From positions 2,356,001 through 2,420,000 of the forward strand of contig NZ_JACCCC010000001.1 of assembly GCF_013408795.1 (NCBI RefSeq): a stretch of 64,000 nucleotides of DNA, in the 5' to 3' direction. Shown here in pieces: positions 1 to 64,000 of this stretch. The notes beneath the pieces were generated by a model. The model worked only from the letters and a program-made list of their open reading frames with translations, was not told where the DNA came from and ran no database searches. The position numbers and the translations under genes are program-made. How positions within the stretch are numbered: the first letter of the stretch is position 1; each line of letters begins with the position of its first letter. Origin of the DNA: Spinactinospora alkalitolerans. Lineage in GTDB: Bacteria > Actinomycetota > Actinomycetes > Streptosporangiales > Streptosporangiaceae.

Positions 1-1061
1 CCATGCTCGGCTGCTACTCCTTCCCCAGCCACGTGGGCCCCCAGTACCCCGGCGTCCCGATCGGCGTGCAGGTGCCGACGCTGCTGGAGGCCCTGCGCAT
101 GGAGCTGCCCTCCAAGCGGATCGAGCACCAGGTCGGCTGCGGGGTCGACGACCCCGACACCTCGCGGATCGCGGCGGCCGCGGCCGCCGCGCGCTCGGCC
201 GACGTGTGCGTGGCGGTGCTGGGCGACCGGGCCGGTCTCTTCGGCCGCGGCACCTCGGGGGAGGGCTGCGACGCCGAGGACCTGGCGCTGCCCGGCGTCC
301 AGGAGCAGTTGCTGGAGGCGCTGATCGAGACGGGCACGCCGGTGGTGCTGGTGCTGCTCACCGGCCGCCCCTACGCCCTGGGCGCCGTCGCCGACCGGCT
401 CGCTGCGGCGGTGCAGGCGTTCTTCCCCGGTGAGGAGGGCGGCCCGGCGATCGCCGGGGTGCTCTCGGGCCGGGTGGGCCCGTCGGGGCGGCTGCCCGTG
501 GGCGTGCCCGCCAGGCCCGGCGGGCAGCCCTCGACCTACCTGGCGCCGCCGCTGGGACTGCGCAGCGAGGTCAGTTCGGTCGACCCCACCCCGCTGTACC
601 CGTTCGGGCACGGGCTGTCCTACACGCGGTTCGCGTGGGAGGAGCCCAGGCTCAACGGGGTGCCGCAGGCCGAGGTCGACGCCGCAGCCGTGGGCACCGA
701 CGGCGCGGTCACGGTGGGCTGCGCCGTGCGCAACGCCGGCGACACCGCGGGGACCGAGGTCGTCCAGCTCTACCTGAGCGATCCCGTGGCGCAGGTGACG
801 CGGCCGGTGCGCCGACTGGTCGGCTACGCCCGCGTGCACCTGGAGCCGGGCGCGGCGCGCCGGGTCGAGTTCACGGTGCCCGCCGACCTCGCGGCCTACA
901 CCGGGCGCGACGGGCGGCGCATCGTCGAGCCGGGCGACATCGAGCTGTGCCTGGCCGCGTCAAGCGCCGACGTGCGCCACCGCGTCCGGATCCGCCTGGA
1001 GGGCGAGGTCCGCGCCGTCGACCACACCAGGCGGCTGGTGAGCGAGGTGTCGGCGGACTGA
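1..1061 (+). CDS. GH3 beta-glucosidase-type glycosidase, 3' part only
   Basis: The window opens inside this gene, so the N-terminal catalytic barrel of the GH3 fold is missing; about 352 C-terminal residues are visible. The first part is the GH3 C-terminal alpha/beta sandwich, with an ADVCVAVLGD strand, a GEGCDAEDLALPG loop and a VVLVLLTGRPY strand. It is followed by the family's PLYPFGHGLSYTRF motif and a C-terminal fibronectin-III-like domain (VRNAGDTAGTEVVQLYL). GH3 enzymes release terminal beta-linked sugars from oligosaccharides. No secretion signal can be judged because the start is outside. Specificity (glucosidase, xylosidase or other) cannot be decided from this part. The stop is at 1059-1061. 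Confidence 0.9.
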   Translation, partial: MLGCYSFPSHVGPQYPGVPIGVQVPTLLEALRMELPSKRIEHQVGCGVDDPDTSRIAAAAAAARSADVCVAVLGDRAGLFGRGTSGEGCDAEDLALPGVQEQLLEALIETGTPVVLVLLTGRPYALGAVADRLAAAVQAFFPGEEGGPAIAGVLSGRVGPSGRLPVGVPARPGGQPSTYLAPPLGLRSEVSSVDPTPLYPFGHGLSYTRFAWEEPRLNGVPQAEVDAAAVGTDGAVTVGCAVRNAGDTAGTEVVQLYLSDPVAQVTRPVRRLVGYARVHLEPGAARRVEFTVPADLAAYTGRDGRRIVEPGDIELCLAASSADVRHRVRIRLEGEVRAVDHTRRLVSEVSAD

Positions 1062-1344
1062 TCGGACCCCGACGGCCGCGTTCGTGGAGCGAGCCGGGAT
1101 CTCCAGGGCCTGGACCTGCTGTGCCGCCTGCGGCTTGCGCGCACCGCGACAGCCGCCCCCCGTGCGAGCGCGGCCGTCGGACATCAGTGAGCCGCCGCAG
1201 CGGGCGCGCCCGGAGCGCGCGCCCGCTGCGGCCCGGGTGGAAGACCGTCCACATCGCGAGATACAGTGCTGCGCGTCACCATATAGTTGGATGACCTAGT
1301 AAACGTTCCGGGCCCTCGCGGGCGCGACGATGTTGGGGGATGGC

Positions 1345-2502
1345 ATGGCCGTGGAACGCACCCTTCCCACCCGGGAGGCCGCCGACCTGCTGGAGCTCAC
1401 CAGGGACCTGGCGGTCAAGGAGATCGCCCCCCGCGCCGCGGGGGACGAGGAGGCCGGAGCCTTCCCCCGCGACCTGTTCACCCTGCTCGGGGGAGCCGGA
1501 CTGCTCGGCCTGCCCTACGCGGCCGAGTACGGCGGCGGGGAGCAGCCCTACGAGGTCTACCTCCAGGTCGTCGAGGAGCTCGCGAGCAGTTGGCTGGCCG
1601 TCGGACTGGGGCTGAGCGTGCACACCCTGTCCTGCTTCCCGCTCGCCGGCCACGGCACCGAGGCCCAGCGCGCCGCGTGGCTGCCCGACATGCTCGGCGG
1701 CGACCTGCTCGGCGCCTACTGCCTCTCGGAGGCCGACTCCGGATCCGACGCCGCGGCGCTGACCACCCGGGCCCAGGCCGGTCCCGAGGGGTACCGGATC
1801 GACGGCGCCAAGTCCTGGATCACCCACGGCGGCGCCGCCGACTTCTACACCCTCTTCGCCCGCACCGGCGCCCCCGACTCCGGCGGCCGCGGCATCAGTT
1901 GCCTGCACGTCCCCGCCGGAACCGAGGGCGTCTCGGCCGACGCCCCCGAGGCCAAGATGGGCATGCGCTCCTCGCCCACCGCCGCCGTCCGCTTCGACGG
2001 CGCGCGGGTGCCCGAGGAGGCCCGCATCGGCGCCGAGGGGGAGGGCTTCGCGATCGCGCTGGCCGCGCTGGACTCGGGCAGGCTCGGCATCGCCGCATGC
2101 GCGGTCGGCGTCGCCCAGGCCGCGCTCGACCTCGCCGCCGGCTACGCGCGCCGGCGGCGCCAGTTCGGTCGGCCCATCGGCGACTTCCAGGGCCTGTCCT
2201 TCATGCTCGCCGACATGGCCACCCAGGTCGAGGCGGCCCGCGAGCTCTACCTGGCCGCGGCCCGCCGCCGCGACGCGGGCCGGGCGTTCGGCCGCCAGGC
2301 CGCCATGGCCAAGCTGTTCGCCAGCGACGCCGCGATGCGCGTCACCACCGACGCCGTGCAGGTCCTCGGCGGCTACGGCTACACCGTCGACTTCCCCGCC
2401 GAGCGGCTCATGCGCGAGGCCAAGGTGCTGCAGATCGTGGAGGGCACCAACCAGATCCAGCGCATGGTCATCGGCCGCCACCTGGCCAAGGAGCACGAAT
2501 AG
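1345..2502 (+). CDS. acyl-CoA dehydrogenase
   Basis: A full-length flavoprotein of about 385 residues in the acyl-CoA dehydrogenase family, which introduces the alpha-beta double bond into acyl-CoA thioesters and passes electrons to ETF. Visible family marks are YCLSEADSGSD, the flavin/substrate region WITHGGAADFYTLFAR, RRRQFGRPIGDFQ, and the C-terminal QVLGGYGYTVDFPAERLMREAKVLQIVEGTNQIQR with the usual catalytic Glu in the IVEGTN motif. I chose ATG 1345 because a GGGGGA box lies at 1335-1340; an ATG at 1330 in the same frame would add five residues. The gene stands alone, so its substrate chain length or branched-chain role cannot be inferred. Confidence 0.92.
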   Translation: MAVERTLPTREAADLLELTRDLAVKEIAPRAAGDEEAGAFPRDLFTLLGGAGLLGLPYAAEYGGGEQPYEVYLQVVEELASSWLAVGLGLSVHTLSCFPLAGHGTEAQRAAWLPDMLGGDLLGAYCLSEADSGSDAAALTTRAQAGPEGYRIDGAKSWITHGGAADFYTLFARTGAPDSGGRGISCLHVPAGTEGVSADAPEAKMGMRSSPTAAVRFDGARVPEEARIGAEGEGFAIALAALDSGRLGIAACAVGVAQAALDLAAGYARRRRQFGRPIGDFQGLSFMLADMATQVEAARELYLAAARRRDAGRAFGRQAAMAKLFASDAAMRVTTDAVQVLGGYGYTVDFPAERLMREAKVLQIVEGTNQIQRMVIGRHLAKEHE

Positions 2503-2533
2503 CGCCCCCTTCCCGCCGACACTTCTTGACCTT

Positions 2534-2713
2534 GGGTTTCAACCTCGGCCCCGGGACGGAGCAGGCGCGCGGGTGGGTCCCTTCCACCTCGACCCCAGGG
2601 GGGCGTGAAGGCCCGCTCCAGGAGGGAGGGCGTGCGAGAGGATCGCCCAGTCACCGCGGGCTTGCGTCCTCGGGCTGAGGCTTCACAAGCCCCGGTGGCC
2701 GAGGTTGAGACTC
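2534..2713 (+). repeat. dispersed repeat, copy A, MITE-like
   Basis: About 180 bp beginning GGTTTCAACCTCGG and ending CCGAGGTTGAGACTC, which form inverted terminal repeats. A close relative lies inverted at 46309-46464, and a 24-bp identical core is present at 11986-12009. The nonanucleotide TTGACCTTG occurs directly on both sides (2526-2534 and 2717-2725), which looks like a 9-bp target duplication. There is no coding capacity, so if mobile it would need a transposase elsewhere. Confidence 0.65.
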
Positions 2714-2716
2714 ACG

Positions 2717-2768
2717 TTGACCTTGTGGGGCCTGAAAACGTCGCGATCACCCCGACGAGGTCAAGACC
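2717..2768. repeat. imperfect palindrome related to the one at 25571
   Basis: TTGACCTTGTGGGGC on the left is answered by CCCCGACGAGGTCAAGA on the right. The left arm is the same sequence as the arm of the perfect palindrome at 25571-25636. It adjoins copy A of the dispersed repeat, which may have inserted into it. Confidence 0.5.
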
Positions 2769-2989
2769 GCCGAGAGAACCGCCCGGCCGCTCCGGATGGA
2801 TTGACCGCAGACTTCACATGCGTCACATGACCTTACAAACGCCACTCTGAGCTGCTCGTTTCTCTCTGTGCACGCGTGTGGCTACGGATTGGTAACAGCG
2901 ATCGTGCCGATCTGTTCCCCGGTCTCAAACGCTGATACGACAGTTTCCGTGAGGCGCTGCGGCCTGACGCGCACGGCATCGCGTCTCCA

Positions 2990-3010
2990 CCGAAAACGAG
3001 ACGGTTTCGG
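2990..3010. promoter_or_regulatory. candidate operator of the sugar ABC operon
   Basis: A 21-bp imperfect inverted repeat with half-sites CCGAAAACG and CGGTTTCGG around a short centre, just upstream of the ribosome site GGGGAG (3022-3027) of the first operon gene. The form and place fit a LacI- or ROK-type repressor site. No regulator gene is adjacent, so the cognate protein is unknown. Confidence 0.4.
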
Positions 3011-3034
3011 CTGACGAGACTGGGGAGACGCGCC

Positions 3035-4279
3035 GTGGCGAAGGTCCAATTGGCCCAGGTCAGCAAGGTCTATCCCGATGGCACCCGCGCGGTGGACGGC
3101 CTCGACCTCGACATCGCCGAAGGCGAGTTCCTCGTCCTGGTCGGGCCGTCGGGCTGCGGCAAGACCACGGCGCTGCGCATGGTCGCCGGGCTGGAGGAGA
3201 TCAGCACCGGGCAGTTGCGCATCGGCGACCGCGTCGTCAACCAGGTGCCCGCACGCGACCGCGACGTCGCCATGGTCTTCCAGAGCTACGCGCTCTACCC
3301 CCACCTGTCGGTCCGCAACAACATCGCCTTCGGCCTGCAACTGCGCAAGACCCCCAAGGGCGAGATCGACCGCAGGGTGGAGGAGGCCGCCCGCACCCTC
3401 GGGCTCACCGAGCACCTCGACCGCAAGCCGCGCAACCTCTCCGGCGGTCAGCGCCAGCGGGTGGCCATGGGCCGCGCCATCGTGCGCAAGCCCCAGGCGT
3501 TCCTGATGGACGAGCCGCTGTCCAACCTCGACGCCAAGCTGCGGGTGCAGATGCGCGCCGAGATCTCGCGGATCCAGCGCGGCCTCGGCGTCACCACCGT
3601 CTACGTCACCCACGACCAGGTCGAGGCGATGACCCTGGGCGACCGGGTCGCCGTGCTGAAGAAGGGCGTGCTGCAGCAGGTCGCCCCGCCCCAGGAGCTC
3701 TACGACCGCCCCACCAACCTCTTCGTCGCCGGCTTCATCGGGTCCCCGGCGATGAACCTGCTGCGCGGCGCGCTCTCGGCCGACGGCGACGCGGCCGCGC
3801 TGGCCATCGGCGGCCAGGGTCTGGCCGTGCCGGCCTCGCTGCTGCGGGCGCGCCCGGGGCTGCGCGACTACATCGGCCGCGACGTCGCCGTCGGCATCAG
3901 GCCCGAGGACATGGAGGACGCCGACATCGGCGGCGCCGGCGCCGCCGATGGGGCCGTGCTCACCTCCACCACCGAACTGGTCGAGGCGCTCGGCTCCGAG
4001 CTGCTCGCGCATTTCCGCATCGACGCGTCCCCCGTCGTCACCGAGGACACCCGCGAGCTCGCCCGCGACGCGGGCGCCGACGAGGTCGACGACGCCGACC
4101 GGGCCGGCAGCGACATGATCGCCCGGTTCAGCCCGCGTTCCACCGCGGCGATCGGCCGCCCGGTGCGGGTGCGCGTCGACACCGAACGGCTCTACTTCTT
4201 CGATCCCGATACGGGCGCGGCGATCTGGGGGGACCCCGCCCACCCCGTGCACCAGAAGAAAGAGGGAACCCATGCCTGA
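3035..4279 (+). CDS. sugar ABC transporter ATPase, MalK/UgpC type
   Basis: A 414-residue cytoplasmic ATPase that powers carbohydrate import with the permeases encoded downstream. Walker A GPSGCGKT is at residues 37-44, followed by the Q-loop in VFQSYALYP, signature LSGGQRQR, Walker [12 protein letters not shown], and the switch His in YVTHDQ. The C-terminal 150 residues form the TOBE/OB regulatory part typical of the CUT1 group (MalK, UgpC, MsiK). An acidic, poorly conserved stretch lies near residues 300-370. Start GTG 3035 is preceded by GGGGAG with 7-nt spacing. The stop overlaps the next start by 8 nt (ATGCCTGA), so the genes are translationally coupled. It is a paralogue of the ATPase at 8187-9419; unlike that one it sits in a transport operon and probably serves it alone. 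Confidence 0.94.
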   Translation: MAKVQLAQVSKVYPDGTRAVDGLDLDIAEGEFLVLVGPSGCGKTTALRMVAGLEEISTGQLRIGDRVVNQVPARDRDVAMVFQSYALYPHLSVRNNIAFGLQLRKTPKGEIDRRVEEAARTLGLTEHLDRKPRNLSGGQRQRVAMGRAIVRKPQAFLMDEPLSNLDAKLRVQMRAEISRIQRGLGVTTVYVTHDQVEAMTLGDRVAVLKKGVLQQVAPPQELYDRPTNLFVAGFIGSPAMNLLRGALSADGDAAALAIGGQGLAVPASLLRARPGLRDYIGRDVAVGIRPEDMEDADIGGAGAADGAVLTSTTELVEALGSELLAHFRIDASPVVTEDTRELARDAGADEVDDADRAGSDMIARFSPRSTAAIGRPVRVRVDTERLYFFDPDTGAAIWGDPAHPVHQKKEGTHA

Positions 4280-5603
4280 GCACAAGAGGAACGCGCGCGC
4301 CGTGCCCGCGGTCGCGGCCGCGGCCGCGGCCGCGGTGGCGCTGGCCGCCGCTGCCTGCGCACCGGGCGGGGGCGAGAACGGCGGCGGGACCGCCGGCGGC
4401 GGCGACCTCGACGGCGCCGAACTCCTCGTCGCCGCCAAGTGGACCGGCGTCGAGCAGGAGAACTTCGAGCAGGTCCTCGACCTGTTCGAGGAGCAGACCG
4501 GGGCCACCGTCACCTACGACTCCACCGGCGAGGACACCGGGGCCTACCTCGGCCCGCGCATCGAGGGCGGCAACCCTCCCGACGTGGCGATTCTGCCGCA
4601 GCCCGGCCTGGTCTCGGAGTACGCGGCCCAGGACGCCCTGTTCCCCCTGGAGGGCGACGCCGAGGCCGCGCTGGCCGAGAACTACAGCGACTACTGGCAG
4701 GAACTGGGCTCGGTCGACGACCAGACCTACGGCATCATGCTCAAGGCCGCGCACAAGTCGATCATCTGGTACCGGCCCGAGGCCTTCGACGAGGCGGGGG
4801 TCGAGGCGCCCCAGACCTGGGACGCCCTGGTCGACGACACCGCGGGCACCCTCTCCGACGCCGGCATCACCCCGTTCGCGATGTGCGGCGCGTCCGGCTG
4901 GACGCTGACCGACTGGTTCGAGAACGTCTACCTCTCCCAGGCCGGCCCGGAGAACTACGACCGGCTCGCCGCGCACGAGATCGAGTGGACCGACGACAGC
5001 GTCGTCCAGGCGCTGGAGACCCTCGCCGACGTCTGGGGCGAGGAGAGCCTGATGAACGGCGGCACCGACGGCGCGGTGCAGACCGACTTCCCGACCTGCG
5101 TCACCCAGGTCTACGGCCAGCAGCAGGCGGCGATGGTCTACGAGGCCGACTTCGTGGCCGCCAACGTCGTGGAGTCCGGGGCCGAGGTCGGCGTCGACGC
5201 CCTGGCGTTCCCGTTCCCCGCCGTGGGCGAGGCTCCGCCGGTGGTGGTCGGCGGCGACATCGCCGTGGCCATGAGCGAGGACGAGGGGACCCAGCGACTG
5301 CTCGCCTTCCTGGCCTCGCCCGAGGCCGGCACCACCTGGGCCGAGCTGGGCGGCTACCTCTCGCCCAACGGCAACGTCCCCGCCGACGCCTACGCCGACG
5401 AGTTCACCCAGCAGCTCGCCCAGACGATCCTGGACGCCGGCGAGGACGTCCGCTACGACCTCTCCGACCAGGTCCCCAGCACCTTCGGCGCCACCGAGGG
5501 GTCGGGCATGTGGGCGATCCTGCAGGACTTCCTGCGCGACCCGAGCGACCCGGAGGCGGCGGCCGAGCGGTTGGAGCAGGCCGCCTCCGACGCCGATGAG
5601 TGA
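4272..5603 (+). CDS. sugar ABC transporter substrate-binding lipoprotein
   Basis: A 443-residue extracellular solute-binding protein of the carbohydrate family 1 type. The N-terminus is a lipoprotein signal: basic residues, a long alanine run, then the lipobox LAAAAC with the modified Cys near residue 29, followed by a Gly-rich linker. The mature part shows the usual pattern of a binding protein (WTGVEQENFEQVLDLFEEQTG, IEGGNPPDVAILPQPG, YGIMLKAAHKSIIWYRPEAFDEAG, GWTLTDWFEN). It would capture an oligosaccharide and hand it to the permease pair. Overlap with both neighbours (8 nt each side) shows tight coupling. The sugar cannot be named from sequence alone. Confidence 0.93.
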   Translation: MPEHKRNARAVPAVAAAAAAAVALAAAACAPGGGENGGGTAGGGDLDGAELLVAAKWTGVEQENFEQVLDLFEEQTGATVTYDSTGEDTGAYLGPRIEGGNPPDVAILPQPGLVSEYAAQDALFPLEGDAEAALAENYSDYWQELGSVDDQTYGIMLKAAHKSIIWYRPEAFDEAGVEAPQTWDALVDDTAGTLSDAGITPFAMCGASGWTLTDWFENVYLSQAGPENYDRLAAHEIEWTDDSVVQALETLADVWGEESLMNGGTDGAVQTDFPTCVTQVYGQQQAAMVYEADFVAANVVESGAEVGVDALAFPFPAVGEAPPVVVGGDIAVAMSEDEGTQRLLAFLASPEAGTTWAELGGYLSPNGNVPADAYADEFTQQLAQTILDAGEDVRYDLSDQVPSTFGATEGSGMWAILQDFLRDPSDPEAAAERLEQAASDADE

Positions 5604-7005
5604 CGCCCCGCACGGGGCCGACCGCGAAGGAGCGGGGGCCGCGATGCCGAAGACCGGGAGGCCGAGGGTCGTGACGCCGGTCGCGACCGCCGGTGCGGCC
5701 CCGCGGGCGTCGAGGTCGGGCCGGCTCGGCCCGCCCTCGTGGCTGGCGGCGGTGTTCCTGCTGCCCGCGCTGCTGTTCCTCGGCGCCTACATGGTCTATC
5801 CGATCCTGTTCTCGATCTACCGCAGCCTCTGGGACGCCACGGGTCTCGACTTCGTGGGCCTGGCCAACTACGCGGAGATGTTCACCGACCCCAGCACCTT
5901 CGTGGCGCTGCGCAACAACGTCGTCTGGGTGGTGGTCGCCCCGACCGCGGTCACCGTCGCCGGCCTGATCTTCGCGGTGCTCACCGAGCGGATCCGCTGG
6001 TCGACGGCTTTCAAGATCGTGGTGTTCATGCCGATGGCGATCTCCTTCCTCGCCTCCGGCGTCATCTTCCGGCTGGTCTACGAGCAGGATCCGGAGCGGG
6101 GCCTGGCCAACGCGGTCCTCACCACCGTGCGCGACACGGTCGCGCCCACCGCCTCCCACCCCGACGCCCGGCCGCGGCCGGAGGCGCCGCTGACCGAGGC
6201 CGAGGGCGGCGGCTACGAACTGGACCGGCCCGTCGCCGCCGGCGCCGACCCGGTCCTGCTGCCGCTGGTCGGCGTGCAGGCCGACTCGGTCGGCGACGCG
6301 GTGCCGGCCGCGGCGCCGCAGGCAACCGGCGACGGCGTCTCCGGCACCGTCTGGGTGGACTTCACCCGCGGCGGCGAGGGCACCCCCGGCACCATCGACC
6401 CCACCGAGGCGGGCCTGCCGGGCGTGCGGGTGCAGGCGGTGCGCGACGGCGAGGTGGCCGCGACGGCCACCACCGCCGACGACGGCACGTTCGCCCTCGA
6501 AGGGCTGGGGGAGGGCGAGTACACCGTCCGGCTGGCCGCGGACAACTTCACCGAGCCCTACAACGGCGTCAACTGGCTGGGCCCCACCCTCATCACCCCC
6601 GCCATCATCGGCGCCTACCTGTGGGTGTGGGCCGGGTTCGCGATGGTGCTGATCGCCGCGGGCCTGGCGGCGATCCCGCGCGAGGCGCTGGAGGCGGCAC
6701 GGGTCGACGGCGCGACCGAGTGGCAGGTGTTCCGCAGGGTCACGGTGCCGCTGCTGTCGCCGGTGCTGCTGGTCGTCTTCGTCACGCTGATGATCTACGT
6801 GCTCAAGATCTTCGACCTCGTGTTCATCATCGCGCCCGGGTCGGTGCAGGCCGACGCCAACGTGCTCGCCCTGGAGATGTGGCGGGTGTCCTTCGGGGGC
6901 GGCAACGACCAGGGGTTGGGCAGCGCACTGGCGGTGTTCCTGCTGCTGCTCGTCGTCCCCGCGATGATCTTCCAGATCCGGCGGTTCCGGCAGGAGAACC
7001 AGTGA
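5596..7005 (+). CDS. sugar ABC permease with extracellular SdrD-B-like insertion
   Basis: A MalF-type permease of 469 residues, where about 310 is usual. Membrane segments are visible at about 50-75, 107-130 and 138-162. Then comes a hydrophilic insertion of about 150 residues (176-326), after which segments resume at 330-360, 388-413 and near the C-terminus. The cytoplasmic EAA loop that docks the ATPase is at 363-382 (EALEAARVDGATEWQVFRR). The second half of the insertion (about 246-322) reads as a SdrD-B/carboxypeptidase-regulatory-like beta sandwich: GVSGTVWVDF, GLPGVRVQAVRDG, TTADDGTFALEGLGEGEYTV. By topology it should lie outside the membrane between TM3 and TM4, the place where E. coli MalF carries its P2 domain that contacts MalE. 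A role in receiving the binding protein is inference. The start ATG overlaps the previous stop (ATGAGTGA). Confidence 0.9.
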   Translation: MSDAPHGADREGAGAAMPKTGRPRVVTPVATAGAAPRASRSGRLGPPSWLAAVFLLPALLFLGAYMVYPILFSIYRSLWDATGLDFVGLANYAEMFTDPSTFVALRNNVVWVVVAPTAVTVAGLIFAVLTERIRWSTAFKIVVFMPMAISFLASGVIFRLVYEQDPERGLANAVLTTVRDTVAPTASHPDARPRPEAPLTEAEGGGYELDRPVAAGADPVLLPLVGVQADSVGDAVPAAAPQATGDGVSGTVWVDFTRGGEGTPGTIDPTEAGLPGVRVQAVRDGEVAATATTADDGTFALEGLGEGEYTVRLAADNFTEPYNGVNWLGPTLITPAIIGAYLWVWAGFAMVLIAAGLAAIPREALEAARVDGATEWQVFRRVTVPLLSPVLLVVFVTLMIYVLKIFDLVFIIAPGSVQADANVLALEMWRVSFGGGNDQGLGSALAVFLLLLVVPAMIFQIRRFRQENQ

Positions 7006-7934
7006 CCACATCATCGGAGAAGGCGGCGCAGCGGCCGCGCGAGCACGGGAGCGACGCCGGCGCGGGCGAGGCCGAGGCGCCGCGCCGGTCGGTGGCGAGC
7101 CGGATCGTGAACCGGCTGGGATCGGGCGCGGTCCAGGTGGTGCTCGTCGTCATCGGCGTGTTCTGGCTGCTGCCGACGCTGGGGCTGTTCGTGGCCAGTC
7201 TGCGCAGCCCGCAGGACAACAGCGCCGGCGGGTGGTGGACGGTGTTCCTGGAGCCCTCCCAGTTGACCCTGGAGAACTACGCCGGCCTGCTGGCCAACGA
7301 CACCTTCGTGGCCTCCTTCTGGAACACGATCGCGATCACGGTGCCCTCCACGGTCCTCATCGTGGTCATCGCCTCGCTGGCCGCCTACGCCTTCGCCTGG
7401 CTGGACTTCCCCGGCCGCGACTGGCTGTTCCTCGGCGTGGTCGGCCTGCTGGTGGTCCCGCTGCAGGTGGCGCTCATCCCGATCGCCCGGCTCTACGGCT
7501 CGGTGGGCGTCTTCGGCTCGATCCCCGGCGTGGTGCTGTTCCACGTCGGCTTCGGCCTGCCGTTCGCGATCTTCCTGCTGCGCAACTTCTTCGCGGGCAT
7601 CCCCCGCGACCTGCTGGAGGCCGCGCGCATGGACGGCGGCAAGGAGTTCACCATCTTCCGCAGGGTCATCCTGCCGCTGGGCGGCCCGGCCATCGCCTCG
7701 CTGACCATCTTCCAGTTCCTGTGGGTCTGGAACGACCTGCTGGTGGCGCTGGTGTTCGCCGACACCTCGGCCCAGCCCATGACCAAGGCGCTGCAGTCGG
7801 AGATGCGCCAGTTCGGCGCCAACATCGACGTGCTCGCCTCCGGGGCGTTCCTGTCGCTGGTCGTCCCGCTGGTGGTGTTCTTCGCCTTCCAGCGCTACTT
7901 CGTCCAGGGCGTCATGGCCGGCGCGGTGAAGTGA
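7002..7934 (+). CDS. sugar ABC permease, MalG type
   Basis: The second membrane subunit, 310 residues with six predicted membrane segments and the EAA loop DLLEAARMDGGKEFTIFRR. The C-terminus QRYFVQGVMAGAVK is typical of MalG-like permeases. Start is GTG 7002, overlapping the stop of the upstream permease (GTGA), with AGGAG about 5 nt before it. It completes the transporter encoded from 3035 onward: ATPase, binding protein, two permeases. The stop is followed by a group of stem-loops, so the operon probably ends here. Confidence 0.94.
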   Translation: MTTSSEKAAQRPREHGSDAGAGEAEAPRRSVASRIVNRLGSGAVQVVLVVIGVFWLLPTLGLFVASLRSPQDNSAGGWWTVFLEPSQLTLENYAGLLANDTFVASFWNTIAITVPSTVLIVVIASLAAYAFAWLDFPGRDWLFLGVVGLLVVPLQVALIPIARLYGSVGVFGSIPGVVLFHVGFGLPFAIFLLRNFFAGIPRDLLEAARMDGGKEFTIFRRVILPLGGPAIASLTIFQFLWVWNDLLVALVFADTSAQPMTKALQSEMRQFGANIDVLASGAFLSLVVPLVVFFAFQRYFVQGVMAGAVK

Positions 7935-7982
7935 CGGCGGACGCGGCGGCGATATTCACGGGAGCGGTTCCCAGAGGAGGCT

Positions 7983-8053
7983 GCCGGGAGAGTGCGGCCC
8001 TGTCGGTCTGTCCGATGCTGTCGCGTCGATGCTGTGAGGGCCGCGCCTCCCGG
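7983..8053 (+). other. large stem-loop after the ABC operon
   Basis: GCCGGGAG-AGT-GCGGCCCT (7983-8001) pairs with AGGGCCGC-GC-CTCCCGGC (8036-8053), leaving a loop that contains CGATGCTGT twice. A second weaker stem (CGAAGC/GCTTCG) follows before the terminator at 8132. This could be a 3' end or processing structure of the ABC mRNA. Confidence 0.5.
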
Positions 8054-8131
8054 CCGAAGCGGTGGCAGGGGCTGATGGGAGACCCGAGCGCCTGCTTCGG
8101 TAGCGAGGCGCGGCCCACGATGCCGGAAAAG

Positions 8132-8157
8132 GTGCGGCCCCGCTTGCGGGGCCGCAC
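8132..8157. terminator. bidirectional hairpin between convergent genes
   Basis: Perfect 12-bp stem GTGCGGCCCCGC / GCGGGGCCGCAC with a 2-nt gap, placed between the end of the ABC operon (plus) and the end of the MsiK-like gene (minus). It has no long U tract, as is usual in high-GC actinobacteria. Confidence 0.7.
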
Positions 8158-8186
8158 TCTCGCCACAACCTCAGCGGCGGTCCCGC

Positions 8187-9419
<1,233 letters not shown>

Positions 9420-10314
9420 GGATGAACAGCTCCCGTCTGGCGTGCAGCCGATGCCCGGCCGTCGGCGCCCGAGGAGGGGCGCTCCGCTCGGTCGGCATCG
9501 GGCGGGCCCGATTCCGGTCCGGCCGGGGGCCGAACGTTGTTTTCGATTGATGATCGGTTCGTATCGAATCGATGCTCATATCGAACACCATTCCCGACCG
9601 TTTTGTCGATAGTGCGCGGCCAAACAGGTCAATGGTGTCCACATCGTGAGACAGGTGAGAGTCTGCGCGGCTATACGGGGGAGCGCTGATCGTGTTGCTG
9701 ATCGGTCGATCCGAGAACGATCGAGAGGAATCGCCGCAGATGTCGGCCGCTCCGGCCGCGGGTCCGAGGGGGCCCGGGCGAGGACCGGCGAGGACTGGCG
9801 CGGTCATCCCGGGTGCGTTAGCCTGGCGGTCGGTCGCCCGGGCAAGGCCCGGCCGCACTCGCCGCACCGGAGCTTCTCACAGGGATGCCGACACGAGGTG
9901 GCGATCGAAGCGGTCCAACACGAGTCTGGGTAGGCTACTGACCAGTCCAGCACTGGACGGACCGGTCGAGCGGTCCGGTTCTTGCCTCGCTGGACGCCGT
10001 GCCACGCACCAGGTGCGGCGCAAGGCGTGTGGAAGAACCGGTTTTCGCGACCGGGCGGGGGGTTGGACCCGGAAAAGGCCCGAACATCCAGTAGACAACG
10101 GTCTCCGCGCTCGCCGCCTACGAGACGGATCCGGTCCGAAGGGTGCTCGGGCCTTTTTCCGTGTCCCCCCATACCGCCGCCGCGCCGCGCGGGCGTCGGC
10201 GGTCCCGCCCCCGGCGCAGCCCGGCGCCCCCGTCCGACCCGGCCCATTAGGCTGCAAGGCGTCGACGTCATTGCCGGGACTGTTCGGGATTGTCAGGTGG
10301 AGGGCGAGCCAGGC
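9420..10314. other. 895-bp intergenic region between divergent genes
   Basis: No gene is supported here. It should hold the promoters of the MsiK-like gene (leftward) and of lnt (rightward). The part at 9540-9650 is AT-richer than the surroundings and has short palindromes (TTCGTATCGAA, ATCGAATCGAT). The part at 10070-10161 folds into a long-range stem, listed separately. Confidence 0.5.
10070..10161 (+). other. long-range stem upstream of lnt
   Basis: CGGAAAAGGCCCGA (10070-10083) is complementary to TCGGGCCTTTTTCCG (10147-10161) apart from one extra T. The 63-nt interior has its own small stem (GTCTC/GAGAC). The right arm carries a T5 run, so it could act as an attenuator or terminator, or as the 3' end of a small RNA. 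Confidence 0.4.
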
Positions 10315-11964
10315 GTGGTAGCTGAGGGCACCCAGCCCGTGGAGGAGCGGTCCTCCGGGAGCGGGAGCGATGCCGGTACCGGAGGAGTCCCCGCGCGGCG
10401 CGGGCGCCTCGGCCTCCTCCTGCGGGCACTGGCCGCGCTCGCCTCCGGCCTGGCCCAGCTCGCCGCGCTGCCGCCCTACGGCCTGTGGGTCCTGGCCCCG
10501 CTGAGCGCGGCGCTGCTCCTGTGGGCCGTGCACGGGGTGCGGGCGCGCCGAGCCGCGTGGCTGGGCCTGCTCGCGGGCGCGGCCCTCATGGTGCCGCTGA
10601 TCAAGTGGCAGGAGGTCTTCGGCGCCGACGTCTGGCTCGTCATCGCGGCGGCCGAGACGGTCTACTTCGTCCCCATGGCCATGGGGATCGCCCTGGTGTC
10701 CCGGCTGCCCGGCTGGGTGGTGTGGACCAGCGCCCTGTGGGTCGCCCAGGAGTTCGTGCGCGCCCGCTTCCCGCTGGGCGGCTTCCCGTGGGGCAAGCTG
10801 GCCTTCAGCCAGCCCGACACCGTCTTCACCGGCTACGCCGCGCTGGGCTCCTCGGCACTGGTCACCTTCACCGTCGCGCTGACCGGAGCGCTGCTGGTCG
10901 CCGCGGTGCGGGCGGTCGCGCGCGCCCGCCGCGGCGGCGACCCGGCCGGCGGGGTCCGGTCGCTGGCCAATCACCTCGTCGTGATCCTGGCCGTCGCGGT
11001 CGCCGGGGCCTTCGCCCCGGCCATCGGCGCGCCGGAGCGCGACCACACCGCCACGGTCGCGCTCGTGCAGGGCAACGTGCCCGGCGTGGGGGAGATGAAC
11101 ATCCTCGGCGAGCGCATGCAGGTGCTGACCAACCACGTCGAGGGCGTGCACGAACTCGCCGAGCGGGTCCGCGCGGGCGAGGTGGACCAGCCTGATCTGG
11201 TGGTCCTGCCGGAGAACGCCAGCGACATCGACACCTACGCCGACCCCGCCGCCGCCGAACTCATCCAGCAAGCCGCCGAGGACGTCGGCGCGCCCCTGCT
11301 GTTCGGCATCACCAGATACAGCGAGGACGGCACTCAGCGCTGGATCCGCAGCGTCGTGTGGGACCCCGAGGACGGGCCCGGGGAGTACTACACCAAGCGC
11401 TACCTGGTGCCCTTCGGCGAGTATGTGCCGTTCCGGGACTTCTTCGCCTCGATCGTGTCCCGGCTGGAGCAGGTCGGCAGCGACGCCGTGCCCGGGACCG
11501 AACCGGGGGCGCTGCGCATGGGCGACACCACCGTCGCCACCGCCATCTGCTTCGACGTCGCCTTCGACCGGCCGGTGCGCGAGTCGGTGGCCGCGGGCGG
11601 ACAGATCATCGCGGTCCCCACCAACAACGCCAACTACAACTTCACCGGCCAGTCCGACCAGCAGTTGGCCATCACCCAACTGCGCGCCGTCGAGCACGGC
11701 CGGCCCGCGGTGGTCGCCTCCACCAGCGGCGTCAGCGCGGTCGTGGCCACCGACGGCACCGTGACCTACCGCTCCCCGGAGGCCGAGCCGGCCGTCCACG
11801 TCGCCCAGGTGCCGGCGATGGCGGGCCTGACCCCGGCCACCAGGCTGGGCGTGTTCCCCGAGGCGGTCCTGACGCTGCTCGGAGTCGGCGCCGTCGCCGC
11901 GGCGGTCGCGCTGGAGCGCCGCTCGCGCCGACCGGGGCCCCGCCTCTGGGCCAAGGGATCTTGA
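10315..11964 (+). CDS. lnt: apolipoprotein N-acyltransferase
   Basis: A membrane enzyme of about 549 residues that N-acylates the lipid-modified Cys of lipoproteins. The N-terminal half has several hydrophobic segments. The C-terminal half is a nitrilase-like domain with the catalytic triad Glu in VVLPENAS (about 300), Lys in YYTKRYLVPFGEYVPF (about 361) and Cys in TAICFDVAF (about 412). The sequence NANYNFTGQSDQQLAITQLRAVE is characteristic of Lnt. A last membrane helix and basic tail close the protein. I chose GTG 10315 because GGAGGG lies 10 nt upstream; GTG 10297 or 10339 are possible. The lipoprotein signal of the binding protein at 4272 is a likely substrate. Actinobacterial Lnt proteins are sometimes fused to a dolichol-phosphate mannose synthase; this one is not. 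Confidence 0.88.
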   Translation: MVAEGTQPVEERSSGSGSDAGTGGVPARRGRLGLLLRALAALASGLAQLAALPPYGLWVLAPLSAALLLWAVHGVRARRAAWLGLLAGAALMVPLIKWQEVFGADVWLVIAAAETVYFVPMAMGIALVSRLPGWVVWTSALWVAQEFVRARFPLGGFPWGKLAFSQPDTVFTGYAALGSSALVTFTVALTGALLVAAVRAVARARRGGDPAGGVRSLANHLVVILAVAVAGAFAPAIGAPERDHTATVALVQGNVPGVGEMNILGERMQVLTNHVEGVHELAERVRAGEVDQPDLVVLPENASDIDTYADPAAAELIQQAAEDVGAPLLFGITRYSEDGTQRWIRSVVWDPEDGPGEYYTKRYLVPFGEYVPFRDFFASIVSRLEQVGSDAVPGTEPGALRMGDTTVATAICFDVAFDRPVRESVAAGGQIIAVPTNNANYNFTGQSDQQLAITQLRAVEHGRPAVVASTSGVSAVVATDGTVTYRSPEAEPAVHVAQVPAMAGLTPATRLGVFPEAVLTLLGVGAVAAAVALERRSRRPGPRLWAKGS

Positions 11965-11985
11965 ACCCCGACCACAGGAGGGATT

Positions 11986-12193
11986 CGCGGTGACTGGGCG
12001 ATCCTCTCGTGTGGCCGCAAGGCCCATTGCAGGGATCGCCCCGGCGCCGCGTCGCCCACGCCGCCACCTTGAGTGCCAGACCGAAACCACGGTGTCGGTG
12101 TGCGCTCAAGGCATCGGGTCTGCTCCGCGTGCGGGTGGGCGGTTTCCGTCCACGGGCCTTCGTCCACGCGAGAGAACCGCCCACCCGCACGCG
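11986..12193. repeat. partial copy C of the dispersed repeat, with strong hairpin
   Basis: The first 24 bp (11986-12009) are identical to the reverse complement of 2635-2658 inside copy A. Further on, a perfect 19-bp inverted repeat (12126-12144 with 12175-12193, arm CGCGTGCGGGTGGGCGGTT) surrounds a 30-nt loop; its GTGCGGGTGGG core also occurs in copies A and B. The order of shared blocks differs from A and B, so this is a mosaic or degenerated copy between lnt and fxsA. Confidence 0.5.
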
Positions 12194-12255
12194 ACTTGGG
12201 GCGGGAACGAAATCGGGCGGTGGGTCGTTACCGGAAGGGACGTCGAGATTATTGG

Positions 12256-12777
12256 ATGGTGGCCATGCCGCTGCTTATCGGAATCGCACTGATGGCGCTG
12301 CCGTTCCTGGAGATCTGGGCGATGATCCTGGTCGGTCAGCAGATCGGGGCGGCCTGGACCATCGCGGCCCTGTTCGCGCTCAGCGTGGCCGGGATGCTGG
12401 TGATCAGGCGCGCCGGGACCCGGGCCTTCCGCGACGTCGACGCGGCGATGCGCACCGGGACCCCGCCGCGCACCGGCGGCCTCGACATGCTGATGCTGTT
12501 CGTCGGCGGCGTCCTGCTGGTCGTCCCCGGCTTCATCACCGCCGTGCTCGGGCTCGCGCTGTCGCTGCCCTTCACCCGCCCCGCGCTGCGCTGGGCGTTC
12601 ACCGGCTGGGCCCGGCGCAGGATGGAGCGGATGAACGCCACCGTCGACGGCGACGCCCGCAACGGCCCCCTCGGCGCGCACCTGGGCGCCCGCCGGCCGG
12701 ACGCCGCCGCCCGCCCGCCGGGCAGCGGCAAGGTCGTCCAGGGCCACGTGGTCACCGAGGACGAGCACCGCGACTGA
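12256..12777 (+). CDS. fxsA: FxsA family membrane protein
   Basis: About 173 residues. The N-terminal part matches FxsA/YtzA: PLLIGIALMALPFLEIWAMILVGQQIGAAWT, then a cytoplasmic segment IRRAGTRAFRDVDAAMRTG, and the diagnostic LLVVPGFITAVLGLALSLPFTR helix. FxsA in E. coli is an inner-membrane protein linked to relief of phage T7 exclusion; its general role in actinobacteria is not established. The C-terminal 50 residues are polar and unconserved. Start is ATG 12256 or ATG 12265; both have purine-rich leaders (GGAAGGGA at about 12233, GGATGGTGG at 12254). Confidence 0.85.
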   Translation: MVAMPLLIGIALMALPFLEIWAMILVGQQIGAAWTIAALFALSVAGMLVIRRAGTRAFRDVDAAMRTGTPPRTGGLDMLMLFVGGVLLVVPGFITAVLGLALSLPFTRPALRWAFTGWARRRMERMNATVDGDARNGPLGAHLGARRPDAAARPPGSGKVVQGHVVTEDEHRD

Positions 12778-12858
12778 CGCGCCGGACCGCCGCCACGCGA
12801 GCACCGGACGCCTTCCACCTCCCCCGGTACCGCCCGGGATGGAACAATCGGGGGTGTG

Positions 12859-13656
12859 ATGAGTGAAACCGGTTGGAACTACCTGATGGACATGGACGGC
12901 GTGCTCGTGCGCGAGGAGCAGCTCGTCCCCGGGGCCGATGCCTTCATCGGCGAACTGCGCGACAGGGGCACCCCCTTCATGGTGCTGACCAACAACTCCA
13001 TCTACACGCCGCGCGACCTGCGGGCCAGGCTGCTGCGCACCGGCCTGGACGTCCCCGAGGGGTCGATCTGGACCTCGGCGCTGGCCACCGCCCAGTTCCT
13101 GGACCAGCAGCGGCCCGGCGGCTCGGCCTACGTGGTGGGGGAGTCCGGGCTGACCACGGCGCTGCACAGCGTCGGCTACGTGCTGACCGACCGCGACCCC
13201 GACTACGTCGTGCTGGGCGAGACCCGCACCTACAGCTTCGAGGCGATCACCCGCGCGATCCGGCTGGTCGAGAGCGGCGCGCGGTTCATCGCCACCAACC
13301 CCGACGAGAAGGGGCCCAGCCGCGAGGGCCCGCTGCCGGCCACCGGGGCCGTCGCCGCGCTGATCGAGAAGGCCACCGGGCGCGCCCCCTACTACGTCGG
13401 CAAGCCCAACCCGCTGATGATGCGCTCGGCCCTGCGCGCGATCAAGGCGCACTCGGAGAACACCCTGATGATCGGGGACCGGATGGACACCGACGTGCGT
13501 TCGGGCCTGGAGGCCGGGCTGCAGACCATCCTGGTGCTCAGCGGCATCTCCGGCGCCGAGACCGCCGAGCTCTTCCCCTACCGGCCCACCACGGTCCGCG
13601 GATCGGTCGCCGACCTGATCGGCCGCACCGAGAACCCCTTCGACCCGCAGGACTGA
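12859..13656 (+). CDS. HAD superfamily phosphatase, NagD-like (IIA)
   Basis: About 265 residues of a cytosolic haloacid-dehalogenase-type phosphatase. Motif I is MDMDGVLV, with the nucleophile Asp and general-acid Asp near residues 11 and 13. Motif II is LTNNSI, the cap region contains the NagD signature YVVGESGL, motif III Lys is in YVGKPNP, and motif IV is [10 protein letters not shown]. NagD relatives hydrolyse nucleotide or sugar phosphates; the substrate here is unknown. ATG 12859 is preceded by GGGGG; a GTG directly before it (12856) is an alternative. It ends at a strong hairpin shared with rbpA on the other strand. Confidence 0.9.
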
Positions 13657-13706
13657 CCGGCCCGCGAGGCCGGCGCCCCGGGGAGGGGCCCCGCCACCGC
13701 GCGCAC

Positions 13707-13749
13707 GAAGGGCCGGCGGCGACCGATGTACGGTCGCCGCCGGCCCTTC
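13707..13749. terminator. bidirectional terminator
   Basis: A perfect 19-bp stem (arms 13707-13725 and 13731-13749) with loop ATGTA, followed by ACTTTTCC. It lies between the convergent HAD gene and rbpA. Confidence 0.85.
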
Positions 13750-13770
13750 ACTTTTCCCGCCCCGGGCGCC

Positions 13771-14145
13771 CTAGCGCTGCCGGGCCAGGCTGTGCAGGTG
13801 CTCCTGCTCCTCCTTGCGGCGCGCGCGCAGCAGCGCCAGGCGCTCGGCCAGGACCTCTTCGAGGTCCTCCATGCTGCGGCGCTCCAGCAGCATGTCCCAG
13901 TGCGTGCGCGTGGGCTTGGTCTTCTTCTGCTGCGGCTGCTCGCCGTCGACCATCAGCGCGTTGTCGCCGCAGAAGCGGCACTCCCAGCTCGACGGGATCT
14001 CGGCCTCGGTCGCGAAGGTGACGGAGAAGCGATGACCCCGGGGGCAGTCGTAGGTAACCTCTTGGCGCGGTGCCAGGTCGGTGTTGCGGTCGTTCTCGTA
14101 GCTGGTCGCCCCGAGTCGTGTCCCGCGAAGTGCTCGCTCGGCCAT
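13771..14145 (-). CDS. rbpA: RNA polymerase-binding protein RbpA
   Basis: 124 residues. RbpA is an actinobacterial protein that binds RNA polymerase and the principal sigma factor and stabilises the open promoter complex. Marks are the N-terminal RGTRLGATSYENDRN segment, the core YDCPRGHRFSVTFATEAEIP-SSWECRFCG with its Cys/His pattern, and the C-terminal sigma-interacting helices THWDMLLERRSMEDLEEVLAERLALLR. Start ATG 14145 has GGAGG 10 nt upstream. A SigR-type promoter lies immediately before it, matching the known control of rbpA by disulfide stress in Streptomyces. The gene is monocistronic and ends at the shared terminator. Confidence 0.97.
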   Translation of the reverse strand: MAERALRGTRLGATSYENDRNTDLAPRQEVTYDCPRGHRFSVTFATEAEIPSSWECRFCGDNALMVDGEQPQQKKTKPTRTHWDMLLERRSMEDLEEVLAERLALLRARRKEEQEHLHSLARQR

Positions 14146-14186
14146 CGTCTGTCTGCCTCCAGGCGCTCTTGCGGTCTCGTGGGTGT

Positions 14187-14212
14187 AACACGTCGATCCG
14201 TGTCAAGATTCC
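14187..14212 (-). promoter_or_regulatory. SigR-type promoter of rbpA
   Basis: On the minus strand GGAAT (14212-14208), exactly 18 nt, then GTT (14189-14187). This is the consensus of the thiol-oxidative-stress sigma factor SigR/SigH. It gives a predicted leader of about 35 nt to the rbpA start. Confidence 0.75.
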
Positions 14213-14475
14213 CCGGACGCCATCGATCCAACCGTGCGACAATACGCGGCCGCCCGCGGCGCGGGCCCGGTCAAGGGCCGTTCGACTCCGAATCCCGGTG
14301 CGCGGGGCCCGATTCGGACGGAGATGGTGCACCGCAGGTCATGATGGTGTTGACGGAGTTTTTGCGGTGCCTTTGTGGTCATCGCCGCAATCACCGGAAC
14401 CGGTTTCTCCGGGTTTTTCGATCATCGCGCGAATACCGCCGATTCGGCCCGCGCCGTCCCCGTCGTCCCCTCCGG

Positions 14476-14503
14476 CGGTGCGGGGCCGCGCGACCCCGCA
14501 CCG
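14476..14503 (-). terminator. hairpin after the Ddn-type gene
   Basis: CGGTGCGGGG / CCCCGCACCG with an 8-nt loop, 17 nt beyond the stop of the gene at 14520-14924. Confidence 0.65.
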
Positions 14504-14519
14504 CACGGTCGGGCCCGGA

Positions 14520-14924
14520 TCAGTCCCGCCGCTCCAGGATGACGACGGGGATCGGCCGGTCGGTCTTGGTCTGGTACTCGTCGTAGTCCGGCCAGACCTC
14601 GGCCATCCGCGGCCACAGCCGCGCCTTCTCCTCCTCGGTGGCGGTCCTGGCGCGCGCGGGGAAGCGGTCGTCCTTCACCTGCACGGTGACCTCGGGGTCG
14701 GTCGACAGGTTGTGGTACCAGGCCGGGTGGCCGGGCTGACCGCCGGCCGAGGCGACGATGACGTGGTCGGCGCCGTCGCGGCGGTAGATCAGCGGCGTGG
14801 TCCGCTCCCGGCCCGAGCGGCGGCCGGTGGTGGTGAGCAGCAGCGTGGACACGCCCTGCCAGTCGTGTCCGACCTCGCCGCCGGTCTCCCGGTACTTGCG
14901 CACGTGTTCGTCTCCGAAAAGCAC
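14520..14924 (-). CDS. deazaflavin-dependent nitroreductase (Ddn family)
   Basis: 134 residues of the F420-dependent Ddn/DUF385 family, split-barrel enzymes that use reduced coenzyme F420 for quinone or nitro reduction. Marks are TLLLTTTGRRSGRERTTPLIY, VIVASAGGQPGHPAWYHNL, and the C-terminal WPDYDEYQTKTDRPIPVVILE. GTG 14924 is chosen because AGGGAG lies just before it; an upstream extension to about 15038 lacks family similarity. It is divergent from the secreted nucleotidase. Its physiological substrate cannot be told. Confidence 0.88.
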   Translation of the reverse strand: MLFGDEHVRKYRETGGEVGHDWQGVSTLLLTTTGRRSGRERTTPLIYRRDGADHVIVASAGGQPGHPAWYHNLSTDPEVTVQVKDDRFPARARTATEEEKARLWPRMAEVWPDYDEYQTKTDRPIPVVILERRD

Positions 14925-15074
14925 GGTTCTCCCTGGTTCGATCCGTCGGTCGGTTTCCTGCGCCCGCACCGGCCCTTCGGCCGGGGCTGGCCCTTCGCAC
15001 AACCGGATCTGGCGCCGATCGCTTCCCGGGTGCGACACTCATGGGCGTCATGCTCTCCCGGACAGGAGCCGCGC

Positions 15075-16925
15075 ATGTTGAGATCCCCCACGTCCCTGTG
15101 CCGCGCCGCGGGCGCACTCGTCCTGGCCCCGCTACTGGTGGCGGGGTTCGCCGCACCGGTCGCCGCCGATCCGGCGCCCCGGTCCGGCCGGGACGGCAGG
15201 GCCGCCTTCACCCTCACCCTCCTGCACAACAACGACGGCGAGTCCCAACTGCTCGGGGCGCCCGCCGACCCCGACTACGGCGGCGCCGCGCGCTTCGCGG
15301 CCCTGGTGCGCGGGCTGCGGACCAGTGAACTGCGGCCCTCGTCGGCCGAGGAGGACGAGTCGCGGCGCCGCGGCGTGCTCACCCTGTCCTCCGGCGACAA
15401 CTACCTGGCCGGGCCGCAGTTCGCCGCGAGCCTGGACAAGGGCGTCCCGTTCTACGACTCCCTCGCCGCCGGCCGGATCGGCTATGACGCGATCGCCATC
15501 GGCAACCACGAGTTCGACTTCGGCCCCGACGTGCTGGCCGACTACATCTCGGGCGTGCCGGGCGAGCCCCCGTTCCTGTCGGCCAACCTGGACGTCTCCC
15601 CGGAACCGGCGCTGGCCGGGCTGGCCGAACAGGGCCGGATCGCCGCGAGCACCGTGGTGCGCGAGCGCGGCGAGCGCATCGGCGTCGTCGGCGCCACCAC
15701 ACCGGCGCTGGCCGCCGTATCCAGCCCGCGGGGCGTGCGGGTCGACCCCGACGTGCGGGCCGCCGTGCAGCAGGAGGTGGACGCGCTCACCGCCGACGGC
15801 GTCGACAAGATCGTGCTCGTCTCGCATCTGCAGAGCATCCTGGAGGACCGCGCGCTGATCGGGGAGCTGCGCGACGTCGACGTCGCGATCGCGGGCGGCG
15901 GCGACGAGCTGCTGGCGGGCGAGGACGACCCGCTGGTGCCCGGTGACACGGTCACCGTCGACCCCGAGACCGGGGAGCCGCTGCGCTACCCGCTGCACGT
16001 GCCCGACTCCGAGGGCGTCGACGTCCCCGTGGCGACGACGGCCGGCGACTACAAGTACGTGGGGCGGCTCGTGGTCAGCTTCGACGCCCGCGGCGGCGTG
16101 ACGTCGGTGGCCGAGCGCTCGGGCCCGGTTCGCGTCTCCGGGGTCGGCGACGACGCGGTGCGGCCCGACGAGGTGGTCCGGCGTACGGTGACCGAACCGG
16201 TCCGGGATCACGTCGCCGACCTGGAGGCCAACGTCTCGGCCGTCAGCGAGGTCGCCCTGGAGGGGCGGCGCGACCCCGGCGTGCGCACCGCCGAGACCAA
16301 CCTCGGCAACCTGGTCGCCGACGCGCTGCTGGACGCCGGGCGGGACCGGGCGCAGGAGTACGGCGTCGCGCCGCCGCAGATCGCGCTGCAGAACAGCGGC
16401 GGCATCCGCAACAACTCGCTGATCCCGCCCGGCGACGTCACCGAGTACGACACCTACGCGATCGCGCCGTTCGCCAACTTCGTCGCGGTCGTGCCCGATG
16501 TACCGCGCGCCCAGGTCAAGGAGCTGCTGGAGAACGCGGTCTCCTCGGCGCCCGCGGCCGACGGCAGGTTCGCCCAGGTGGCGGGCGTCAGCTTCGAGTA
16601 CGACGCCTCGGCGACCGCGCAGCAGGTCGACAACGACGGCACCGTCCTGCGGCCGGGGGAGCGGGTGCGCGAGGCGGTCCTGGACGACGGCACCGTGATC
16701 GTCTCCGGCGGCGAGGTCGTCGAGGGGGCCGGGATCTCCGTGGCCACCAACGACTTCTCCGCGCGCGGCGGCGACCAGTACCCGTTCCGCGGGCTGCCGT
16801 TCACCTCGGTCGGGGTGACCTACCAGCAGGCCCTGGTCGGCTACCTCACCGACGACCTCGGCGGCACGGTGCGCGCCGCCGACTACCCCGAGGGCGGGCA
16901 GGGCCGCATCACGCGGACCGGCTGA
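15075..16925 (+). CDS. secreted 5'-nucleotidase/2',3'-cyclic phosphodiesterase (UshA-like)
   Basis: 616 residues with a Sec signal (RSPTSLCRAAGALVLAPLLVAGFAAPVAA) and no lipobox or LPXTG tail. The N-terminal calcineurin-like metallophosphatase domain shows TLLHNNDGES, SSGDNYLAG, IGNHEFDFG and LVSHLQ. The usual first motif is NDxHG/NDxHS; here it is HNNDGES, so the first metal-ligand His is shifted or missing. The C-terminal 5'-nucleotidase domain has ETNLGNLVADALL, LQNSGGIRNNSLIPPG and VATNDFSARGGDQYP. The enzyme would dephosphorylate extracellular nucleotides. Start ATG 15075 has AGGAG 6 nt upstream. Confidence 0.9.
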   Translation: MLRSPTSLCRAAGALVLAPLLVAGFAAPVAADPAPRSGRDGRAAFTLTLLHNNDGESQLLGAPADPDYGGAARFAALVRGLRTSELRPSSAEEDESRRRGVLTLSSGDNYLAGPQFAASLDKGVPFYDSLAAGRIGYDAIAIGNHEFDFGPDVLADYISGVPGEPPFLSANLDVSPEPALAGLAEQGRIAASTVVRERGERIGVVGATTPALAAVSSPRGVRVDPDVRAAVQQEVDALTADGVDKIVLVSHLQSILEDRALIGELRDVDVAIAGGGDELLAGEDDPLVPGDTVTVDPETGEPLRYPLHVPDSEGVDVPVATTAGDYKYVGRLVVSFDARGGVTSVAERSGPVRVSGVGDDAVRPDEVVRRTVTEPVRDHVADLEANVSAVSEVALEGRRDPGVRTAETNLGNLVADALLDAGRDRAQEYGVAPPQIALQNSGGIRNNSLIPPGDVTEYDTYAIAPFANFVAVVPDVPRAQVKELLENAVSSAPAADGRFAQVAGVSFEYDASATAQQVDNDGTVLRPGERVREAVLDDGTVIVSGGEVVEGAGISVATNDFSARGGDQYPFRGLPFTSVGVTYQQALVGYLTDDLGGTVRAADYPEGGQGRITRTG

Positions 16926-16935
16926 GCCCGCGCCG

Positions 16936-16967
16936 CCCCCGGGGGCGCGGCCCCGCGCCCCCGGGGG
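16936..16967. terminator. G/C hairpin between convergent genes
   Basis: A 15-bp stem (16936-16950 with 16953-16967, CCCCCGGGGGCGCGG and its complement) between the nucleotidase gene and kdpE, suited to stop transcription both ways. Confidence 0.7.
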
Positions 16968-16971
16968 GGGC

Positions 16972-17649
16972 TCACTCGCCGGGCTCGAACCGGTAGCCCA
17001 TGCCGGGCTCGGTGATGAGCCGGCGCGGGCGGGCGGGGTCGGGTTCGAGCTTGCGGCGCAGTTGGGCCAGGTAGACCCGCAGGTAGTTGGTCTCCTTGGC
17101 GTAGGCGGGCCCCCAGACGTCGTGCAGCAGCCTGCGCTGGCTGATCAGGTGGCCGGGGTTGCGGGCCAGGATCTCCAGGATGTGCCACTCGGTGGGGGTG
17201 AGCCGCACCTCCGCGCCGTCCCGGATGACGCGCTTGGCGCCGAGGTCCACCGTGAAGTCGGGGGTGCGCACGACCGGGGCCTCCTCGACGTGCACGGAGC
17301 GGCGGGCGGCCGCGCGCATGCGGGCGAGGAGCTCGTCCATCCCGAAGGGCTTGGTGACGTAGTCGTCGGCCCCGGCGTCCAGGCTGCGCACCTTCTCGGT
17401 CTCGGAGTGCCGGGCCGACAGCACGATGACGGGGGCCGAGGTCCGGTTCCGCAGCCCCTCCAGGACCTCGACGCCCTCCATGTCGGGCAGGCCGAGGTCC
17501 AGCAGCACCAGGTCGGGCGGGCGCTCGCCCGCGACGGCCAGCGCGGTGCCGCCGTCGGGCGCGGTGTCGACGCCGTAGCCGCGCGCCCGCAGGTCGATGC
17601 GCATGGCCCGGACGAGTTGCGCGTCGTCATCGACGACCAGGACCCGCAT
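16972..17649 (-). CDS. kdpE: response regulator KdpE
   Basis: 225 residues: an N-terminal receiver (acidic pocket VVDDD, phospho-acceptor Asp in VLLDLGLPD near residue 52, Lys in YVTKPFG) and a C-terminal OmpR-type winged helix (LTPTEWHILEILARNPGHLISQRRLL, YLRVYLAQLRRKLEPDP, EPGMGYRF). This is the signature of KdpE, partner of KdpD in potassium limitation. The start overlaps the end of kdpD by 23 nt, so they are co-transcribed. The kdpFABC potassium ATPase genes are not in the window, and the kinase gene is broken, so KdpE may be orphaned or served by another kinase. Confidence 0.93.
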   Translation of the reverse strand: MRVLVVDDDAQLVRAMRIDLRARGYGVDTAPDGGTALAVAGERPPDLVLLDLGLPDMEGVEVLEGLRNRTSAPVIVLSARHSETEKVRSLDAGADDYVTKPFGMDELLARMRAAARRSVHVEEAPVVRTPDFTVDLGAKRVIRDGAEVRLTPTEWHILEILARNPGHLISQRRLLHDVWGPAYAKETNYLRVYLAQLRRKLEPDPARPRRLITEPGMGYRFEPGE

Positions 17650-20220
17650 CCGATGCTCCGTTCCGGGGTGGGTGTTGGCTCCGCTGCCGCGCGCGGCCGG
17701 CCGTCCGCGCGCCGGTGAGGCCGAAGACCATGGTCAGGCCGCCGCCCGGGGTGTCCTCGGCGGTGAGCGTTCCGCCCATGGCCTCGGTGAAGCCCCGGGC
17801 CACGGCCAGGCCCAGCCCGAGTCCGCTGCCCCTGGGCGCGTCGCCCAGCCGCTGGAAGGACTCGAAGATCCGCTCCTTGGACTCGTCGGGGACGCCGGGG
17901 CCGTGGTCGACGACGCGCAGTTCGACGGTGCCGCCCAGCGCGCTGCCCGCGACCCGCACCGGGCGGGGCCCGCGGTTGTGGCGCAGGGCGTTCTCGACGA
18001 CGTTGGCGACGGCCCGCTCCAGCAGTCCCGGATCGCAGCGCACCCGGGGCAGGTCGTCGGGGACGTCGATGTCGACGCCGTCGGCCGCGCCGCCCAGCAG
18101 GGCGGCCGGCACGGCCTCCTCCAGTCCCACGGTGCGGTGGACGGGGGTCACCGCACCGGTCTGCAGCCGGCTCATGTCGAGCAGGTTGGCCACGAGGGCG
18201 TCGAGCCGGTCGGCGGAGTCCTCGACCGTGGCCAGCAGCTCCGAGCGGTCGTCCTCGTCGAGGTCGATGTCGGTGGCGCGCAGGCTGCCCACGGCGGCCT
18301 TGATGGAGGCCAGAGGGGTGCGCAGGTCGTGGGAGACCGCGGCGAGCAGCGCGGTGCGGATCTTGTTGCCCGCGGCCTGGCGGCGCGCCTCGGCCGCGTC
18401 GCGCTCCAGCCGCCGGCGCTCCAGCGCGATGCCGACGTGCGTGGCGAACGCCCCGAGCACGCGCCGGTCGGCGGCGGCCAGGACGTGGCCGCGCAGGGCC
18501 AGCACGAGGGAGTCGCCGACGGTGACCAGCGCGTCGGCCTGGTCGGGGTCGCCGCACGGGCCGGGGCCGACGCTCTCGACGGTGCTCCAGGTCCCGCCGT
18601 CGCCGCACCGCAGCAGCGCGGCGGAGCGCTGGCCGAAGGTCTCGCGGACCTGCCGCAGCAGCGAGGTGGTCGGCCGGGGGTCGCCCAGCAGGCTGGTGGC
18701 GAGCAGGCTGAGGGTGGTGGCCTCGGCGCGGGCGTGCGCGGCCTGGTCGGCGCGGCGCCGGGCCAGGTCGACGACGAGCGCGACCGCTATGCCGACCAGT
18801 AGGAAGACGGCGAGTGCGATGACGTTGTCGAGGCCGGCGACGGTGAGCCCGTAGAGCGGATGGGTGAAGAAGAAGTTGAGCAGCGCGGTGGCCCACAGGG
18901 CGGCGAACACGGCGGCCCGCAGCCCTCCTGCCAGCGCCACGGCGACGGTGGCCGGCAGGAACAGCAGCACCGCTGTGGTCATCCCCAACAGGTCGGGACC
19001 TGGCAGGTGCAGCAGCACGGTGACCAGGGGCGGGCCGAGGACGGCCATGGCCCAGACCCGCGCCGTCCGCCGTCGGCCGTGCCGGTGGGACCGGGGCGGC
19101 AGCAGCCCGCGACCGCGGCCGATGTGCTCGTGGGTGACGATGTGGACGTCGATGTCGCCGGACTCGCGCGTCACCGTCATGCCCACGCCGGGCCCGAAGA
19201 CGTGCTGCCAGCTGCGGCGGCGCGAGGAGCCGAGGACGATCTGGGTGGCGTTGACCCCGCGGGCGAAGTCCAGCAGCGCCGCCGCGACGTCGTCACCGAT
19301 GACCTGGTGGTAGGTGCCGCCGAGGCTTTCGGTGAGTCGCCGCTGGCGCGCGAGCGCGTCGGGCGTGGCGGAGGTGAGTCCGTCGTCCTTGACCACGTGC
19401 ACCGCCATGAGCTGGCTGGGCTGCGGCCGCCCGGCCCTGGACCGGGCGGCGATGCGCGCGGCGCGGCGGATGAGGGTCTCCCCCTCGGGTCCGCCGGTGA
19501 GCGCCACGATGACCCGCTCACGCGCCTCCCAGGTCGCGCGGATCCCGTGCGCACCCCGGTAGCGGGCCAGCCCTTCGTCCACGCGGTCGGCCACCCACAG
19601 CAGGGCGAGCTCCCGCAGCGCGGTGAGGTTGCCCTCCCTGAAGTAGTTGGACAGCGCGGCGTCGATCCGCTCCGCGGGGTAGACGTTGCCATGCGCTGGC
19701 GCAGCGCGTGCGGCGACATGTCGCACAGCTCGATCTGGTCGGCCTGGCGCACCGTCTCGTCAGGGATCGTCTCCCGCTGGCGCGTTCCGGTGATCTGCTC
19801 GATGACGCCGTTGAGCGACTCCAGGTGCTGGATGTTGAGGGTGGAGATGACGTCGATACCGGCGTCGAGGATCTCCTCGACGTCCTGGTGGCGCTTTGCG
19901 TTGCGCGATCCGGGCACGTTGGTGTGCGCGAGTTCGTCGATCACCGCCACCGCGGGCCGACGCCGCAGCACGGCGTCGACGTCGAGCTCCTCGAAGGTGG
20001 CCCCGCGACATGCCAGGACCCGCCGGGGCAGCACCTCCAGCCCGTCCAGCAGCTCGGCGGTCCTGGCGCGGCCGTGCGCCTCGACGTATCCCACGGCGAT
20101 GTCGGCGCCGCGCCCCCTGCGGCGCCGCGCCTCGTCCAACGCGGCGTAGGTCTTGCCCACCCCGGGCGCCGCCCCCAGGTAGACGCGCAGTCGTCCCCGT
20201 GCCCGTGTCACACCCTTCAT
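17627..20220 (-). pseudogene. kdpD: KdpD sensor kinase gene with frameshift
   Basis: Two abutting frames make up a complete KdpD. The N-terminal frame (from 20220) has Walker A GAAPGVGKT, VIDELAHTNVPGSRN and TLNIQHLESLN. The second frame (to 17627) continues HGNVYPAERIDAALSNYFREGNLTALRELALLWVADRV, then a USP-like domain, four membrane segments, a GAF-like region, the HisKA phosphorylation site AAVSHDLRTPLASIK and an HATPase domain. The break is at 19689-19695: the family sequence RMAHGN would need a tandem GCATGGC repeat, but only one copy of this 7-mer is present, so a 7-bp deletion between direct repeats explains the shift. The second frame has a GTG near 19726 and could be translated alone. 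The membrane and kinase half is intact, so the break looks recent, phase-variable or a sequencing error. Confidence 0.88.
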
Positions 20221-20265
20221 TGTGGCTCCGCGGCTCCTCTCTCCGCGCGGTGCCCACGGTCCGGG

Positions 20266-21027
20266 TCAGTCGCCCGAGTGCCGGAACAGGTAGTTGCGGA
20301 TTCCGGGGACGACGCGGGTGACGGGGTGCCAGCCGGTGCCCCGCAGCGCGTACATGCGGTAGCCGCGCGCGCTCAGCCACGCGGTGACGTCCTCGGGCTC
20401 GTGGCCGTAGCGCCGGGTGTGCCGCGCCTCGATCTCCAGCAGCAGGGCCGGGCGGTGCGACTCGATCGTCTGCTCGGCTCCGTGCAGCAGCGCCAGCTCC
20501 GCGCCCTCGACGTCGCCCTTGATGAAGTCGACCCGTTCGATGCCGGCGCTCGCGCACAGGCCGTCCAGGGACTCCACCCGGACCCTGACGTCGATGTGGG
20601 CCTCGAACTCGTCGTTGGGCCCGACGCCGAGGGCGTCGCGCTCGATGAAGGAGCGCCCGGTCACGAGCCCGCCGTTGCGCACCGGAACCCGGATCACGGT
20701 CTCGTCCGAGGCCGCTCCCAGGGCGAGGGCGTGCCGACGGACGTTGGCGCCGCTGCGCGGCCGCAGCAGGGCGCTCATCGCCGGGTGCGCGAACAGCAGC
20801 GGCTCCACGCTGTGCACCGTGCCGCGCGGCCCGGCGAGGTCGGACAGCACCGCGGTGTAGAGCCCCAGCGCCGCACCGGCGTCGACGCACACCATCCCCG
20901 GGCGCACGACCCTGCGCAGCCCGAGCACCTCCGACTCCACCCACGGCGTCGTGCGGGCCAGCAGGCGCAACATCGCGGACAGGGCCTTGGTCCGCGCGCC
21001 GCGGACCGGGGAGGGGGAGTCGCTCAT
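20266..21027 (-). CDS. FkbM family methyltransferase
   Basis: 253 residues. The SAM-binding region CVDAGAALGLYTAVLSDLAGPRGTVHSVEP and the FkbM-type VDFIKGDVEGAELALLHGAE with ALLLEIEARHTRRYG are clear. FkbM-type enzymes O-methylate sugars or polyketides; the substrate is unknown. ATG 21027 is the first start that keeps the family N-terminus; its ribosome site is weak. It lies between the kdp genes and a terminator of the LacI gene, so it is probably transcribed alone. Confidence 0.85.
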   Translation of the reverse strand: MSDSPSPVRGARTKALSAMLRLLARTTPWVESEVLGLRRVVRPGMVCVDAGAALGLYTAVLSDLAGPRGTVHSVEPLLFAHPAMSALLRPRSGANVRRHALALGAASDETVIRVPVRNGGLVTGRSFIERDALGVGPNDEFEAHIDVRVRVESLDGLCASAGIERVDFIKGDVEGAELALLHGAEQTIESHRPALLLEIEARHTRRYGHEPEDVTAWLSARGYRMYALRGTGWHPVTRVVPGIRNYLFRHSGD

Positions 21028-21056
21028 GCCGAAAAGGCTATCCCCGCCCGGGCGGG

Positions 21057-21083
21057 CGCACCCCGGCAGCGCGCCGGGGTGCG
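21057..21083 (-). terminator. hairpin after the LacI regulator
   Basis: CGCACCCCGGC / GCCGGGGTGCG with loop AGCGC, between the end of the LacI-family gene and the start of the FkbM gene. Confidence 0.65.
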
Positions 21084-21145
21084 GCTCCTCCCGCCGGAGG
21101 CGGGGCCGCGGGCGGTCGGGGGAGGGGAGCGCGGGGATGCGGGGG

Positions 21146-22183
21146 TCAGGACGTCGGCGCGCCCCGCGCTGGGGGCGGGGCCGCGGGGAGCGCGGAGCTG
21201 GCCCGCACCCGCAGCCGGGGCCGCAGCAGGTGCACGCCCGGCCGCGGTTCACCGCCGAGGCCGCGCATCACCGCCCGCACCGCCGAGCTGGCGATCTCCT
21301 CGGCCGGGATGGCCACGGCGGTGATCGGGACGGGCAGGCTCTCGGCCTGCTGGTCGGAGCAGATCGCCACCACGGACAGGTCGTCGGGGATCCGCACGCC
21401 GTCGGAGCCCAGGATGTCCAGCAGCGCGGGCAGCGCGTCCTCGTTGTGCACGACCAGGCCGCTGGGCTCCGGCCCGGCCGCCCGCAGCTCCGCCAGCGCC
21501 CTGCGGACACCGGTGTGGTCGGGCGTGCACGCGACGCTGGCCGCGGCGGCCCCGTGCCGCTCGGCCGCCCCGCGGAACCCCGCGAGGGTGTGCCACGCGA
21601 AGCTGGTGCCGCGCTCGTAGACCTGAGCGGGGGCGCCGATGAAGCCGATCCTGCGGTGGCCGAGACCGGCCAGGTGGTCGACGCACACGGCGCCGGCGGT
21701 CTCGAAGTCGAGGTCGACGCAGGCCAGGCCGGACGGGTCGGCCGGCACGCCGATGAGGGCGCTGGGCTGAGGGAGTCGGCGCAGGACCTCCAGCCGGGGA
21801 TCGTCCTCCTCGATGTCCATCACGATGAGGGCGTCGGTCATGGCGGTGCCGGCCACCCGCCGCAGGCCCTCGACGCCCTCGTCCTGGGTGAGCAGCAGGA
21901 CGTCGTGCTCGTGCGCCCGGGCCGCGGTGACCACGCCGGTCACGAACTGCATGAGGACGGGCACGTGCATGTCGGAGCGCAGCGGCATCACCAGGGCCAG
22001 GACGTTGGTCCGGCTGCTGGCCAGCGCACGGGCCCCGGCGTTGGGGCGGTAGCCCAGCTCGCGGATCGACGCCCGCACCCGCTGCTCGGTCTCGGCGGAG
22101 ATGGAGCGCTTGCCCGAGAGCACGTAGGAGACCGTGCTGATCGAGACGTGGGCGTGGCGGGCGACGTCGGCGATCGTCACCAC
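21146..22183 (-). CDS. LacI family repressor of the divergent GH3 gene
   Basis: 345 residues. The N-terminal helix-turn-helix and hinge (VTIADVARHAHVSISTVSYVLSGKRSISAETEQRV, GYRPNAGARALASSRTN) are followed by a periplasmic-binding-protein-like sensor domain (GRRIGFIG-type GHRRIGFIGAPAQVYERG, VHNEDALPALLDIL). The start is one of two consecutive GTG codons (22183 or 22180) preceded by GGGAGG. Three copies of TCGAAGCGCTTCGA stand in the 404-bp gap to the secreted GH3 gene; one lies 26 bp upstream of its own start, so autoregulation and repression of the glycosidase are likely. The inducer is presumably a product of that enzyme. Confidence 0.93.
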   Translation of the reverse strand: MVTIADVARHAHVSISTVSYVLSGKRSISAETEQRVRASIRELGYRPNAGARALASSRTNVLALVMPLRSDMHVPVLMQFVTGVVTAARAHEHDVLLLTQDEGVEGLRRVAGTAMTDALIVMDIEEDDPRLEVLRRLPQPSALIGVPADPSGLACVDLDFETAGAVCVDHLAGLGHRRIGFIGAPAQVYERGTSFAWHTLAGFRGAAERHGAAAASVACTPDHTGVRRALAELRAAGPEPSGLVVHNEDALPALLDILGSDGVRIPDDLSVVAICSDQQAESLPVPITAVAIPAEEIASSAVRAVMRGLGGEPRPGVHLLRPRLRVRASSALPAAPPPARGAPTS

Positions 22184-22208
22184 GGGGCCTCCCGGGGGTG
22201 CGGCGGGG

Positions 22209-22222
22209 TCGAAGCGCTTCGA
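22209..22222. promoter_or_regulatory. LacI-type operator 1
   Basis: Perfect 14-bp palindrome TCGAAGCGCTTCGA with the central CG of LacI-family sites, just upstream of the repressor's own start. Confidence 0.8.
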
Positions 22223-22363
22223 AAGTGGTCCGCACCATAGTCCAGAGCGGAGTGTGCCGCAATGGGCCCGCGGCGGCCCTCGTCGGAGGGCTGCGCACGC
22301 ACCGGCCGCGGCGCACGTGACCCATTGCGCACACATTGTGAGCGACGTAACATCCAACCCGAA

Positions 22364-22377
22364 TCGAAGCGCTTCGA
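22364..22377. promoter_or_regulatory. LacI-type operator 2
   Basis: A second identical TCGAAGCGCTTCGA, in the middle of the divergent intergenic region. Confidence 0.8.
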
Positions 22378-22452
22378 GACCTGGAGCCCCCGACCCCACC
22401 GCGCGCGCACCGAGAGCCCCCGGCCGCCGCCCGAGCGGCCGCGCCGGTGCTG

Positions 22453-22466
22453 TCGAAGCGCTTCGA
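22453..22466. promoter_or_regulatory. LacI-type operator 3
   Basis: A third identical palindrome, about 120 bp before the GH3 start. Spacings between centres are about 155 and 89 bp, which would allow DNA looping. Confidence 0.8.
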
Positions 22467-22587
22467 CGGTGCAACGGCGCACCCGGCCCGGCGGCCCCGA
22501 CCGGACCTCTGCCCCGCAATCCGGTCCGCGACCCCGACACGGGCCCACCCGACGCCCCGGTTCGATGCCCCCGATCGAAGGAGCACG

Positions 22588-25554
22588 TTGGCCGTGAAAC
22601 CGAGATCCCCCCACCCGACCGGCGCGCGGCGGTTCCTGCGTCGGCTCACCGCACTCGCCCTCGCGGCCTGCCTGCTGGCCGCGCCGGCGAACCCGGCGGC
22701 GGCCCAGGAGACCCTGCCGTTCCGCGATCCCGGCCTGCCGCTGGAGGAGCGGGTGGCCGACCTCCTCGGCCGCCTCACCCTCGACGAGAAGGTCTCGCTG
22801 CTCCACCAGTACCAGCCCGCCGTCCCGCGCCTGGGGATCGAGCCGTTCCGCACCGGCTCCGAGGCCCTGCACGGGGTGTCCTGGCTCGGGCCGGCGACGG
22901 TGTTCCCGCAGTCCGTCGGCCTGGGCAGCACATGGGACCCGGAGCTGGTGGAACGGGTCGGCGACGCCGTCGGCACCGAGATGCGCGGCTACCACGCCCA
23001 GGACCCCGCGGCCAACGGCCTCAACGTCTGGGCCCCGGTCGTCGACCCGCTGCGCGACCCGCGCTGGGGCCGCAACGAGGAGGGCTACTCCGAGGACCCG
23101 GCCCTCATCGGGGCGATGTCCACGGCCTACGCCGGCGGCCTGCGCGGCGACGACCCGTTCTACCTGAAGACCGCTCCGACGCTGAAGCACTTCATGGGCT
23201 ACAACGTCGAGGCCGACCGCGACCGGCTCTCGATCAGCGTGCCGCCGCGGGTCATGCACGAGTACGTCCACCGGGCGTTCCGTCCCGCCATCGCCGCGGG
23301 CAACGCCACCGGGGTGATGGCCTCCTACAACCTGGTCAACGGCCGCCCGGCGCACCTGGCGCCCGAGATCAACGACGCGGTGCGCACCTGGACCGACGAG
23401 GAGCTCATGGTCGTCAGCGACGCCTTCGGGCCCTCCAACGTCGTCAACACCCAGGAGTACTACCAGAGCCACCCCGAATCCCACGCCGCGATGCTGCGGG
23501 CCGGGATCGACAGCTTCACCGACCAGGGCACCGAGTCGGAGTTCACCATCGAGCAGATCGAGGCCGCCCTGGACCAGGGGCTGGTCTCCGAGGCCGACGT
23601 CGACACCGCGGTCGGCCGCATCCTGTCCGTGCGGTTCCGGCTCGGCGAGTTCGACCCGCCGGAGCTCAACCCCTACGCCGACATCACCGCCGATGCCATC
23701 GACTCCCCCGAGCACCGCGAACTCGCGCGCGAGGCGGCGCGCGAGCAGATGGTGCTGCTGAAGAACGCCGACGGCGCCCTGCCGCTCGACCCGGGGAAGG
23801 ACCGGGAGGTCGCGGTGGTCGGGCCGCTGGCCGACACCCTGTACGAGGACTGGTACAGCGGGACGATGCCCTACGAGGTCACCCCGGCCGACGGCATCGC
23901 GCGGCGGCTCGGCGAGCAGGGGAGCGTCGTCTCCAGTGAGGGCGCCGACCGGATCGCGCTGAAGACCGCCGACGGCCGCTACGTCACCGCGGCCTCCGAC
24001 GCCGACGGCGGCCCGCTCCGGGCCGACGGCGACGGCGCCGAGGACGCCCGCGCCATCAGCGTGTTCGACTGGGGCGAGGGCGTGGTGACCCTGCGCACCG
24101 AGGCCAACGGCAAGGTCGTCGGCCTGGGCGAGGGCAACCTGCTGTACAACGACCAGGAGCAGCCCAACGGCTGGTCCGTCCAGCAGCTCTTCCGGTTCGA
24201 GGAGCGCTCCGAGGGCCGCTACGTCATCAAGTACGCCGGCTACGACACCTGGAACCGGAAGTACGTGGTCGTCGGCGACGACGGGACCCTGTCGGTGAGC
24301 GCGGAGACGGCCGAGGAGGCCACGGAGTTCACCCGCGAGACGCTGGCCGACGGCACCGAGGAGGCGGTCGAGGCCGCGGCCGCGGCCGACACCGCGGTGG
24401 TCGTCGTCGGCAACATGCCCTTCATCAACGGGCGCGAGACCGACGACCGCGAGGACATCGCGCTGCCGTCGGCCCAGCAGGAGCTGGTCAAGGCGGTCAC
24501 CGAGGCCAACCCCGACACCGTCCTGGTGGTCGAGAGCAGCTATCCCCAGGCGATCACCTGGGCCCAGGACCACGTCCCGGCCGTCCTGTGGACCTCCCAC
24601 GCCGGGCAGGAGACCGGCAACGCCCTGGCCGACGTGCTGTTCGGCGACCACAACCCCGGCGGGCGGCTCCCGCAGACCTGGTACCGGTCGGTCGAGGGCC
24701 TGCCGGACATGCTGAACTACGACATCATCGACTCCGGCCACACCTACCAGTACTTCACCGGCGACCCGCTCTACGCCTTCGGGCACGGACTCTCCTACAC
24801 CGGGTTCGAGTACGGCAGGCCCGAGCTCGACGACCGCCGCATCGACGCCGACGGCGAGGTGACGGTGCGCGTGCCGGTCACCAACACCGGCGACCGGGCC
24901 GGCGACGAGGTGGTCCAGCTCTACACCCGGCAGAAGAGGTCACGGGTCGAGCAGCCGCTGAAGACGCTGCGCGACTTCGAGCGGATCCACCTCGACGCCG
25001 GGGAGACGGCCACCGTGGAGCTGCGGGTGCGAGCGGCCGACCTCGCCTTCTGGGACGTGACCCGCGGCCGCTCCGTTGTCGAGGACGCGGCCCACGAGGT
25101 GCTGATCGGCTCCTCCTCCGACGACATCCGGCGCAAGGCCGGGATCAGGGTGCACGGGGAGGACATCCCGGCCAGGGACCTGTCGAAGGAGACCCGCGCC
25201 GTCGACTTCGACGACTACTCGGGCGTGCGGATCGTCGACGAGACCAAGGTGAGCGGCGACGCCGTCGGCACGGGCGAGGAGGGCGGCTGGATCTCCTTCG
25301 CGGAATCGGACCTGCGCTCGCGTCCGGACACCCTCACCGCGCGGGTGGCGCGCGCCTCCGGGGGCGAGGCGGCGATCGAGGTCCGGCTCGGCTCGCCGAC
25401 CGGCCGGCGGATCGGACGCGTCGAGGTCCCCGACACCGGCGGCGCCTACGCCTGGGAGACGGTGTCGGTGGAGCTGGACGGCGCGGCCGGCATCCGCGAC
25501 GTCCACCTCGTCCTCACCGGGGAGCTGCGCGTGAGCTCCTTCTCCCTGACCTGA
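22588..25554 (+). CDS. secreted multidomain GH3 glycosidase with beta-trefoil insert and CBM6-like tail
   Basis: 988 residues with a Sec signal (RRLTALALAACLLAAPANPAAAQ). The GH3 barrel has EALHGVSW, DPRWGRNEEGYSEDP, LKHFMGYNVE, and the nucleophile Asp in VVSDAFGPSN (about 278). The alpha/beta sandwich is interrupted at about 451-585 by a beta-trefoil/fascin-like stretch (RIALKTADGRYVTAAS). It resumes with TAVVVVGNMP and DPLYAFGHGLSYTGFEYG, then a fibronectin-III-like domain (VTNTGDRAGDEVVQLYT). From about 871 a CBM6-like module follows (VDFDDYSGVRIVDE, GAYAWETVSVELDG). It probably hydrolyses xylo- or arabino-type oligosaccharides outside the cell. TTG 22588 has AAGGAG 4 nt upstream; GTG 22594 is an alternative. 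Repression by the divergent LacI protein is likely. Confidence 0.9.
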   Translation: MAVKPRSPHPTGARRFLRRLTALALAACLLAAPANPAAAQETLPFRDPGLPLEERVADLLGRLTLDEKVSLLHQYQPAVPRLGIEPFRTGSEALHGVSWLGPATVFPQSVGLGSTWDPELVERVGDAVGTEMRGYHAQDPAANGLNVWAPVVDPLRDPRWGRNEEGYSEDPALIGAMSTAYAGGLRGDDPFYLKTAPTLKHFMGYNVEADRDRLSISVPPRVMHEYVHRAFRPAIAAGNATGVMASYNLVNGRPAHLAPEINDAVRTWTDEELMVVSDAFGPSNVVNTQEYYQSHPESHAAMLRAGIDSFTDQGTESEFTIEQIEAALDQGLVSEADVDTAVGRILSVRFRLGEFDPPELNPYADITADAIDSPEHRELAREAAREQMVLLKNADGALPLDPGKDREVAVVGPLADTLYEDWYSGTMPYEVTPADGIARRLGEQGSVVSSEGADRIALKTADGRYVTAASDADGGPLRADGDGAEDARAISVFDWGEGVVTLRTEANGKVVGLGEGNLLYNDQEQPNGWSVQQLFRFEERSEGRYVIKYAGYDTWNRKYVVVGDDGTLSVSAETAEEATEFTRETLADGTEEAVEAAAAADTAVVVVGNMPFINGRETDDREDIALPSAQQELVKAVTEANPDTVLVVESSYPQAITWAQDHVPAVLWTSHAGQETGNALADVLFGDHNPGGRLPQTWYRSVEGLPDMLNYDIIDSGHTYQYFTGDPLYAFGHGLSYTGFEYGRPELDDRRIDADGEVTVRVPVTNTGDRAGDEVVQLYTRQKRSRVEQPLKTLRDFERIHLDAGETATVELRVRAADLAFWDVTRGRSVVEDAAHEVLIGSSSDDIRRKAGIRVHGEDIPARDLSKETRAVDFDDYSGVRIVDETKVSGDAVGTGEEGGWISFAESDLRSRPDTLTARVARASGGEAAIEVRLGSPTGRRIGRVEVPDTGGAYAWETVSVELDGAAGIRDVHLVLTGELRVSSFSLT

Positions 25555-25570
25555 CCGGAGTCCTCTTCCC

Positions 25571-25636
25571 CCGCCGATCTTGACCTTGTGGGGCCCGAAT
25601 CCGCTGATTCGTGCCCCACAAGGTCAAGATCGGCGG
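25571..25636. terminator. 24-bp perfect palindrome between convergent genes
   Basis: Arms 25571-25594 and 25613-25636 are fully complementary; an inner CGAAT/ATTCG stem tightens the loop. A run of A follows on the right, so it can act as a terminator leftward, and T/C-rich sequence precedes it. The arm contains TTGACCTTGTGGGGC, also found at 2717 beside the dispersed repeat. Confidence 0.75.
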
Positions 25637-25649
25637 AAAACCCGCGTGG

Positions 25650-26831
25650 TCAGGGGTGGAACAGGACCTTCACCGCCCCGTCCTGCTTCTTCTGGAAGGT
25701 GTCGTAGGCCGCGGGCCCCTCCTGCAGGGGGACCCGGTGGGTGGCGAAGTCGTCGACGCCCAGCGGGTCGTCGTCGGTGAGCAGCGGCAGGATGTCGTCG
25801 ATCCAGGGTTTGACGTTGGCCTGGCCCATGCGCAACTGGATCTGCTTGTCGAACAGCGTGAGCATGGGCAGCGGGTCGGTCATCCCGCCGTAGACGCCGA
25901 TGACGGAGATGGTCCCTCCGCGCCGCACAAGGTCGATGGCGGTGTGGAGGGCCGTGAGGCGGTCGACGCCGGCCTTGCTCATGAGCTTGGCCGCCACGTC
26001 GCCGGGAAGGAGCTTGACCATCTGCTGGGCGAGTTTGCCCGCGGCGGTGCCGTGGGCCTCCATCCCCACGGCGTCGATGACCGCGTCGGGGCCGCGGCCC
26101 TCGGTCCGTTCGCGGATGGCCTCGACGACGTCGTCGCTCCCGGTGACGTCGAAGGTCTCGGCGCCGTACCTGCGGGCGCGTTCGAGCCGCTCCGGCACCA
26201 GGTCGACGCCGAAGACCCGCTCGGCGCCATGGTGCCGGGCGATGCGGCAGCACATGTCGCCGATGGGGCCCAGACCGAGCACGGCGACGCTGCCGCCCTG
26301 CGGGACCCCGGCGTACTCGACCGCCTGCCACGCGGTCGGCAGCACGTCGGAGAGGTAGACGAAACGGTCGTCGGCCGGCCCTTCGGGCACCTTGATCGGC
26401 CCGAACTGGGCCTGGGGCACCCTCAGGTACTCGGCCTGGCCGCCCGGCACCGCGCCGTAGAGGCTGGTGTAGCCGAACAGCCTGGCCCCCATGCCCTGCT
26501 CGCGGACCTGGGTGGTCTCGCACTGGGTCGTCAGCCCCTGGACGCACATGAAGCAGCGCCCGCACGCGATCTGGAACGGGACGACCACCCTGTCGCCGGG
26601 GGCGAGCCCGGTGACCTCGCCGCCGACCTCCTCGACCACGCCCATGGGCTCGTGGCCCAGGATGTCCCCTGGACTCAGGAACGGTCCCAGCACGTCGTAG
26701 AGGTGCAGGTCCGAACCGCACAGCCCTGATGTGGTGATGCGCACAACGGCGTCGGTGGGCTCCTGGATCGTGGGATCGGGCACCTCGTCGACGCGCACGT
26801 CGCGTGCTCCGTGCCATACCAGCGCCTTCAT
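25650..26831 (-). CDS. zinc-dependent alcohol dehydrogenase, formaldehyde-dehydrogenase-like
   Basis: 393 residues of a medium-chain dehydrogenase. Catalytic zinc ligands are in CGSDLH and GHEPMG; structural zinc Cys residues are in CGRCFMCVQGLTTQCE. The Rossmann motif VLGLGPIGDMC is followed by DLVPERLERARRYGAET. Family resemblance is to the larger FDH-like branch, which oxidises aldehydes or alcohols with NAD(P). ATG 26831 has GGAGG 9 nt upstream. It is a single gene converging on the GH3 gene across the palindrome terminator. Confidence 0.9.
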   Translation of the reverse strand: MKALVWHGARDVRVDEVPDPTIQEPTDAVVRITTSGLCGSDLHLYDVLGPFLSPGDILGHEPMGVVEEVGGEVTGLAPGDRVVVPFQIACGRCFMCVQGLTTQCETTQVREQGMGARLFGYTSLYGAVPGGQAEYLRVPQAQFGPIKVPEGPADDRFVYLSDVLPTAWQAVEYAGVPQGGSVAVLGLGPIGDMCCRIARHHGAERVFGVDLVPERLERARRYGAETFDVTGSDDVVEAIRERTEGRGPDAVIDAVGMEAHGTAAGKLAQQMVKLLPGDVAAKLMSKAGVDRLTALHTAIDLVRRGGTISVIGVYGGMTDPLPMLTLFDKQIQLRMGQANVKPWIDDILPLLTDDDPLGVDDFATHRVPLQEGPAAYDTFQKKQDGAVKVLFHP

Positions 26832-26999
26832 CGGTCTTGACCTCCGCTTCCCGGGGACGTGTGCGCGGGCGGTCGACCCGACAGCCCGTGTATCGCCGCC
26901 GCTGCCCAGCGAGCCGCCGTTTAACCCACGGGCACGGGAAACCGGCCCGCGGCGCCACACAGGTCACACGGGGTGATCAATGCACCATTTCGCCCATGT

Positions 27000-27027
27000 T
27001 TGACATAAGACGCGGCATAGGTAGTGT
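27000..27027 (+). promoter_or_regulatory. sigma-70-type promoter
   Basis: TTGACA (27000-27005), 16-bp spacer, TAGTGT (27022-27027). It is directed toward the NlpC/P60 gene. Confidence 0.5.
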
Positions 27028-27290
27028 GCGTATCGGCCAGTTGCCAGAGCGCGCCGACAGAAAGGTGCACGACCACTTTCCACAGCGCGAAGACCACCGC
27101 GTTCCCGCGGTGCCCCCAGGACAACGGCGCGATGTGGCGTCCGTACCTGACCCTTCCTGGGACATTCCGGCGGAGCCTCCCGAACTCCCGATCATGATGC
27201 ACGGGACCTCCGTCGCCAACGGCTCTGCCCCGCAGAGCTCCGTGGCCCGGTCCGCCCCTGACCTGCGGACCCTGTGGCCCTGATCACGGA

Positions 27291-27363
27291 GCGGGCGAAA
27301 AAGAACCACCCTCGCCGACGGCTTCGGTAAAGCCGGGGGGCTTTGCGCGCCGTCGTCGCCCGC
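27291..27363 (+). ncRNA. structured leader element, possible riboregulator
   Basis: Three nested stems: GCGGGCG/CGCCCGC (27291-27297, 27357-27363), CGACGGC/GCCGTCG (27316-27322, 27349-27355) and AAAGCC/GGCTTT (27329-27334, 27339-27344). The left side between the outer stems keeps an A-rich unpaired stretch (AAAAAGAACC). Secreted NlpC/P60 genes of actinobacteria often carry c-di-AMP riboswitches, but I could not find the conserved ydaO blocks here. Confidence 0.35.
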
Positions 27364-27473
27364 TCATTCCTTTTCCGCATTCGCGCCCGCGCCGCGCGCC
27401 TTTTTCCGTGCGCGGCACGGGCCATCGACCGGTGCCCATCGGGCCCGGCCGCGTTCCACCCATGGGGGAGAAA

Positions 27474-27956
27474 ATGAATCTGCGTTCCCGCGATGAGAAC
27501 GGTCACCTCCGGCGCCGCCTGCCGGCCGCCGCACTGTGCGTCCTGGCGACGTCGGGCACGCTGGGGCTGCTCTCGGCCACGCCGGCCCACGCGGCCACCG
27601 ACGTCACCGAGGAGGCCGTGGACAACGCCGAGAGCAAGATCGGCACGCCCTACTCCTACGGGGCCGAAGGGCCCGACGCCTTCGACTGCTCCGGGCTGGT
27701 CCAGTGGGCCTACGGCGAGGCCGGGGTGGAGCTGCCGCGCACCACCTACGACCAGGTCGACGCGGGCGAGAAGGTCTCCACCTCCGACCTCGAGGTCGGC
27801 GACCTGCTCTTCTTCTACAACGGGCCCAGCCACGTCGGCATCTACGTCGGCGACGACCAGATGGTGCACGCGCCCAACTCCGACAGCTCGGTCGAGACGG
27901 TCGACCTGTCCGGCTACTATGAGGACAACATGACCTCGGCCGTCCGGGTCGCCTGA
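27474..27956 (+). CDS. secreted NlpC/P60 peptidoglycan endopeptidase
   Basis: 160 residues: a Sec signal (RRRLPAAALCVLATSGTLGLLSATPAHA, cleavage near 40) and a single NlpC/P60 domain. Catalytic Cys72 is in DAFDCSGLVQWAYGEAG, His120 in GPSHVGIYVG, and the third polar residue His132 in MVHAPNSD. Such enzymes cut stem peptides of peptidoglycan. There is no SH3 or other wall-binding domain, so this is the minimal form. GGGGGAG lies just before ATG 27474. The long structured leader suggests post-transcriptional control. Confidence 0.93.
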   Translation: MNLRSRDENGHLRRRLPAAALCVLATSGTLGLLSATPAHAATDVTEEAVDNAESKIGTPYSYGAEGPDAFDCSGLVQWAYGEAGVELPRTTYDQVDAGEKVSTSDLEVGDLLFFYNGPSHVGIYVGDDQMVHAPNSDSSVETVDLSGYYEDNMTSAVRVA

Positions 27957-27979
27957 CCGACGCCCCCGTCCGATCCGGT

Positions 27980-28018
27980 CGCCGGTCGGCGGGCGCTCCG
28001 TGCGCCCGCCGACCGGCG
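27980..28018. terminator. 17-bp hairpin between convergent genes
   Basis: Perfect 17-bp stem (27980-27996, 28002-28018) with loop TCCGT, between the NlpC/P60 gene and the Gfo/Idh gene on the other strand. Confidence 0.8.
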
Positions 28019-28022
28019 CGGG

Positions 28023-29096
28023 TCAGCTCTCCTGCGCGCCGGCCTCGGCCACGCGCAGGAGGCGCACGCCGTCGGCGAACGTCGGGACGTCGGGGTCGGC
28101 CGCGCCCGTGCGCAGGTCCCGGGCGACCGCGGTGAGCAGCCCGGCCAGGGCGTGGTTGGGGGAGCCGTCGGTGATACCGCCGACGCCGACGCCGTCGTCG
28201 GGGTCCGGGGCGAGCCGGGCCTCGGCCGGATCGTCGTGCCGGGCGCCGGTCACCGTCACGGGGAAGTGCCCGGTGTGGCCGGTCGCGCTCGCGCGCAGCA
28301 CGCCCTCGTCCCCGTAGGCCTCCAGCGTCCACCCGCCGCCGTGCCGGGCCACCCACGAGGTGTGCAGGGAGAACACGGCGCCGTCGGCGAGCCGGCCGAT
28401 CATGGCGGAGGAGTCGGCGCTGCTCGCCGGCACCGGGCCGTCCTCGCCCGGCCAGGCGGGGCGCAGCGTCGCGGTCCGCACGGCGGTGTCGGCGACCTCG
28501 CCGAACATCCAGCGGATGAGGTCGAGGGTGTGCAGCCCGTGCACGCGCAGCGAATCGGCGCCGTTGGCGGCATCGGCGCACCACAGCGACGAGCGCACGG
28601 CCTCGGGCCGGGTGAAGGTCGGATAGAAGGCGCTCGCGCGCACGTTCTCCACCCGGCCGATCCAGCCCTCGCGCACCCGTCGGCGCAGCTCCCGCAGCCC
28701 GGTGGAGAAGCGCGACTGCATGTCCACGAACCCGCGCACCCCGGCCCGCCGGGTGGCCGAGAGCATCCGCTCGGCCTCGGCGGCGGTACCGGCCAGCGGG
28801 GCTTCGCACAGCACGTGCCGGCCGGCCTCGACGGCGGCCAGCACCATGGGCTCGTGCAGGCGGGGCCGGGTGACGACGTCGACCAGGTCGACGTCGTCGT
28901 CGCGGCACAGGTCGCGGTAGTCGCCGTAGGCGCGTTCGACGCCGAACCGGTCGGCCGCGGCCCTGGCGCCCTCGATGTGGCCGGTGGCCACCGCGACGAC
29001 CTCGAACTCCGACAGTGCGGCGTAAGCGGGCAGGTGGGTGGCCGCGCCGTAGTTGGCGCCGATGACCCCCACGCGCACCGGCCGCTGCTCGACCAT
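28023..29096 (-). CDS. Gfo/Idh/MocA family oxidoreductase
   Basis: 357 residues. An N-terminal Rossmann fold (RVGVIGANYGAATHLPAY) is followed by a C-terminal alpha/beta substrate domain. The motif usually written EKP reads CEAPLAG here, so the conserved catalytic Lys is replaced by Ala. The pattern WCADAANGADSLRVHGLHTLDLIRWMFGE carries the His-type region of the family. These enzymes oxidise sugars or inositols with NAD(P). The lost Lys raises doubt about normal dehydrogenase chemistry. The start at 29096 is the first in frame with the nucleotide-binding strand. Confidence 0.88.
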   Translation of the reverse strand: MVEQRPVRVGVIGANYGAATHLPAYAALSEFEVVAVATGHIEGARAAADRFGVERAYGDYRDLCRDDDVDLVDVVTRPRLHEPMVLAAVEAGRHVLCEAPLAGTAAEAERMLSATRRAGVRGFVDMQSRFSTGLRELRRRVREGWIGRVENVRASAFYPTFTRPEAVRSSLWCADAANGADSLRVHGLHTLDLIRWMFGEVADTAVRTATLRPAWPGEDGPVPASSADSSAMIGRLADGAVFSLHTSWVARHGGGWTLEAYGDEGVLRASATGHTGHFPVTVTGARHDDPAEARLAPDPDDGVGVGGITDGSPNHALAGLLTAVARDLRTGAADPDVPTFADGVRLLRVAEAGAQES

Positions 29097-29218
29097 GACA
29101 CCCCTTCCTCCGAAAGCCTCGTCGCCCTCGACCCTAGTGACGCCTGGACCGCGGGCTCAGGGGTTCGCCCCGCTTCGCGGGGGACCCGGGCCGCGATCGG
29201 CGCAGAAGCGGCGGAGCG

Positions 29219-30217
29219 CTACCGGAACCTGCCCGCGACGTCGGAGGCGAACAGTTCCATGGCGTTCAGGACCTTCGACTGCTCCGGGCCGGTGGGGTGG
29301 CGGAAGATCAGCATGAAGTCGTCCACGCCGGCCTTGGCGCGGAACCGCTCGACGGTCTCGGCGCACTCGTCCGGGGTGCCGAAGACGATGCGGTCGCGCA
29401 CCGCGTCGGCCAGCGTGATGTCGGCGGCCGAGGACACCTCGGGCATGTCTCCGATCGCCCCGTACTCCCACAGCGTCCGGATCATCGCCAGCGCCGTGGC
29501 GCCGAAGTCGCGCTCGCCCTCCTCGCGGCTGAGGGCCGGCCAGCAGAACCGCACCGCGGTGACGCGCCCGGGCCTGCCGTGCCGCCGGGCCTCCTCGCGG
29601 TAGGCCGAGGCCATCTGCGCCATCGTGTCGACCGACATCAGCGCGTTGCTGATCCACCCGTCTCCCAGCCGCGCCGCGCGCCGCAGTCCGCCGGGCGTCC
29701 AGGCGCCCAGGTGGATCGGGGTGCCGGGCCCCTGGCGGGGCTTGGGGATCACCGAGACCTCGTCGAAGGCGTAGTGCCGGCCGGCGAAGGAGAAGCGCTC
29801 CTTGGTCCAGGCCTCGCGGATGACGCGCACCCCCTCGTCCAGGCGCTGGGCGCGCTCGCCGAAGGGGATGCCGACGGTGCTGAAGTCCTCCTCCAGATAG
29901 CCCGCTCCCAGCCCGAGGAAGAGCCGGCCCCCGGAGAGCTGGTCGAGCATCGCGGCGTCCTGGGCCAGCTCCACGGGGTTGTACAGCGGGCCGATCGCGA
30001 TGCTCGTGCCCACCCGGACCCGTTCGGTGCGCGCGGCGATGGCGTAGGCCAGGTGCAGGGGCGAGCCGAAGTACTCCTCGGAGTACTTGTGCTCGGTGGT
30101 CAGCGCGGCGTCGAACCCCAGCCGGTCGGCCGCCGATGCCTGCTCCAGGATTTCCCGGCTCACCTGGTGCGGGTCACCCGAGACGACTCCCTGCGTGAAA
30201 AGGACACCGAACCCCAT
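29219..30217 (-). CDS. luciferase-like (LLM class) flavin-dependent oxidoreductase
   Basis: 332 residues of the bacterial luciferase-like fold, which binds FMN or F420. Marks are LGFDAALTTEHKYSEEYFGSPLHLAYAIAARTERVRVGTSI, NPVELAQDAAMLDQLSGGRLFLGLGAGY and VSVIPKPRQGPGTPIHLG. ATG 30217 is preceded by GAGGAAG. It may act as a monooxygenase or an F420-dependent reductase; the sequence does not decide. It runs in the same direction as the Gfo/Idh gene, 122 bp away, so co-transcription is possible. Confidence 0.88.
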   Translation of the reverse strand: MGFGVLFTQGVVSGDPHQVSREILEQASAADRLGFDAALTTEHKYSEEYFGSPLHLAYAIAARTERVRVGTSIAIGPLYNPVELAQDAAMLDQLSGGRLFLGLGAGYLEEDFSTVGIPFGERAQRLDEGVRVIREAWTKERFSFAGRHYAFDEVSVIPKPRQGPGTPIHLGAWTPGGLRRAARLGDGWISNALMSVDTMAQMASAYREEARRHGRPGRVTAVRFCWPALSREEGERDFGATALAMIRTLWEYGAIGDMPEVSSAADITLADAVRDRIVFGTPDECAETVERFRAKAGVDDFMLIFRHPTGPEQSKVLNAMELFASDVAGRFR

Positions 30218-30499
30218 CAGCACTTCCTCACGACCGTGAAACGGCACATCTTGAGATGAATCAGCGGAAGAAACGCTATACCCGGTCACGGGTGCGTCGG
30301 CAACAGTCGGATCCACGGTTCCGGTCCCAAACCGGGGAAACGGCCGATATCATGTGTCCGTATCGCGTCGGCGCATTGCCGGACGCACGCTGAAGAACGG
30401 TTGAAGACGTACGTCGCGGCGGTGGTGAACGCCCCGGCCGGGGGTGCACCCGCGCGGGGCCGCCCGCCGCCGCCACGGGCATCTCGGAGGACGTGGGGC

Positions 30500-31342
30500 A
30501 TGGGTGCGATGACACCGGACTGGATGCGGCGCACCGGTGCGGCGCGGCCCGGCTGGCAGCCGCCGGCGGTCGATCTGCAAAAGCCCAGCCCGGCCCGCAT
30601 GTACGACTATTACCTGGGCGGAAAGGACAATTTCCAGGTCGACCGCGACGCGGTCCGGGAAATCCTCGCCGACGTGCCGGAATTGTTCCAGACCGCGCAG
30701 GAGAACCGTTCCTTCCTGCGCCGGGCGGTGCGCCTGCTCGCCGAATCCGGAATTCGGCAGTTCGTCGACGTCGGGGCCGGCCTGCCGACCCAGGGCAACG
30801 TGCACGAGATCGCCCAGGGCGTCCGGCCCGACGCCCGCGTCGTCTACGTCGACAACGATCCCATCGTCCTCGCCCACGCCCGCGCGCTGCTCGCCGACAA
30901 CGGAGGCACCAGCGTGGTCCGCGCCGATGCGCGCGATCCCGACGCCGTCATCGGCCAGGTCCGCGACGAGGGCCTGATCGACCTGTCCCGGCCCGTCGCC
31001 GTGCTCTTCGTCGCCGTGCTGCACTTCGTCTCCGACGAGGAGGACCCCGCCTCGATCGTCCGGCGGTTCCGTTCGGTCATGGCCCCCGGCAGCCACCTGG
31101 TGATCGCCCACGGCACCCGCAGCGCGGGCGACAGGGCCGTGGACACGATGACCCAGACCTACAACCGCGCCACCGCACCGGTCCACCTGCGCGATCCCGA
31201 GGAGATCCGCGGCTTCTTCGACGGGTTCGACCTGCTGCCTCCGGGAGCCTGCCACCTCCCCTGGTGGCGCCCCGACCCCGCCGGCGTCCCGGCCGACGCC
31301 ACCCGCTGGCACTACGGCGGCGTCGCCCGCCTGGCCGACTGA
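30500..31342 (+). CDS. DUF574-type SAM-dependent methyltransferase, copy 1
   Basis: 280 residues of an actinobacterial methyltransferase family (DUF574/Methyltransf_19). The family's opening PSPARMYDYYLGGKDNFQVDRDA is followed by the SAM site FVDVGAGLPTQGNVHEIAQ and VVYVDNDPIVLAHARALLA, then GSHLVIAHG. The function of this family is unknown, though it is expanded in actinomycetes. ATG 30500 has GGAGG 9 nt upstream; a start at 30401 would add a Pro/Arg-rich extension with no family match. A homologue lies at 36521-37354, with the galactosidase pair between. Confidence 0.88.
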   Translation: MGAMTPDWMRRTGAARPGWQPPAVDLQKPSPARMYDYYLGGKDNFQVDRDAVREILADVPELFQTAQENRSFLRRAVRLLAESGIRQFVDVGAGLPTQGNVHEIAQGVRPDARVVYVDNDPIVLAHARALLADNGGTSVVRADARDPDAVIGQVRDEGLIDLSRPVAVLFVAVLHFVSDEEDPASIVRRFRSVMAPGSHLVIAHGTRSAGDRAVDTMTQTYNRATAPVHLRDPEEIRGFFDGFDLLPPGACHLPWWRPDPAGVPADATRWHYGGVARLAD

Positions 31343-31646
31343 CTCCGACCGGCTGCTCCCGGCCTCAATCGGATCCGCCTCGAGGGCGGTCGGGGCCGGA
31401 CCCGCACGCATCGGAGTTGAACACTTCGACCGCTCCTGACTGCTGTTGGTGAAACCGGCTCCGATCACCGTATTGGAAAGCCCTTACCTAGTGAATAGGA
31501 TCAGCATTGAGCTTGATCCGATCAATTTCGGTATACAACAGTGCTGTTCGCTCGTCCGTGCGCCCCACGGACCGGACCGGCGGGACGGCCGAGCGACCAC
31601 GACGCCACCCCGGCCCCCGGGCCGCCGACACTCCCACGGAGCGCGC
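31343..31646 (+). other. 304-bp region upstream of GH42
   Basis: No gene seen. An AT-richer part at 31470-31540 (with TTGAGC, TTGATC and TATACA) probably holds the promoter of the GH42 gene, but spacings are not canonical enough for a firm call. Confidence 0.4.
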
Positions 31647-33707
31647 ATGACCGGCCGCCACGACCGCATCCGCAGCCTGCACCGCCGCCTGGGCGGGATC
31701 GGGTTCGGCGGCGACTACAACCCCGAGCAGTGGCCCGAGGAGGTCTGGGCCGAGGACGCGCGGCTGATGAAGGAGGCCGGCGTCAACCTGGCCACGGTCG
31801 GCGTCTTCTCCTGGGCCGGGGTCGAGCCGCGGCCGGGGGAGTTCGACTTCGGCTGGTTCGACCGGGTCATGGACCTCCTCGCCGAGAACGACGTGGCCGC
31901 CGACCTCGCCACCATGACGGCCTCGCCCCCGCCCTGGCTGGCCCGGACCCACCCCGAGACGCTGCCGGTGACCGCCGACGGCACGCGCCTGTGGCCGGGT
32001 GGGCGGCAGCACTACTGCCCCAGCAGCCCCGTCTACCGCGACCGCGCCGTGCGCCTGGCCGAGCAGGTGGCGACCCGCTACGCCGGGCATCCGGCGCTGG
32101 CCATGTGGCATGTCGGCAACGAGTACGGCTGCCACGTCCCCGCCTGCTACTGCGACGTCTCCGCCGCCGACTTCCGGCGCTGGCTGCGCGAGCGCCACGG
32201 CGACATCGACGCGCTCAACGACGCCTGGTCCACCGGCTTCTGGTCGCAGGGCTACGCCGACTTCGAGGAGGTCCAGCCGCCGCGCACCGCACCGACCTTC
32301 CCCAACCCGGCCCAGCAGTTGGACTACGCCCGCTTCACCGACGCCGCGCTGCGCGCCTGCTACCTCGCCGAACTGGAGGTGCTGCGCCGCGTCACGCCCG
32401 ACGTGCCGGTCACGACCAACCTCGTCGCCGCGCACAAGGAGGTCGACGCGTTCACCTGGGCGCCGCACATGGACGTCGTCTCGCTGGACAACTACCCCGA
32501 CCCCCTCGATGCGGCCCCCGAGGCCCGGTCGGCGCTCGTCTTCGACATCACCCGCGGCGCCGGGGCCGGTGAGCCGTGGCTGCTGATGGAGCAGGCGCCC
32601 AGCGCGGTGAACTGGCGGCGGCACAACGCGCCCAAGCGCCCGGGGCAGATGCGGCTGTGGAGCTGGCAGGCCGTCGCGCAGGGCGCCGACGCGGTGCTGT
32701 ACTTCCAATGGCGCGCCTCCCGCGGCGGAGCCGAGAAGTACCATTCGGCCATGGTGCCGCACGCAGGACCCGACACCCGCGTGTTCAAGGAGGTCAGCGC
32801 CCTCGGGGCCGAGCTGGCCCGGGTCCCCGGCGTGCTCGGCGCGCGCAGCGGCAACGACGTGGCGCTGCTCCTGGACTGGAACAGCTGGTGGGCGCTCGAG
32901 TTGGACTCCCACCCCGCCGAGCTGGACCAGATCGACGAGGCGCTCGCCTACCACACCCCGCTGCTGCGGGCCGGGATCGGCGTCGACGTCGTCCCGCCCG
33001 ACCGCGACCTGTCGGGGTACCGGCTGGTGGTCGCCCCCTGCCTGCACCTCCTCGACGAGGCGACCGGGGCGCGCATCGCCGACCACGTCCGCGGCGGAGG
33101 GCATCTCGTGGTGTCCTACTTCAGCGGGATCGTCGACGGCGACGACCGGGTGCACCTGGGCGGCTACGGCGGCCCGCTGCGCCCGGTCCTGGGGACGCGC
33201 ACGACCGAGTTCTGGCCGCTGGGGCCAGGGGAGCGCGTCGAGCTGAGCGGTGATCCGGCCGGTGGCACGGACAGCGGCGGGGCGCCGGGTTCGGCCACGC
33301 TGTGGTCGGAGGAGGTCCTGCCGGAGGGCGCCGAACCGGTCGCGCGGTTCGCCTCCGGCGACCTCGCCGGCGGCCCGGCCGTCACCCGCCACCGCTTCGG
33401 CGACGGCGTCGCCACCTACGTCGCCACCCGGCCCGACCCCCTCTGGCTGCGCGCCCTGCTGGAGCGGGCCGCCCGCGACGCCGGGGCCGAACCGGTGCTG
33501 GCCGACCTGCCCGAGGGCGTCCAGGCCACCCGCAGGCACGGAGCCGAGGAGACGTTCACCTTCCTGCTCAACCACACCGGGCAGGACCGGGCGGTGGCGC
33601 TGCCCGAGCCGATGACCGACCTCCTGGCCGACGCGGCGGCGACGACGCAGGTCACGCTGCCCCCGAGAGGCGTGGCCGTCCTGGTCCCCGAGCACTGGGA
33701 TCGCTGA
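31647..33707 (+). CDS. GH42 beta-galactosidase
   Basis: 686 residues with no signal peptide, so intracellular. The barrel begins GFGGDYNPEQWPEEVW, a hallmark of GH42. The acid/base Glu is in MWHVGNEYGCHVPACYCD, whose Cys residues resemble the zinc cluster of the family. The nucleophile Glu is in WLLMEQAPSAVNW. A trimerisation-like domain (VALLLDWNSWWALE) and a short beta domain follow. It cleaves terminal beta-galactosides from imported oligosaccharides. ATG 31647 has GGAG 5 nt upstream. It converges with the GH36 alpha-galactosidase gene, and the pair would handle galactose in both anomeric linkages. Confidence 0.93.
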   Translation: MTGRHDRIRSLHRRLGGIGFGGDYNPEQWPEEVWAEDARLMKEAGVNLATVGVFSWAGVEPRPGEFDFGWFDRVMDLLAENDVAADLATMTASPPPWLARTHPETLPVTADGTRLWPGGRQHYCPSSPVYRDRAVRLAEQVATRYAGHPALAMWHVGNEYGCHVPACYCDVSAADFRRWLRERHGDIDALNDAWSTGFWSQGYADFEEVQPPRTAPTFPNPAQQLDYARFTDAALRACYLAELEVLRRVTPDVPVTTNLVAAHKEVDAFTWAPHMDVVSLDNYPDPLDAAPEARSALVFDITRGAGAGEPWLLMEQAPSAVNWRRHNAPKRPGQMRLWSWQAVAQGADAVLYFQWRASRGGAEKYHSAMVPHAGPDTRVFKEVSALGAELARVPGVLGARSGNDVALLLDWNSWWALELDSHPAELDQIDEALAYHTPLLRAGIGVDVVPPDRDLSGYRLVVAPCLHLLDEATGARIADHVRGGGHLVVSYFSGIVDGDDRVHLGGYGGPLRPVLGTRTTEFWPLGPGERVELSGDPAGGTDSGGAPGSATLWSEEVLPEGAEPVARFASGDLAGGPAVTRHRFGDGVATYVATRPDPLWLRALLERAARDAGAEPVLADLPEGVQATRRHGAEETFTFLLNHTGQDRAVALPEPMTDLLADAAATTQVTLPPRGVAVLVPEHWDR

Positions 33708-34004
33708 TGGGGGTTGGAAGGTTGTGGTCGCAGTCTTCCATTCCCCCTGGTGACCTGGGAAGGCTGCCGTCAGCGCGCCGGCGGTGGCGGTACGAAAGGT
33801 CGCGCTGTATCCGTCCGCGCCGGTCGCCCGCCACAGGCGGCCGGGACCTCGGTCAGCGGCGATCCACGCCTTTTCGCGTCGCCGGACGCTGCGCGCTGAC
33901 AACAGCCCCACCAGGCCCGCAGGAACACAGCAGGACCTGGAGACAATCCCGGCCCTTCCCCGTCAACGATCTGAGACCGGATGCGGCGCGGGGTCTCTCC
34001 CGGG
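33708..34004. other. convergent spacer between the galactosidase genes
   Basis: About 300 bp without a gene. TGGAAG/CTTCCA and AGTCTTCC/GGAAGGCT at 33717-33768 can form alternative stems and may terminate the GH42 transcript. Nothing else is recognised. Confidence 0.4.
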
Positions 34005-36148
34005 TCAGTCGACGGCCCGCACGCGCAGCAGGAACGCCTGTTCGGGGGCGAGCAGGGGGACCGGCACCCCTGCCGAGGCCAGGACCGCGCCGGGCAGCGT
34101 GACGGAACCCTCCGTCACCCAGGCCGGGTCGCGCCGCTCCGGCCCGGCCGGTCGGCCCGTGGGGTCGACGGCGCTCACCCGGTAGCGCCGGGAGCCGTCG
34201 AGCCCGGGCAGCCGGGCCGGCGCCGGCAGCACGTCATCGGGCGCGGCCGTCCGGGCGTAGCAGAAGACGGCCTCGGAGCGGTCCGCGGCCACGACGCCGT
34301 GCAGCAGCACCGAGGGGTCGATGTGGTCGGCGCGGACCACGTCGCCGCTGTGCAGCAGTCCGCGCAGCTCCTTGTACACCGACACGGCCCCGGCCAGCTC
34401 CGAGAGCTCCCGCTCGTCCAGCCGGGAGACGTCCCATTCGATGCCGAAGTGCCCGAACAGCGCCGTCGCGGCCCGGAAGCCCAACCCGTGCACCCGGCCC
34501 GTGGTGTGCGCCGGGGCGGCCCCGATGTGGGAGCCGACGAGCTCCGGCGGCAGCAGCAGACCGGTCCACAACTGGATGGACTGCCGTTCGAGGGCGTCGA
34601 TGCAGTCGCTGGCCCACACCCGGTCGGTGCGCTCCAGGATCTCCAGGTCGATCCGGCCGCCCCCGGAGGAGCAGCTCTCGATCTCCACGCCGGGGTGGCG
34701 GGCCCGCAGCTCGTCCATGAGCCGGTACAGCGCGGCCGTCTGGGCGTGCACGCCCGGGCGCCCTTCGTGTCCGGCCTCGATCAGGTCGCGGTTGTGGTCC
34801 CACTTCAGGTAGCCGATCTCGTACTCCTCCAGCAGGGAGTCGAGGCGTTCCAGGATGTGGGCGTAGGCTTCGGGGTTGGCCAGGTCGAGCACCTGCTGGT
34901 TGCGCCACGACGGCGGCAGCGCGTCGGCCGTGCGCCGCAGCACCCAGTCGGGGTGGGCGCGGTAGAGGTCGGAGTCGGGGTTGACCATCTCCGGCTCGAC
35001 CCACAGCCCGAACTCCATGCCCAGCCCGCGCACGTGGGAGATGAGCGGTTCGAGCCCATTCGGCCACACCGTCTCGTCCACGTACCAGTCGCCCAGCCCC
35101 GCGCTGTCGTCGCGCCGGTGCCGGAACCACCCGTCGTCCAGCACGAACCGTTCGGCCCCGATCCGCGCGCCCCTGTCGGCCAGCTCACGCAGCCGGTCCA
35201 GGTCGTGGTCGAAGTAGACCGCCTCCCAGGTGTTGATCACCACCGGGCGGGGGCGGTCGGCCCCCGGGTGGTGGGGGCGCGAACGCAGCCGGCCGTGGAA
35301 GGCCGAGCTGACGCCGTCCAGCCCGCGGCCGCTGTAGGCGGCGTAGAGCCACGGCGTCGCGTACTCCTCGCCGGAGTCCAGCACGATCTCGCCGGGGAGC
35401 AGCAGCTCGCCGCCGCCCAGCAGCGCGGTGCCCTCGGCCATGCGCTCGGCGTAGCTGACGTGGTTGCCGCTCCAGGCGACGTGCAGTCCCCACACCTCGC
35501 CGTGGCCGAACCCGAACCCCTCGGTGCCGGCGAACAGCCCCAGCGGGGCGTCGTGCCCGGTGCGGCCGCGCCGGACCTCGCGGACCCACGCGCCCGTGCC
35601 CAGGGGGCGGCGCTGCGGCCGGCGCTCCTTGGCCCAGCGGCCGGCGAGGTCGAGCAGTTCGCGTGCGTGGCCGGGCACCGGCAGTGCCGCGTGCAGGCCG
35701 TCGACCACGTAGGGCCCGATCCCGGTGTTGCGCAGCCGGTGCCGCATCCGCAGCAGCCCGGAGTCGGCGAGCTCGACCTCGCCGGTGAGGGCCAGCCCGG
35801 CCTCGACGTCGACCGCCTCGAACGCCACCGACCGCGGTCCGGGCCGGGCACGCCGGTCAGGGTGAACGCCGGCGCCCAGTCCGCGCCCAGCCGGTGCCCG
35901 CTGAGCCCCGCGCGCCCGGCGTAGCCGGTGCCCGGTTCGGGCAGCAGCCCGATCCGGATCGGGGCATCGGGGGCGTTGCCGGCGGGCATGGCGGGGCGCA
36001 GGGCGTCGGCCATCGCCGCCAGGTCGGCCGCGTCCGGTCCGCCCAGCGGAGCGCCCCAGTGCACGACGAGGGGCAGTCCGGGGCCGCGGGCGTCGAGCAC
36101 GGCGCTCACGTCGTCGCTGTGCAGGTGGATGATGTCGGAAGGGTTCAT
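34005..36148 (-). pseudogene. GH36 alpha-galactosidase gene with frameshift
   Basis: The family is clear: VINTWEAVYFDHD, FVLDDGWF, the nucleophile Asp in YLKWDHNRD, SCSSGGGRIDLEILERTDRVWASDCIDALERQ with the acid/base Asp, and a C-terminal beta domain. The first 100 residues, from ATG 36148 (MNPSDIIHLHSDDVSAVLDARGPGLP to AFTLTGVP), are in another frame than the rest (RPGPRSVAFEAVDVEAGL onward). The change of frame falls at 35841-35848 in a GC run; one missing C in GTGCCC-CGG would restore it. The break lies in the N-terminal beta domain, and the catalytic part is intact. It may be a recent mutation or a base-calling error. Without the error this would be an intracellular enzyme of about 714 residues removing alpha-galactosyl units. 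Confidence 0.85.
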
Positions 36149-36520
36149 GCGGTCGGGTATCCCAGCCTCTGTCGCCGCGGTCGACGTGATTGAACGATTC
36201 TGACCAACTCGGCTCATATTCGATCGATAGTCGTGATTCTGTCAAGGTAAGCTCGGGGACCCCGCCGACCGGCTCGGCGCCGAAGCCGTCATTGGCGCTC
36301 CGATGGCGACGGCCGTGCCGCGACGACCTGGCGCTTGTCGACTGCTGTCCGATTCCGACCCGTAATGACCGGGAAGGGCGGAGCGATCTCCGCCGTCCCC
36401 GGACGGGAACGGCGCCGACGCGGGCGGTCCCGCCGGGTTTCCCGATGTTTTCCGGTACTTCCCCGCGGTGGGGCCCGGGGTCCGTAGGATGCGGGAAAAC
36501 CGCATAGGACGGAGCCCCCG
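36149..36520. other. 372-bp divergent region
   Basis: It lies between the GH36 start (leftward) and the second DUF574 gene (rightward). A promoter for GH36 is proposed at 36216-36245. The rest shows nothing recognised. Confidence 0.4.
36216..36245 (-). promoter_or_regulatory. promoter of the GH36 gene
   Basis: On the minus strand TTGACA (36245-36240), 18-bp spacer, GAATAT (36221-36216). AGAATC recurs on both sides and may belong to a regulator site. Confidence 0.5.
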
Positions 36521-37354
36521 ATGACCGACTTCCCCCGGATACACGCCTCCCCTCAGTCCACGCCGCCGGAGATCGACATGGCCAGGCCCTCCGTGGCGCG
36601 CTCCTACGACGCGATGATGGGCGGCAAGGACAACTTCGAGGTGGACCGGGACCTGGCCGCGCAGGTGCGCGAACTCGTCCCGGAGATGCCGCTGGTCTGC
36701 AAGGACAACCGCGAGTTCCTGATCAGGGCCACCCGCTACTTCTCGCGGCTCGGCATCGACCAGTTCCTCGACATCGGCAGCGGACTGCCCACGATGGAGA
36801 ACACCCACCAGGCCGCCCAGCGGATGAACTCCCGGGCCCGAGTGGTCTACGTCGACAACGACCCCATCGTGCTCGCGCACGGCCGCGCGCTGCTGGAGGA
36901 GAACGACCAGACCGCCGTGGTGGTCGCCGACATGCGCGACCCCGACGCGGTCTTCGGCGACGAGACGACCCGCAGGCTGCTCCGGCTCGACCGGCCGGTC
37001 GGCCTGCTGCTGATCAGCATCGTCCACCACCTCGACGACGCCGACGACCCCCACGGCCTGGTCCGGACCTACCTGGACCGGCTGCCCTCGGGCAGCCACA
37101 TGGCCGTCTCCCACTTCCACAACCCCGGCGGGGAGTTCGACGAGCAGGCCCGGCGCACCGAGGAGATCTGCCTCACGGGCCTGGGATCGGGCCGGTTCCG
37201 CAGCCGCGAGGAGATCACCGCCCTGTTCGACGGCACCGAACTGGTCGAGCCGGGGGTCGGCTTCCTGCCCCACTGGTGGCCCGACGGCCCTCCGCCGCAG
37301 CAGCTGCGCGGCGACCAGCACCTGCTGCTGTGCGGAGTCTCCCGCAAGCCCTGA
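36521..37354 (+). CDS. DUF574-type SAM-dependent methyltransferase, copy 2
   Basis: 277 residues with the same layout as the gene at 30500: RPSVARSYDAMMGGKDNFEVDRDLA, FLDIGSGLPTMENTHQAAQ, VVYVDNDPIVLAHGRALLEENDQ, GSHMAVSHFHNPGGEF. The sequence is diverged from copy 1 (tandem duplication is unlikely to be recent). The role is unknown. ATG 36521 follows GGAGCCCCCG. Downstream lies a zone of broken genes rather than an operon partner. Confidence 0.88.
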   Translation: MTDFPRIHASPQSTPPEIDMARPSVARSYDAMMGGKDNFEVDRDLAAQVRELVPEMPLVCKDNREFLIRATRYFSRLGIDQFLDIGSGLPTMENTHQAAQRMNSRARVVYVDNDPIVLAHGRALLEENDQTAVVVADMRDPDAVFGDETTRRLLRLDRPVGLLLISIVHHLDDADDPHGLVRTYLDRLPSGSHMAVSHFHNPGGEFDEQARRTEEICLTGLGSGRFRSREEITALFDGTELVEPGVGFLPHWWPDGPPPQQLRGDQHLLLCGVSRKP

Positions 37355-37399
37355 CATCGGGACCCGGCGCGGCCGACGCCCACGCCGACCTCGACGGTG

Positions 37400-37540
37400 C
37401 GCACATGGTGGACTACGCGCAGTGGAAGAGCGAGGAGGCCTTCCGGGCGGTGCTCGCCGACCCGGCCTGCCATGAGCACATGTCCGCCGCCGACCGGATG
37501 GCCGAGGCGCAGCCCTCACTCCACACCGCGGAGTCCAGGC
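37400..37540 (+). pseudogene. remnant of an antibiotic-biosynthesis-monooxygenase-like (ABM) protein
   Basis: A reading of about 45 residues (VDYAQWKSEEAFRAVLADPA, then HEHMSAADRMAEAQPSLHTAES) resembles the C-terminal half of an ABM ferredoxin-like domain. No N-terminal half or start site is seen, and it runs directly into sequence of the opposite strand's remnant. I take it as a decayed fragment; similarity is by eye. Confidence 0.5.
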
Positions 37541-37710
37541 GGGCCAGACGGCTGTTGACGTTGCCCCGGATGCGGTCGACGTGCAGGTCGGGGCGGTACT
37601 TCAACAGTTGGGCCCTGCGGCGGACCGCGCCGGTGCCGCTGGAGGTGCCCGGCGGCACCTCGTCCAGCGACCGATAGGGGGAGTCCTCGCGGAACACCGC
37701 CACGTCGCGC
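37525..37710 (-). pseudogene. remnant of a hydroxymethylbilane-synthase-like gene
   Basis: The minus strand reads SLDEVPPGTSSGTGAVRRRA followed by QLLKYRPDLHVDRIRGNVNSRLARLDS, which matches the central part of HemC (GTSSLRRxAQL, RPDL, IRGNVxTRL). Neither the start nor the dipyrromethane-cofactor Cys region is present. It meets the ABM remnant tail to tail. A further short reading at 37728-37811 (+, YRDAWLRGYRRVMGFGYLALGV) could be a third fragment but is not identified. Confidence 0.6.
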
Positions 37711-37922
37711 ACGTCCCCGACCGGTACCGCGACGCCTGGCTGCGCGGTTACCGCCGTGTCATGGGCTTCGGCTACCTCGCCCTGGGCGTGCCGGACTCCT
37801 CCGTCCGATCCTGAAGTCGTCGGTGAGTCACCTCTTGCGGGTTCTGCGGTTGCCCCTCGGCCGATTGGCGCAGTCCGGCCGCACGGCCATTCCGATTCGG
37901 CGTCGCCGAGGGGCCGGGCCAG

Positions 37923-37946
37923 GTATTGAACCAAGCGTTCCAAAAC
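37923..37946. promoter_or_regulatory. TetR operator, copy 1 (own promoter)
   Basis: A 24-bp site that begins GTATTGAAC and ends TCCAAAAC, 16 bp before the tetR start. It matches the site at 38692-38715 at 19 of 24 positions. Confidence 0.65.
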
Positions 37947-37961
37947 GTGTACGGTTCCACC

Positions 37962-38534
37962 ATGGCCCGACCGAAGAAGTTCGACGAGGAGCGGGCGGTC
38001 GACGCGGCGATGCGCGCGTTCCGGGCCGTCGGCTACGAGGCGACGTCGACCCAGGACCTGTGCGACGCCACCGGCCTGGGGCGCAGCAGCATCTACAACA
38101 CCTTCAAGAGCAAGCGCGACCTGTTCGACAAGGCGCTGCGGCACTACATGGAGACCGCCACCGGACGGCAGATCGAGCTGCTGGAAGGCGACGGGCCCGT
38201 TCGGGAGAAGGTCCGCGTCCTGCTGGAGCAGGTGATCGACGACGAATGCGGCGACCGGCTCGGCTGCCTGGTGGTCAACACCGGCGTCGAACTGGCCGAA
38301 CGCGACCGGGAGATCGCGCGCCTGCTCGAGCGCGACTACGGCCGCCGGGTCGAGGCCCTGCGGACGGCCATCGAGGCCGGGCGGATGCGCGGCGAGATCG
38401 GCGCGGACAAGAACGCCGGCGTCCTCGCGCACTTCGTGACCGCGACGGTCAGCGGCATGCGCGTCGCCGCCCGCACCGGTGCCGATCGCAGCGCGCTGGA
38501 GGGGATTGCCGGCACCGTGCTCGACGCGTTCTGA
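37962..38534 (+). CDS. TetR family repressor of the adjacent MFS pump
   Basis: 190 residues. The N-terminal helix-turn-helix is typical (DEERAVDAAMRAFRAVGYEATSTQDLCDATGLGRSSIYNTFKSKRDLFDKALRHYM), followed by a ligand domain (CLVVNTGVELAERDREIARLL). This type often controls drug-efflux or dehydrogenase genes. ATG 37962 is chosen because the operator overlaps any upstream start. Matching 24-bp operators before this gene and the MFS gene indicate that it represses both. The ligand is unknown. Confidence 0.9.
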   Translation: MARPKKFDEERAVDAAMRAFRAVGYEATSTQDLCDATGLGRSSIYNTFKSKRDLFDKALRHYMETATGRQIELLEGDGPVREKVRVLLEQVIDDECGDRLGCLVVNTGVELAERDREIARLLERDYGRRVEALRTAIEAGRMRGEIGADKNAGVLAHFVTATVSGMRVAARTGADRSALEGIAGTVLDAF

Positions 38535-38540
38535 CTGGTG

Positions 38541-38651
38541 TTTGACGACCGGGTCCGCGCAGGGGGGCTGCCGCAGTGTGCGTAGCGCCGGCGGCATAGC
38601 GGGTTCGAGCCCTGGAAATCCCACCCCTGTCCCATGAACGCAGTCGTCAAA
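38541..38651 (+). other. tRNA-T-arm-like segment bounded by inverted repeats
   Basis: TTTGACGAC (38541-38549) and GTCGTCAAA (38643-38651) bracket 93 nt containing GGGTTCGAGCCC followed by TGGAAATCCCACCCC, which looks like the 3' half of a tRNA. The full cloverleaf is not present: no matching acceptor strand and a mismatched T stem. It may be a tRNA-derived remnant, a tetR terminator or chance. Confidence 0.3.
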
Positions 38652-38691
38652 GCTCAGTGAGGCGCCGCAGCCTCCTCTTTTTTATGCCCTT

Positions 38692-38715
38692 GTTTTGAAC
38701 TGATCGATCCAAAAC
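38692..38715. promoter_or_regulatory. TetR operator, copy 2 (MFS promoter)
   Basis: GTTTTG and CAAAAC bound a near-palindromic 24-bp site (GTTTTGAAC at left, TCCAAAAC at right), 24 bp before the MFS start. Confidence 0.65.
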
Positions 38716-38739
38716 TTCTGCGAAACGGAGCTGACCACC

Positions 38740-39975
38740 ATGCCCCTGGCTGTCTACGTGCTGGGACTCGGGATCTTCTCGATGACCACGAGCGAATTCA
38801 TGGTGTCGGGGCTGATGCCCTCACTCTCGGCCGAGTTCGGGGTGTCGGTGGCGGCCGTCGGCTACCTCATCTCCGCCTACGCGGCCGCGATGGTCGTCGG
38901 CGGCCCCGTTCTCACGGTCGGACTGCTGCGGATCCCCCCGAAGGGGGCGCTGCTGATCCTGGTGGGGGTCTTCCTCGCCGGGCAGACCCTCGGGGCGCTG
39001 GCCCCGGACTACGAGGTCATGATGGCCGCGCGGATCATCACCGGCGTCGCGGCATCGGCGACCTTCGGGGTGTCGCTCGCCATCTGCGCGCAGATCACCG
39101 GCCCCGCGCAACGCGGCCGGGCGGCCTCGGTCGTGCTCGGCGGGCTGATGGTGGGCACGGTCCTCGGCCTTCCCGCGGCCACCCTGATCGACCAGCACTT
39201 CGGCTGGCGTGCCAGCTTCTGGGCGGTCGATGCGTTGACGCTGGCGACCGGGCTGGCCGTGCTGCTGGTCATTCCGCGGTCCTTGCGCGGGGAGGCACAG
39301 AGCCTGCGCACCGAACTCACGGCCTTCGCCAACGGGCGGCTGTGGGCGGCCTACGCCACCAGCGCGCTGATCATCGGCGCGGTGTTCGCCGTGTTCAGCT
39401 ACTTCACGCCGATCTTCACCGAGGTCAGCGGCTTCGCCCCGGCCACGGTCCCGCTGCTCCTCGCCGGCTACGGCGCGGCTACCGTCGTCGGCAACGCCGT
39501 CGTCGGCAGGCTCGCCGACCGCCACGCCGTGCCCGTGCTGGCCGCCGGGCTCGCCACCGTGACGGCGGCGCTCGCCGTCTTCGGCCTGTTCGCGCACGAC
39601 CCGACCGTCACGGTCGCCGCCGTCGCCCTGCTCGGCCTGGCGGGCGTGTCCATGACCCCCGCCATGACGGCCCGGGTGATGCGGGCGGGCAACGACCGTC
39701 CCCTGGTCAACACGGTGCACACCTCGGTCATCAGCGCCGGGCTCGTCGCGGGGTCCTGGATCGGCGGCCTGGGCATCGAGTCGGGGTACGGCCTCACCTC
39801 GCCGATATGGGTCGGCGCCGCCCTGGCCGCAGCGGGCCTGGTCACCCTCCTCCCGGTCCTGCGGAGGGAACGGTCGGCCCGGCCGTCCGGATCGGCCCGG
39901 CCGTCCGGAGCGGCCCGGCCGTCCGGAGCGGTCCGGCCGGCGCATCCGGCCGACGACCTGGCCGCGCGCCGCTGA
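38740..39975 (+). CDS. MFS drug efflux transporter, DHA1 group
   Basis: 411 residues, twelve predicted membrane segments. The first helix YVLGLGIFSMTTSEFMVSGLMP and the loop RIITGVAASATFGVSLAICAQITGPAQRGRAASVVLGGLMVGTVLGLPAATLIDQ are typical of the AraJ/chloramphenicol-exporter group. It would pump small hydrophobic compounds out with protons. The C-terminus ends in a hydrophilic tail with a repeated ARPSG unit encoded by near-identical 15-bp repeats (39883-39933). GGAG lies about 8 nt before ATG 38740. Control by the upstream TetR protein is supported by the shared operator. Confidence 0.92.
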   Translation: MPLAVYVLGLGIFSMTTSEFMVSGLMPSLSAEFGVSVAAVGYLISAYAAAMVVGGPVLTVGLLRIPPKGALLILVGVFLAGQTLGALAPDYEVMMAARIITGVAASATFGVSLAICAQITGPAQRGRAASVVLGGLMVGTVLGLPAATLIDQHFGWRASFWAVDALTLATGLAVLLVIPRSLRGEAQSLRTELTAFANGRLWAAYATSALIIGAVFAVFSYFTPIFTEVSGFAPATVPLLLAGYGAATVVGNAVVGRLADRHAVPVLAAGLATVTAALAVFGLFAHDPTVTVAAVALLGLAGVSMTPAMTARVMRAGNDRPLVNTVHTSVISAGLVAGSWIGGLGIESGYGLTSPIWVGAALAAAGLVTLLPVLRRERSARPSGSARPSGAARPSGAVRPAHPADDLAARR

Positions 39976-40493
39976 CGGCGACGCGCGCCCGCCCGGTCAC
40001 GTGCCCTCCATCGCCTTTCGACAATCGACAGTGGATCTGGTAATCATTTCCAGGTAGTCGATTCCCTCGCGGTGCGGTCGGTCGGCCTCCGCGATCGGGA
40101 GGACCCGGTGGACCGTTCGCGGCGGTAACGCCCGCGGCCTTCCCCTCCAGGGCGCCCTCCCCCTCCCCCTCTGCGGGGGAGGGCGCCGTCCCGGCCGCCG
40201 CCGACGGCGCGCCTCGGCGATCCGCCGCGCGGCCCTCCGGATTGTCATCGGTGGGCAATAGCGTCGGTTGCGTGGTGAGGGCGGCGCACCGGCGCACGCC
40301 CGCCACGGCATCGGTCCGCAGGGTGTCCCGGACACCCAGGACCACCATGGGTACGCCGCCGCGGAGGACGGCCGCGGCGGCGCACCCGTCGGATTCCGGT
40401 CCGGCGACCGCACGGCCGAGGTCGGCGGTTTCGCGTGGTGGCCGCACGGCCCCGTGAAGCCACCGGCCGGGCATCCTCCGGAACCCCGCTCCG
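39976..40493. other. 518-bp convergent intergenic region
   Basis: No gene is supported. One hairpin at 40151-40187 is terminator-like. The rest is GC-rich without recognisable features. Confidence 0.5.
40151..40187. terminator. hairpin between MFS and dhaL
   Basis: GGCGCCCTCCCC (40151-40162) and GGGGAGGGCGCC (40176-40187), a perfect 12-bp stem. Confidence 0.55.
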
Positions 40494-41117
40494 TCAGTGG
40501 GCGGTCACGTCGGCCAGGGCGTGGAAGATCAGGGCGGTGGAGGCCGCGCCGGGGTCCTGGTGGCCGATGCTGCGGGCGCCGAGGTAGGAGGCGCGGCCCT
40601 TGCGAGCCTGCAGCGGGGTGGTGGCCTCCAGTCCCTCGGCGGCCGCTTCGGCGGCGGCCCGCGCCGCGGCGGCGAGGTCGCCGCCGGCCTCCACGGCGGC
40701 GCGGAAGGCGTCCAGCGCCGGGGAGAAGGCGTCGACCATGGTCTTGTCGCCCACCTGGGCGGCCCCCAGCCCGCGCACCCCGTCAAGACCGGCGGCGAGC
40801 GCGTCGGCCACCTCGCCGGCATCGGCCTCGGGGCCGGTGAGCCGCTTGCCCGCGGTGCGAAAGACCGTCCCGTAGAGCGGACCGGACGCGCCACCCACGC
40901 GGGAGATCAGCGTCGTCCCGGTCTTGACCAGAACGTCGCCGACGGTGGCCGCCTCGTGGCCGTCCAGCGCCTGCAGCACGGCGGAGAACCCGCGGTGCAT
41001 GTTGTTGCCGTGGTCGGCGTCGCCGATCGCCGAGTCCAGCCGGGTGAGGCGCTCCTTGTCGCCCTCGATGGCCGAGGCGATGGCCCGGACCCAGGCTCGG
41101 GCGAGCTCGATGTCCAT
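40494..41117 (-). CDS. dhaL: dihydroxyacetone kinase, ADP-binding subunit DhaL
   Basis: 207 residues. DhaL holds the ADP cofactor that is rephosphorylated by DhaM and phosphorylates the dihydroxyacetone bound on DhaK. The metal-binding Asp residues are in TRLDSAIGDADHGNNMHRGF (D28, D33, D35). GKRxxxGTTLISRVGGASGPLYGT and ASYLGARSIGHQDPGAAS are typical. It is the downstream gene of the dhaK-dhaL pair, 84 bp after dhaK, on the same transcript. Confidence 0.95.
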   Translation of the reverse strand: MDIELARAWVRAIASAIEGDKERLTRLDSAIGDADHGNNMHRGFSAVLQALDGHEAATVGDVLVKTGTTLISRVGGASGPLYGTVFRTAGKRLTGPEADAGEVADALAAGLDGVRGLGAAQVGDKTMVDAFSPALDAFRAAVEAGGDLAAAARAAAEAAAEGLEATTPLQARKGRASYLGARSIGHQDPGAASTALIFHALADVTAH

Positions 41118-41201
41118 CCGCTTCTCCGTTCTCCCGCCGGTCCCGAGGCCGCGGGGCCGGAACCGGCGGTACCGATGACGTCGGGATCGGTGGGAAGCCG
41201 T

Positions 41202-42200
41202 TCAGACTCCCCAGCGCAGGGCCGGCGTGTGCACGGGGGCGTCCCACAGGGCCAGGAAGGGCTCCTCGGCCTTGCAGACGGTGATCGAGCACCCGGCCAT
41301 GTCCAGGCTGGTCACGTAGTCGCCGACGAGGTTGCGGGCGATGCCGACCCCCTTCTCGGCGAAGATCGAGGCGAGTTCGCCGTAGACGAGGTAGAGCTCG
41401 CTCAGCGGGGTGCCGCCCATCCCGTTGACCATCACGATGGCCTCGTCGCCGGAGGCCAGGTCGTGGTCGTCCAGGATGGCCCCGACCGCGTCGGCCACGA
41501 TCTCGCGGGCGGGCCGCAGCTTCTCCCTGCTGCGGCCGGGCTCGCCGTGGATGCCCACTCCCACCTCGATCTCGTCCTCGGGCAGGTCGAAGCCCGGCTC
41601 GCCGGAGCCGGGCGTGGTGCAGGCGGTCAGCGCCACGGCGAAGGACCGCGAGGCCGCGTTGACCCGGCGCCCCAGTTCCGCCACCGCGGCGAGGTCGTCG
41701 CCCCGCGCGGCGGCGGCCCCGGCGATCTTCTCGACGAAGACGGTCGCCCCCGTGCCGCGCCGCCCCGCCGTGAACGTGGAGTCCTGGACGGCGACGTCGT
41801 CGTTGACCAGCACCGTCTCGACCGCGATGCCCTCGTCGCCGGCGAGTTCGGCGGCCATCTGGAAGTTCATCACGTCACCGGTGTAGTTCTTCACCACGAA
41901 GACCACCCCGGCGCCGCCGTCGACCGCCTTGGCCGCGGCGAGCATCTGGTCGGGCACCGGCGAGGTGAACACCTCGCCCGGGCAGGCCGCGTCGAGCATC
42001 CCCGCCCCGACGAAGCCGGCGTGCAGCGGTTCGTGCCCCGACCCGCCGCCCGAGACCAGGGCCACCTTGTTCTCCGTGGCGCCCCGGGCGCGCGTGACCG
42101 TCCGGGCCTCCAGGTCCACCCGCAGGTCGGGGTGTGCCGCGGCGAGCCCGGCGAGGGCGTCGGGCAGGAAGGAATCGGCGGTGTTGAGGAACTTCTTCAC
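41202..42200 (-). CDS. dhaK: dihydroxyacetone kinase, substrate-binding subunit DhaK
   Basis: 332 residues. DhaK binds dihydroxyacetone covalently through a histidine; SGGGSGHEPLHAGFVG, CPGEVFTSP, FVVKNYTGDVMNFQMA and NGMGGTPLSELY are family blocks. It acts with DhaL and the PTS protein DhaM, giving dihydroxyacetone phosphate. A strong promoter (42283-42311) and a possible regulator site lie upstream. The stand-alone DhaK, with no fused ATP domain, fits the PTS-type rather than the ATP-type kinase. Confidence 0.95.
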   Translation of the reverse strand: MKKFLNTADSFLPDALAGLAAAHPDLRVDLEARTVTRARGATENKVALVSGGGSGHEPLHAGFVGAGMLDAACPGEVFTSPVPDQMLAAAKAVDGGAGVVFVVKNYTGDVMNFQMAAELAGDEGIAVETVLVNDDVAVQDSTFTAGRRGTGATVFVEKIAGAAAARGDDLAAVAELGRRVNAASRSFAVALTACTTPGSGEPGFDLPEDEIEVGVGIHGEPGRSREKLRPAREIVADAVGAILDDHDLASGDEAIVMVNGMGGTPLSELYLVYGELASIFAEKGVGIARNLVGDYVTSLDMAGCSITVCKAEEPFLALWDAPVHTPALRWGV

Positions 42201-42267
42201 GGCTGGGCTCCTCCAGCGGCCTCGGCGGACGGGACATGCGGCGCAAACCCGAGGTGTTCGTCAATGA

Positions 42268-42282
42268 TGAACGGTGTATCGG
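42268..42282. promoter_or_regulatory. candidate IclR site at the dhaK promoter
   Basis: TGAACGGTGTATCGG shares 11 of 15 positions with TGAACAGCGTTCCGG at 43188-43202, before dhaM. It lies over the expected dhaK transcription start, where a repressor would act. Confidence 0.35.
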
Positions 42283-42311
42283 ACAGTAAGTGTGCCCCGG
42301 GTCACTGTCAA
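42283..42311 (-). promoter_or_regulatory. promoter of dhaKL
   Basis: Minus strand TTGACA (42311-42306), 17-bp spacer, TACTGT (42288-42283): near-consensus for the principal sigma factor. Confidence 0.7.
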
Positions 42312-42370
42312 GGACGGCGGGGCCGCGCCCCGGGGCCTCCAGGGCCTTCCATGCCCGACTGCGCGGGACC

Positions 42371-43162
42371 TCATGCCCGATCCCACCCGTCCCGCCCGCC
42401 GTAGCCCGTCCCGCGGGGGGCGCCCAGGTCGCGGGAGAGGTTGCGGGCGGTCTCGCGCACCGCGACGGCGTTGTCCTCCGCCGCCGGCTCGGCCAGGACC
42501 CGCTCGACCGGGCCCACGACGCCGATGGCCCCCGCGACCTCGCCGGAGCCGTCGAACACCGGCGCGGCGATCCCGGCGTCGCCCAGCGCCGACTCCTGGT
42601 CCTCCACGGCGTAGCCCCGGCGCGCCACCTCGCGCAGTTGCTCCGCCAGGACCGCGGGGTCGGTGATGCTGGATCCGGTCAGCACCGGCGGCTCCTCGGC
42701 CAGCAGCTCCCTGCGGCGCGGGCCGGGCAGGAACGCCGCGATCGCCTTGCCCAGCGCGCACGTGCTCCACGGCAGCGTGGCGCCGACCTCCAGGATCTGC
42801 ACCGCGCCGTCGGGGCGGAAGGCGTGGTGGACGACGAGGACCCGGTTCTCGGCCGGAACCGCCACCCAGACGGCCTCGTTGGCGCGGGCGGCCAGCGCGT
42901 CGGCCCACGTCAGCGACCGCGTCCGCAGTTCCTGGCGCTCCAGGTAGGCGTTGCCCAGCTGCAGCAGGCCCGGGCCGGGGCGGTACCTGCCGGACCCGCG
43001 GTCGCGCATCACGAGCCCCTCCGCCTCCAGCGTCCGCAGCAGCGCGTGCGCGGTCGGCTTGGCGATCCCGAGCCGCCGCGCCAGCTCCGTCACCCCCAGG
43101 CCCGGCCCTTCGGCGGCCAGCTCGCGCAGCATCAGGACCGCGCGGCGCACCGACTGCACCAT
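42371..43162 (-). CDS. IclR family regulator of the dha genes
   Basis: 263 residues. Winged helix-turn-helix (QSVRRAVLMLRELAAEGPGLGVTELARRLGIAKPTAHALLRTLEAEGLV) and an IclR effector domain (LPWSTCALGKAIAAFLP, YAVEDQESALGDAGIAAPVFDGSGEVAGAIGVVGP). GylR-type members regulate glycerol genes in Streptomyces; its location between dhaK and dhaM suggests a comparable role in triose use. It is divergent from dhaM with a 58-bp gap. Confidence 0.9.
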   Translation of the reverse strand: MVQSVRRAVLMLRELAAEGPGLGVTELARRLGIAKPTAHALLRTLEAEGLVMRDRGSGRYRPGPGLLQLGNAYLERQELRTRSLTWADALAARANEAVWVAVPAENRVLVVHHAFRPDGAVQILEVGATLPWSTCALGKAIAAFLPGPRRRELLAEEPPVLTGSSITDPAVLAEQLREVARRGYAVEDQESALGDAGIAAPVFDGSGEVAGAIGVVGPVERVLAEPAAEDNAVAVRETARNLSRDLGAPRGTGYGGRDGWDRA

Positions 43163-43187
43163 GGGGAGTCCCCGCTTTCGCTATTGC

Positions 43188-43202
43188 TGAACAGCGTTCC
43201 GG
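43188..43202. promoter_or_regulatory. candidate IclR site upstream of dhaM
   Basis: TGAACAGCGTTCCGG, related to the site at the dhaK promoter, 18 bp before the dhaM start and 26 bp from the iclR start. Confidence 0.35.
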
Positions 43203-43220
43203 TATCTAACCTAAGTGTTC

Positions 43221-43613
43221 ATGAGCACGTCTGTCGGCATCGTACTCGTGTCCCACAGCGACCGGCTCGCCGCCGGCCTGCGCGACCTCCTCGCCCAACT
43301 CGGCTCCGACGCCGTACCGCTGGTCGCCGCGGGCGGCACCGACGACGGGGGCATCGGCACCAGCTACGACCTGATCGCGTCGGCCGTCGAGCAGGCCGAC
43401 CGGGGCGGCGGCGTCATCGTCCTGCCCGACATCGGCAGCTCCGTACTCACCTCGCGCGCGGTCCTGGAGGACCATCCCCGCTCCGACGTCGTCCTCGTCG
43501 ACGCGCCCTTCGTGGAGGGCGCGGTCGCCGCGGCCGTCACCGCAGCGGGCGGAGCCGACCTGGGCGCCGTCGTCGCCGCCGCCGAGGAGGCCCGCGGGGC
43601 CGCCAAGTTCTGA
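43221..43613 (+). CDS. dhaM: PTS phosphocarrier subunit DhaM (EIIA-Man-like domain only)
   Basis: 130 residues: a single EIIA-mannose-like domain with the phosphorylated His12 in GIVLVSHSDRLAAGL. Other blocks are VAAGGTDDGGIGTSYDLI and DIGSSVLTSRAVLED. It passes phosphate from HPr to DhaL-ADP. E. coli DhaM adds HPr- and EI-like domains, which are absent here as in most Gram-positives; EI and HPr must be encoded elsewhere. ATG 43221 has no clear ribosome site, so it may be leaderless or nearly so. It is separated from dhaKL by the regulator gene and transcribed in the other direction. Confidence 0.93.
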   Translation: MSTSVGIVLVSHSDRLAAGLRDLLAQLGSDAVPLVAAGGTDDGGIGTSYDLIASAVEQADRGGGVIVLPDIGSSVLTSRAVLEDHPRSDVVLVDAPFVEGAVAAAVTAAGGADLGAVVAAAEEARGAAKF

Positions 43614-43678
43614 TCCGCCTACTACCATCCTCGGCAGCAGCCGGTGCACGGACCGTTCGATGATTCAGGTGAGTGGCC

Positions 43679-44668
43679 ATGGCGGGGGACGCGGGTCCGG
43701 ACGATGCCCGTGAGGAGGCGCTGCGCGGACTCGTCGAGCAGGGCGTGCTCTCGGGGGCCCAGGCGGCCGCGGTCCGCGAGGCCCTGGACGCCGCGGAGCC
43801 GGAGCGGTCCGGCGTGCGCTGGATCGAGGTCGTGGGCTACCTCGGCGGCGGGCTGGTGCTGGCCGGCGCCGTCGTCCTGGTCGGCGCCTCCTGGGACGAG
43901 CTGACCCGCACGCTCAAGGTGGTGCTGCTGGCGGCCGTCACCGCGGCCGCGATCGCCGCGGGCGTGCTGACCGCCGGCGGGGTGCGCGACGTCGCCGGGA
44001 GCCGCCGGCACCGGGTCCCGGCCGTCCGGCGCAGGATCGCCGGAGCGCTGTTCGCCCTCGCCGCCGCGACCGCGGCGTTCGCCGTCGGCGTCGCCCTCGA
44101 CGACCACACCGTCCTGGCCTCCGCGGCGACCGGTCTACTCGTGGCCGCCCTCGGCTACGCCGCACTGCCCACCGTTCTCGGCCTGCTGACCTGCGCGGTG
44201 CTGAGCGTGATCGCGGTACTGGCCGCTGTCGAGAAGATCCCGGACGAGCCCGAACCGGCCTGGGCGCTGGCGCTCATCGCACTCGGACTGGTCTGGGGCG
44301 CGCTCGCGGTCGCGGGCCTGCTCGCCCCCAGGGCGCTCGGGCTCGGGGCGGGGGCGACGATCGCGCTCCTCGGGGCGCAGCAGCCGTTCTACGGCGGGGG
44401 AGTGGACGTGGCGTGGGGCTACACGCTGACGCTGGCGGTGGCCGTCGGCTGCCTCGTCCTCTACCAGCGGGAGCGCGCATGGGTGCTGCTGGTGGCCGGG
44501 GTCGCGGGGGTCACGCTGGCCGTGCCGGAGGCGGTCTGGGACTGGACCGACGGCGCCATCGGCGGCGCCGCGGCGCTGCTCCTCGCCGGTGCGATCCTCA
44601 TCCTCGCCAGCGGCATCGGCGTGCGGGCCCATCGCAGACGGAGCCCGGAGGCTCCTCGCCGGTCTTGA
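43679..44668 (+). CDS. DUF2157-type integral membrane protein
   Basis: 329 residues. An N-terminal cytoplasmic helix bundle (LRGLVEQGVLSGAQAAAVREAL) precedes about eight or nine hydrophobic helices. The first is GYLGGGLVLAGAVVLVGASWDEL, the pattern of the DUF2157 family. The function of this family is unknown. AGGTGAG lies 5 nt before ATG 43679; a GTG two codons earlier is possible. It follows dhaM by 65 bp, so read-through is possible, but no functional link is visible. Confidence 0.8.
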   Translation: MAGDAGPDDAREEALRGLVEQGVLSGAQAAAVREALDAAEPERSGVRWIEVVGYLGGGLVLAGAVVLVGASWDELTRTLKVVLLAAVTAAAIAAGVLTAGGVRDVAGSRRHRVPAVRRRIAGALFALAAATAAFAVGVALDDHTVLASAATGLLVAALGYAALPTVLGLLTCAVLSVIAVLAAVEKIPDEPEPAWALALIALGLVWGALAVAGLLAPRALGLGAGATIALLGAQQPFYGGGVDVAWGYTLTLAVAVGCLVLYQRERAWVLLVAGVAGVTLAVPEAVWDWTDGAIGGAAALLLAGAILILASGIGVRAHRRRSPEAPRRS

Positions 44669-44866
44669 GGCCGGGCACCTCGTTCCGGCGGCGGTTTTTC
44701 AGGGTGCCGCCCCACTCCGTGAGAAACCCGCTTCGACATCGGCGCAGCTCCCGGTGTCCGCTGTGGGACAGCGCGTCAACCCTCGGCGGGGTGGGGCGTC
44801 CTACCGGGTAGAGGGCTCAACGACCGTGGCACCGGCCAGGTCCCTTCGCGATCCCGGGAGGATCCC

Positions 44867-45298
44867 ATGCCGATCGGCTCTTCCACCCGACGGCGTTCCG
44901 CGCGCCTCGCGCTCGCCGCAGCCGCCGCGGCGGCCACGCTGACCGCCGTCGCGTCCACGGCCGCCGCGGCCGACGACGCGCCCGCCGAGGAGCGGCAGCA
45001 CATCGCGACCACCACGCTGGGCCAGGACCTGAAGGTCACGCTGACGGCGGTCAGGGCAGGGGAGTACGAGGCCGACGTCGTGCTGACCGCCCACCGCTTC
45101 ACCGACGGCCGGTGGCAGACGGTCGACCGCGCCGCCGTGGGCGACACGTGGTTCTGGTACCCGCTCACCGGGCGGGGAGCGGTCTGCGAACTGGCGGTCG
45201 GGAACCGGCCCGGCGAGCAGCCGACGGTCGACGTCAGCCTCCTGCAGTCGCCGTCCCTGGGCTGCTCGCAGACCTACCGCATCGTCGTCGACGGGTGA
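44867..45298 (+). CDS. small secreted protein, function unknown
   Basis: 143 residues: signal peptide (RRRSARLALAAAAAAATLTAVASTAAAA), then a beta-rich mature part of about 105 residues with two Cys residues that may form a disulfide (AVCELAVG and SLGCSQTY). I recognise no family. GGGAGG precedes ATG 44867. A terminator follows at 45306. Confidence 0.8.
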   Translation: MPIGSSTRRRSARLALAAAAAAATLTAVASTAAAADDAPAEERQHIATTTLGQDLKVTLTAVRAGEYEADVVLTAHRFTDGRWQTVDRAAVGDTWFWYPLTGRGAVCELAVGNRPGEQPTVDVSLLQSPSLGCSQTYRIVVDG

Positions 45299-45305
45299 CG
45301 GCCCC

Positions 45306-45337
45306 GGTCGGCGCGGCGGGTCGGGGCCGCGCCGACC
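45306..45337. terminator. hairpin after the small secreted protein gene
   Basis: GGTCGGCGCGGC / GCCGCGCCGACC, 12 bp, 8-nt loop, between convergent genes. Confidence 0.75.
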
Positions 45338-45403
45338 CCGCGCGGTGCGGAGCCGGACCGGCGTCACCGGCGGCCGCCGCGCATGAAGCCGGTGAACTCC
45401 TCC

Positions 45404-46189
45404 TCAGCGCGGCTCGGCCGCCACGTGCGCCCAGGTCTGGGTGAAGAAGAGCGCGCCGTCGACCAGGTGCGGGCGCAGGCCGGTGGCGGGGCCGCCGTCG
45501 AGTTCGGCGCCGAGCTCCCGCTCGATCCGCGCGGCGGCGTCGGCGGGGGTGCGGGCCTGTTCGAGCCATTGGCGCAGCGGGCGGGAGACGTCGAAGACGT
45601 CCGTGCGCCGCACGGCCGCGCCGGCCGCCTCCAGCAGTTCGGCGATCCCCTCCGCCGTCGGCATCGACCCGTGGGAGGGGTCGCGCAGCCGCTCCATGCG
45701 GTCGGCGTCGCCCGGCGCCGCGGGGTCGGTCACCATGTCGGCCACGACGACGCGGCCCCCGGGACGGCACACCCGCACCAGTTCGGCCGTGACGCCGGCG
45801 GGGGAGACCACGTGGTGCAGCGAGAAGCGCGACACCACCAGGGAGAAGGAGTCGTCCAGGTGGGGCAGGGCCGCGGCGTCGCCGCGCTCGAAGACCACGT
45901 TGGCGATGCCCTCGGCGTCGGCGCGCTCCTTGCCGACCGCCAGCATCTCCGGGGTGCTGTCCAGTGCGTTCACGTGCCGGGTGCGCGCGGCGAGCGCGCG
46001 GGCGACCAGCCCGGTTCCGCACGCGGCGTCCAGGCACACGTCGGCGGCGCCGGGTCGGGCGAAGTCGACGAGGCGCTCCAGGTGCACGGTGAACGCGGAG
46101 TTCAGCCGCCGGTCCTCGAACGTGCCCGCCTGACGGCCGAACTCCCGCAGGACGGCCGCGCGCCGCGCGGCCGCATCCGTGGACGACAC
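45404..46189 (-). CDS. class I SAM-dependent methyltransferase (UbiE/Methyltransf_11 type)
   Basis: 261 residues. SAM motif I CLDAACGTGLVARALAAR, motif II NALDSTPEMLAVGKERAD, then FERGDAAALPHLDDSFSLVVSRFSLHHV and a CRPGGRVVVADMV strand. Enzymes of this group methylate small metabolites; the substrate is unknown. Its promoter side borders copy B of the dispersed repeat. Confidence 0.88.
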   Translation of the reverse strand: MSSTDAAARRAAVLREFGRQAGTFEDRRLNSAFTVHLERLVDFARPGAADVCLDAACGTGLVARALAARTRHVNALDSTPEMLAVGKERADAEGIANVVFERGDAAALPHLDDSFSLVVSRFSLHHVVSPAGVTAELVRVCRPGGRVVVADMVTDPAAPGDADRMERLRDPSHGSMPTAEGIAELLEAAGAAVRRTDVFDVSRPLRQWLEQARTPADAAARIERELGAELDGGPATGLRPHLVDGALFFTQTWAHVAAEPR

Positions 46190-46308
46190 CTGTCCGCCTC
46201 CCTCGATGACGACGTTTGATCCGCAACGCTACTAAAGCGGGATCGCCGCGGCGATCGGGGGTGGTGGTGCGAGGTCGTCGATGGAATGTGAAGCTGAACC
46301 TTTAACGT

Positions 46309-46464
46309 GAGTTTCAACCTCGACCACCGGGGGTCGCGAACCTCAGCCGAAGGTGGGATCCGCGGTGGTTGGGCGATGGTGCCCTCCGTCCCCGGCCTCA
46401 GGGGGTCGAGGTGGAGGGGACCCACCCGCACGCCCACTCCATCCCGGGGCCGAGGTTAAACCTC
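46309..46464 (-). repeat. dispersed repeat, copy B
   Basis: About 156 bp, inverted relative to copy A at 2534. Ends are GAGTTTCAACCTCG (46309-46322) and CCGAGGTTAAACCTC (46450-46464). Long blocks are shared with A: AACCTCGGCCCCGGGA, GCGGGTGGGTCCC, TCCACCTCGACCCC, GGCTGAGG, CCCCGGTGG. No clear target duplication is visible here. Confidence 0.65.
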
Positions 46465-46579
46465 AGGTTCAACAAAAGGGCCGCCGATAACGGGGAATTC
46501 ATGGGATTTCCGATTTCTTTACTCATCGGCTCCTTCCAGCGCCATGATCCCGTGCAGCGCCATCGCGCCGCCCGGCCCC

Positions 46580-47035
46580 AGATGGCGACCGCGTGCGGCA
46601 CGGGTACGGCGGGGCCGCGGACGAGGGCGCCGGCGAGGCCGCCCCCGGCGCGGCCGTATCCGAGGAGGCCCCGGACGGCGGCGGACAGGTGGCGCTGAGC
46701 GTGTCGGACTGGACCCCGATCAGCGACGTGGTGACCGACAGCGAGGGCTGCACGCTCTACCGGTTCGGCCAGGACTCCGCCGGCCCCCGGCCTCGGTCTG
46801 CGAAGGCGAGTGCGCCGAGCAGTGGCCGCCGGCCGTGGGCGAGGAGGAGGTCTCGACCGAGGGGATCGACCAGGGACTCGTCGACCGGATCGAACGGCCC
46901 GACGGCACGTGGCAGATCACGCTCGGAGGGTGGCCGCTGTACCGCTACGTCGGCGACGTGGTGCCCGGCGACGTGGTGCCCGGCGACGTCAACGGCCAGG
47001 GCTCGGGCGGCACCTGGTTCGCCGCGGCGTGGCCA
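46580..47035 (+). pseudogene. decayed COG4315-type lipoprotein gene
   Basis: Pieces of one secreted protein are spread over three frames. ATACGTGTAG at about 46585 looks like the end of a lipobox. The next frame continues GGAADEGAGE ... SDWTPISDVVTDSEGCTLYRFGQDSAGP, and a third frame from about 46790 reads SVCEGECAEQWPP ... RIERPDGTWQITLGGWPLYRYVGD ... NGQGSGGTWFAAAW. This is the usual order of the COG4315 predicted lipoprotein repeat. A 15-bp tandem duplication (GTGGTGCCCGGCGAC twice at about 46958-46987) adds VPGDV. With at least two frameshifts and no hydrophobic signal, it is a pseudogene beside repeat copy B. Confidence 0.75.
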
Positions 47036-47080
47036 CCGCGCACCCGCGGACGCCGCGTCATCGCGTCCGCGGGTGCGCGG
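47036..47080. terminator. 18-bp perfect hairpin
   Basis: Arms 47036-47053 and 47063-47080 with a 9-nt loop, between the decayed lipoprotein gene and the kinase gene on the other strand. Confidence 0.75.
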
Positions 47081-47191
47081 CGTCGTAATGGGCGCGGGCG
47101 GCCTCGACCTCGAGGCGGTGCTCGCGGGATGAGCCGGGACCGGTCGCGGGGCGCCGGCCGGACGGGGCCGCTGAGCGGCGGCCCTGCGGGG

Positions 47192-48322
47192 TCACTCCGG
47201 TCGGCGCGGGCCGAACGGCACCGGCAGGCGGCTGCGCCGGGGCGGCTTGGGCAGCCGGGCCGAGACCCGGGTCCATTCGCGGTCGAGGAGGGCGCGGACG
47301 CGCTGCCGGTCGGTCCCCGCCGGTGCGCCGTCCGGGCCCCGCCCGCCGCCCGGTGCCAGCGCCAGGGCCCGGCGCAGCAGCTCGGCGGATTCGGGGCGGT
47401 CGCCGGGGCTCTTGGCCATCGCGGCCAGCACCAGCTCCTCCAGTCCCGGCGGCAGCCCCGCGAGGTCCGGCTCCTCGTGCAGCACGCGCCGGGCCAGCAC
47501 CTTGGGGTGGCCGTGGCCGAACGGGTCGTGCCGTGCGGCGGCGAAGGCCACCAGCGCGCCCCAGAGGAAGACGTCGGAGCGCCTGGTCGCGTGCGCGCCC
47601 CGGTACTGCTCCGGGCTGATCCAGCCGGGCGTGCCCACCCGGTCGCCGCCGGGTGCGCCGGACGCGATCGGCGCACCGGTCCGGTAGGGCGGCGACGGCG
47701 GGTGGGGGATCCGCAGTTCGCTGACCCGGCGGCGCATCCGGCGCAGGCGCAGCCACAGGGTCGGGTCCTCGTGGGCGTATGCGATGCCGAAGTCGAGCAC
47801 CTTCGGTGCGCCGGGGGCCAGGATGACGTTGCCGGGCTTGAGGTCGCGGTGGACGATGCCCACCGCGTGGACCGCGCGCAGCGCCTCGGCCGCGCCGACG
47901 GCCAGGCCCAGCAGCATGCCGCCGCGCAGCGCCCCGTACCGCTCGACGTGGTGGCGCAGCGTCGGCCCCGGTACGTACTCGGTGGCCAGCCAGGGCAGCG
48001 TGGCCTCCACGTCGGCGTGGACGAACCGGGGGACGCAGGGGCTGTCGACGCGGGCCATCAGCCTGGCCTCGCGGGCGAAGCGCCTGCGGAACTCCGGGTC
48101 GGCCGCGTGCGCGCCGTGGATCACCTTGATCGCCAGGTAACCGCTCAGGCCGTCGGCGCTGCCGGCGTAGACGGTGCCCATGCCGCCCGAACCGACCCGG
48201 CCGACCAGCCGGTAGGGCCCCACCGTCGCGGGGTCCTCGGGACGCAGCCGCTGCAGCCGCCGGCTGCCCCGCGCGATCACCGCGCGCTCCCGGAACCGGC
48301 CGGAGGCCCGGCGTGCGCGCAC
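47192..48322 (-). CDS. Ser/Thr protein kinase, soluble, long activation segment
   Basis: 376 residues with no membrane helix. The Hanks-type domain is complete: glycine loop VGSGGMGTVYAG, Lys66 in AIKVIHG, Glu85 in REARLM, VHRDLKPGN with catalytic Asp160, DFG with Asp177, GTPGWISPEQ at 230-239 and DVFLWGALV. Between DFG and SPE there are about 60 residues instead of the usual 25-35; the extra part is Arg-rich then Pro-rich (WLRLRRMRRRVSEL, IPHPPSPPYRTG). This segment is where Hanks-type kinases are switched on, so control may differ. There is no PASTA or other sensor domain. The start codon is uncertain: GTG 48322 or a GTG near 48280. Confidence 0.88.
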   Translation of the reverse strand: MRARRASGRFRERAVIARGSRRLQRLRPEDPATVGPYRLVGRVGSGGMGTVYAGSADGLSGYLAIKVIHGAHAADPEFRRRFAREARLMARVDSPCVPRFVHADVEATLPWLATEYVPGPTLRHHVERYGALRGGMLLGLAVGAAEALRAVHAVGIVHRDLKPGNVILAPGAPKVLDFGIAYAHEDPTLWLRLRRMRRRVSELRIPHPPSPPYRTGAPIASGAPGGDRVGTPGWISPEQYRGAHATRRSDVFLWGALVAFAAARHDPFGHGHPKVLARRVLHEEPDLAGLPPGLEELVLAAMAKSPGDRPESAELLRRALALAPGGGRGPDGAPAGTDRQRVRALLDREWTRVSARLPKPPRRSRLPVPFGPRRPE

Positions 48323-48554
48323 CGGAGCGGCGCCGCGGCCGCGGCGCCTGCGAGGGGTCCGGGGGACCGTGCTTCCTTCGCTGCCACGTCACCGTCCCGA
48401 GTGTGAGAGGCCGATCGCCAGGGCGATGGAGCGCGCCGATGCCGAGCAGCGTACCGGCGAACCGCGGGATGAGCGCGGAAACCGCCCGGGGGAGCGGTTT
48501 GCCCCGCGAGCGCCGCGGGTAGCGGCAGCCGCAGCCAGCGGAGGGAGGACGGCG

Positions 48555-48755
48555 ATGCACGAGGGCGATGAGGACTCCGACCGGCGCCCATTGGCCGACC
48601 GCAGGCCGCAGGAGCAGGTCGAGGAGAACCCCACGGGCGCCGCTGACATCGCGGATGAGGACGCGCCGTCACCGACGGACCCGCCCAACCAGTGGAAGGA
48701 CAAGAACAAACTCGAAGGCGACGAGGACATCGACGAACCCCCGACCCGCGCGTAG
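48555..48755 (+). CDS. small acidic protein, function unknown
   Basis: 66 residues, strongly acidic and with no hydrophobic core (MHEGDEDSDRRPLADRRP ... DPPNQWKDKNKLEGDEDIDEPPTRA). It is likely disordered. GGAGGGAGGAC precedes ATG 48555. No family is recognised. It is divergent from the kinase gene, 232 bp away. Confidence 0.6.
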   Translation: MHEGDEDSDRRPLADRRPQEQVEENPTGAADIADEDAPSPTDPPNQWKDKNKLEGDEDIDEPPTRA

Positions 48756-49019
48756 GAGCAGGCGAGGGCGAGCGGGGATCACGGTCGCCGGGGGGACTCC
48801 GGCGGGGGTGGACCGCCCGGATCACCGGACGGCCTCCATTCACCGCTGCGGTCCTGGCGATCCGGGTGTTCCGCCCCCATCAGCAGCACGACCGAGCCAA
48901 CGGCGACGCACACCCGTTGCGATCGCCTGAGACCACCGGCACCCTCCATGGCCTGATTCTTGCGGAGCATGGCCTTCCGGCCACTCGTCGGAGGGTGGTG
49001 CGCGGCGCACAATGATCCG

Positions 49020-50345
49020 GTGACACAGACATTCTCCGATTCCGCGGACCGGCGTCCCCCCGCGAATCCGCCGAACCGCTTCCCCCGCGTCCACCGCGCC
49101 TGGTGGGTCGCTGCCGTGGCGTTCGTCGCGCTCGTCGGCGCAGCGGCGTTCCGGGCCGCCCCGAGCGTGATGATCGAGCCGCTGCACGAGGAGTTCGGCT
49201 GGTCGCACGGCACCATCTCGGCCGCGGTCTCGGTCAACATCGTCCTGTACGGGCTGACGTCGCCGTTCGCGGCGGCCCTGATGGACCGGTTCGGCATGCG
49301 CCGGGTCGTCTCGGCCGCGCTGCTGCTGGTCGCGGCGGGCAGCGGGCTGACGGTCCTCATGGAGACGAGCTGGCAGCTCGTGCTGTGCTGGGGCGTGCTG
49401 GTCGGCCTGGGCACCGGGTCGATGGCCATGGCGTTCGTGGCGACCGTGACCAGCCGGTGGTTCGTCAAGCGGCGCGGCCTGGTCACCGGCGTCCTCACGG
49501 CCGGGACGGCGACAGGGCAGCTGCTCTTCCTGCCGCTGCTCGCCGTGCTCATCGACCACCACGGCTGGCGCACGGCGTCGCTGACGGTCGCGTTCACGGC
49601 GCTGGCCGTCGTGCCGCTGGTGGCGTGGCTGCTGCGCGACCGGCCGGAGGACGTCGGCACCACGGCCTACGGCGCCGAGGGCCCGGCCGCCCCGGTCCCC
49701 GCGCAGACCGGGGCCGCGCTGCGCACGCTGAGGGTGCTGTTCGCCGCCGCGCGCACCCGCCCCTTCTGGCTGCTGGCCGGGACGTTCGCGATCTGCGGCG
49801 CCTCGACCAACGGCCTCGTCGGCACGCACTTCGTCCCGGCGGCCCACGACCACGGCATGCCGATCACGGCCGCGGCGTCCCTGCTCGCCGTGATCGGCGT
49901 CTTCGACCTGATCGGTACGGTCGCCTCCGGCTGGCTGACCGACCGCTTCGACTCGCGCGCGCTGCTCGGCGTCTACTACGCGCTGCGCGGGCTCTCGCTG
50001 ATGCTGCTGCCGTTCCTGTTCGCCGACCAGGTGCAGCCGCCGATGCTGTTCTTCATCGTCTTCTACGGCCTGGACTGGGTGGCGACCGTGCCGCCGACCA
50101 TCGCGCTGTGCCGCGAGCACTTCGGCGAGGACGGCCCCATCGTCTTCGGCTGGGTGCTGGCCGCACACCAGGTCGGCGCCGGCGCGGTGGCGCTCCTGGC
50201 CGGGCTCGTCCGCGACCACTCCGGCGGCTACGACCTCGCCTGGTACGGAGCGGGCGCCCTGTGCGCGGTGGCCGCAGCGATGTCCCTGGCCATCCGCCGC
50301 AGGAGCAGGCCCGCCGCCCCGGTCGCCGGCGCTTCCGAGCGGTAG
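49020..50345 (+). CDS. MFS transporter, monocarboxylate/oxalate-like group
   Basis: 441 residues with twelve membrane segments. AAPSVMIEPLHEEFGWSHGTISAAVSVNIVLYGLTSPFAAALMDRFGMRRV and TSRWFVKRRGLVTGVLTAGTATGQLLFLPL are typical of the group of MFS proteins related to monocarboxylate and oxalate/formate carriers. The substrate is not known. I prefer GTG 49020 because a CACAAT box lies 5 nt upstream, suggesting a leaderless mRNA; ATG 48969 is in frame but has no ribosome site. Confidence 0.88.
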   Translation: MTQTFSDSADRRPPANPPNRFPRVHRAWWVAAVAFVALVGAAAFRAAPSVMIEPLHEEFGWSHGTISAAVSVNIVLYGLTSPFAAALMDRFGMRRVVSAALLLVAAGSGLTVLMETSWQLVLCWGVLVGLGTGSMAMAFVATVTSRWFVKRRGLVTGVLTAGTATGQLLFLPLLAVLIDHHGWRTASLTVAFTALAVVPLVAWLLRDRPEDVGTTAYGAEGPAAPVPAQTGAALRTLRVLFAAARTRPFWLLAGTFAICGASTNGLVGTHFVPAAHDHGMPITAAASLLAVIGVFDLIGTVASGWLTDRFDSRALLGVYYALRGLSLMLLPFLFADQVQPPMLFFIVFYGLDWVATVPPTIALCREHFGEDGPIVFGWVLAAHQVGAGAVALLAGLVRDHSGGYDLAWYGAGALCAVAAAMSLAIRRRSRPAAPVAGASER

Positions 50346-50470
50346 GCCGGGCGGGCGCCCGCGTGTCCGCTTCCGGACGCGACGCCGACGGGACGCGTCC
50401 GTCTGCGACAACAGGACCCCGGGCGGGGTACCTCTAAGGAGGCAGCGGCGTCGGACGGAGGGAGCCGAGG

Positions 50471-51409
50471 ATGACACCGGAGAACGCCGAACCGCGCGGA
50501 CCCCGCGAGATCGTCGCCGGGGTGGACGGATCGGGACCGGCCTGGGCCGCCCTGGAGTGGGCCGCGGCGGCCGCCGCGGGCAGGGGAGCGGCGCTGCGGA
50601 TCGTCTACGCCTTGAGCATGCCTCTGGTCAGGGAGCCCTTCGGCAAGGCCATCCGCATGGCCCCCACCCCGGAAGTGGCCGAGAGGGGCGGCGCGTTCCT
50701 GGCCGCGGCCGCCGAGCGGGTCGGCCGGGCCCACCCGAGGCTGCCGGTCCAGACGCAGGTCTCGGCGCGCGAGCCGGCTCCGGCCCTGCTCGCCGCGGCG
50801 GAGCACGCCGAGCTCGCCGTCGTGGGCTCTCGAGGGCTGGGCGGTCTGGGGTCGACCTTCTTCGGGTCGGTGAGCCTGCGCGTCGCAGCCCACGCGGCGT
50901 GCCCCGTCGTGGTGATCCCGCCCGAGAAGAAGGGGGGCGCGCGCGGGGACCGGCGCGACGTCGTGGTGGGGGTGGACGGCTCCCCGGCCTCGGCGGCGGC
51001 GCTGCGGTGCGCGCTGCGGGAGGCGGCGCGCATCGGAGCCGACCTCGTCGCCGTGCACGTCCTGCGGGCACCCGAGCCGCCCGGTCCGCTGGCGCCGGAC
51101 GCGGACGCGGAGTCGGACCGGGACCGCCGGACCAACGCGGAGCGGGTCGAAGGCTACGTCCACGACTTCGTCGCCCGGGAACGTCCCCCGGGCAGCGGGG
51201 GCGTCGACGTGCGGGTCGCGGTGATGGAGGGCCACGCCGCCCAGGCGCTGCTGGAGCAGAGCGAAGGGGCCGCCCTGCTGGTCGTCGGATCCCGCGGCCA
51301 CGGCGGCTTCCTCGGCCTGCTGCTGGGCTCGGTGAGCCGAGCGGTGCTGCACCACTCGGCGGTCCCGGTGATGGTGGTGCGCTCCGGGAGCGAGCCCCCG
51401 CCGTCCTGA
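50471..51409 (+). CDS. tandem universal stress protein
   Basis: 312 residues in two USP domains. Domain 1 opens EIVAGVDGSGPAWAALEWA and ends VVGSRGLGGLGSTFFGSVSLRVAAHAACPVVVIP; domain 2 opens VVVGVDGSPASAAALRCAL and ends VVGSRGHGGFLGLLLGSVSRAVLHHSAVPVMVV. Both keep the ATP-binding pattern G-x2-G-x9-G-S. Such proteins respond to dormancy, oxygen or stress signals. ATG 50471 has GGAGGGAGCCGAGG upstream. Confidence 0.93.
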   Translation: MTPENAEPRGPREIVAGVDGSGPAWAALEWAAAAAAGRGAALRIVYALSMPLVREPFGKAIRMAPTPEVAERGGAFLAAAAERVGRAHPRLPVQTQVSAREPAPALLAAAEHAELAVVGSRGLGGLGSTFFGSVSLRVAAHAACPVVVIPPEKKGGARGDRRDVVVGVDGSPASAAALRCALREAARIGADLVAVHVLRAPEPPGPLAPDADAESDRDRRTNAERVEGYVHDFVARERPPGSGGVDVRVAVMEGHAAQALLEQSEGAALLVVGSRGHGGFLGLLLGSVSRAVLHHSAVPVMVVRSGSEPPPS

Positions 51410-51551
51410 CGGGGCGGCACCCCGGCAGGACCCGCGCCGCCCGCGGGGCCGCGCTCCTCGCCCCGCGGCCATATTCGGCGCCGATTTCGGTTTGCCGCCC
51501 GCGTCCCCGGTCAGCTTCGAGAGAAAGGCGGGAAAGGGGAGAAGGAGCGAG

Positions 51552-53510
51552 ATGGGACGCGGCGTCGCACACAAGCTGATCGAGTCGCACCTGGTCGAAG
51601 GCGAGATGGTGCCCGGAGAGGTGATCGGGATCGGCATCGACCAGACCCTGACCCAGGACGCCACCGGGACCCTGGTGATGCAGGAGTTGGAGGCGCTGGG
51701 CCTGGACCGGGCGAGGACCGAGCTCAGCGCGCAGTACGTGGACCACAACCTGCTCCAGGCCGACGAGAAGAACGCCGAGGACCACGCGTTCCTGCACTCG
51801 GCGGCGCGTCGCTACGGGCTGTGGTTCTCCAAGCCGGGCAACGGCGTTTCCCACCCGACCCACATGCAGCGCTTCGGCGTCCCCGGCAAGACGATGGCCG
51901 GCTCCGACTCCCACACCTGCGCCGCGGGGTCGCTGGGCATGCTGGCGATCGGCGTCGGCGGCCTGGAGGTGGCCATGGCCATCGCCGGCCGTCCGCTGCG
52001 GGTCCGGATGCCCGAGATCTGGGGCGTCAGGCTCACCGGTGAGCTGCCCGCGTGGACCTCGGCCAAGGACGTGATCCTGGAGATGCTGCGGCGGCACGGC
52101 GTCAAGGGCGGGCTGAACCGGATCGTCGAGTACCACGGTCCGGGAGTCGCCACGCTCACCGCGATGGACCGCCACGTCATCGCGAACATGGGCGCCGAAC
52201 TGGGCGCCACGACCACGGTGTTCCCCGCCGACGGCGCGGTGCGCGACTTCCTGCGCGCCGAGGACCGCGAGGACGACTTCGTGGAGCTGCTCGCCGACCC
52301 CGACGCCGACTACGACGTCACCGACGAGATCGACCTGTCATCGGTGCAGCCGCTGATCGCGCGGCCGTCGTCGCCGGGCGACGTCGTGCCGGTGCGCGAG
52401 GTCGCGGGGACGGACGTGAGCCAGGTGGTCATCGGCTCGTCGGCCAACCCCGGGCTGCGGGACTACGCCATCGCGGCGGCCATGGTGAAGGGCCGCCAGA
52501 CCGACAGCGCGGTCAGCTTCGACGTCAATCCGTCGTCGCGCCAGATCTTCTCCGACCTGACCCGGATGGGCGCGACCTTCGACCTCATCAACGCCGGAGC
52601 GCGGATCCACCAGGCCGGCTGCCTCGGCTGCATCGGGGTGGGGCAGGCGCCGGCGGTCGGCCGCAACTCGCTGCGCACCTTCCCGCGCAACTTCCCCGGC
52701 CGCTCCGGGACCAAGGAGGACTCGGTGTGGCTGTGCTCGCCGGAGACCGCGGCCGCCTCCGCGCTCACCGGCGTCATCACCGACCCCCGCGACCTGGCCG
52801 AGAAGCTCGGGATGGCCTATCCGAGGCTGGAGCTGCCCGAGCGCGCCAGCGTCAACACCGCGATGCTGGTTCCGCCGCTACCGCGCGAGGAGGCCGAGAG
52901 CGAGGAGCTCGTCAAGGGCCCCAACATCTCCGCGCTGCCGGACTTCCCGCCGCTGCCCGACCGGATCGAGGCGCCGGTCCTGCTCAAGGTCGGCGACGAC
53001 GTCTCCACCGACGAGATCTCACCGGCCGGGGCCCGCGCGCTGCCGTTCCGCTCCAACGTCCCCAAGCTCGCCGAGTTCACCTTCACCCAGATCGACGAGG
53101 ACTACCCGGAGCGGGCGCGCGAGACCGCCCGGGAGTCGGGGCACTTCGTGATCGGCGGGGACAACTACGGGCAGGGCTCCTCCCGCGAGCACGCGGCGAT
53201 CACCCCCCGCTACCTCGGTCTGCACGCGGTGATCGCCAAGTCCTTCGCCAGGATCCACTGGCAGAACCTCGCCAACTTCGGCGTCCTGGCGCTGGAGTTC
53301 GCCGACCCGGCCGACTACGATCGCATCGATGCCGGCGACGTTCTCGTCCTGCGCGACCTGGCCGAAACCCTGCCCTCCGGCGCCGAGCTGACCGTGCGCA
53401 ACGACACGAAGGGGGAGGAGTACCGGCTGCGCCACCGGCTCTCGCCGCCCCAGGTCGAGGCCGTGCTGGCCGGCGGCCAGATCCCCCTGCTGGCCAGGGA
53501 GCTGACCTGA
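51552..53510 (+). CDS. aconitate hydratase, short (about 650-residue) type
   Basis: 652 residues, clearly shorter than AcnA (about 900). The three [4Fe-4S] Cys ligands are C123 in SDSHTCAAGSLG and C357/C360 in GCLGCIG. The C-terminal swivel domain has DDVSTDEISPAGARALPFRSN and the active-site loop GDNYGQGSSREHAA. Isocitrate/citrate interconversion is the likely reaction, though homoaconitase- or methylaconitate-like roles cannot be excluded. ATG 51552 has AAGGAG 4 nt upstream. It stands alone. Confidence 0.92.
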   Translation: MGRGVAHKLIESHLVEGEMVPGEVIGIGIDQTLTQDATGTLVMQELEALGLDRARTELSAQYVDHNLLQADEKNAEDHAFLHSAARRYGLWFSKPGNGVSHPTHMQRFGVPGKTMAGSDSHTCAAGSLGMLAIGVGGLEVAMAIAGRPLRVRMPEIWGVRLTGELPAWTSAKDVILEMLRRHGVKGGLNRIVEYHGPGVATLTAMDRHVIANMGAELGATTTVFPADGAVRDFLRAEDREDDFVELLADPDADYDVTDEIDLSSVQPLIARPSSPGDVVPVREVAGTDVSQVVIGSSANPGLRDYAIAAAMVKGRQTDSAVSFDVNPSSRQIFSDLTRMGATFDLINAGARIHQAGCLGCIGVGQAPAVGRNSLRTFPRNFPGRSGTKEDSVWLCSPETAAASALTGVITDPRDLAEKLGMAYPRLELPERASVNTAMLVPPLPREEAESEELVKGPNISALPDFPPLPDRIEAPVLLKVGDDVSTDEISPAGARALPFRSNVPKLAEFTFTQIDEDYPERARETARESGHFVIGGDNYGQGSSREHAAITPRYLGLHAVIAKSFARIHWQNLANFGVLALEFADPADYDRIDAGDVLVLRDLAETLPSGAELTVRNDTKGEEYRLRHRLSPPQVEAVLAGGQIPLLARELT

Positions 53511-53749
53511 CCGCTACCGCCGGTGGGGGCGGGCAGGAGGAGTGGCATTCGCGGAGACGCGGTCCTGGCCGAGTACGTGACCGCGGCACACGTGTGACCC
53601 GGGGGAGCGGGTCAGGGCTGCTTCCGCTGTTCAGGCGGTGGCACGGACGAACCCATGCCGGACTCTGTCCGGATCAAGCCCGCTTCATGGAGTGACCGAA
53701 CCGCCTTCCGTGATGCGGGCCACGCCGGACTCGGCTTCCGGTACAGCGG

Positions 53750-53782
53750 ACGGGCCCGGCGAGCAACGCTCGCCGGGCCCGT
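53750..53782 (+). terminator. 15-bp hairpin downstream of aconitase
   Basis: ACGGGCCCGGCGAGC, loop AAC, GCTCGCCGGGCCCGT, followed by TTCACG. Confidence 0.8.
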
Positions 53783-54147
53783 TCACGTGTGCCGGGTGCG
53801 ATGCGGCGGTCGCCTCTCGGCGCGTGGCGCAACGCGGCTCCGAGACCGTCCGGCCCTCCCGCGCCGGGCGCGGGTGCCGGTCCGCGGTATTCCGCGAAGG
53901 CGATGGGTGAGGCCCGGGGGACACTTGCTACCGCATCGACCCGCACCCCGCACAACCACATGGCGAGGGCCGATATTCCGCCGCGCCGGAGGGCGCTCCT
54001 GCGGCGCGGCGTCCCCGGCCGGAACGGCCGTCCGGCGGGCCGTGCGGGGCGGCCCTCGACGGATATCCCGCGGATCAGCGTGGATCAGGGCGGATCCGGT
54101 CGTGCCAACGGCGCCGTGTGACGTACGATACGACTTGTTCGTTTATT

Positions 54148-54168
54148 GTACGTACAGGCAGTACGTAC
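54148..54168. promoter_or_regulatory. candidate GntR operator of the acid-sugar operon
   Basis: GTACGTAC (54148-54155), five bases, GTACGTAC (54161-54168); each octamer is itself a palindrome of the GT-N4-AC kind seen in GntR-family sites, and CGTACG follows at once. It is about 70 bp upstream of the permease start, in the most AT-rich stretch of the region. Confidence 0.55.
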
Positions 54169-54234
54169 CGTACGGTTTCCCAGTGTGGCGCGCGACGAGG
54201 ACGAGCAGGGCTCGTCGCCCGGAGAGGAGTGGGC

Positions 54235-55242
54235 GTGTCCGATCCCGGAGGATCCGCGATCCCGATGTTCAAAGTGATGAACCGGCTGCCCGGCGGCCTG
54301 ATGCTGGTGCCCCTGGTCCTGGGATCGCTCGTCGGCACCTTCGCGCCCGGCGCGCTGGAGATCGGCAGCTTCACCACGGCGCTGTTCAAGGACAGCGCGA
54401 TGCCGCTGATCGCCCTGCTGATCTTCGCCACCGGCACCCAGGTGACCATGCGCACCGGGGGTCCGGTTCTGGCGACCACCGGCGTGGTGCTGCTCGGCAA
54501 GAGCGTCATCCCCGGACTGCTGATCATCGCGCTCGGAATGGTCGTCGGCCCCGAAGGGCTCCTCGGCGTCTCCATCCTCGCCCTGCTGGCCGCGGCCACC
54601 AACGCCAACGGCGGCCTGTGGCTGGCGATCACCGGGCAGTACGGCCGCGAGCGCGACCGCGGCGCCTACATCGCCGGAGCCGTCAACGACGGCCCGTTCT
54701 TCACCCTGCTGTTCATCGGCGCCTCCGGGCTCGGCCAGATCCCGTTCCTGGCGCTGCTCGCCGCCATCGTCCCCTTCATCCTCGGCGTCATCGTCGGCAA
54801 CGTGGACGCCCAGTGGCGCGAAACCCTCAAGCCCGTCCCCAGCATCGTGATCCCCTTCTTCGCCTTCGCGCTGGGCACCGGGATCGACCTCGCCGACGTG
54901 GCCTCCGGCGGACTGACCGGCGTCGTCCTCGGCGTGCTGATCACCCCGATCACCGGCAGCCTGGTCTACCTGGGCTACCGGCTGCTGCTGCGCCGGGGCG
55001 CGGAGAGCCCCATCGGCTTCGCCGCGGGCACCACCTCGGGCAACGCGGTCGCCACCCCCGCCGTCGTCGCGGCGGCCGACCCCTCCTTCCAGGCCTACGC
55101 CGGGGCGGCGACCTCCCAGGTCGCGGCGTGCGTGCTGGTCAGCGCGCTCCTGGCGCCCCTCATGGTGTCCTGGCTGCTCAAGCGCAGCGGAACCGCGGCC
55201 ACCGTCCGATCCGAGGAGCCGGAAGAGGAGGTGGCCCCGTGA
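54235..55242 (+). CDS. KdgT-family sugar-acid permease
   Basis: 335 residues, about ten membrane segments. It belongs to the 2-keto-3-deoxygluconate permease family: FKVMNRLPGGLMLVPLVLGSLVGTF, LLAAATNANGGLWLAITGQYG, AGTTSGNAVATPAVVAAADP. Given its partners, it probably imports a four-carbon acid sugar rather than ketodeoxygluconate. GTG 54235 is chosen because GAGGAG lies 5 nt upstream. The stop overlaps the kinase start (GTGA). Confidence 0.9.
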   Translation: MSDPGGSAIPMFKVMNRLPGGLMLVPLVLGSLVGTFAPGALEIGSFTTALFKDSAMPLIALLIFATGTQVTMRTGGPVLATTGVVLLGKSVIPGLLIIALGMVVGPEGLLGVSILALLAAATNANGGLWLAITGQYGRERDRGAYIAGAVNDGPFFTLLFIGASGLGQIPFLALLAAIVPFILGVIVGNVDAQWRETLKPVPSIVIPFFAFALGTGIDLADVASGGLTGVVLGVLITPITGSLVYLGYRLLLRRGAESPIGFAAGTTSGNAVATPAVVAAADPSFQAYAGAATSQVAACVLVSALLAPLMVSWLLKRSGTAATVRSEEPEEEVAP

Positions 55243-56417
55243 GCCCCGCCATCGCCCTGATCGCCGACGACCTCACCGGTGCCGGCGACACCGCGGTCCA
55301 GTTCCTGCGGGCCGGCTGGTCGACCGAGCTGCGGCTCGCCGGCGGCGCCGACGTCAGCGCCGACGTGCTGGCCGTGAGCACCGACTCCCGGGCGCTGCCC
55401 GCCGAGGAGGCGGCCCGGGTGGTCGCCGAGCAGACCGCCGCGCTGCGTGCCGCCGGAGCCCGCCACCTGTACAAGAAGGTGGACTCCACGCTCCGCGGCC
55501 CGATCCGGGCCGAGATCGACGCGGCCCTGTCGGCGTGGGCGCCCGGCGCGACCGCGGTGGTCTGCCCGGCGTTCCCGCCGGCCGGGCGGACCGTGCGCGA
55601 CGGCGTTCTGCTGGTCGACGGGGTGCCGGTGGCGCGGACCGGCATCGGCCGCGACCCGGTCGCCCCCGTCCGCGAGAGCCACCTGCCCACCCTCCTCGAC
55701 GCCGCCCACGTGCGGCTCACCGGGGACGACCCCGCGGCCGGCGCCAAGGAGATCACCGCGGCCGGCCCGGTCGTGGTGGCCGACGCCGAGACCGACGAGG
55801 ACCTGCGGCGGCTCGCCGAGGCCGTCGCCCGCGCGGGCCGCGGCGCGGTCCCGGTGGGCTCGGCCGGACTCGCGGGGCCCATGGCCGGCGCCTGGGCCGC
55901 GCAGCAGGACCCCGCCCCGGCCCTCGTCGTCGTGACCTCGCTGCACCATGCCACCCGCGCGCAGGCCGAAGCGCTCGCCCTGCGCCGCCCCGACGCGCTG
56001 CTGCGTCCCGACCCCGCGACCCTGCTCGACGCCGACGCGTGGGCGCGGTGGTCGGCCGCGGCCCATGAGCGGCTGGCCGCGGCCGAAGAGCTGCTCGTCC
56101 TGCTCGCGCCGGAGGACCGGGACGCCCGGCTCGCCCCGGAGCTGGTCGCCCGGCGGTTCGGCGCGCTCGCGGCCGACCTGGCGGGCGCGCACCGCATCGC
56201 CGGTCTCGTCGTGACCGGCGGCGACGGCGCGCGCGCCGTCGCAGACGCGCTGGCCGCCACCGGCATCGCGCTGGCCGGGGAGGTCGCCCCGGGAATCCCC
56301 ATCGGCACCCTGGTCGGCGGGCCGCTGCACGGCCGGTTCCTGGTCACCAAGGCCGGCGGGTTCGGCGACACCGACGTACTCATCAGGGCCGCGACAGCGG
56401 TCCGCCAGAGGAGGTAG
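55239..56417 (+). CDS. four-carbon acid sugar kinase (DUF1537 family)
   Basis: 392 residues. The N-terminal domain has IALIADDLTGAGDTAVQF and LYKKVDSTLRGPIRAEIDAAL; the C-terminal nucleotide-binding domain has LVVTGGDGARAVADAL and APGIPIGTLVGG. The family (OtnK, DtnK, DenK) phosphorylates D-erythronate, D-threonate or L-threonate at the 4 position. It is coupled with the permease by start/stop overlap and followed 4 nt later by the PdxA-like gene, so the substrate pathway is shared. Confidence 0.92.
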   Translation: MSPAIALIADDLTGAGDTAVQFLRAGWSTELRLAGGADVSADVLAVSTDSRALPAEEAARVVAEQTAALRAAGARHLYKKVDSTLRGPIRAEIDAALSAWAPGATAVVCPAFPPAGRTVRDGVLLVDGVPVARTGIGRDPVAPVRESHLPTLLDAAHVRLTGDDPAAGAKEITAAGPVVVADAETDEDLRRLAEAVARAGRGAVPVGSAGLAGPMAGAWAAQQDPAPALVVVTSLHHATRAQAEALALRRPDALLRPDPATLLDADAWARWSAAAHERLAAAEELLVLLAPEDRDARLAPELVARRFGALAADLAGAHRIAGLVVTGGDGARAVADALAATGIALAGEVAPGIPIGTLVGGPLHGRFLVTKAGGFGDTDVLIRAATAVRQRR

Positions 56418-56421
56418 CACC

Positions 56422-57456
56422 ATGACCGTTCCCACGCTCGCCGTCACGCTGGGCGACGTCGCCGGCATCGGGCCGGAGATCACCGCCAAGTCCCTGCTCG
56501 GCCACTCCGAGCTGCGCGAGATCAGCCGCCCGGTGGTCATCGGGGACGCCGACGCGCTGCGCGGGGCCGTGGCCGCGGTCGGGGGCGACCCCGCGGCGGT
56601 CCGCACCGTGGAGTCGCCGGCCGACGCCGTCAACGAGCCGGGGCTGATCGAGGTCGTGCAGACCGGCCCGTCACTGGCCGACGTGCCCCACGGCGAGCTG
56701 AGCGCGAAGGCCGGCGACGCCTCGGCGCGCTTCGTGATGCGCGCCTGCGACCTGGCCAGGAGGGGACTGGTCGACGGCATCGTCACCGCCCCGCTGAACA
56801 AGGCCGCCATGCACATGGGCGGGCACAAGTGGCCCGGGCACACCGAACTGCTCGCGCACGAGTTCGGCGTCGAGGACTTCAGCCTGGTGCTCTCCGCGGG
56901 GGACCTCTACTTCTTCCACATCACCACGCACGTCTCGCTCGCCGACGCGATCCGGCTGCTGACCCCCGAGCGGGTCGAGTCGGTGCTGCGGCTGGTGGGG
57001 TCGTTCGCCGCGGCGCTGGGCACCCCCGACGAGCGCATCGGCGTGGCCGGGCTGAACCCGCACGCCGGGGAGAACCGGCTGTTCGGCGACGAGGACGCCG
57101 ACATCCTGGAGCCGGTGGTGCGCAGGCTCAACGAGGAGGGGCTCAACGCGGTCGGCCCGCTGCCCGCGGACGCCCTCATCCCCGCGGCCGTGCGCGGCGA
57201 CTGGAAGTTGATCACGATCTGCTACCACGACCAGGGACACGCCCCGTTCAAGGCCGTCTACGGCGACGACGGCGTCAACATCACCGTGGGCCTGCCGGTG
57301 GTCCGGGTCTCGGTGGACCACGGCACGGCCTTCGACATCGCGGGCAAGGGGATCGCCCGCGAGGCCAGCCTGGTGCTGTCGATCCGCAGGGCCGCCGAAC
57401 TGGCGCCGGGATGGGGCCACGTCCGGCGGGCCGGCGAGCCCCGCTCCGCGGCGTGA
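56422..57456 (+). CDS. PdxA-family 4-phospho-threonate/erythronate-type dehydrogenase
   Basis: 344 residues of the PdxA fold: LAVTLGDVAGIGPEITAK (usually GDPAGIGPE; Val replaces Pro), metal-binding His in HKWPGHTE, NPHAGENRLFG and CYHDQGHAPFKA. Biosynthetic PdxA works in vitamin B6 synthesis, but the link to a DUF1537 kinase points to the catabolic PdxA2 role: 4-phospho-D-threonate is oxidised and decarboxylated to dihydroxyacetone phosphate. AGGAGG lies just before ATG 56422. Confidence 0.9.
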   Translation: MTVPTLAVTLGDVAGIGPEITAKSLLGHSELREISRPVVIGDADALRGAVAAVGGDPAAVRTVESPADAVNEPGLIEVVQTGPSLADVPHGELSAKAGDASARFVMRACDLARRGLVDGIVTAPLNKAAMHMGGHKWPGHTELLAHEFGVEDFSLVLSAGDLYFFHITTHVSLADAIRLLTPERVESVLRLVGSFAAALGTPDERIGVAGLNPHAGENRLFGDEDADILEPVVRRLNEEGLNAVGPLPADALIPAAVRGDWKLITICYHDQGHAPFKAVYGDDGVNITVGLPVVRVSVDHGTAFDIAGKGIAREASLVLSIRRAAELAPGWGHVRRAGEPRSAA

Positions 57457-57470
57457 CCGCGGCCCGCGGC

Positions 57471-57506
57471 GGCCGCGCCCGCCCCGATCCGGGCGGCGGC
57501 GCGGCC
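57471..57506 (+). terminator. hairpin after the PdxA-like gene
   Basis: GGCCGCGCCCGCCC pairs with GGGCGGCGGCGCGGCC with one small bulge. The GntR gene beyond it has its own -10-like TACAAT. Confidence 0.5.
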
Positions 57507-57555
57507 GCGCCGTCCTGACCCGTCCGCCGAATCAGGGGCACCTACAATTCCGGCC

Positions 57556-58449
57556 ATGCGCATCGATCGCACCGACAGCCGCCCGCTGCACGCCCAGGTC
57601 GCCGGCGCCCTGCGCGCGCAGATCCGGGACCGCACCATCTCGCCCGGCGACACCCTGCCCAGCGAGGCGTCCCTGTGCGAGCGCTTCGGCGTCTCGCGCA
57701 GCGTGGTCCGCCAGGCACTGTCCACCCTGGAGGACGAGGGGACGGTGCGGCGCGCGCCCGGCCGGGCCCCGGTGGCGGTCGGCCAGGGCGAGCACCGGCG
57801 GCTCGTGCAGCGCGTCACCGGCCTGTTCGACCAGTTCGACCGGACCGGGCTGTCCCTGCGCACCCGGGTCCTGCGGCTGGAGCGGACCACCGCGCCCCGC
57901 CACATCGGCGAGCAGCTCGGCACGAAGGACGTCCTGCTGCTCGAACGCCTGAGGTCGGTCGAGGACGGCCCGCTGGCCTATGTGCGCACGTGGCTGCCCG
58001 CGTCCCGGATCGAGGGCCTCACCGCCACGCTGCTGACCGACGCGTCCCTGCACCGGCTGCTGCAGGACCGGTTCGGGATCCGCCTGGTGAGCGGGCGCCG
58101 CCAGATCCGGGCCGTGCCCGCCGACGACACCATCGCCGGCCACCTCGGCATCCCCGCGGGCGCGCCGCTGCTGCTGCTGGAGGGCAGCAGCAGCGACCGC
58201 GGCGGTGCGCCCGTCGAGTGGTTCGAGAGCTGGCACCGCTCCGACCGCATCGTCTTCGACATCGACGCCGACGAGTCGGCCGAACAGGTCAGCCTGCACC
58301 CGGCCGCACCCCCGGGCGCCGCGCGGCCGCCGGAGCGGGCGGCCGGGACCGGAGCGGCCCCGCCGTCGCTGAGCCGGGCCCGCAGCCTGGTCGCCGAGCT
58401 GGCCGTCGAGCTCGACCGCGCCGAACGGGCCGGGCGCACCGACCGCTGA
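57556..58449 (+). CDS. GntR family (HutC type) regulator
   Basis: 297 residues. The winged helix domain (PLHAQVAGALRAQIRDRTISPGDTLPSEASLCERFGVSRSVVRQALSTLEDEGTVRR) is followed by a UTRA ligand domain (LLLERLRSVEDGPLAYVRTWLP, IPAGAPLLLLEG, WHRSDRIVFDID). A C-terminal Pro/Ala-rich extension of about 50 residues is unusual. TACAAT at 57543-57548 is 7 nt before the ATG, so the mRNA may be leaderless. It is probably the regulator of the preceding operon, with the GTACGTAC repeat as its site. Confidence 0.9.
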   Translation: MRIDRTDSRPLHAQVAGALRAQIRDRTISPGDTLPSEASLCERFGVSRSVVRQALSTLEDEGTVRRAPGRAPVAVGQGEHRRLVQRVTGLFDQFDRTGLSLRTRVLRLERTTAPRHIGEQLGTKDVLLLERLRSVEDGPLAYVRTWLPASRIEGLTATLLTDASLHRLLQDRFGIRLVSGRRQIRAVPADDTIAGHLGIPAGAPLLLLEGSSSDRGGAPVEWFESWHRSDRIVFDIDADESAEQVSLHPAAPPGAARPPERAAGTGAAPPSLSRARSLVAELAVELDRAERAGRTDR

Positions 58450-58526
58450 CGCCGCGGCACGCTGACCCGCCGCCGCGACCGGAACCGGGTGGGTTCCGCG
58501 CCCCGATCCGGGGTAGCGGCGGGCAC

Positions 58527-58718
58527 ATGACCGACCAGGATCCGCGCAAGGAAACCGACGACTGGAAGACCGGCGAGGAGCCGGCCACCGGACCGCAGCT
58601 CAGCTACCTGGAGACGCTGGCGAGGGAGGCCGGCGAGGAGGTGCCCGAAGGGCTCAGCAAGGCCGAGGCGTCCCGCCTCATCGACGAGTTCCAGCGGCGC
58701 TCGCCCCGCACCGACTGA
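58527..58718 (+). CDS. DUF3072 protein
   Basis: 63 residues: WKTGEEPATGPQLSYLETLAREAGEEVPEGLSKAEASRLIDEFQRR. This is the short DUF3072 domain, of unknown function, seen in many actinobacteria. Start ATG 58527 is the only in-frame one with the full domain. Confidence 0.8.
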   Translation: MTDQDPRKETDDWKTGEEPATGPQLSYLETLAREAGEEVPEGLSKAEASRLIDEFQRRSPRTD

Positions 58719-58826
58719 CCCGCCCGCCCGGCGTGGCACGCTTGTTCCTCGGGCCGGGGCCCGTCGGCTCCGGAAGGGTGAAGAATCGTCTCACGTTAGG
58801 GTGGGTTCAGTTGAGGGGGTGCGTCC

Positions 58827-59231
58827 ATGAGTGAGGGCCACATGCAGATCGGTGAGGTGGCCGAACGCACGGGCCTGTCGCTGCGGACGATCCGCTACTA
58901 CGGCGAGGTCGGGCTGGTCGAACCGTCGGCGCGCTCCAAGGGCGGGTTCCGGCTCTACACCGGCTCCGATGTGGAGCGGCTGCTGCTGATCAAGCGGATG
59001 AAGCCGCTGGACTTCAGTCTGGAGGAGACCCGCGACCTGCTCGACGTCCTCGACCGGCTGGAGGCCGGAGAGCTCGGCGAACCCGAGCGCGACGCCCTGC
59101 TCGCGCGCCTGGACATGTTCAGCGAGGCCGCGGCGGCGCGCTGCCGGACGCTGCGGGAGCATCTGGACATGGCCGAGGAGTTCGGCGGTCGGCTGCGCGA
59201 ACAGCGGGCCAGACACGAGGCCACCGCCTGA
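58827..59231 (+). CDS. MerR family regulator
   Basis: 134 residues. The N-terminal winged helix is complete (MQIGEVAERTGLSLRTIRYYGEVGLVEPSARSKGGFRLYTGSDVERLLLIKRMKPLDFSLEETRDLLDV) and a dimerising coiled coil follows (ALLARLDMFSEAAAARCRTLREHLDMAEEFGGRLREQ). No Cys metal-binding loop is seen, so it is not a classic metal sensor. GAGGGGG lies before the ATG 58827. No clear target gene is adjacent, as the downstream genes are remnants. Confidence 0.9.
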   Translation: MSEGHMQIGEVAERTGLSLRTIRYYGEVGLVEPSARSKGGFRLYTGSDVERLLLIKRMKPLDFSLEETRDLLDVLDRLEAGELGEPERDALLARLDMFSEAAAARCRTLREHLDMAEEFGGRLREQRARHEATA

Positions 59232-59316
59232 CACCGCGTCCGCGGCCGCGCCGTCTCGGGTGCCGGCGGGGAAAACGGTTCGGCCGGGGCGCGAGGGCTC
59301 TTCTCCGGTGCCGGTC

Positions 59317-59550
59317 ATGGACTACGGGGTGCGGGAAGCAGAGCGCCTGGGCGCGGTGGAGCTGCCCGATGGGCGGAGGCTGGGCTGGGCGCAGTGGGGG
59401 CCGCCGGACGGGGCGCCGGTGCTGTTCTTCTCCGGTGCCGCCATGGGGCGCGGCCTGGGGTTCGGCGCGGACATCCTCGCCGATCGGGGAGTGCGGCTGA
59501 TCGCGGTGGACCGGCCCGGGCTGGGCGCCTCCGATCCCGATCCGAAGGAG
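59317..59550 (+). pseudogene. alpha/beta-hydrolase gene, 5' remnant
   Basis: The first 75 residues of an alpha/beta hydrolase are preserved (LPDGRRLGWAQWGPPDGAPVLFFSG, RLIAVDRPGLGASDPDP), up to just before the nucleophile region. The reading then breaks off with no Ser elbow or His. It looks like a deletion that fused it to the next remnant. Confidence 0.7.
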
Positions 59551-59559
59551 AGCCGATCC

Positions 59560-59673
59560 GGAGGCGCGAGGCGAACGACGAGGTCGGCCCCGACGCCGCG
59601 GCGCTGCAGGAGATCGCCGACGGCGTGCACGCGTGGGTGCAGCCCGACGGGGCCTGGCGGGTCGGCAACGCCC
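59560..59673 (+). pseudogene. metallo-beta-lactamase-fold gene, 5' remnant
   Basis: A different frame reads ALQEIADGVHAWVQPDGAWRVGNA, the usual opening of an MBL-fold hydrolase. No HxHxDH metal motif follows. Together with the preceding hydrolase piece it marks a decayed locus. The 278 bp to the next gene show nothing else recognised. Confidence 0.55.
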
Positions 59674-59951
59674 CACCAGGCGAAGCGCTCCGACTCGACC
59701 ACGAAGCACGCCTGCAGCGCCCCGGGCAGCGGCGCGTCTTCAGGAGGGGAGCCGTCGCGGGGGCCGGAACGCATCGGGTGTCGGCTCCTCATCAGACGGC
59801 GACCGTTTCTCACGGAGATGCTATGGCCGAACGCCGCTATCGGGCCCTTGCCGAGCTTTCAAAGGCTATGTGGATTCCGGCGGGGTGGAGCACACCCACC
59901 GACGAGATCAGAGGAGGCGGCCCCGGAGGGGCGGGGCCGCCGCACCGGGGG

Positions 59952-60518
59952 TCAGGGCCGCGGGTCCTGGTGCACGGCCGTGACGGTCGGCACCCCGACG
60001 TCGGGGTTGGCGCACGCCTGCATGCCCCGGACCTCGGCGAACGTCGACTCGTAGGCGTCGGGCGGGTAGACCCGCAGCCCCACGACGTTCTCGGGCCGGC
60101 ACTCCGCCGGGTCGTAGTTGCCGACATTGGGCTGGCGCAGCGTGGCGTAGCCCGAGGCGCCGGGGTCGACGGTGAACGACCGGTCCGCGGTGCCGGTGCG
60201 GTCGGCGTCGGCGCCCACCTGGTGGGCTTCGATGTCCAGCCAGGACACCCCCGGGTACCCGTACAGCGTGCAGGCGCGGTCGGAGGTGTTGCGCAACTCC
60301 AGTTCGATGTAGGTGCTGCCGGTGGCGGCGCCGCGCCCGTACTCGCTGATCTCCAGTTGGTCGGTGCGGCAGTCCGGCGGGGCCTCGGCCCCGGGAGCCG
60401 AGGTCGAGGCCCCGGCCGCGGGTGCGGGCGCCGCGATCAGCAGCGCCGGGAGCGCGGCCGCCGCGACCAGCCCGCTCGATCGGGCCACCGGGCCGCGCGG
60501 TGCCGTTCTCGATGCCAT
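59952..60518 (-). CDS. secreted DUF4232 protein
   Basis: 188 residues: signal peptide (GPVARSSGLVAAAALPALLIAAPAPAAG), then the DUF4232 beta-sandwich (CRTDQLEISEYGRGAATGSTYIELELRNTSDRACTLYGYPGVSWLD, ECRPENVVGLRVYPPD). Cys pairs likely form disulfides. The family is common in actinomycete secretomes with unknown function. ATG 60518 has AAGGAG 8 nt upstream, with two GTG codons just before it as weaker alternatives. It is divergent from the ATP-grasp gene. Confidence 0.88.
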   Translation of the reverse strand: MASRTAPRGPVARSSGLVAAAALPALLIAAPAPAAGASTSAPGAEAPPDCRTDQLEISEYGRGAATGSTYIELELRNTSDRACTLYGYPGVSWLDIEAHQVGADADRTGTADRSFTVDPGASGYATLRQPNVGNYDPAECRPENVVGLRVYPPDAYESTFAEVRGMQACANPDVGVPTVTAVHQDPRP

Positions 60519-60751
60519 GTTCACCACTCCTTTCTCTTGGGTTGATGCCTCGGAGCGCGGCGGGGTTCACCGGACGCGCCTGGGAATCCGTTCAACGCCG
60601 CGGCCCCGAGGGCTCGGCCGCGCTCGGCGCCGGTCCCGGCCGCGCGCCGTCAAGGGCCGCCCACCGGTGGATCCGCGCCAATGGAGATTGGGGTTCCGAA
60701 CGCCGGGTAGCGGCGGAGTCCACCTGAAGAGGCAGCGGGGGAGAGACAAGA

Positions 60752-62050
60752 GTGAGTCAGACGAACATCTTCGTGATCGGGCTGGACGAGGCGAACCTGG
60801 ACACGCTGCGGGACGTCCCGCACGCGGCGGACTACCGGTTCCACCCGTTGCTGAACGTCGAGGAGCTCCAGTACGGCGAGATCCCCGTGGCGGACCTGAT
60901 CCGCAAGGCGGAGTCGGAGCTGGACGCCTTCGGCGGGAGTATCGACGCCATCGTCGGCTACTGGGACTTCCCGGTGAGCACGATCGTGCCGATCCTGGCC
61001 GAGCGCTACGGAACGCGCAGCACGAGCCTGGAGTCGGTGGTCAAGTGCGAGCACAAGTACTGGAGCCGGCTGGAGCAGCAGAAGGTGATCGACGAGCATC
61101 CGCGGTTCGCGCTCGTGGACCTCGAAGGCGAGCCGGAGCCGCCGGCGGGCCTGCGGTTCCCGATGTGGCTCAAGCCGGTCAAGTCCTTCTCGTCGGAGCT
61201 GGCCTTCCACGTCGCCGACGAGAAGGAGTTCCGGGAGGCGGTGGCCGAGATCCGCGAGGGCGTCCACCGCATCGGCCGACCGTTCGAGTACATCATGGAC
61301 CGGATGGACCTGCCCCCGGAGATCGCGGCCGCGGGCGGGCAGGCGTGCCTGGCCGAGGAGGCGCTCACGGGCGTGCAGGCCGCGGTCGAGGGCTACGTGT
61401 TCGACGGCGAGATCACCGTGTACGGGGCGCTGGACTCCGTCAACTACCCCGACAGCTCCGTCTTCCTGCGCCACCAGTACCCCTCCCGCCTGCCCCAACC
61501 CGTGGTGCGCCGGCTCAAGGACATCTCCAAGCGGGTGATCGCCCAGATCGGCATGGACTCGGCGACGTTCAGCATCGAGTTCTTCTACGACCCCGAGACC
61601 GAGGAGGTCAACCTGCTGGAGGTCAACCCGCGGCACTCGCAGTCGCACTCCGAGATGTTCGAGTACGTCGACGGCGTGCCCAACCACCACTGCATGATCA
61701 GCCTCGCGCTCGGCCGCGACCCGCGGCTGCCGGACCACAAGGGCAGCTACGACCTGGCCGCGAAGTGGTACTACCGGCGCTTCGCCGACGGCGTGGTACG
61801 GCGCAGGCCGACGCAGGAGGAGGTCGACCGCCTGGAGCAGGAGATCCCCGGCGTGAAGGTCGACCTCGTGCCCCAGGAGGGCGAGCGGCTCTCCGACATG
61901 CCGGGGCAGGACAGCTACAGCTACGAGCTCGCCCACATCTTCGTCGGCGCGGACAGCCAGGCGGAGCTGCAGGCCAAGTACGACCGCTGCGTGGAGGCGC
62001 TGAACTTCGAGTTCGACGAAGTGGCGCCAGGAGAGGAGGACGCCCGTTAA
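60752..62050 (+). CDS. ATP-grasp ligase
   Basis: 432 residues. An N-terminal pre-grasp domain is followed by the ATP-grasp fold: nucleotide Lys in MWLKPVKSFSSELAF, loop FEYIMDRMD, and the metal/ATP site FFYDPETEEVNLLEVNPRHSQSHSEMFEYVDG. ATP-grasp ligases join a carboxylate to an amine or thiol through an acyl phosphate. The C-terminal 90 residues have no known motif. Start GTG 60752 has GGGGGA upstream. Its stop overlaps the ATG of the hydrolase gene (TAATG), so the two are translated together. The product is not known. Confidence 0.85.
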   Translation: MSQTNIFVIGLDEANLDTLRDVPHAADYRFHPLLNVEELQYGEIPVADLIRKAESELDAFGGSIDAIVGYWDFPVSTIVPILAERYGTRSTSLESVVKCEHKYWSRLEQQKVIDEHPRFALVDLEGEPEPPAGLRFPMWLKPVKSFSSELAFHVADEKEFREAVAEIREGVHRIGRPFEYIMDRMDLPPEIAAAGGQACLAEEALTGVQAAVEGYVFDGEITVYGALDSVNYPDSSVFLRHQYPSRLPQPVVRRLKDISKRVIAQIGMDSATFSIEFFYDPETEEVNLLEVNPRHSQSHSEMFEYVDGVPNHHCMISLALGRDPRLPDHKGSYDLAAKWYYRRFADGVVRRRPTQEEVDRLEQEIPGVKVDLVPQEGERLSDMPGQDSYSYELAHIFVGADSQAELQAKYDRCVEALNFEFDEVAPGEEDAR

Positions 62051-64000
62051 TGCGCGAAGTGACCGCCCTGCCCAACGCGATCAAGGAGGAGGAGCACGTC
62101 TGGATCCCGGTCTCCGACGGCACCCGCCTGGCGGCCCGGATCTGGCGTCCGACCTCCTCCGATGACGAGCCCGTTCCGGGCGTGCTGGAGTACATCCCCT
62201 ACCGCAAGCGCGACCTCACCTCGGTGCGCGACTCCATCCACCACCCCTACATCGCCGGGCACGGCTACGCGTGCGTGCGGGTGGACCTGCGCGGCACGGG
62301 GGATTCCGAGGGCGTCCTCGTCGACGAGTACCTGGAGCAGGAGCAGCACGACGCCGAGGACGTGCTGGCGTGGATGGCCGACCAGCCGTGGTGCAACGGC
62401 CGCAACGGGATGATGGGCATCTCCTGGGGCGGCTTCAGCGCGCTCCAGGCCGCGGCCCGGCAGCCGGCCAGCCTGCAGGCGATCGTCATCGCCTCCTTCA
62501 CCGACGACCGCTACGCCGACGACTTCCACTACATGGGCGGCTGCATGCTCTCGGACAACCTCGCCGAGGCGGGCACCATGTTCGCGCACGCCACCTGCCC
62601 GCCCGACCCGGCCCTGGTCGGCGATCGCTGGCGGGACATGTGGCTGGAGCGGATGGAGCACAGCCGCCCGTGGGTCCTGGAGTGGCTGCACCACCAGCGC
62701 CGCGACGACTACTGGCGGCACGCCTCGGTCTGCGAGGACTACCGGGCCGTGCGGTGCCCGGTGCTGGCCTCCAGCGGCTGGGCCGACGGCTACTCCAACG
62801 CGGTGACGCGGCTGCTGGAGTACCTGGACGTGCCGCGCAAGGGGCTGATCGGCCCGTGGTCGCACAAGCTGCCGCACCTCGGGGAGCCCGGTCCGGCGAT
62901 CGGCTACCTGCAGGAGGTCGTGCGCTGGTGGGACCACTGGCTCAAGGACGCGGACAACGGCGCGACGGACGGGCCCATGCTGCAGGCGTGGATGCAGGAG
63001 AGCGTGCCGCCCTCCACCGCCTACGCCGAACGGCCCGGCCGCTGGGTGGGCGAGCCGTCCTGGCCGTCCCCGCACGTCGAGCAGGTGACCCACCCCCTGA
63101 GCAGGCACCGGATCGGAGCGCCGGGCGACGCGATGGAGGAGGCGGAGCTGACGGTGCGGTCGCCCCTGTCCGTGGGCCAGTTCGCCGGCAAGTGGGCCTC
63201 CTACAACGCGCCGCCCGACCTGCCCTACGACCAGCGCGAGGAGGACGGCGGTTCGCTGGTCTTCGACACCGACGTGCTCACCGAGCGCACCGAGATCCTC
63301 GGCTCGCCGACCGTGTACCTCGAAATCGCGGCGAGCGAACCCGTCGCGATGGTGGCCGCGCGGCTGTCGGACGTGGCCCCGGACGGCAGCGCCACCCGGG
63401 TCACCTACGGCCTGCTGAACTTCACCCGCCGGGACAGCTTCGACGAGCCGGAACCGCTCGTCCCCGGCAAGCGCTACCGGGCGGCCGTGCAGCTCAACGG
63501 CGTGGCGCAGGTGTTCCCGCCGGGGCACCGGATCCGGCTGTCGCTGTCGACGTCGTATTGGCCGCTGGCCTGGCCGCCGCCCAGGCCCGTGCTGCTGAGC
63601 GTGTACGCGGGCACCAGCAGCCTGACGCTGCCGGTGCGCCCGACCGGCGAATCCGACGAGACCGGGTCGCGGCCGTTCGGCGAGCCCGAGGGGACGCCGC
63701 CGGCCTCGACCATGCAGGTGAGCCCCGGCGAGCACCACTGGAGGGTGTTCCGCGACCTCGTTGACTACAGCTCGTCGCTGGAGATCGTGAAGGACAACGG
63801 GACGGTGCGCTACGACGGCATCGACCTCGACGTGAGCCGCCGCGCCTACGAGCGCTACGACTCGGTGGCCGGCGACTTCGAATCGGTGCGCGGGGAGTCG
63901 ACGTGGACGATGGGCTTCGCCCGCGGCGACTGGAGCACCCGGACCGTGACCCGCACCGTACTGCGCTCCACCGAGACCGAGTTCGTGCTGCACGCGACGC
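62050..64000 (+). CDS. CocE/NonD family hydrolase (X-Pro dipeptidyl-peptidase-like), 3' end outside
   Basis: About 650 residues are visible before the window ends; the family is about 550-680 long, so little is missing. The alpha/beta hydrolase core has the nucleophile Ser in GISWGGFSAL, Asp in SGWADGYSNAV and His in IGPWSHKLPH. RVDLRGTGDSEG is typical of peptidase S15. The C-terminal X-Pro DAP jelly roll begins at about 350 (LTVRSPLSVGQFAG ... LVFDTDVLTERTEILGSPTVYLEI). There is no signal peptide, so it acts inside the cell. Substrates in the family include cocaine esters, glutaryl amides and X-Pro peptides. Coupling to the ATP-grasp gene suggests one makes and the other cuts or processes an amide. 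Confidence 0.9.
   Translation, partial: MREVTALPNAIKEEEHVWIPVSDGTRLAARIWRPTSSDDEPVPGVLEYIPYRKRDLTSVRDSIHHPYIAGHGYACVRVDLRGTGDSEGVLVDEYLEQEQHDAEDVLAWMADQPWCNGRNGMMGISWGGFSALQAAARQPASLQAIVIASFTDDRYADDFHYMGGCMLSDNLAEAGTMFAHATCPPDPALVGDRWRDMWLERMEHSRPWVLEWLHHQRRDDYWRHASVCEDYRAVRCPVLASSGWADGYSNAVTRLLEYLDVPRKGLIGPWSHKLPHLGEPGPAIGYLQEVVRWWDHWLKDADNGATDGPMLQAWMQESVPPSTAYAERPGRWVGEPSWPSPHVEQVTHPLSRHRIGAPGDAMEEAELTVRSPLSVGQFAGKWASYNAPPDLPYDQREEDGGSLVFDTDVLTERTEILGSPTVYLEIAASEPVAMVAARLSDVAPDGSATRVTYGLLNFTRRDSFDEPEPLVPGKRYRAAVQLNGVAQVFPPGHRIRLSLSTSYWPLAWPPPRPVLLSVYAGTSSLTLPVRPTGESDETGSRPFGEPEGTPPASTMQVSPGEHHWRVFRDLVDYSSSLEIVKDNGTVRYDGIDLDVSRRAYERYDSVAGDFESVRGESTWTMGFARGDWSTRTVTRTVLRSTETEFVLHAT

Follow-up and report, generated by a model that had tools for sequence, protein, structure and literature searches.

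Short nested palindromic repeats, probably spread as non-autonomous MITE-like DNA, in the genome of Spinactinospora alkalitolerans

A short intergenic repeat with inverted ends, lying between two copies of a 9-bp sequence, raises the question of whether a small mobile element without genes of its own has inserted at this place or whether the sequence was built and multiplied in some other way. The repeat lies in the window analyzed here, a stretch of 64,000 nucleotides that corresponds to positions 2,356,001–2,420,000 of the own genome (G000; 6,684,050 bases in one contig, C1). MITE-type small mobile sequences are well known in bacteria, among them Correia, RUP, ERIC/RU-1, RU-2 and RU-3 (reviewed in PMC2229807), and a preliminary description had proposed either a non-autonomous element of this kind or a REP-like family, with three copies, A, B and C. 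The reading that we favor, and consider probable, is that these are lineage-specific non-coding palindromes that spread as non-autonomous MITE-like DNA and nested in their own palindromes.

Copies A and B proved to be inverted homologues with inverted ends, as had been claimed (blastn E = 1.4e-26 over 196 columns, 72% identity), and both are members with internal deletions that retain different parts. The 9-bp sequence TTGACCTTG is present on both sides of copy A, at 2526–2534 and 2717–2725, and A proper is hence a 182-bp element on the plus strand (2535–2716) with ends GGTTTCAACCTCGG ... CCGAGGTTGAGACTCACG and an internally deleted core. Copy B (46306–46462, minus strand; 157 bp), whose internal deletion is unlike that of A, carries no 9-bp direct repeat, its flanks being inverted (TTGAACCT ... 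AGGTTCAG). Copy C (about 11951–12198, minus strand), in the lnt/fxsA interval, shares with A the reported 24-bp core as an exact match (E = 5e-7) but is not the mosaic it was taken for: a covariance model derived from other members matches C from one end to the other (11979–12198; 101.6 bits, E = 3.3e-18), and on this alignment C is a nearly complete standalone core of the subfamily that we call K2, on the minus strand.

Searched against the whole genome, A and B are both highly multicopy: A gave at least 93 matches at E ≤ 10, with 40 of 243 candidates scored, in at least 40 places, and B gave 61 matches at E ≤ 1e-4. A census of positions 1–2,460,000 (2.46 Mb, window included) found 91 clusters, made up of 79 element loci and 12 solitary copies of a hairpin, H, which by extrapolation amounts to roughly 250 loci in the whole genome. 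Hairpin H is 62 bp long and consists of an arm GCCGATCTTGACCTTGTGGGG, some 20 loop bases and the mirror arm; an unoccupied example at 25573–25634 has 21-bp perfect arms (GCCGATCTTGACCTTGTGGGG) and a 20-base loop. Elements of the A/B type have end arms (GTTTCAACCTCG ... CGAGGTTGAAAC), then core arms, then a core that is often partly deleted, with GTTTCAACCTCG found at either end on opposite strands as terminal inverted repeats. The core, of about 220 bp, also occurs alone and falls into two subfamilies, K1 (mean column identity 86%) and K2. A further repeat of about 120 bp, module M (C1:807113–807227 and 18 further matches), adjoins many H and element loci, often just outside them, and is sometimes solitary. 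Judged from its sequence, the family is one of short non-coding palindromic elements nested in one another (H, A/B-type end arms, core), and the intergenic, non-coding position reported for the three copies extends to the wider family. At C1:2339408–2339720, an element begins directly after a TAG stop codon and contains a tandemly duplicated arm.

The 9-bp repeat around A requires a more cautious interpretation than that of a simple flanking duplication, for TTGACCTTG doubles as arm sequence of H, a separate palindromic repeat. Its left copy (2526–2534, plus strand) is the left arm of a hairpin H, of which the right copy with the remainder (loop and right arm) follows A at 2717–2771, on the same strand; copy B lies outside H. 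The same arrangement recurs: a junction CAAGGTCAA-CGTGA-GTTTCAACC, or a close variant, is found at 28 loci, with a recognizable H loop outside it in 21 of the 28, and the opposite end, where kept, reads TTGACCTTG-[GA]-GTTTCAACC or similar. At the 20 loci where both H-loop orientation and the adjacent element arm could be called, all four loop/arm combinations are present (9 F/R, 5 R/L, 4 F/L and 2 R/R); A-type elements divide 11:9 between the left and right arms of H and 14:6 between the two relative orientations. One fixed position in H is thus used, in either arm and in either orientation. Had one composite been copied whole, only one class would be expected; the presence of all four implies recurrent insertion or inversions, and inversions within the palindromes are another possible source of the mixed orientations. 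As for the 9-mers themselves, left and right differ within the same copy by 27 mismatches over 21 copies, against 30.6 expected by permutation (p = 0.11); the repeat exists as described, but its within-copy matching is weak and a true target duplication is unproven. In each of two copies, left and right 9-mer share a rare variant (TTGACGTTG/TTGGCGTTG and TTGGCCTTG/TCGGCCTTG), which is what a real duplication predicts, without being proof of one, and no obvious target duplication was seen in B or in the standalone cores.

Under the favored reading of spread as non-autonomous DNA, an enzyme acting in trans would recognize the palindromic arms, a cut at TTGACCTTG with a 9-bp stagger would insert the element, and internal hairpins would later be lost by decay, as in A and B. 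A more specific version, which we regard as possible but put forward only tentatively, is that transposition is self-nesting: arms of sibling palindromes would serve as the specific insertion site, perhaps guided by DNA structure, and yield Russian-doll loci (M > H > end arms > core). One could instead imagine that the palindromes grew and were shuffled in place through slippage, template switching, hairpin deletion and occasional copying, with neither a transposase nor a true target duplication. Such a process would be in keeping with the p value of 0.11, with arms duplicated tandemly or inversely within copies (e.g., C1:2339408 and C1:988213) and with element ends that resemble the precise loss of an H hairpin; however, unlinked dispersed copies require some means of spread, and the elements occupy one position of H irrespective of arm and orientation; we find shuffling in place rather unlikely.

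If the elements were moved in trans, a transposase with matching ends might still be encoded in the genome, and the preliminary description had suggested looking for one. None was found among the families searched, namely Y1, DDE_Tnp_1 and IS256. Of nine DDE_Tnp_1 matches, three belong to one near-identical insertion sequence and the other six were scanned for known element sequences only; IS256 is represented by fragments only. The multicopy insertion sequence (L234, C1 near 1395582–1396226), about 1.5 kb long with three copies more than 99.6% identical, was rejected as the parent, since its ends (CAATGCCGTTCAGTTA) are unrelated to those of the elements; a core element is situated some 50 bp from one of its copies. 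The trans-acting mobilizer may since have been lost.

The same search bears on the REP-like family that had been offered as the other identity. REP/BIME sequences spread by RAYT transposases are likewise high-copy intergenic palindromes in composite arrangements (PMC2817692), and the elements described here share with them a position near gene ends. They are nevertheless longer and nested, and Y1_Tnp, the RAYT-type domain, was not matched in the genome, whereas E. coli and four other controls were positive. A REP unit measures 20–40 bp and bears a GTAG or CGTC tag (PMC3733652); in the present family, H measures 62 bp and the other units exceed it. For want of a Y1 match, we disfavor a REP/BIME system and consider it very improbable. 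A parallel to the nesting is provided by insertion sequences that target REPs, in which a second element likewise inserts specifically into a dispersed palindrome (PMC1525189), but the inserted element of the present family is another short non-coding palindrome and has no transposase gene.

Proximity to genes also invites the interpretation that these sequences are a conserved family of regulatory or terminator RNAs at gene 3' ends. With genes delimited by a crude ORF caller, 30 of the 79 element loci lie between convergent genes, 47 between tandem genes and 2 between divergent genes, compared with 208, 712 and 242 background gaps; divergent regions are avoided (2 observed, about 16 expected). 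Strand, in contrast, is indifferent to that of the nearest gene end, the 31 core matches comprising 15 sense, 15 antisense and 1 without such a gene. The elements are thus found downstream of genes, without strand bias, and spare divergent promoter regions. Folding would appear to favor an RNA, with z = −3.5 for A and z = −3.8 for B relative to shuffles, but this strength is that expected of any long palindrome. The K1 cores have a consensus four-way junction, better on one of the strands, which has 127 GU versus 25 AC cells; the fold had been selected on that strand. Covariation in K1 is at the level of shuffled alignments (0.103 vs. 0.100), and in the H arms it is absent (372 Watson-Crick cells vs. 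383 expected). Nor is the K1 fold retained in the sister subfamily: in an imperfect alignment with K2, 69% of cells are paired, 18 consensus pairs are broken and one is doubly compensated. Rfam gave nothing in the window and no match to these elements in seven loci, and the core model matches the own genome only among 151. With covariation equal to shuffles and the fold broken in K2, a structured K1 RNA was dropped, and the possibility raised earlier, that the shared blocks are a regulatory RNA, is unsupported on the same two counts and for lack of covariation in H, of a strand preference and of an Rfam match; we judge such an RNA family improbable.

What remains is the distribution of the family, for which the comparison genomes are other genera of the family, so that lnt-fxsA sites are orthologous without being base-exact. 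Copy A gave nothing significant in 40 relatives except one 37-bp match, and outside the own genome the K1 consensus gave only short matches. The K1 covariance model, run on 151 family genomes from 68 genera with stricter filters under which weak matches can be lost, matched the own genome and none of the other 150. A pattern scan of GTDB genomes, which may omit the own genome, gave 10 scattered matches and indicated no second host; plasmids searched for A and C and phages searched for A gave none, and the literature searched does not describe the family. At the orthologous lnt-fxsA site, 286 bp separate the lnt stop from the first fxsA codon that aligns, most of this being core C, whereas the corresponding distances in three related genera (L262, L263 and L264) are 119, 127 and 221 bp and the core is not seen; orthologous sites lacking the element, which the preliminary description had proposed to compare, thus do exist. 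Dispersal and lineage-restricted presence together support past mobility as read from the sequences, and the elements appear as a non-autonomous mobile element would: multicopy, intergenic, absent from the other genera examined and recurrent at one site in H, although the MITE label itself is unproven. Like Correia, RUP and ERIC-type MITEs they are short, gene-less, dispersed and foldable, with inverted ends (PMC2229807); unlike them, they have no parent insertion sequence that we could find, are nested in a second palindrome family and have a core confined to one known genome. They would add to the small mobile-like palindromes of high-GC genomes a well-populated, lineage-specific family whose choice of nested target is unusually regular.

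Two minor observations concern the arms. First, a 39-bp unit of the arms recurs (82–87%) in a repeat that lies between genes in another genus (G007; L196:1430–1790, contig C9), the cores being different; that repeat is abundant and was matched in 11 of the 60 genomes searched (one per genus). Compared with the cores, the arms may have a greater age and a wider distribution, a lead only, because the 39-bp unit is GC-rich and self-complementary. Second, the end of lnt, from its final codons through the stop (GGGCCAAGGGATCTTGA, 11948–11964), is similar in sequence to the outer arm of copy C, placing the stop codon within element-arm-like sequence; copy C may have supplied the lnt C-terminus, which would make this a case in which a repeat provided the end of a coding gene.
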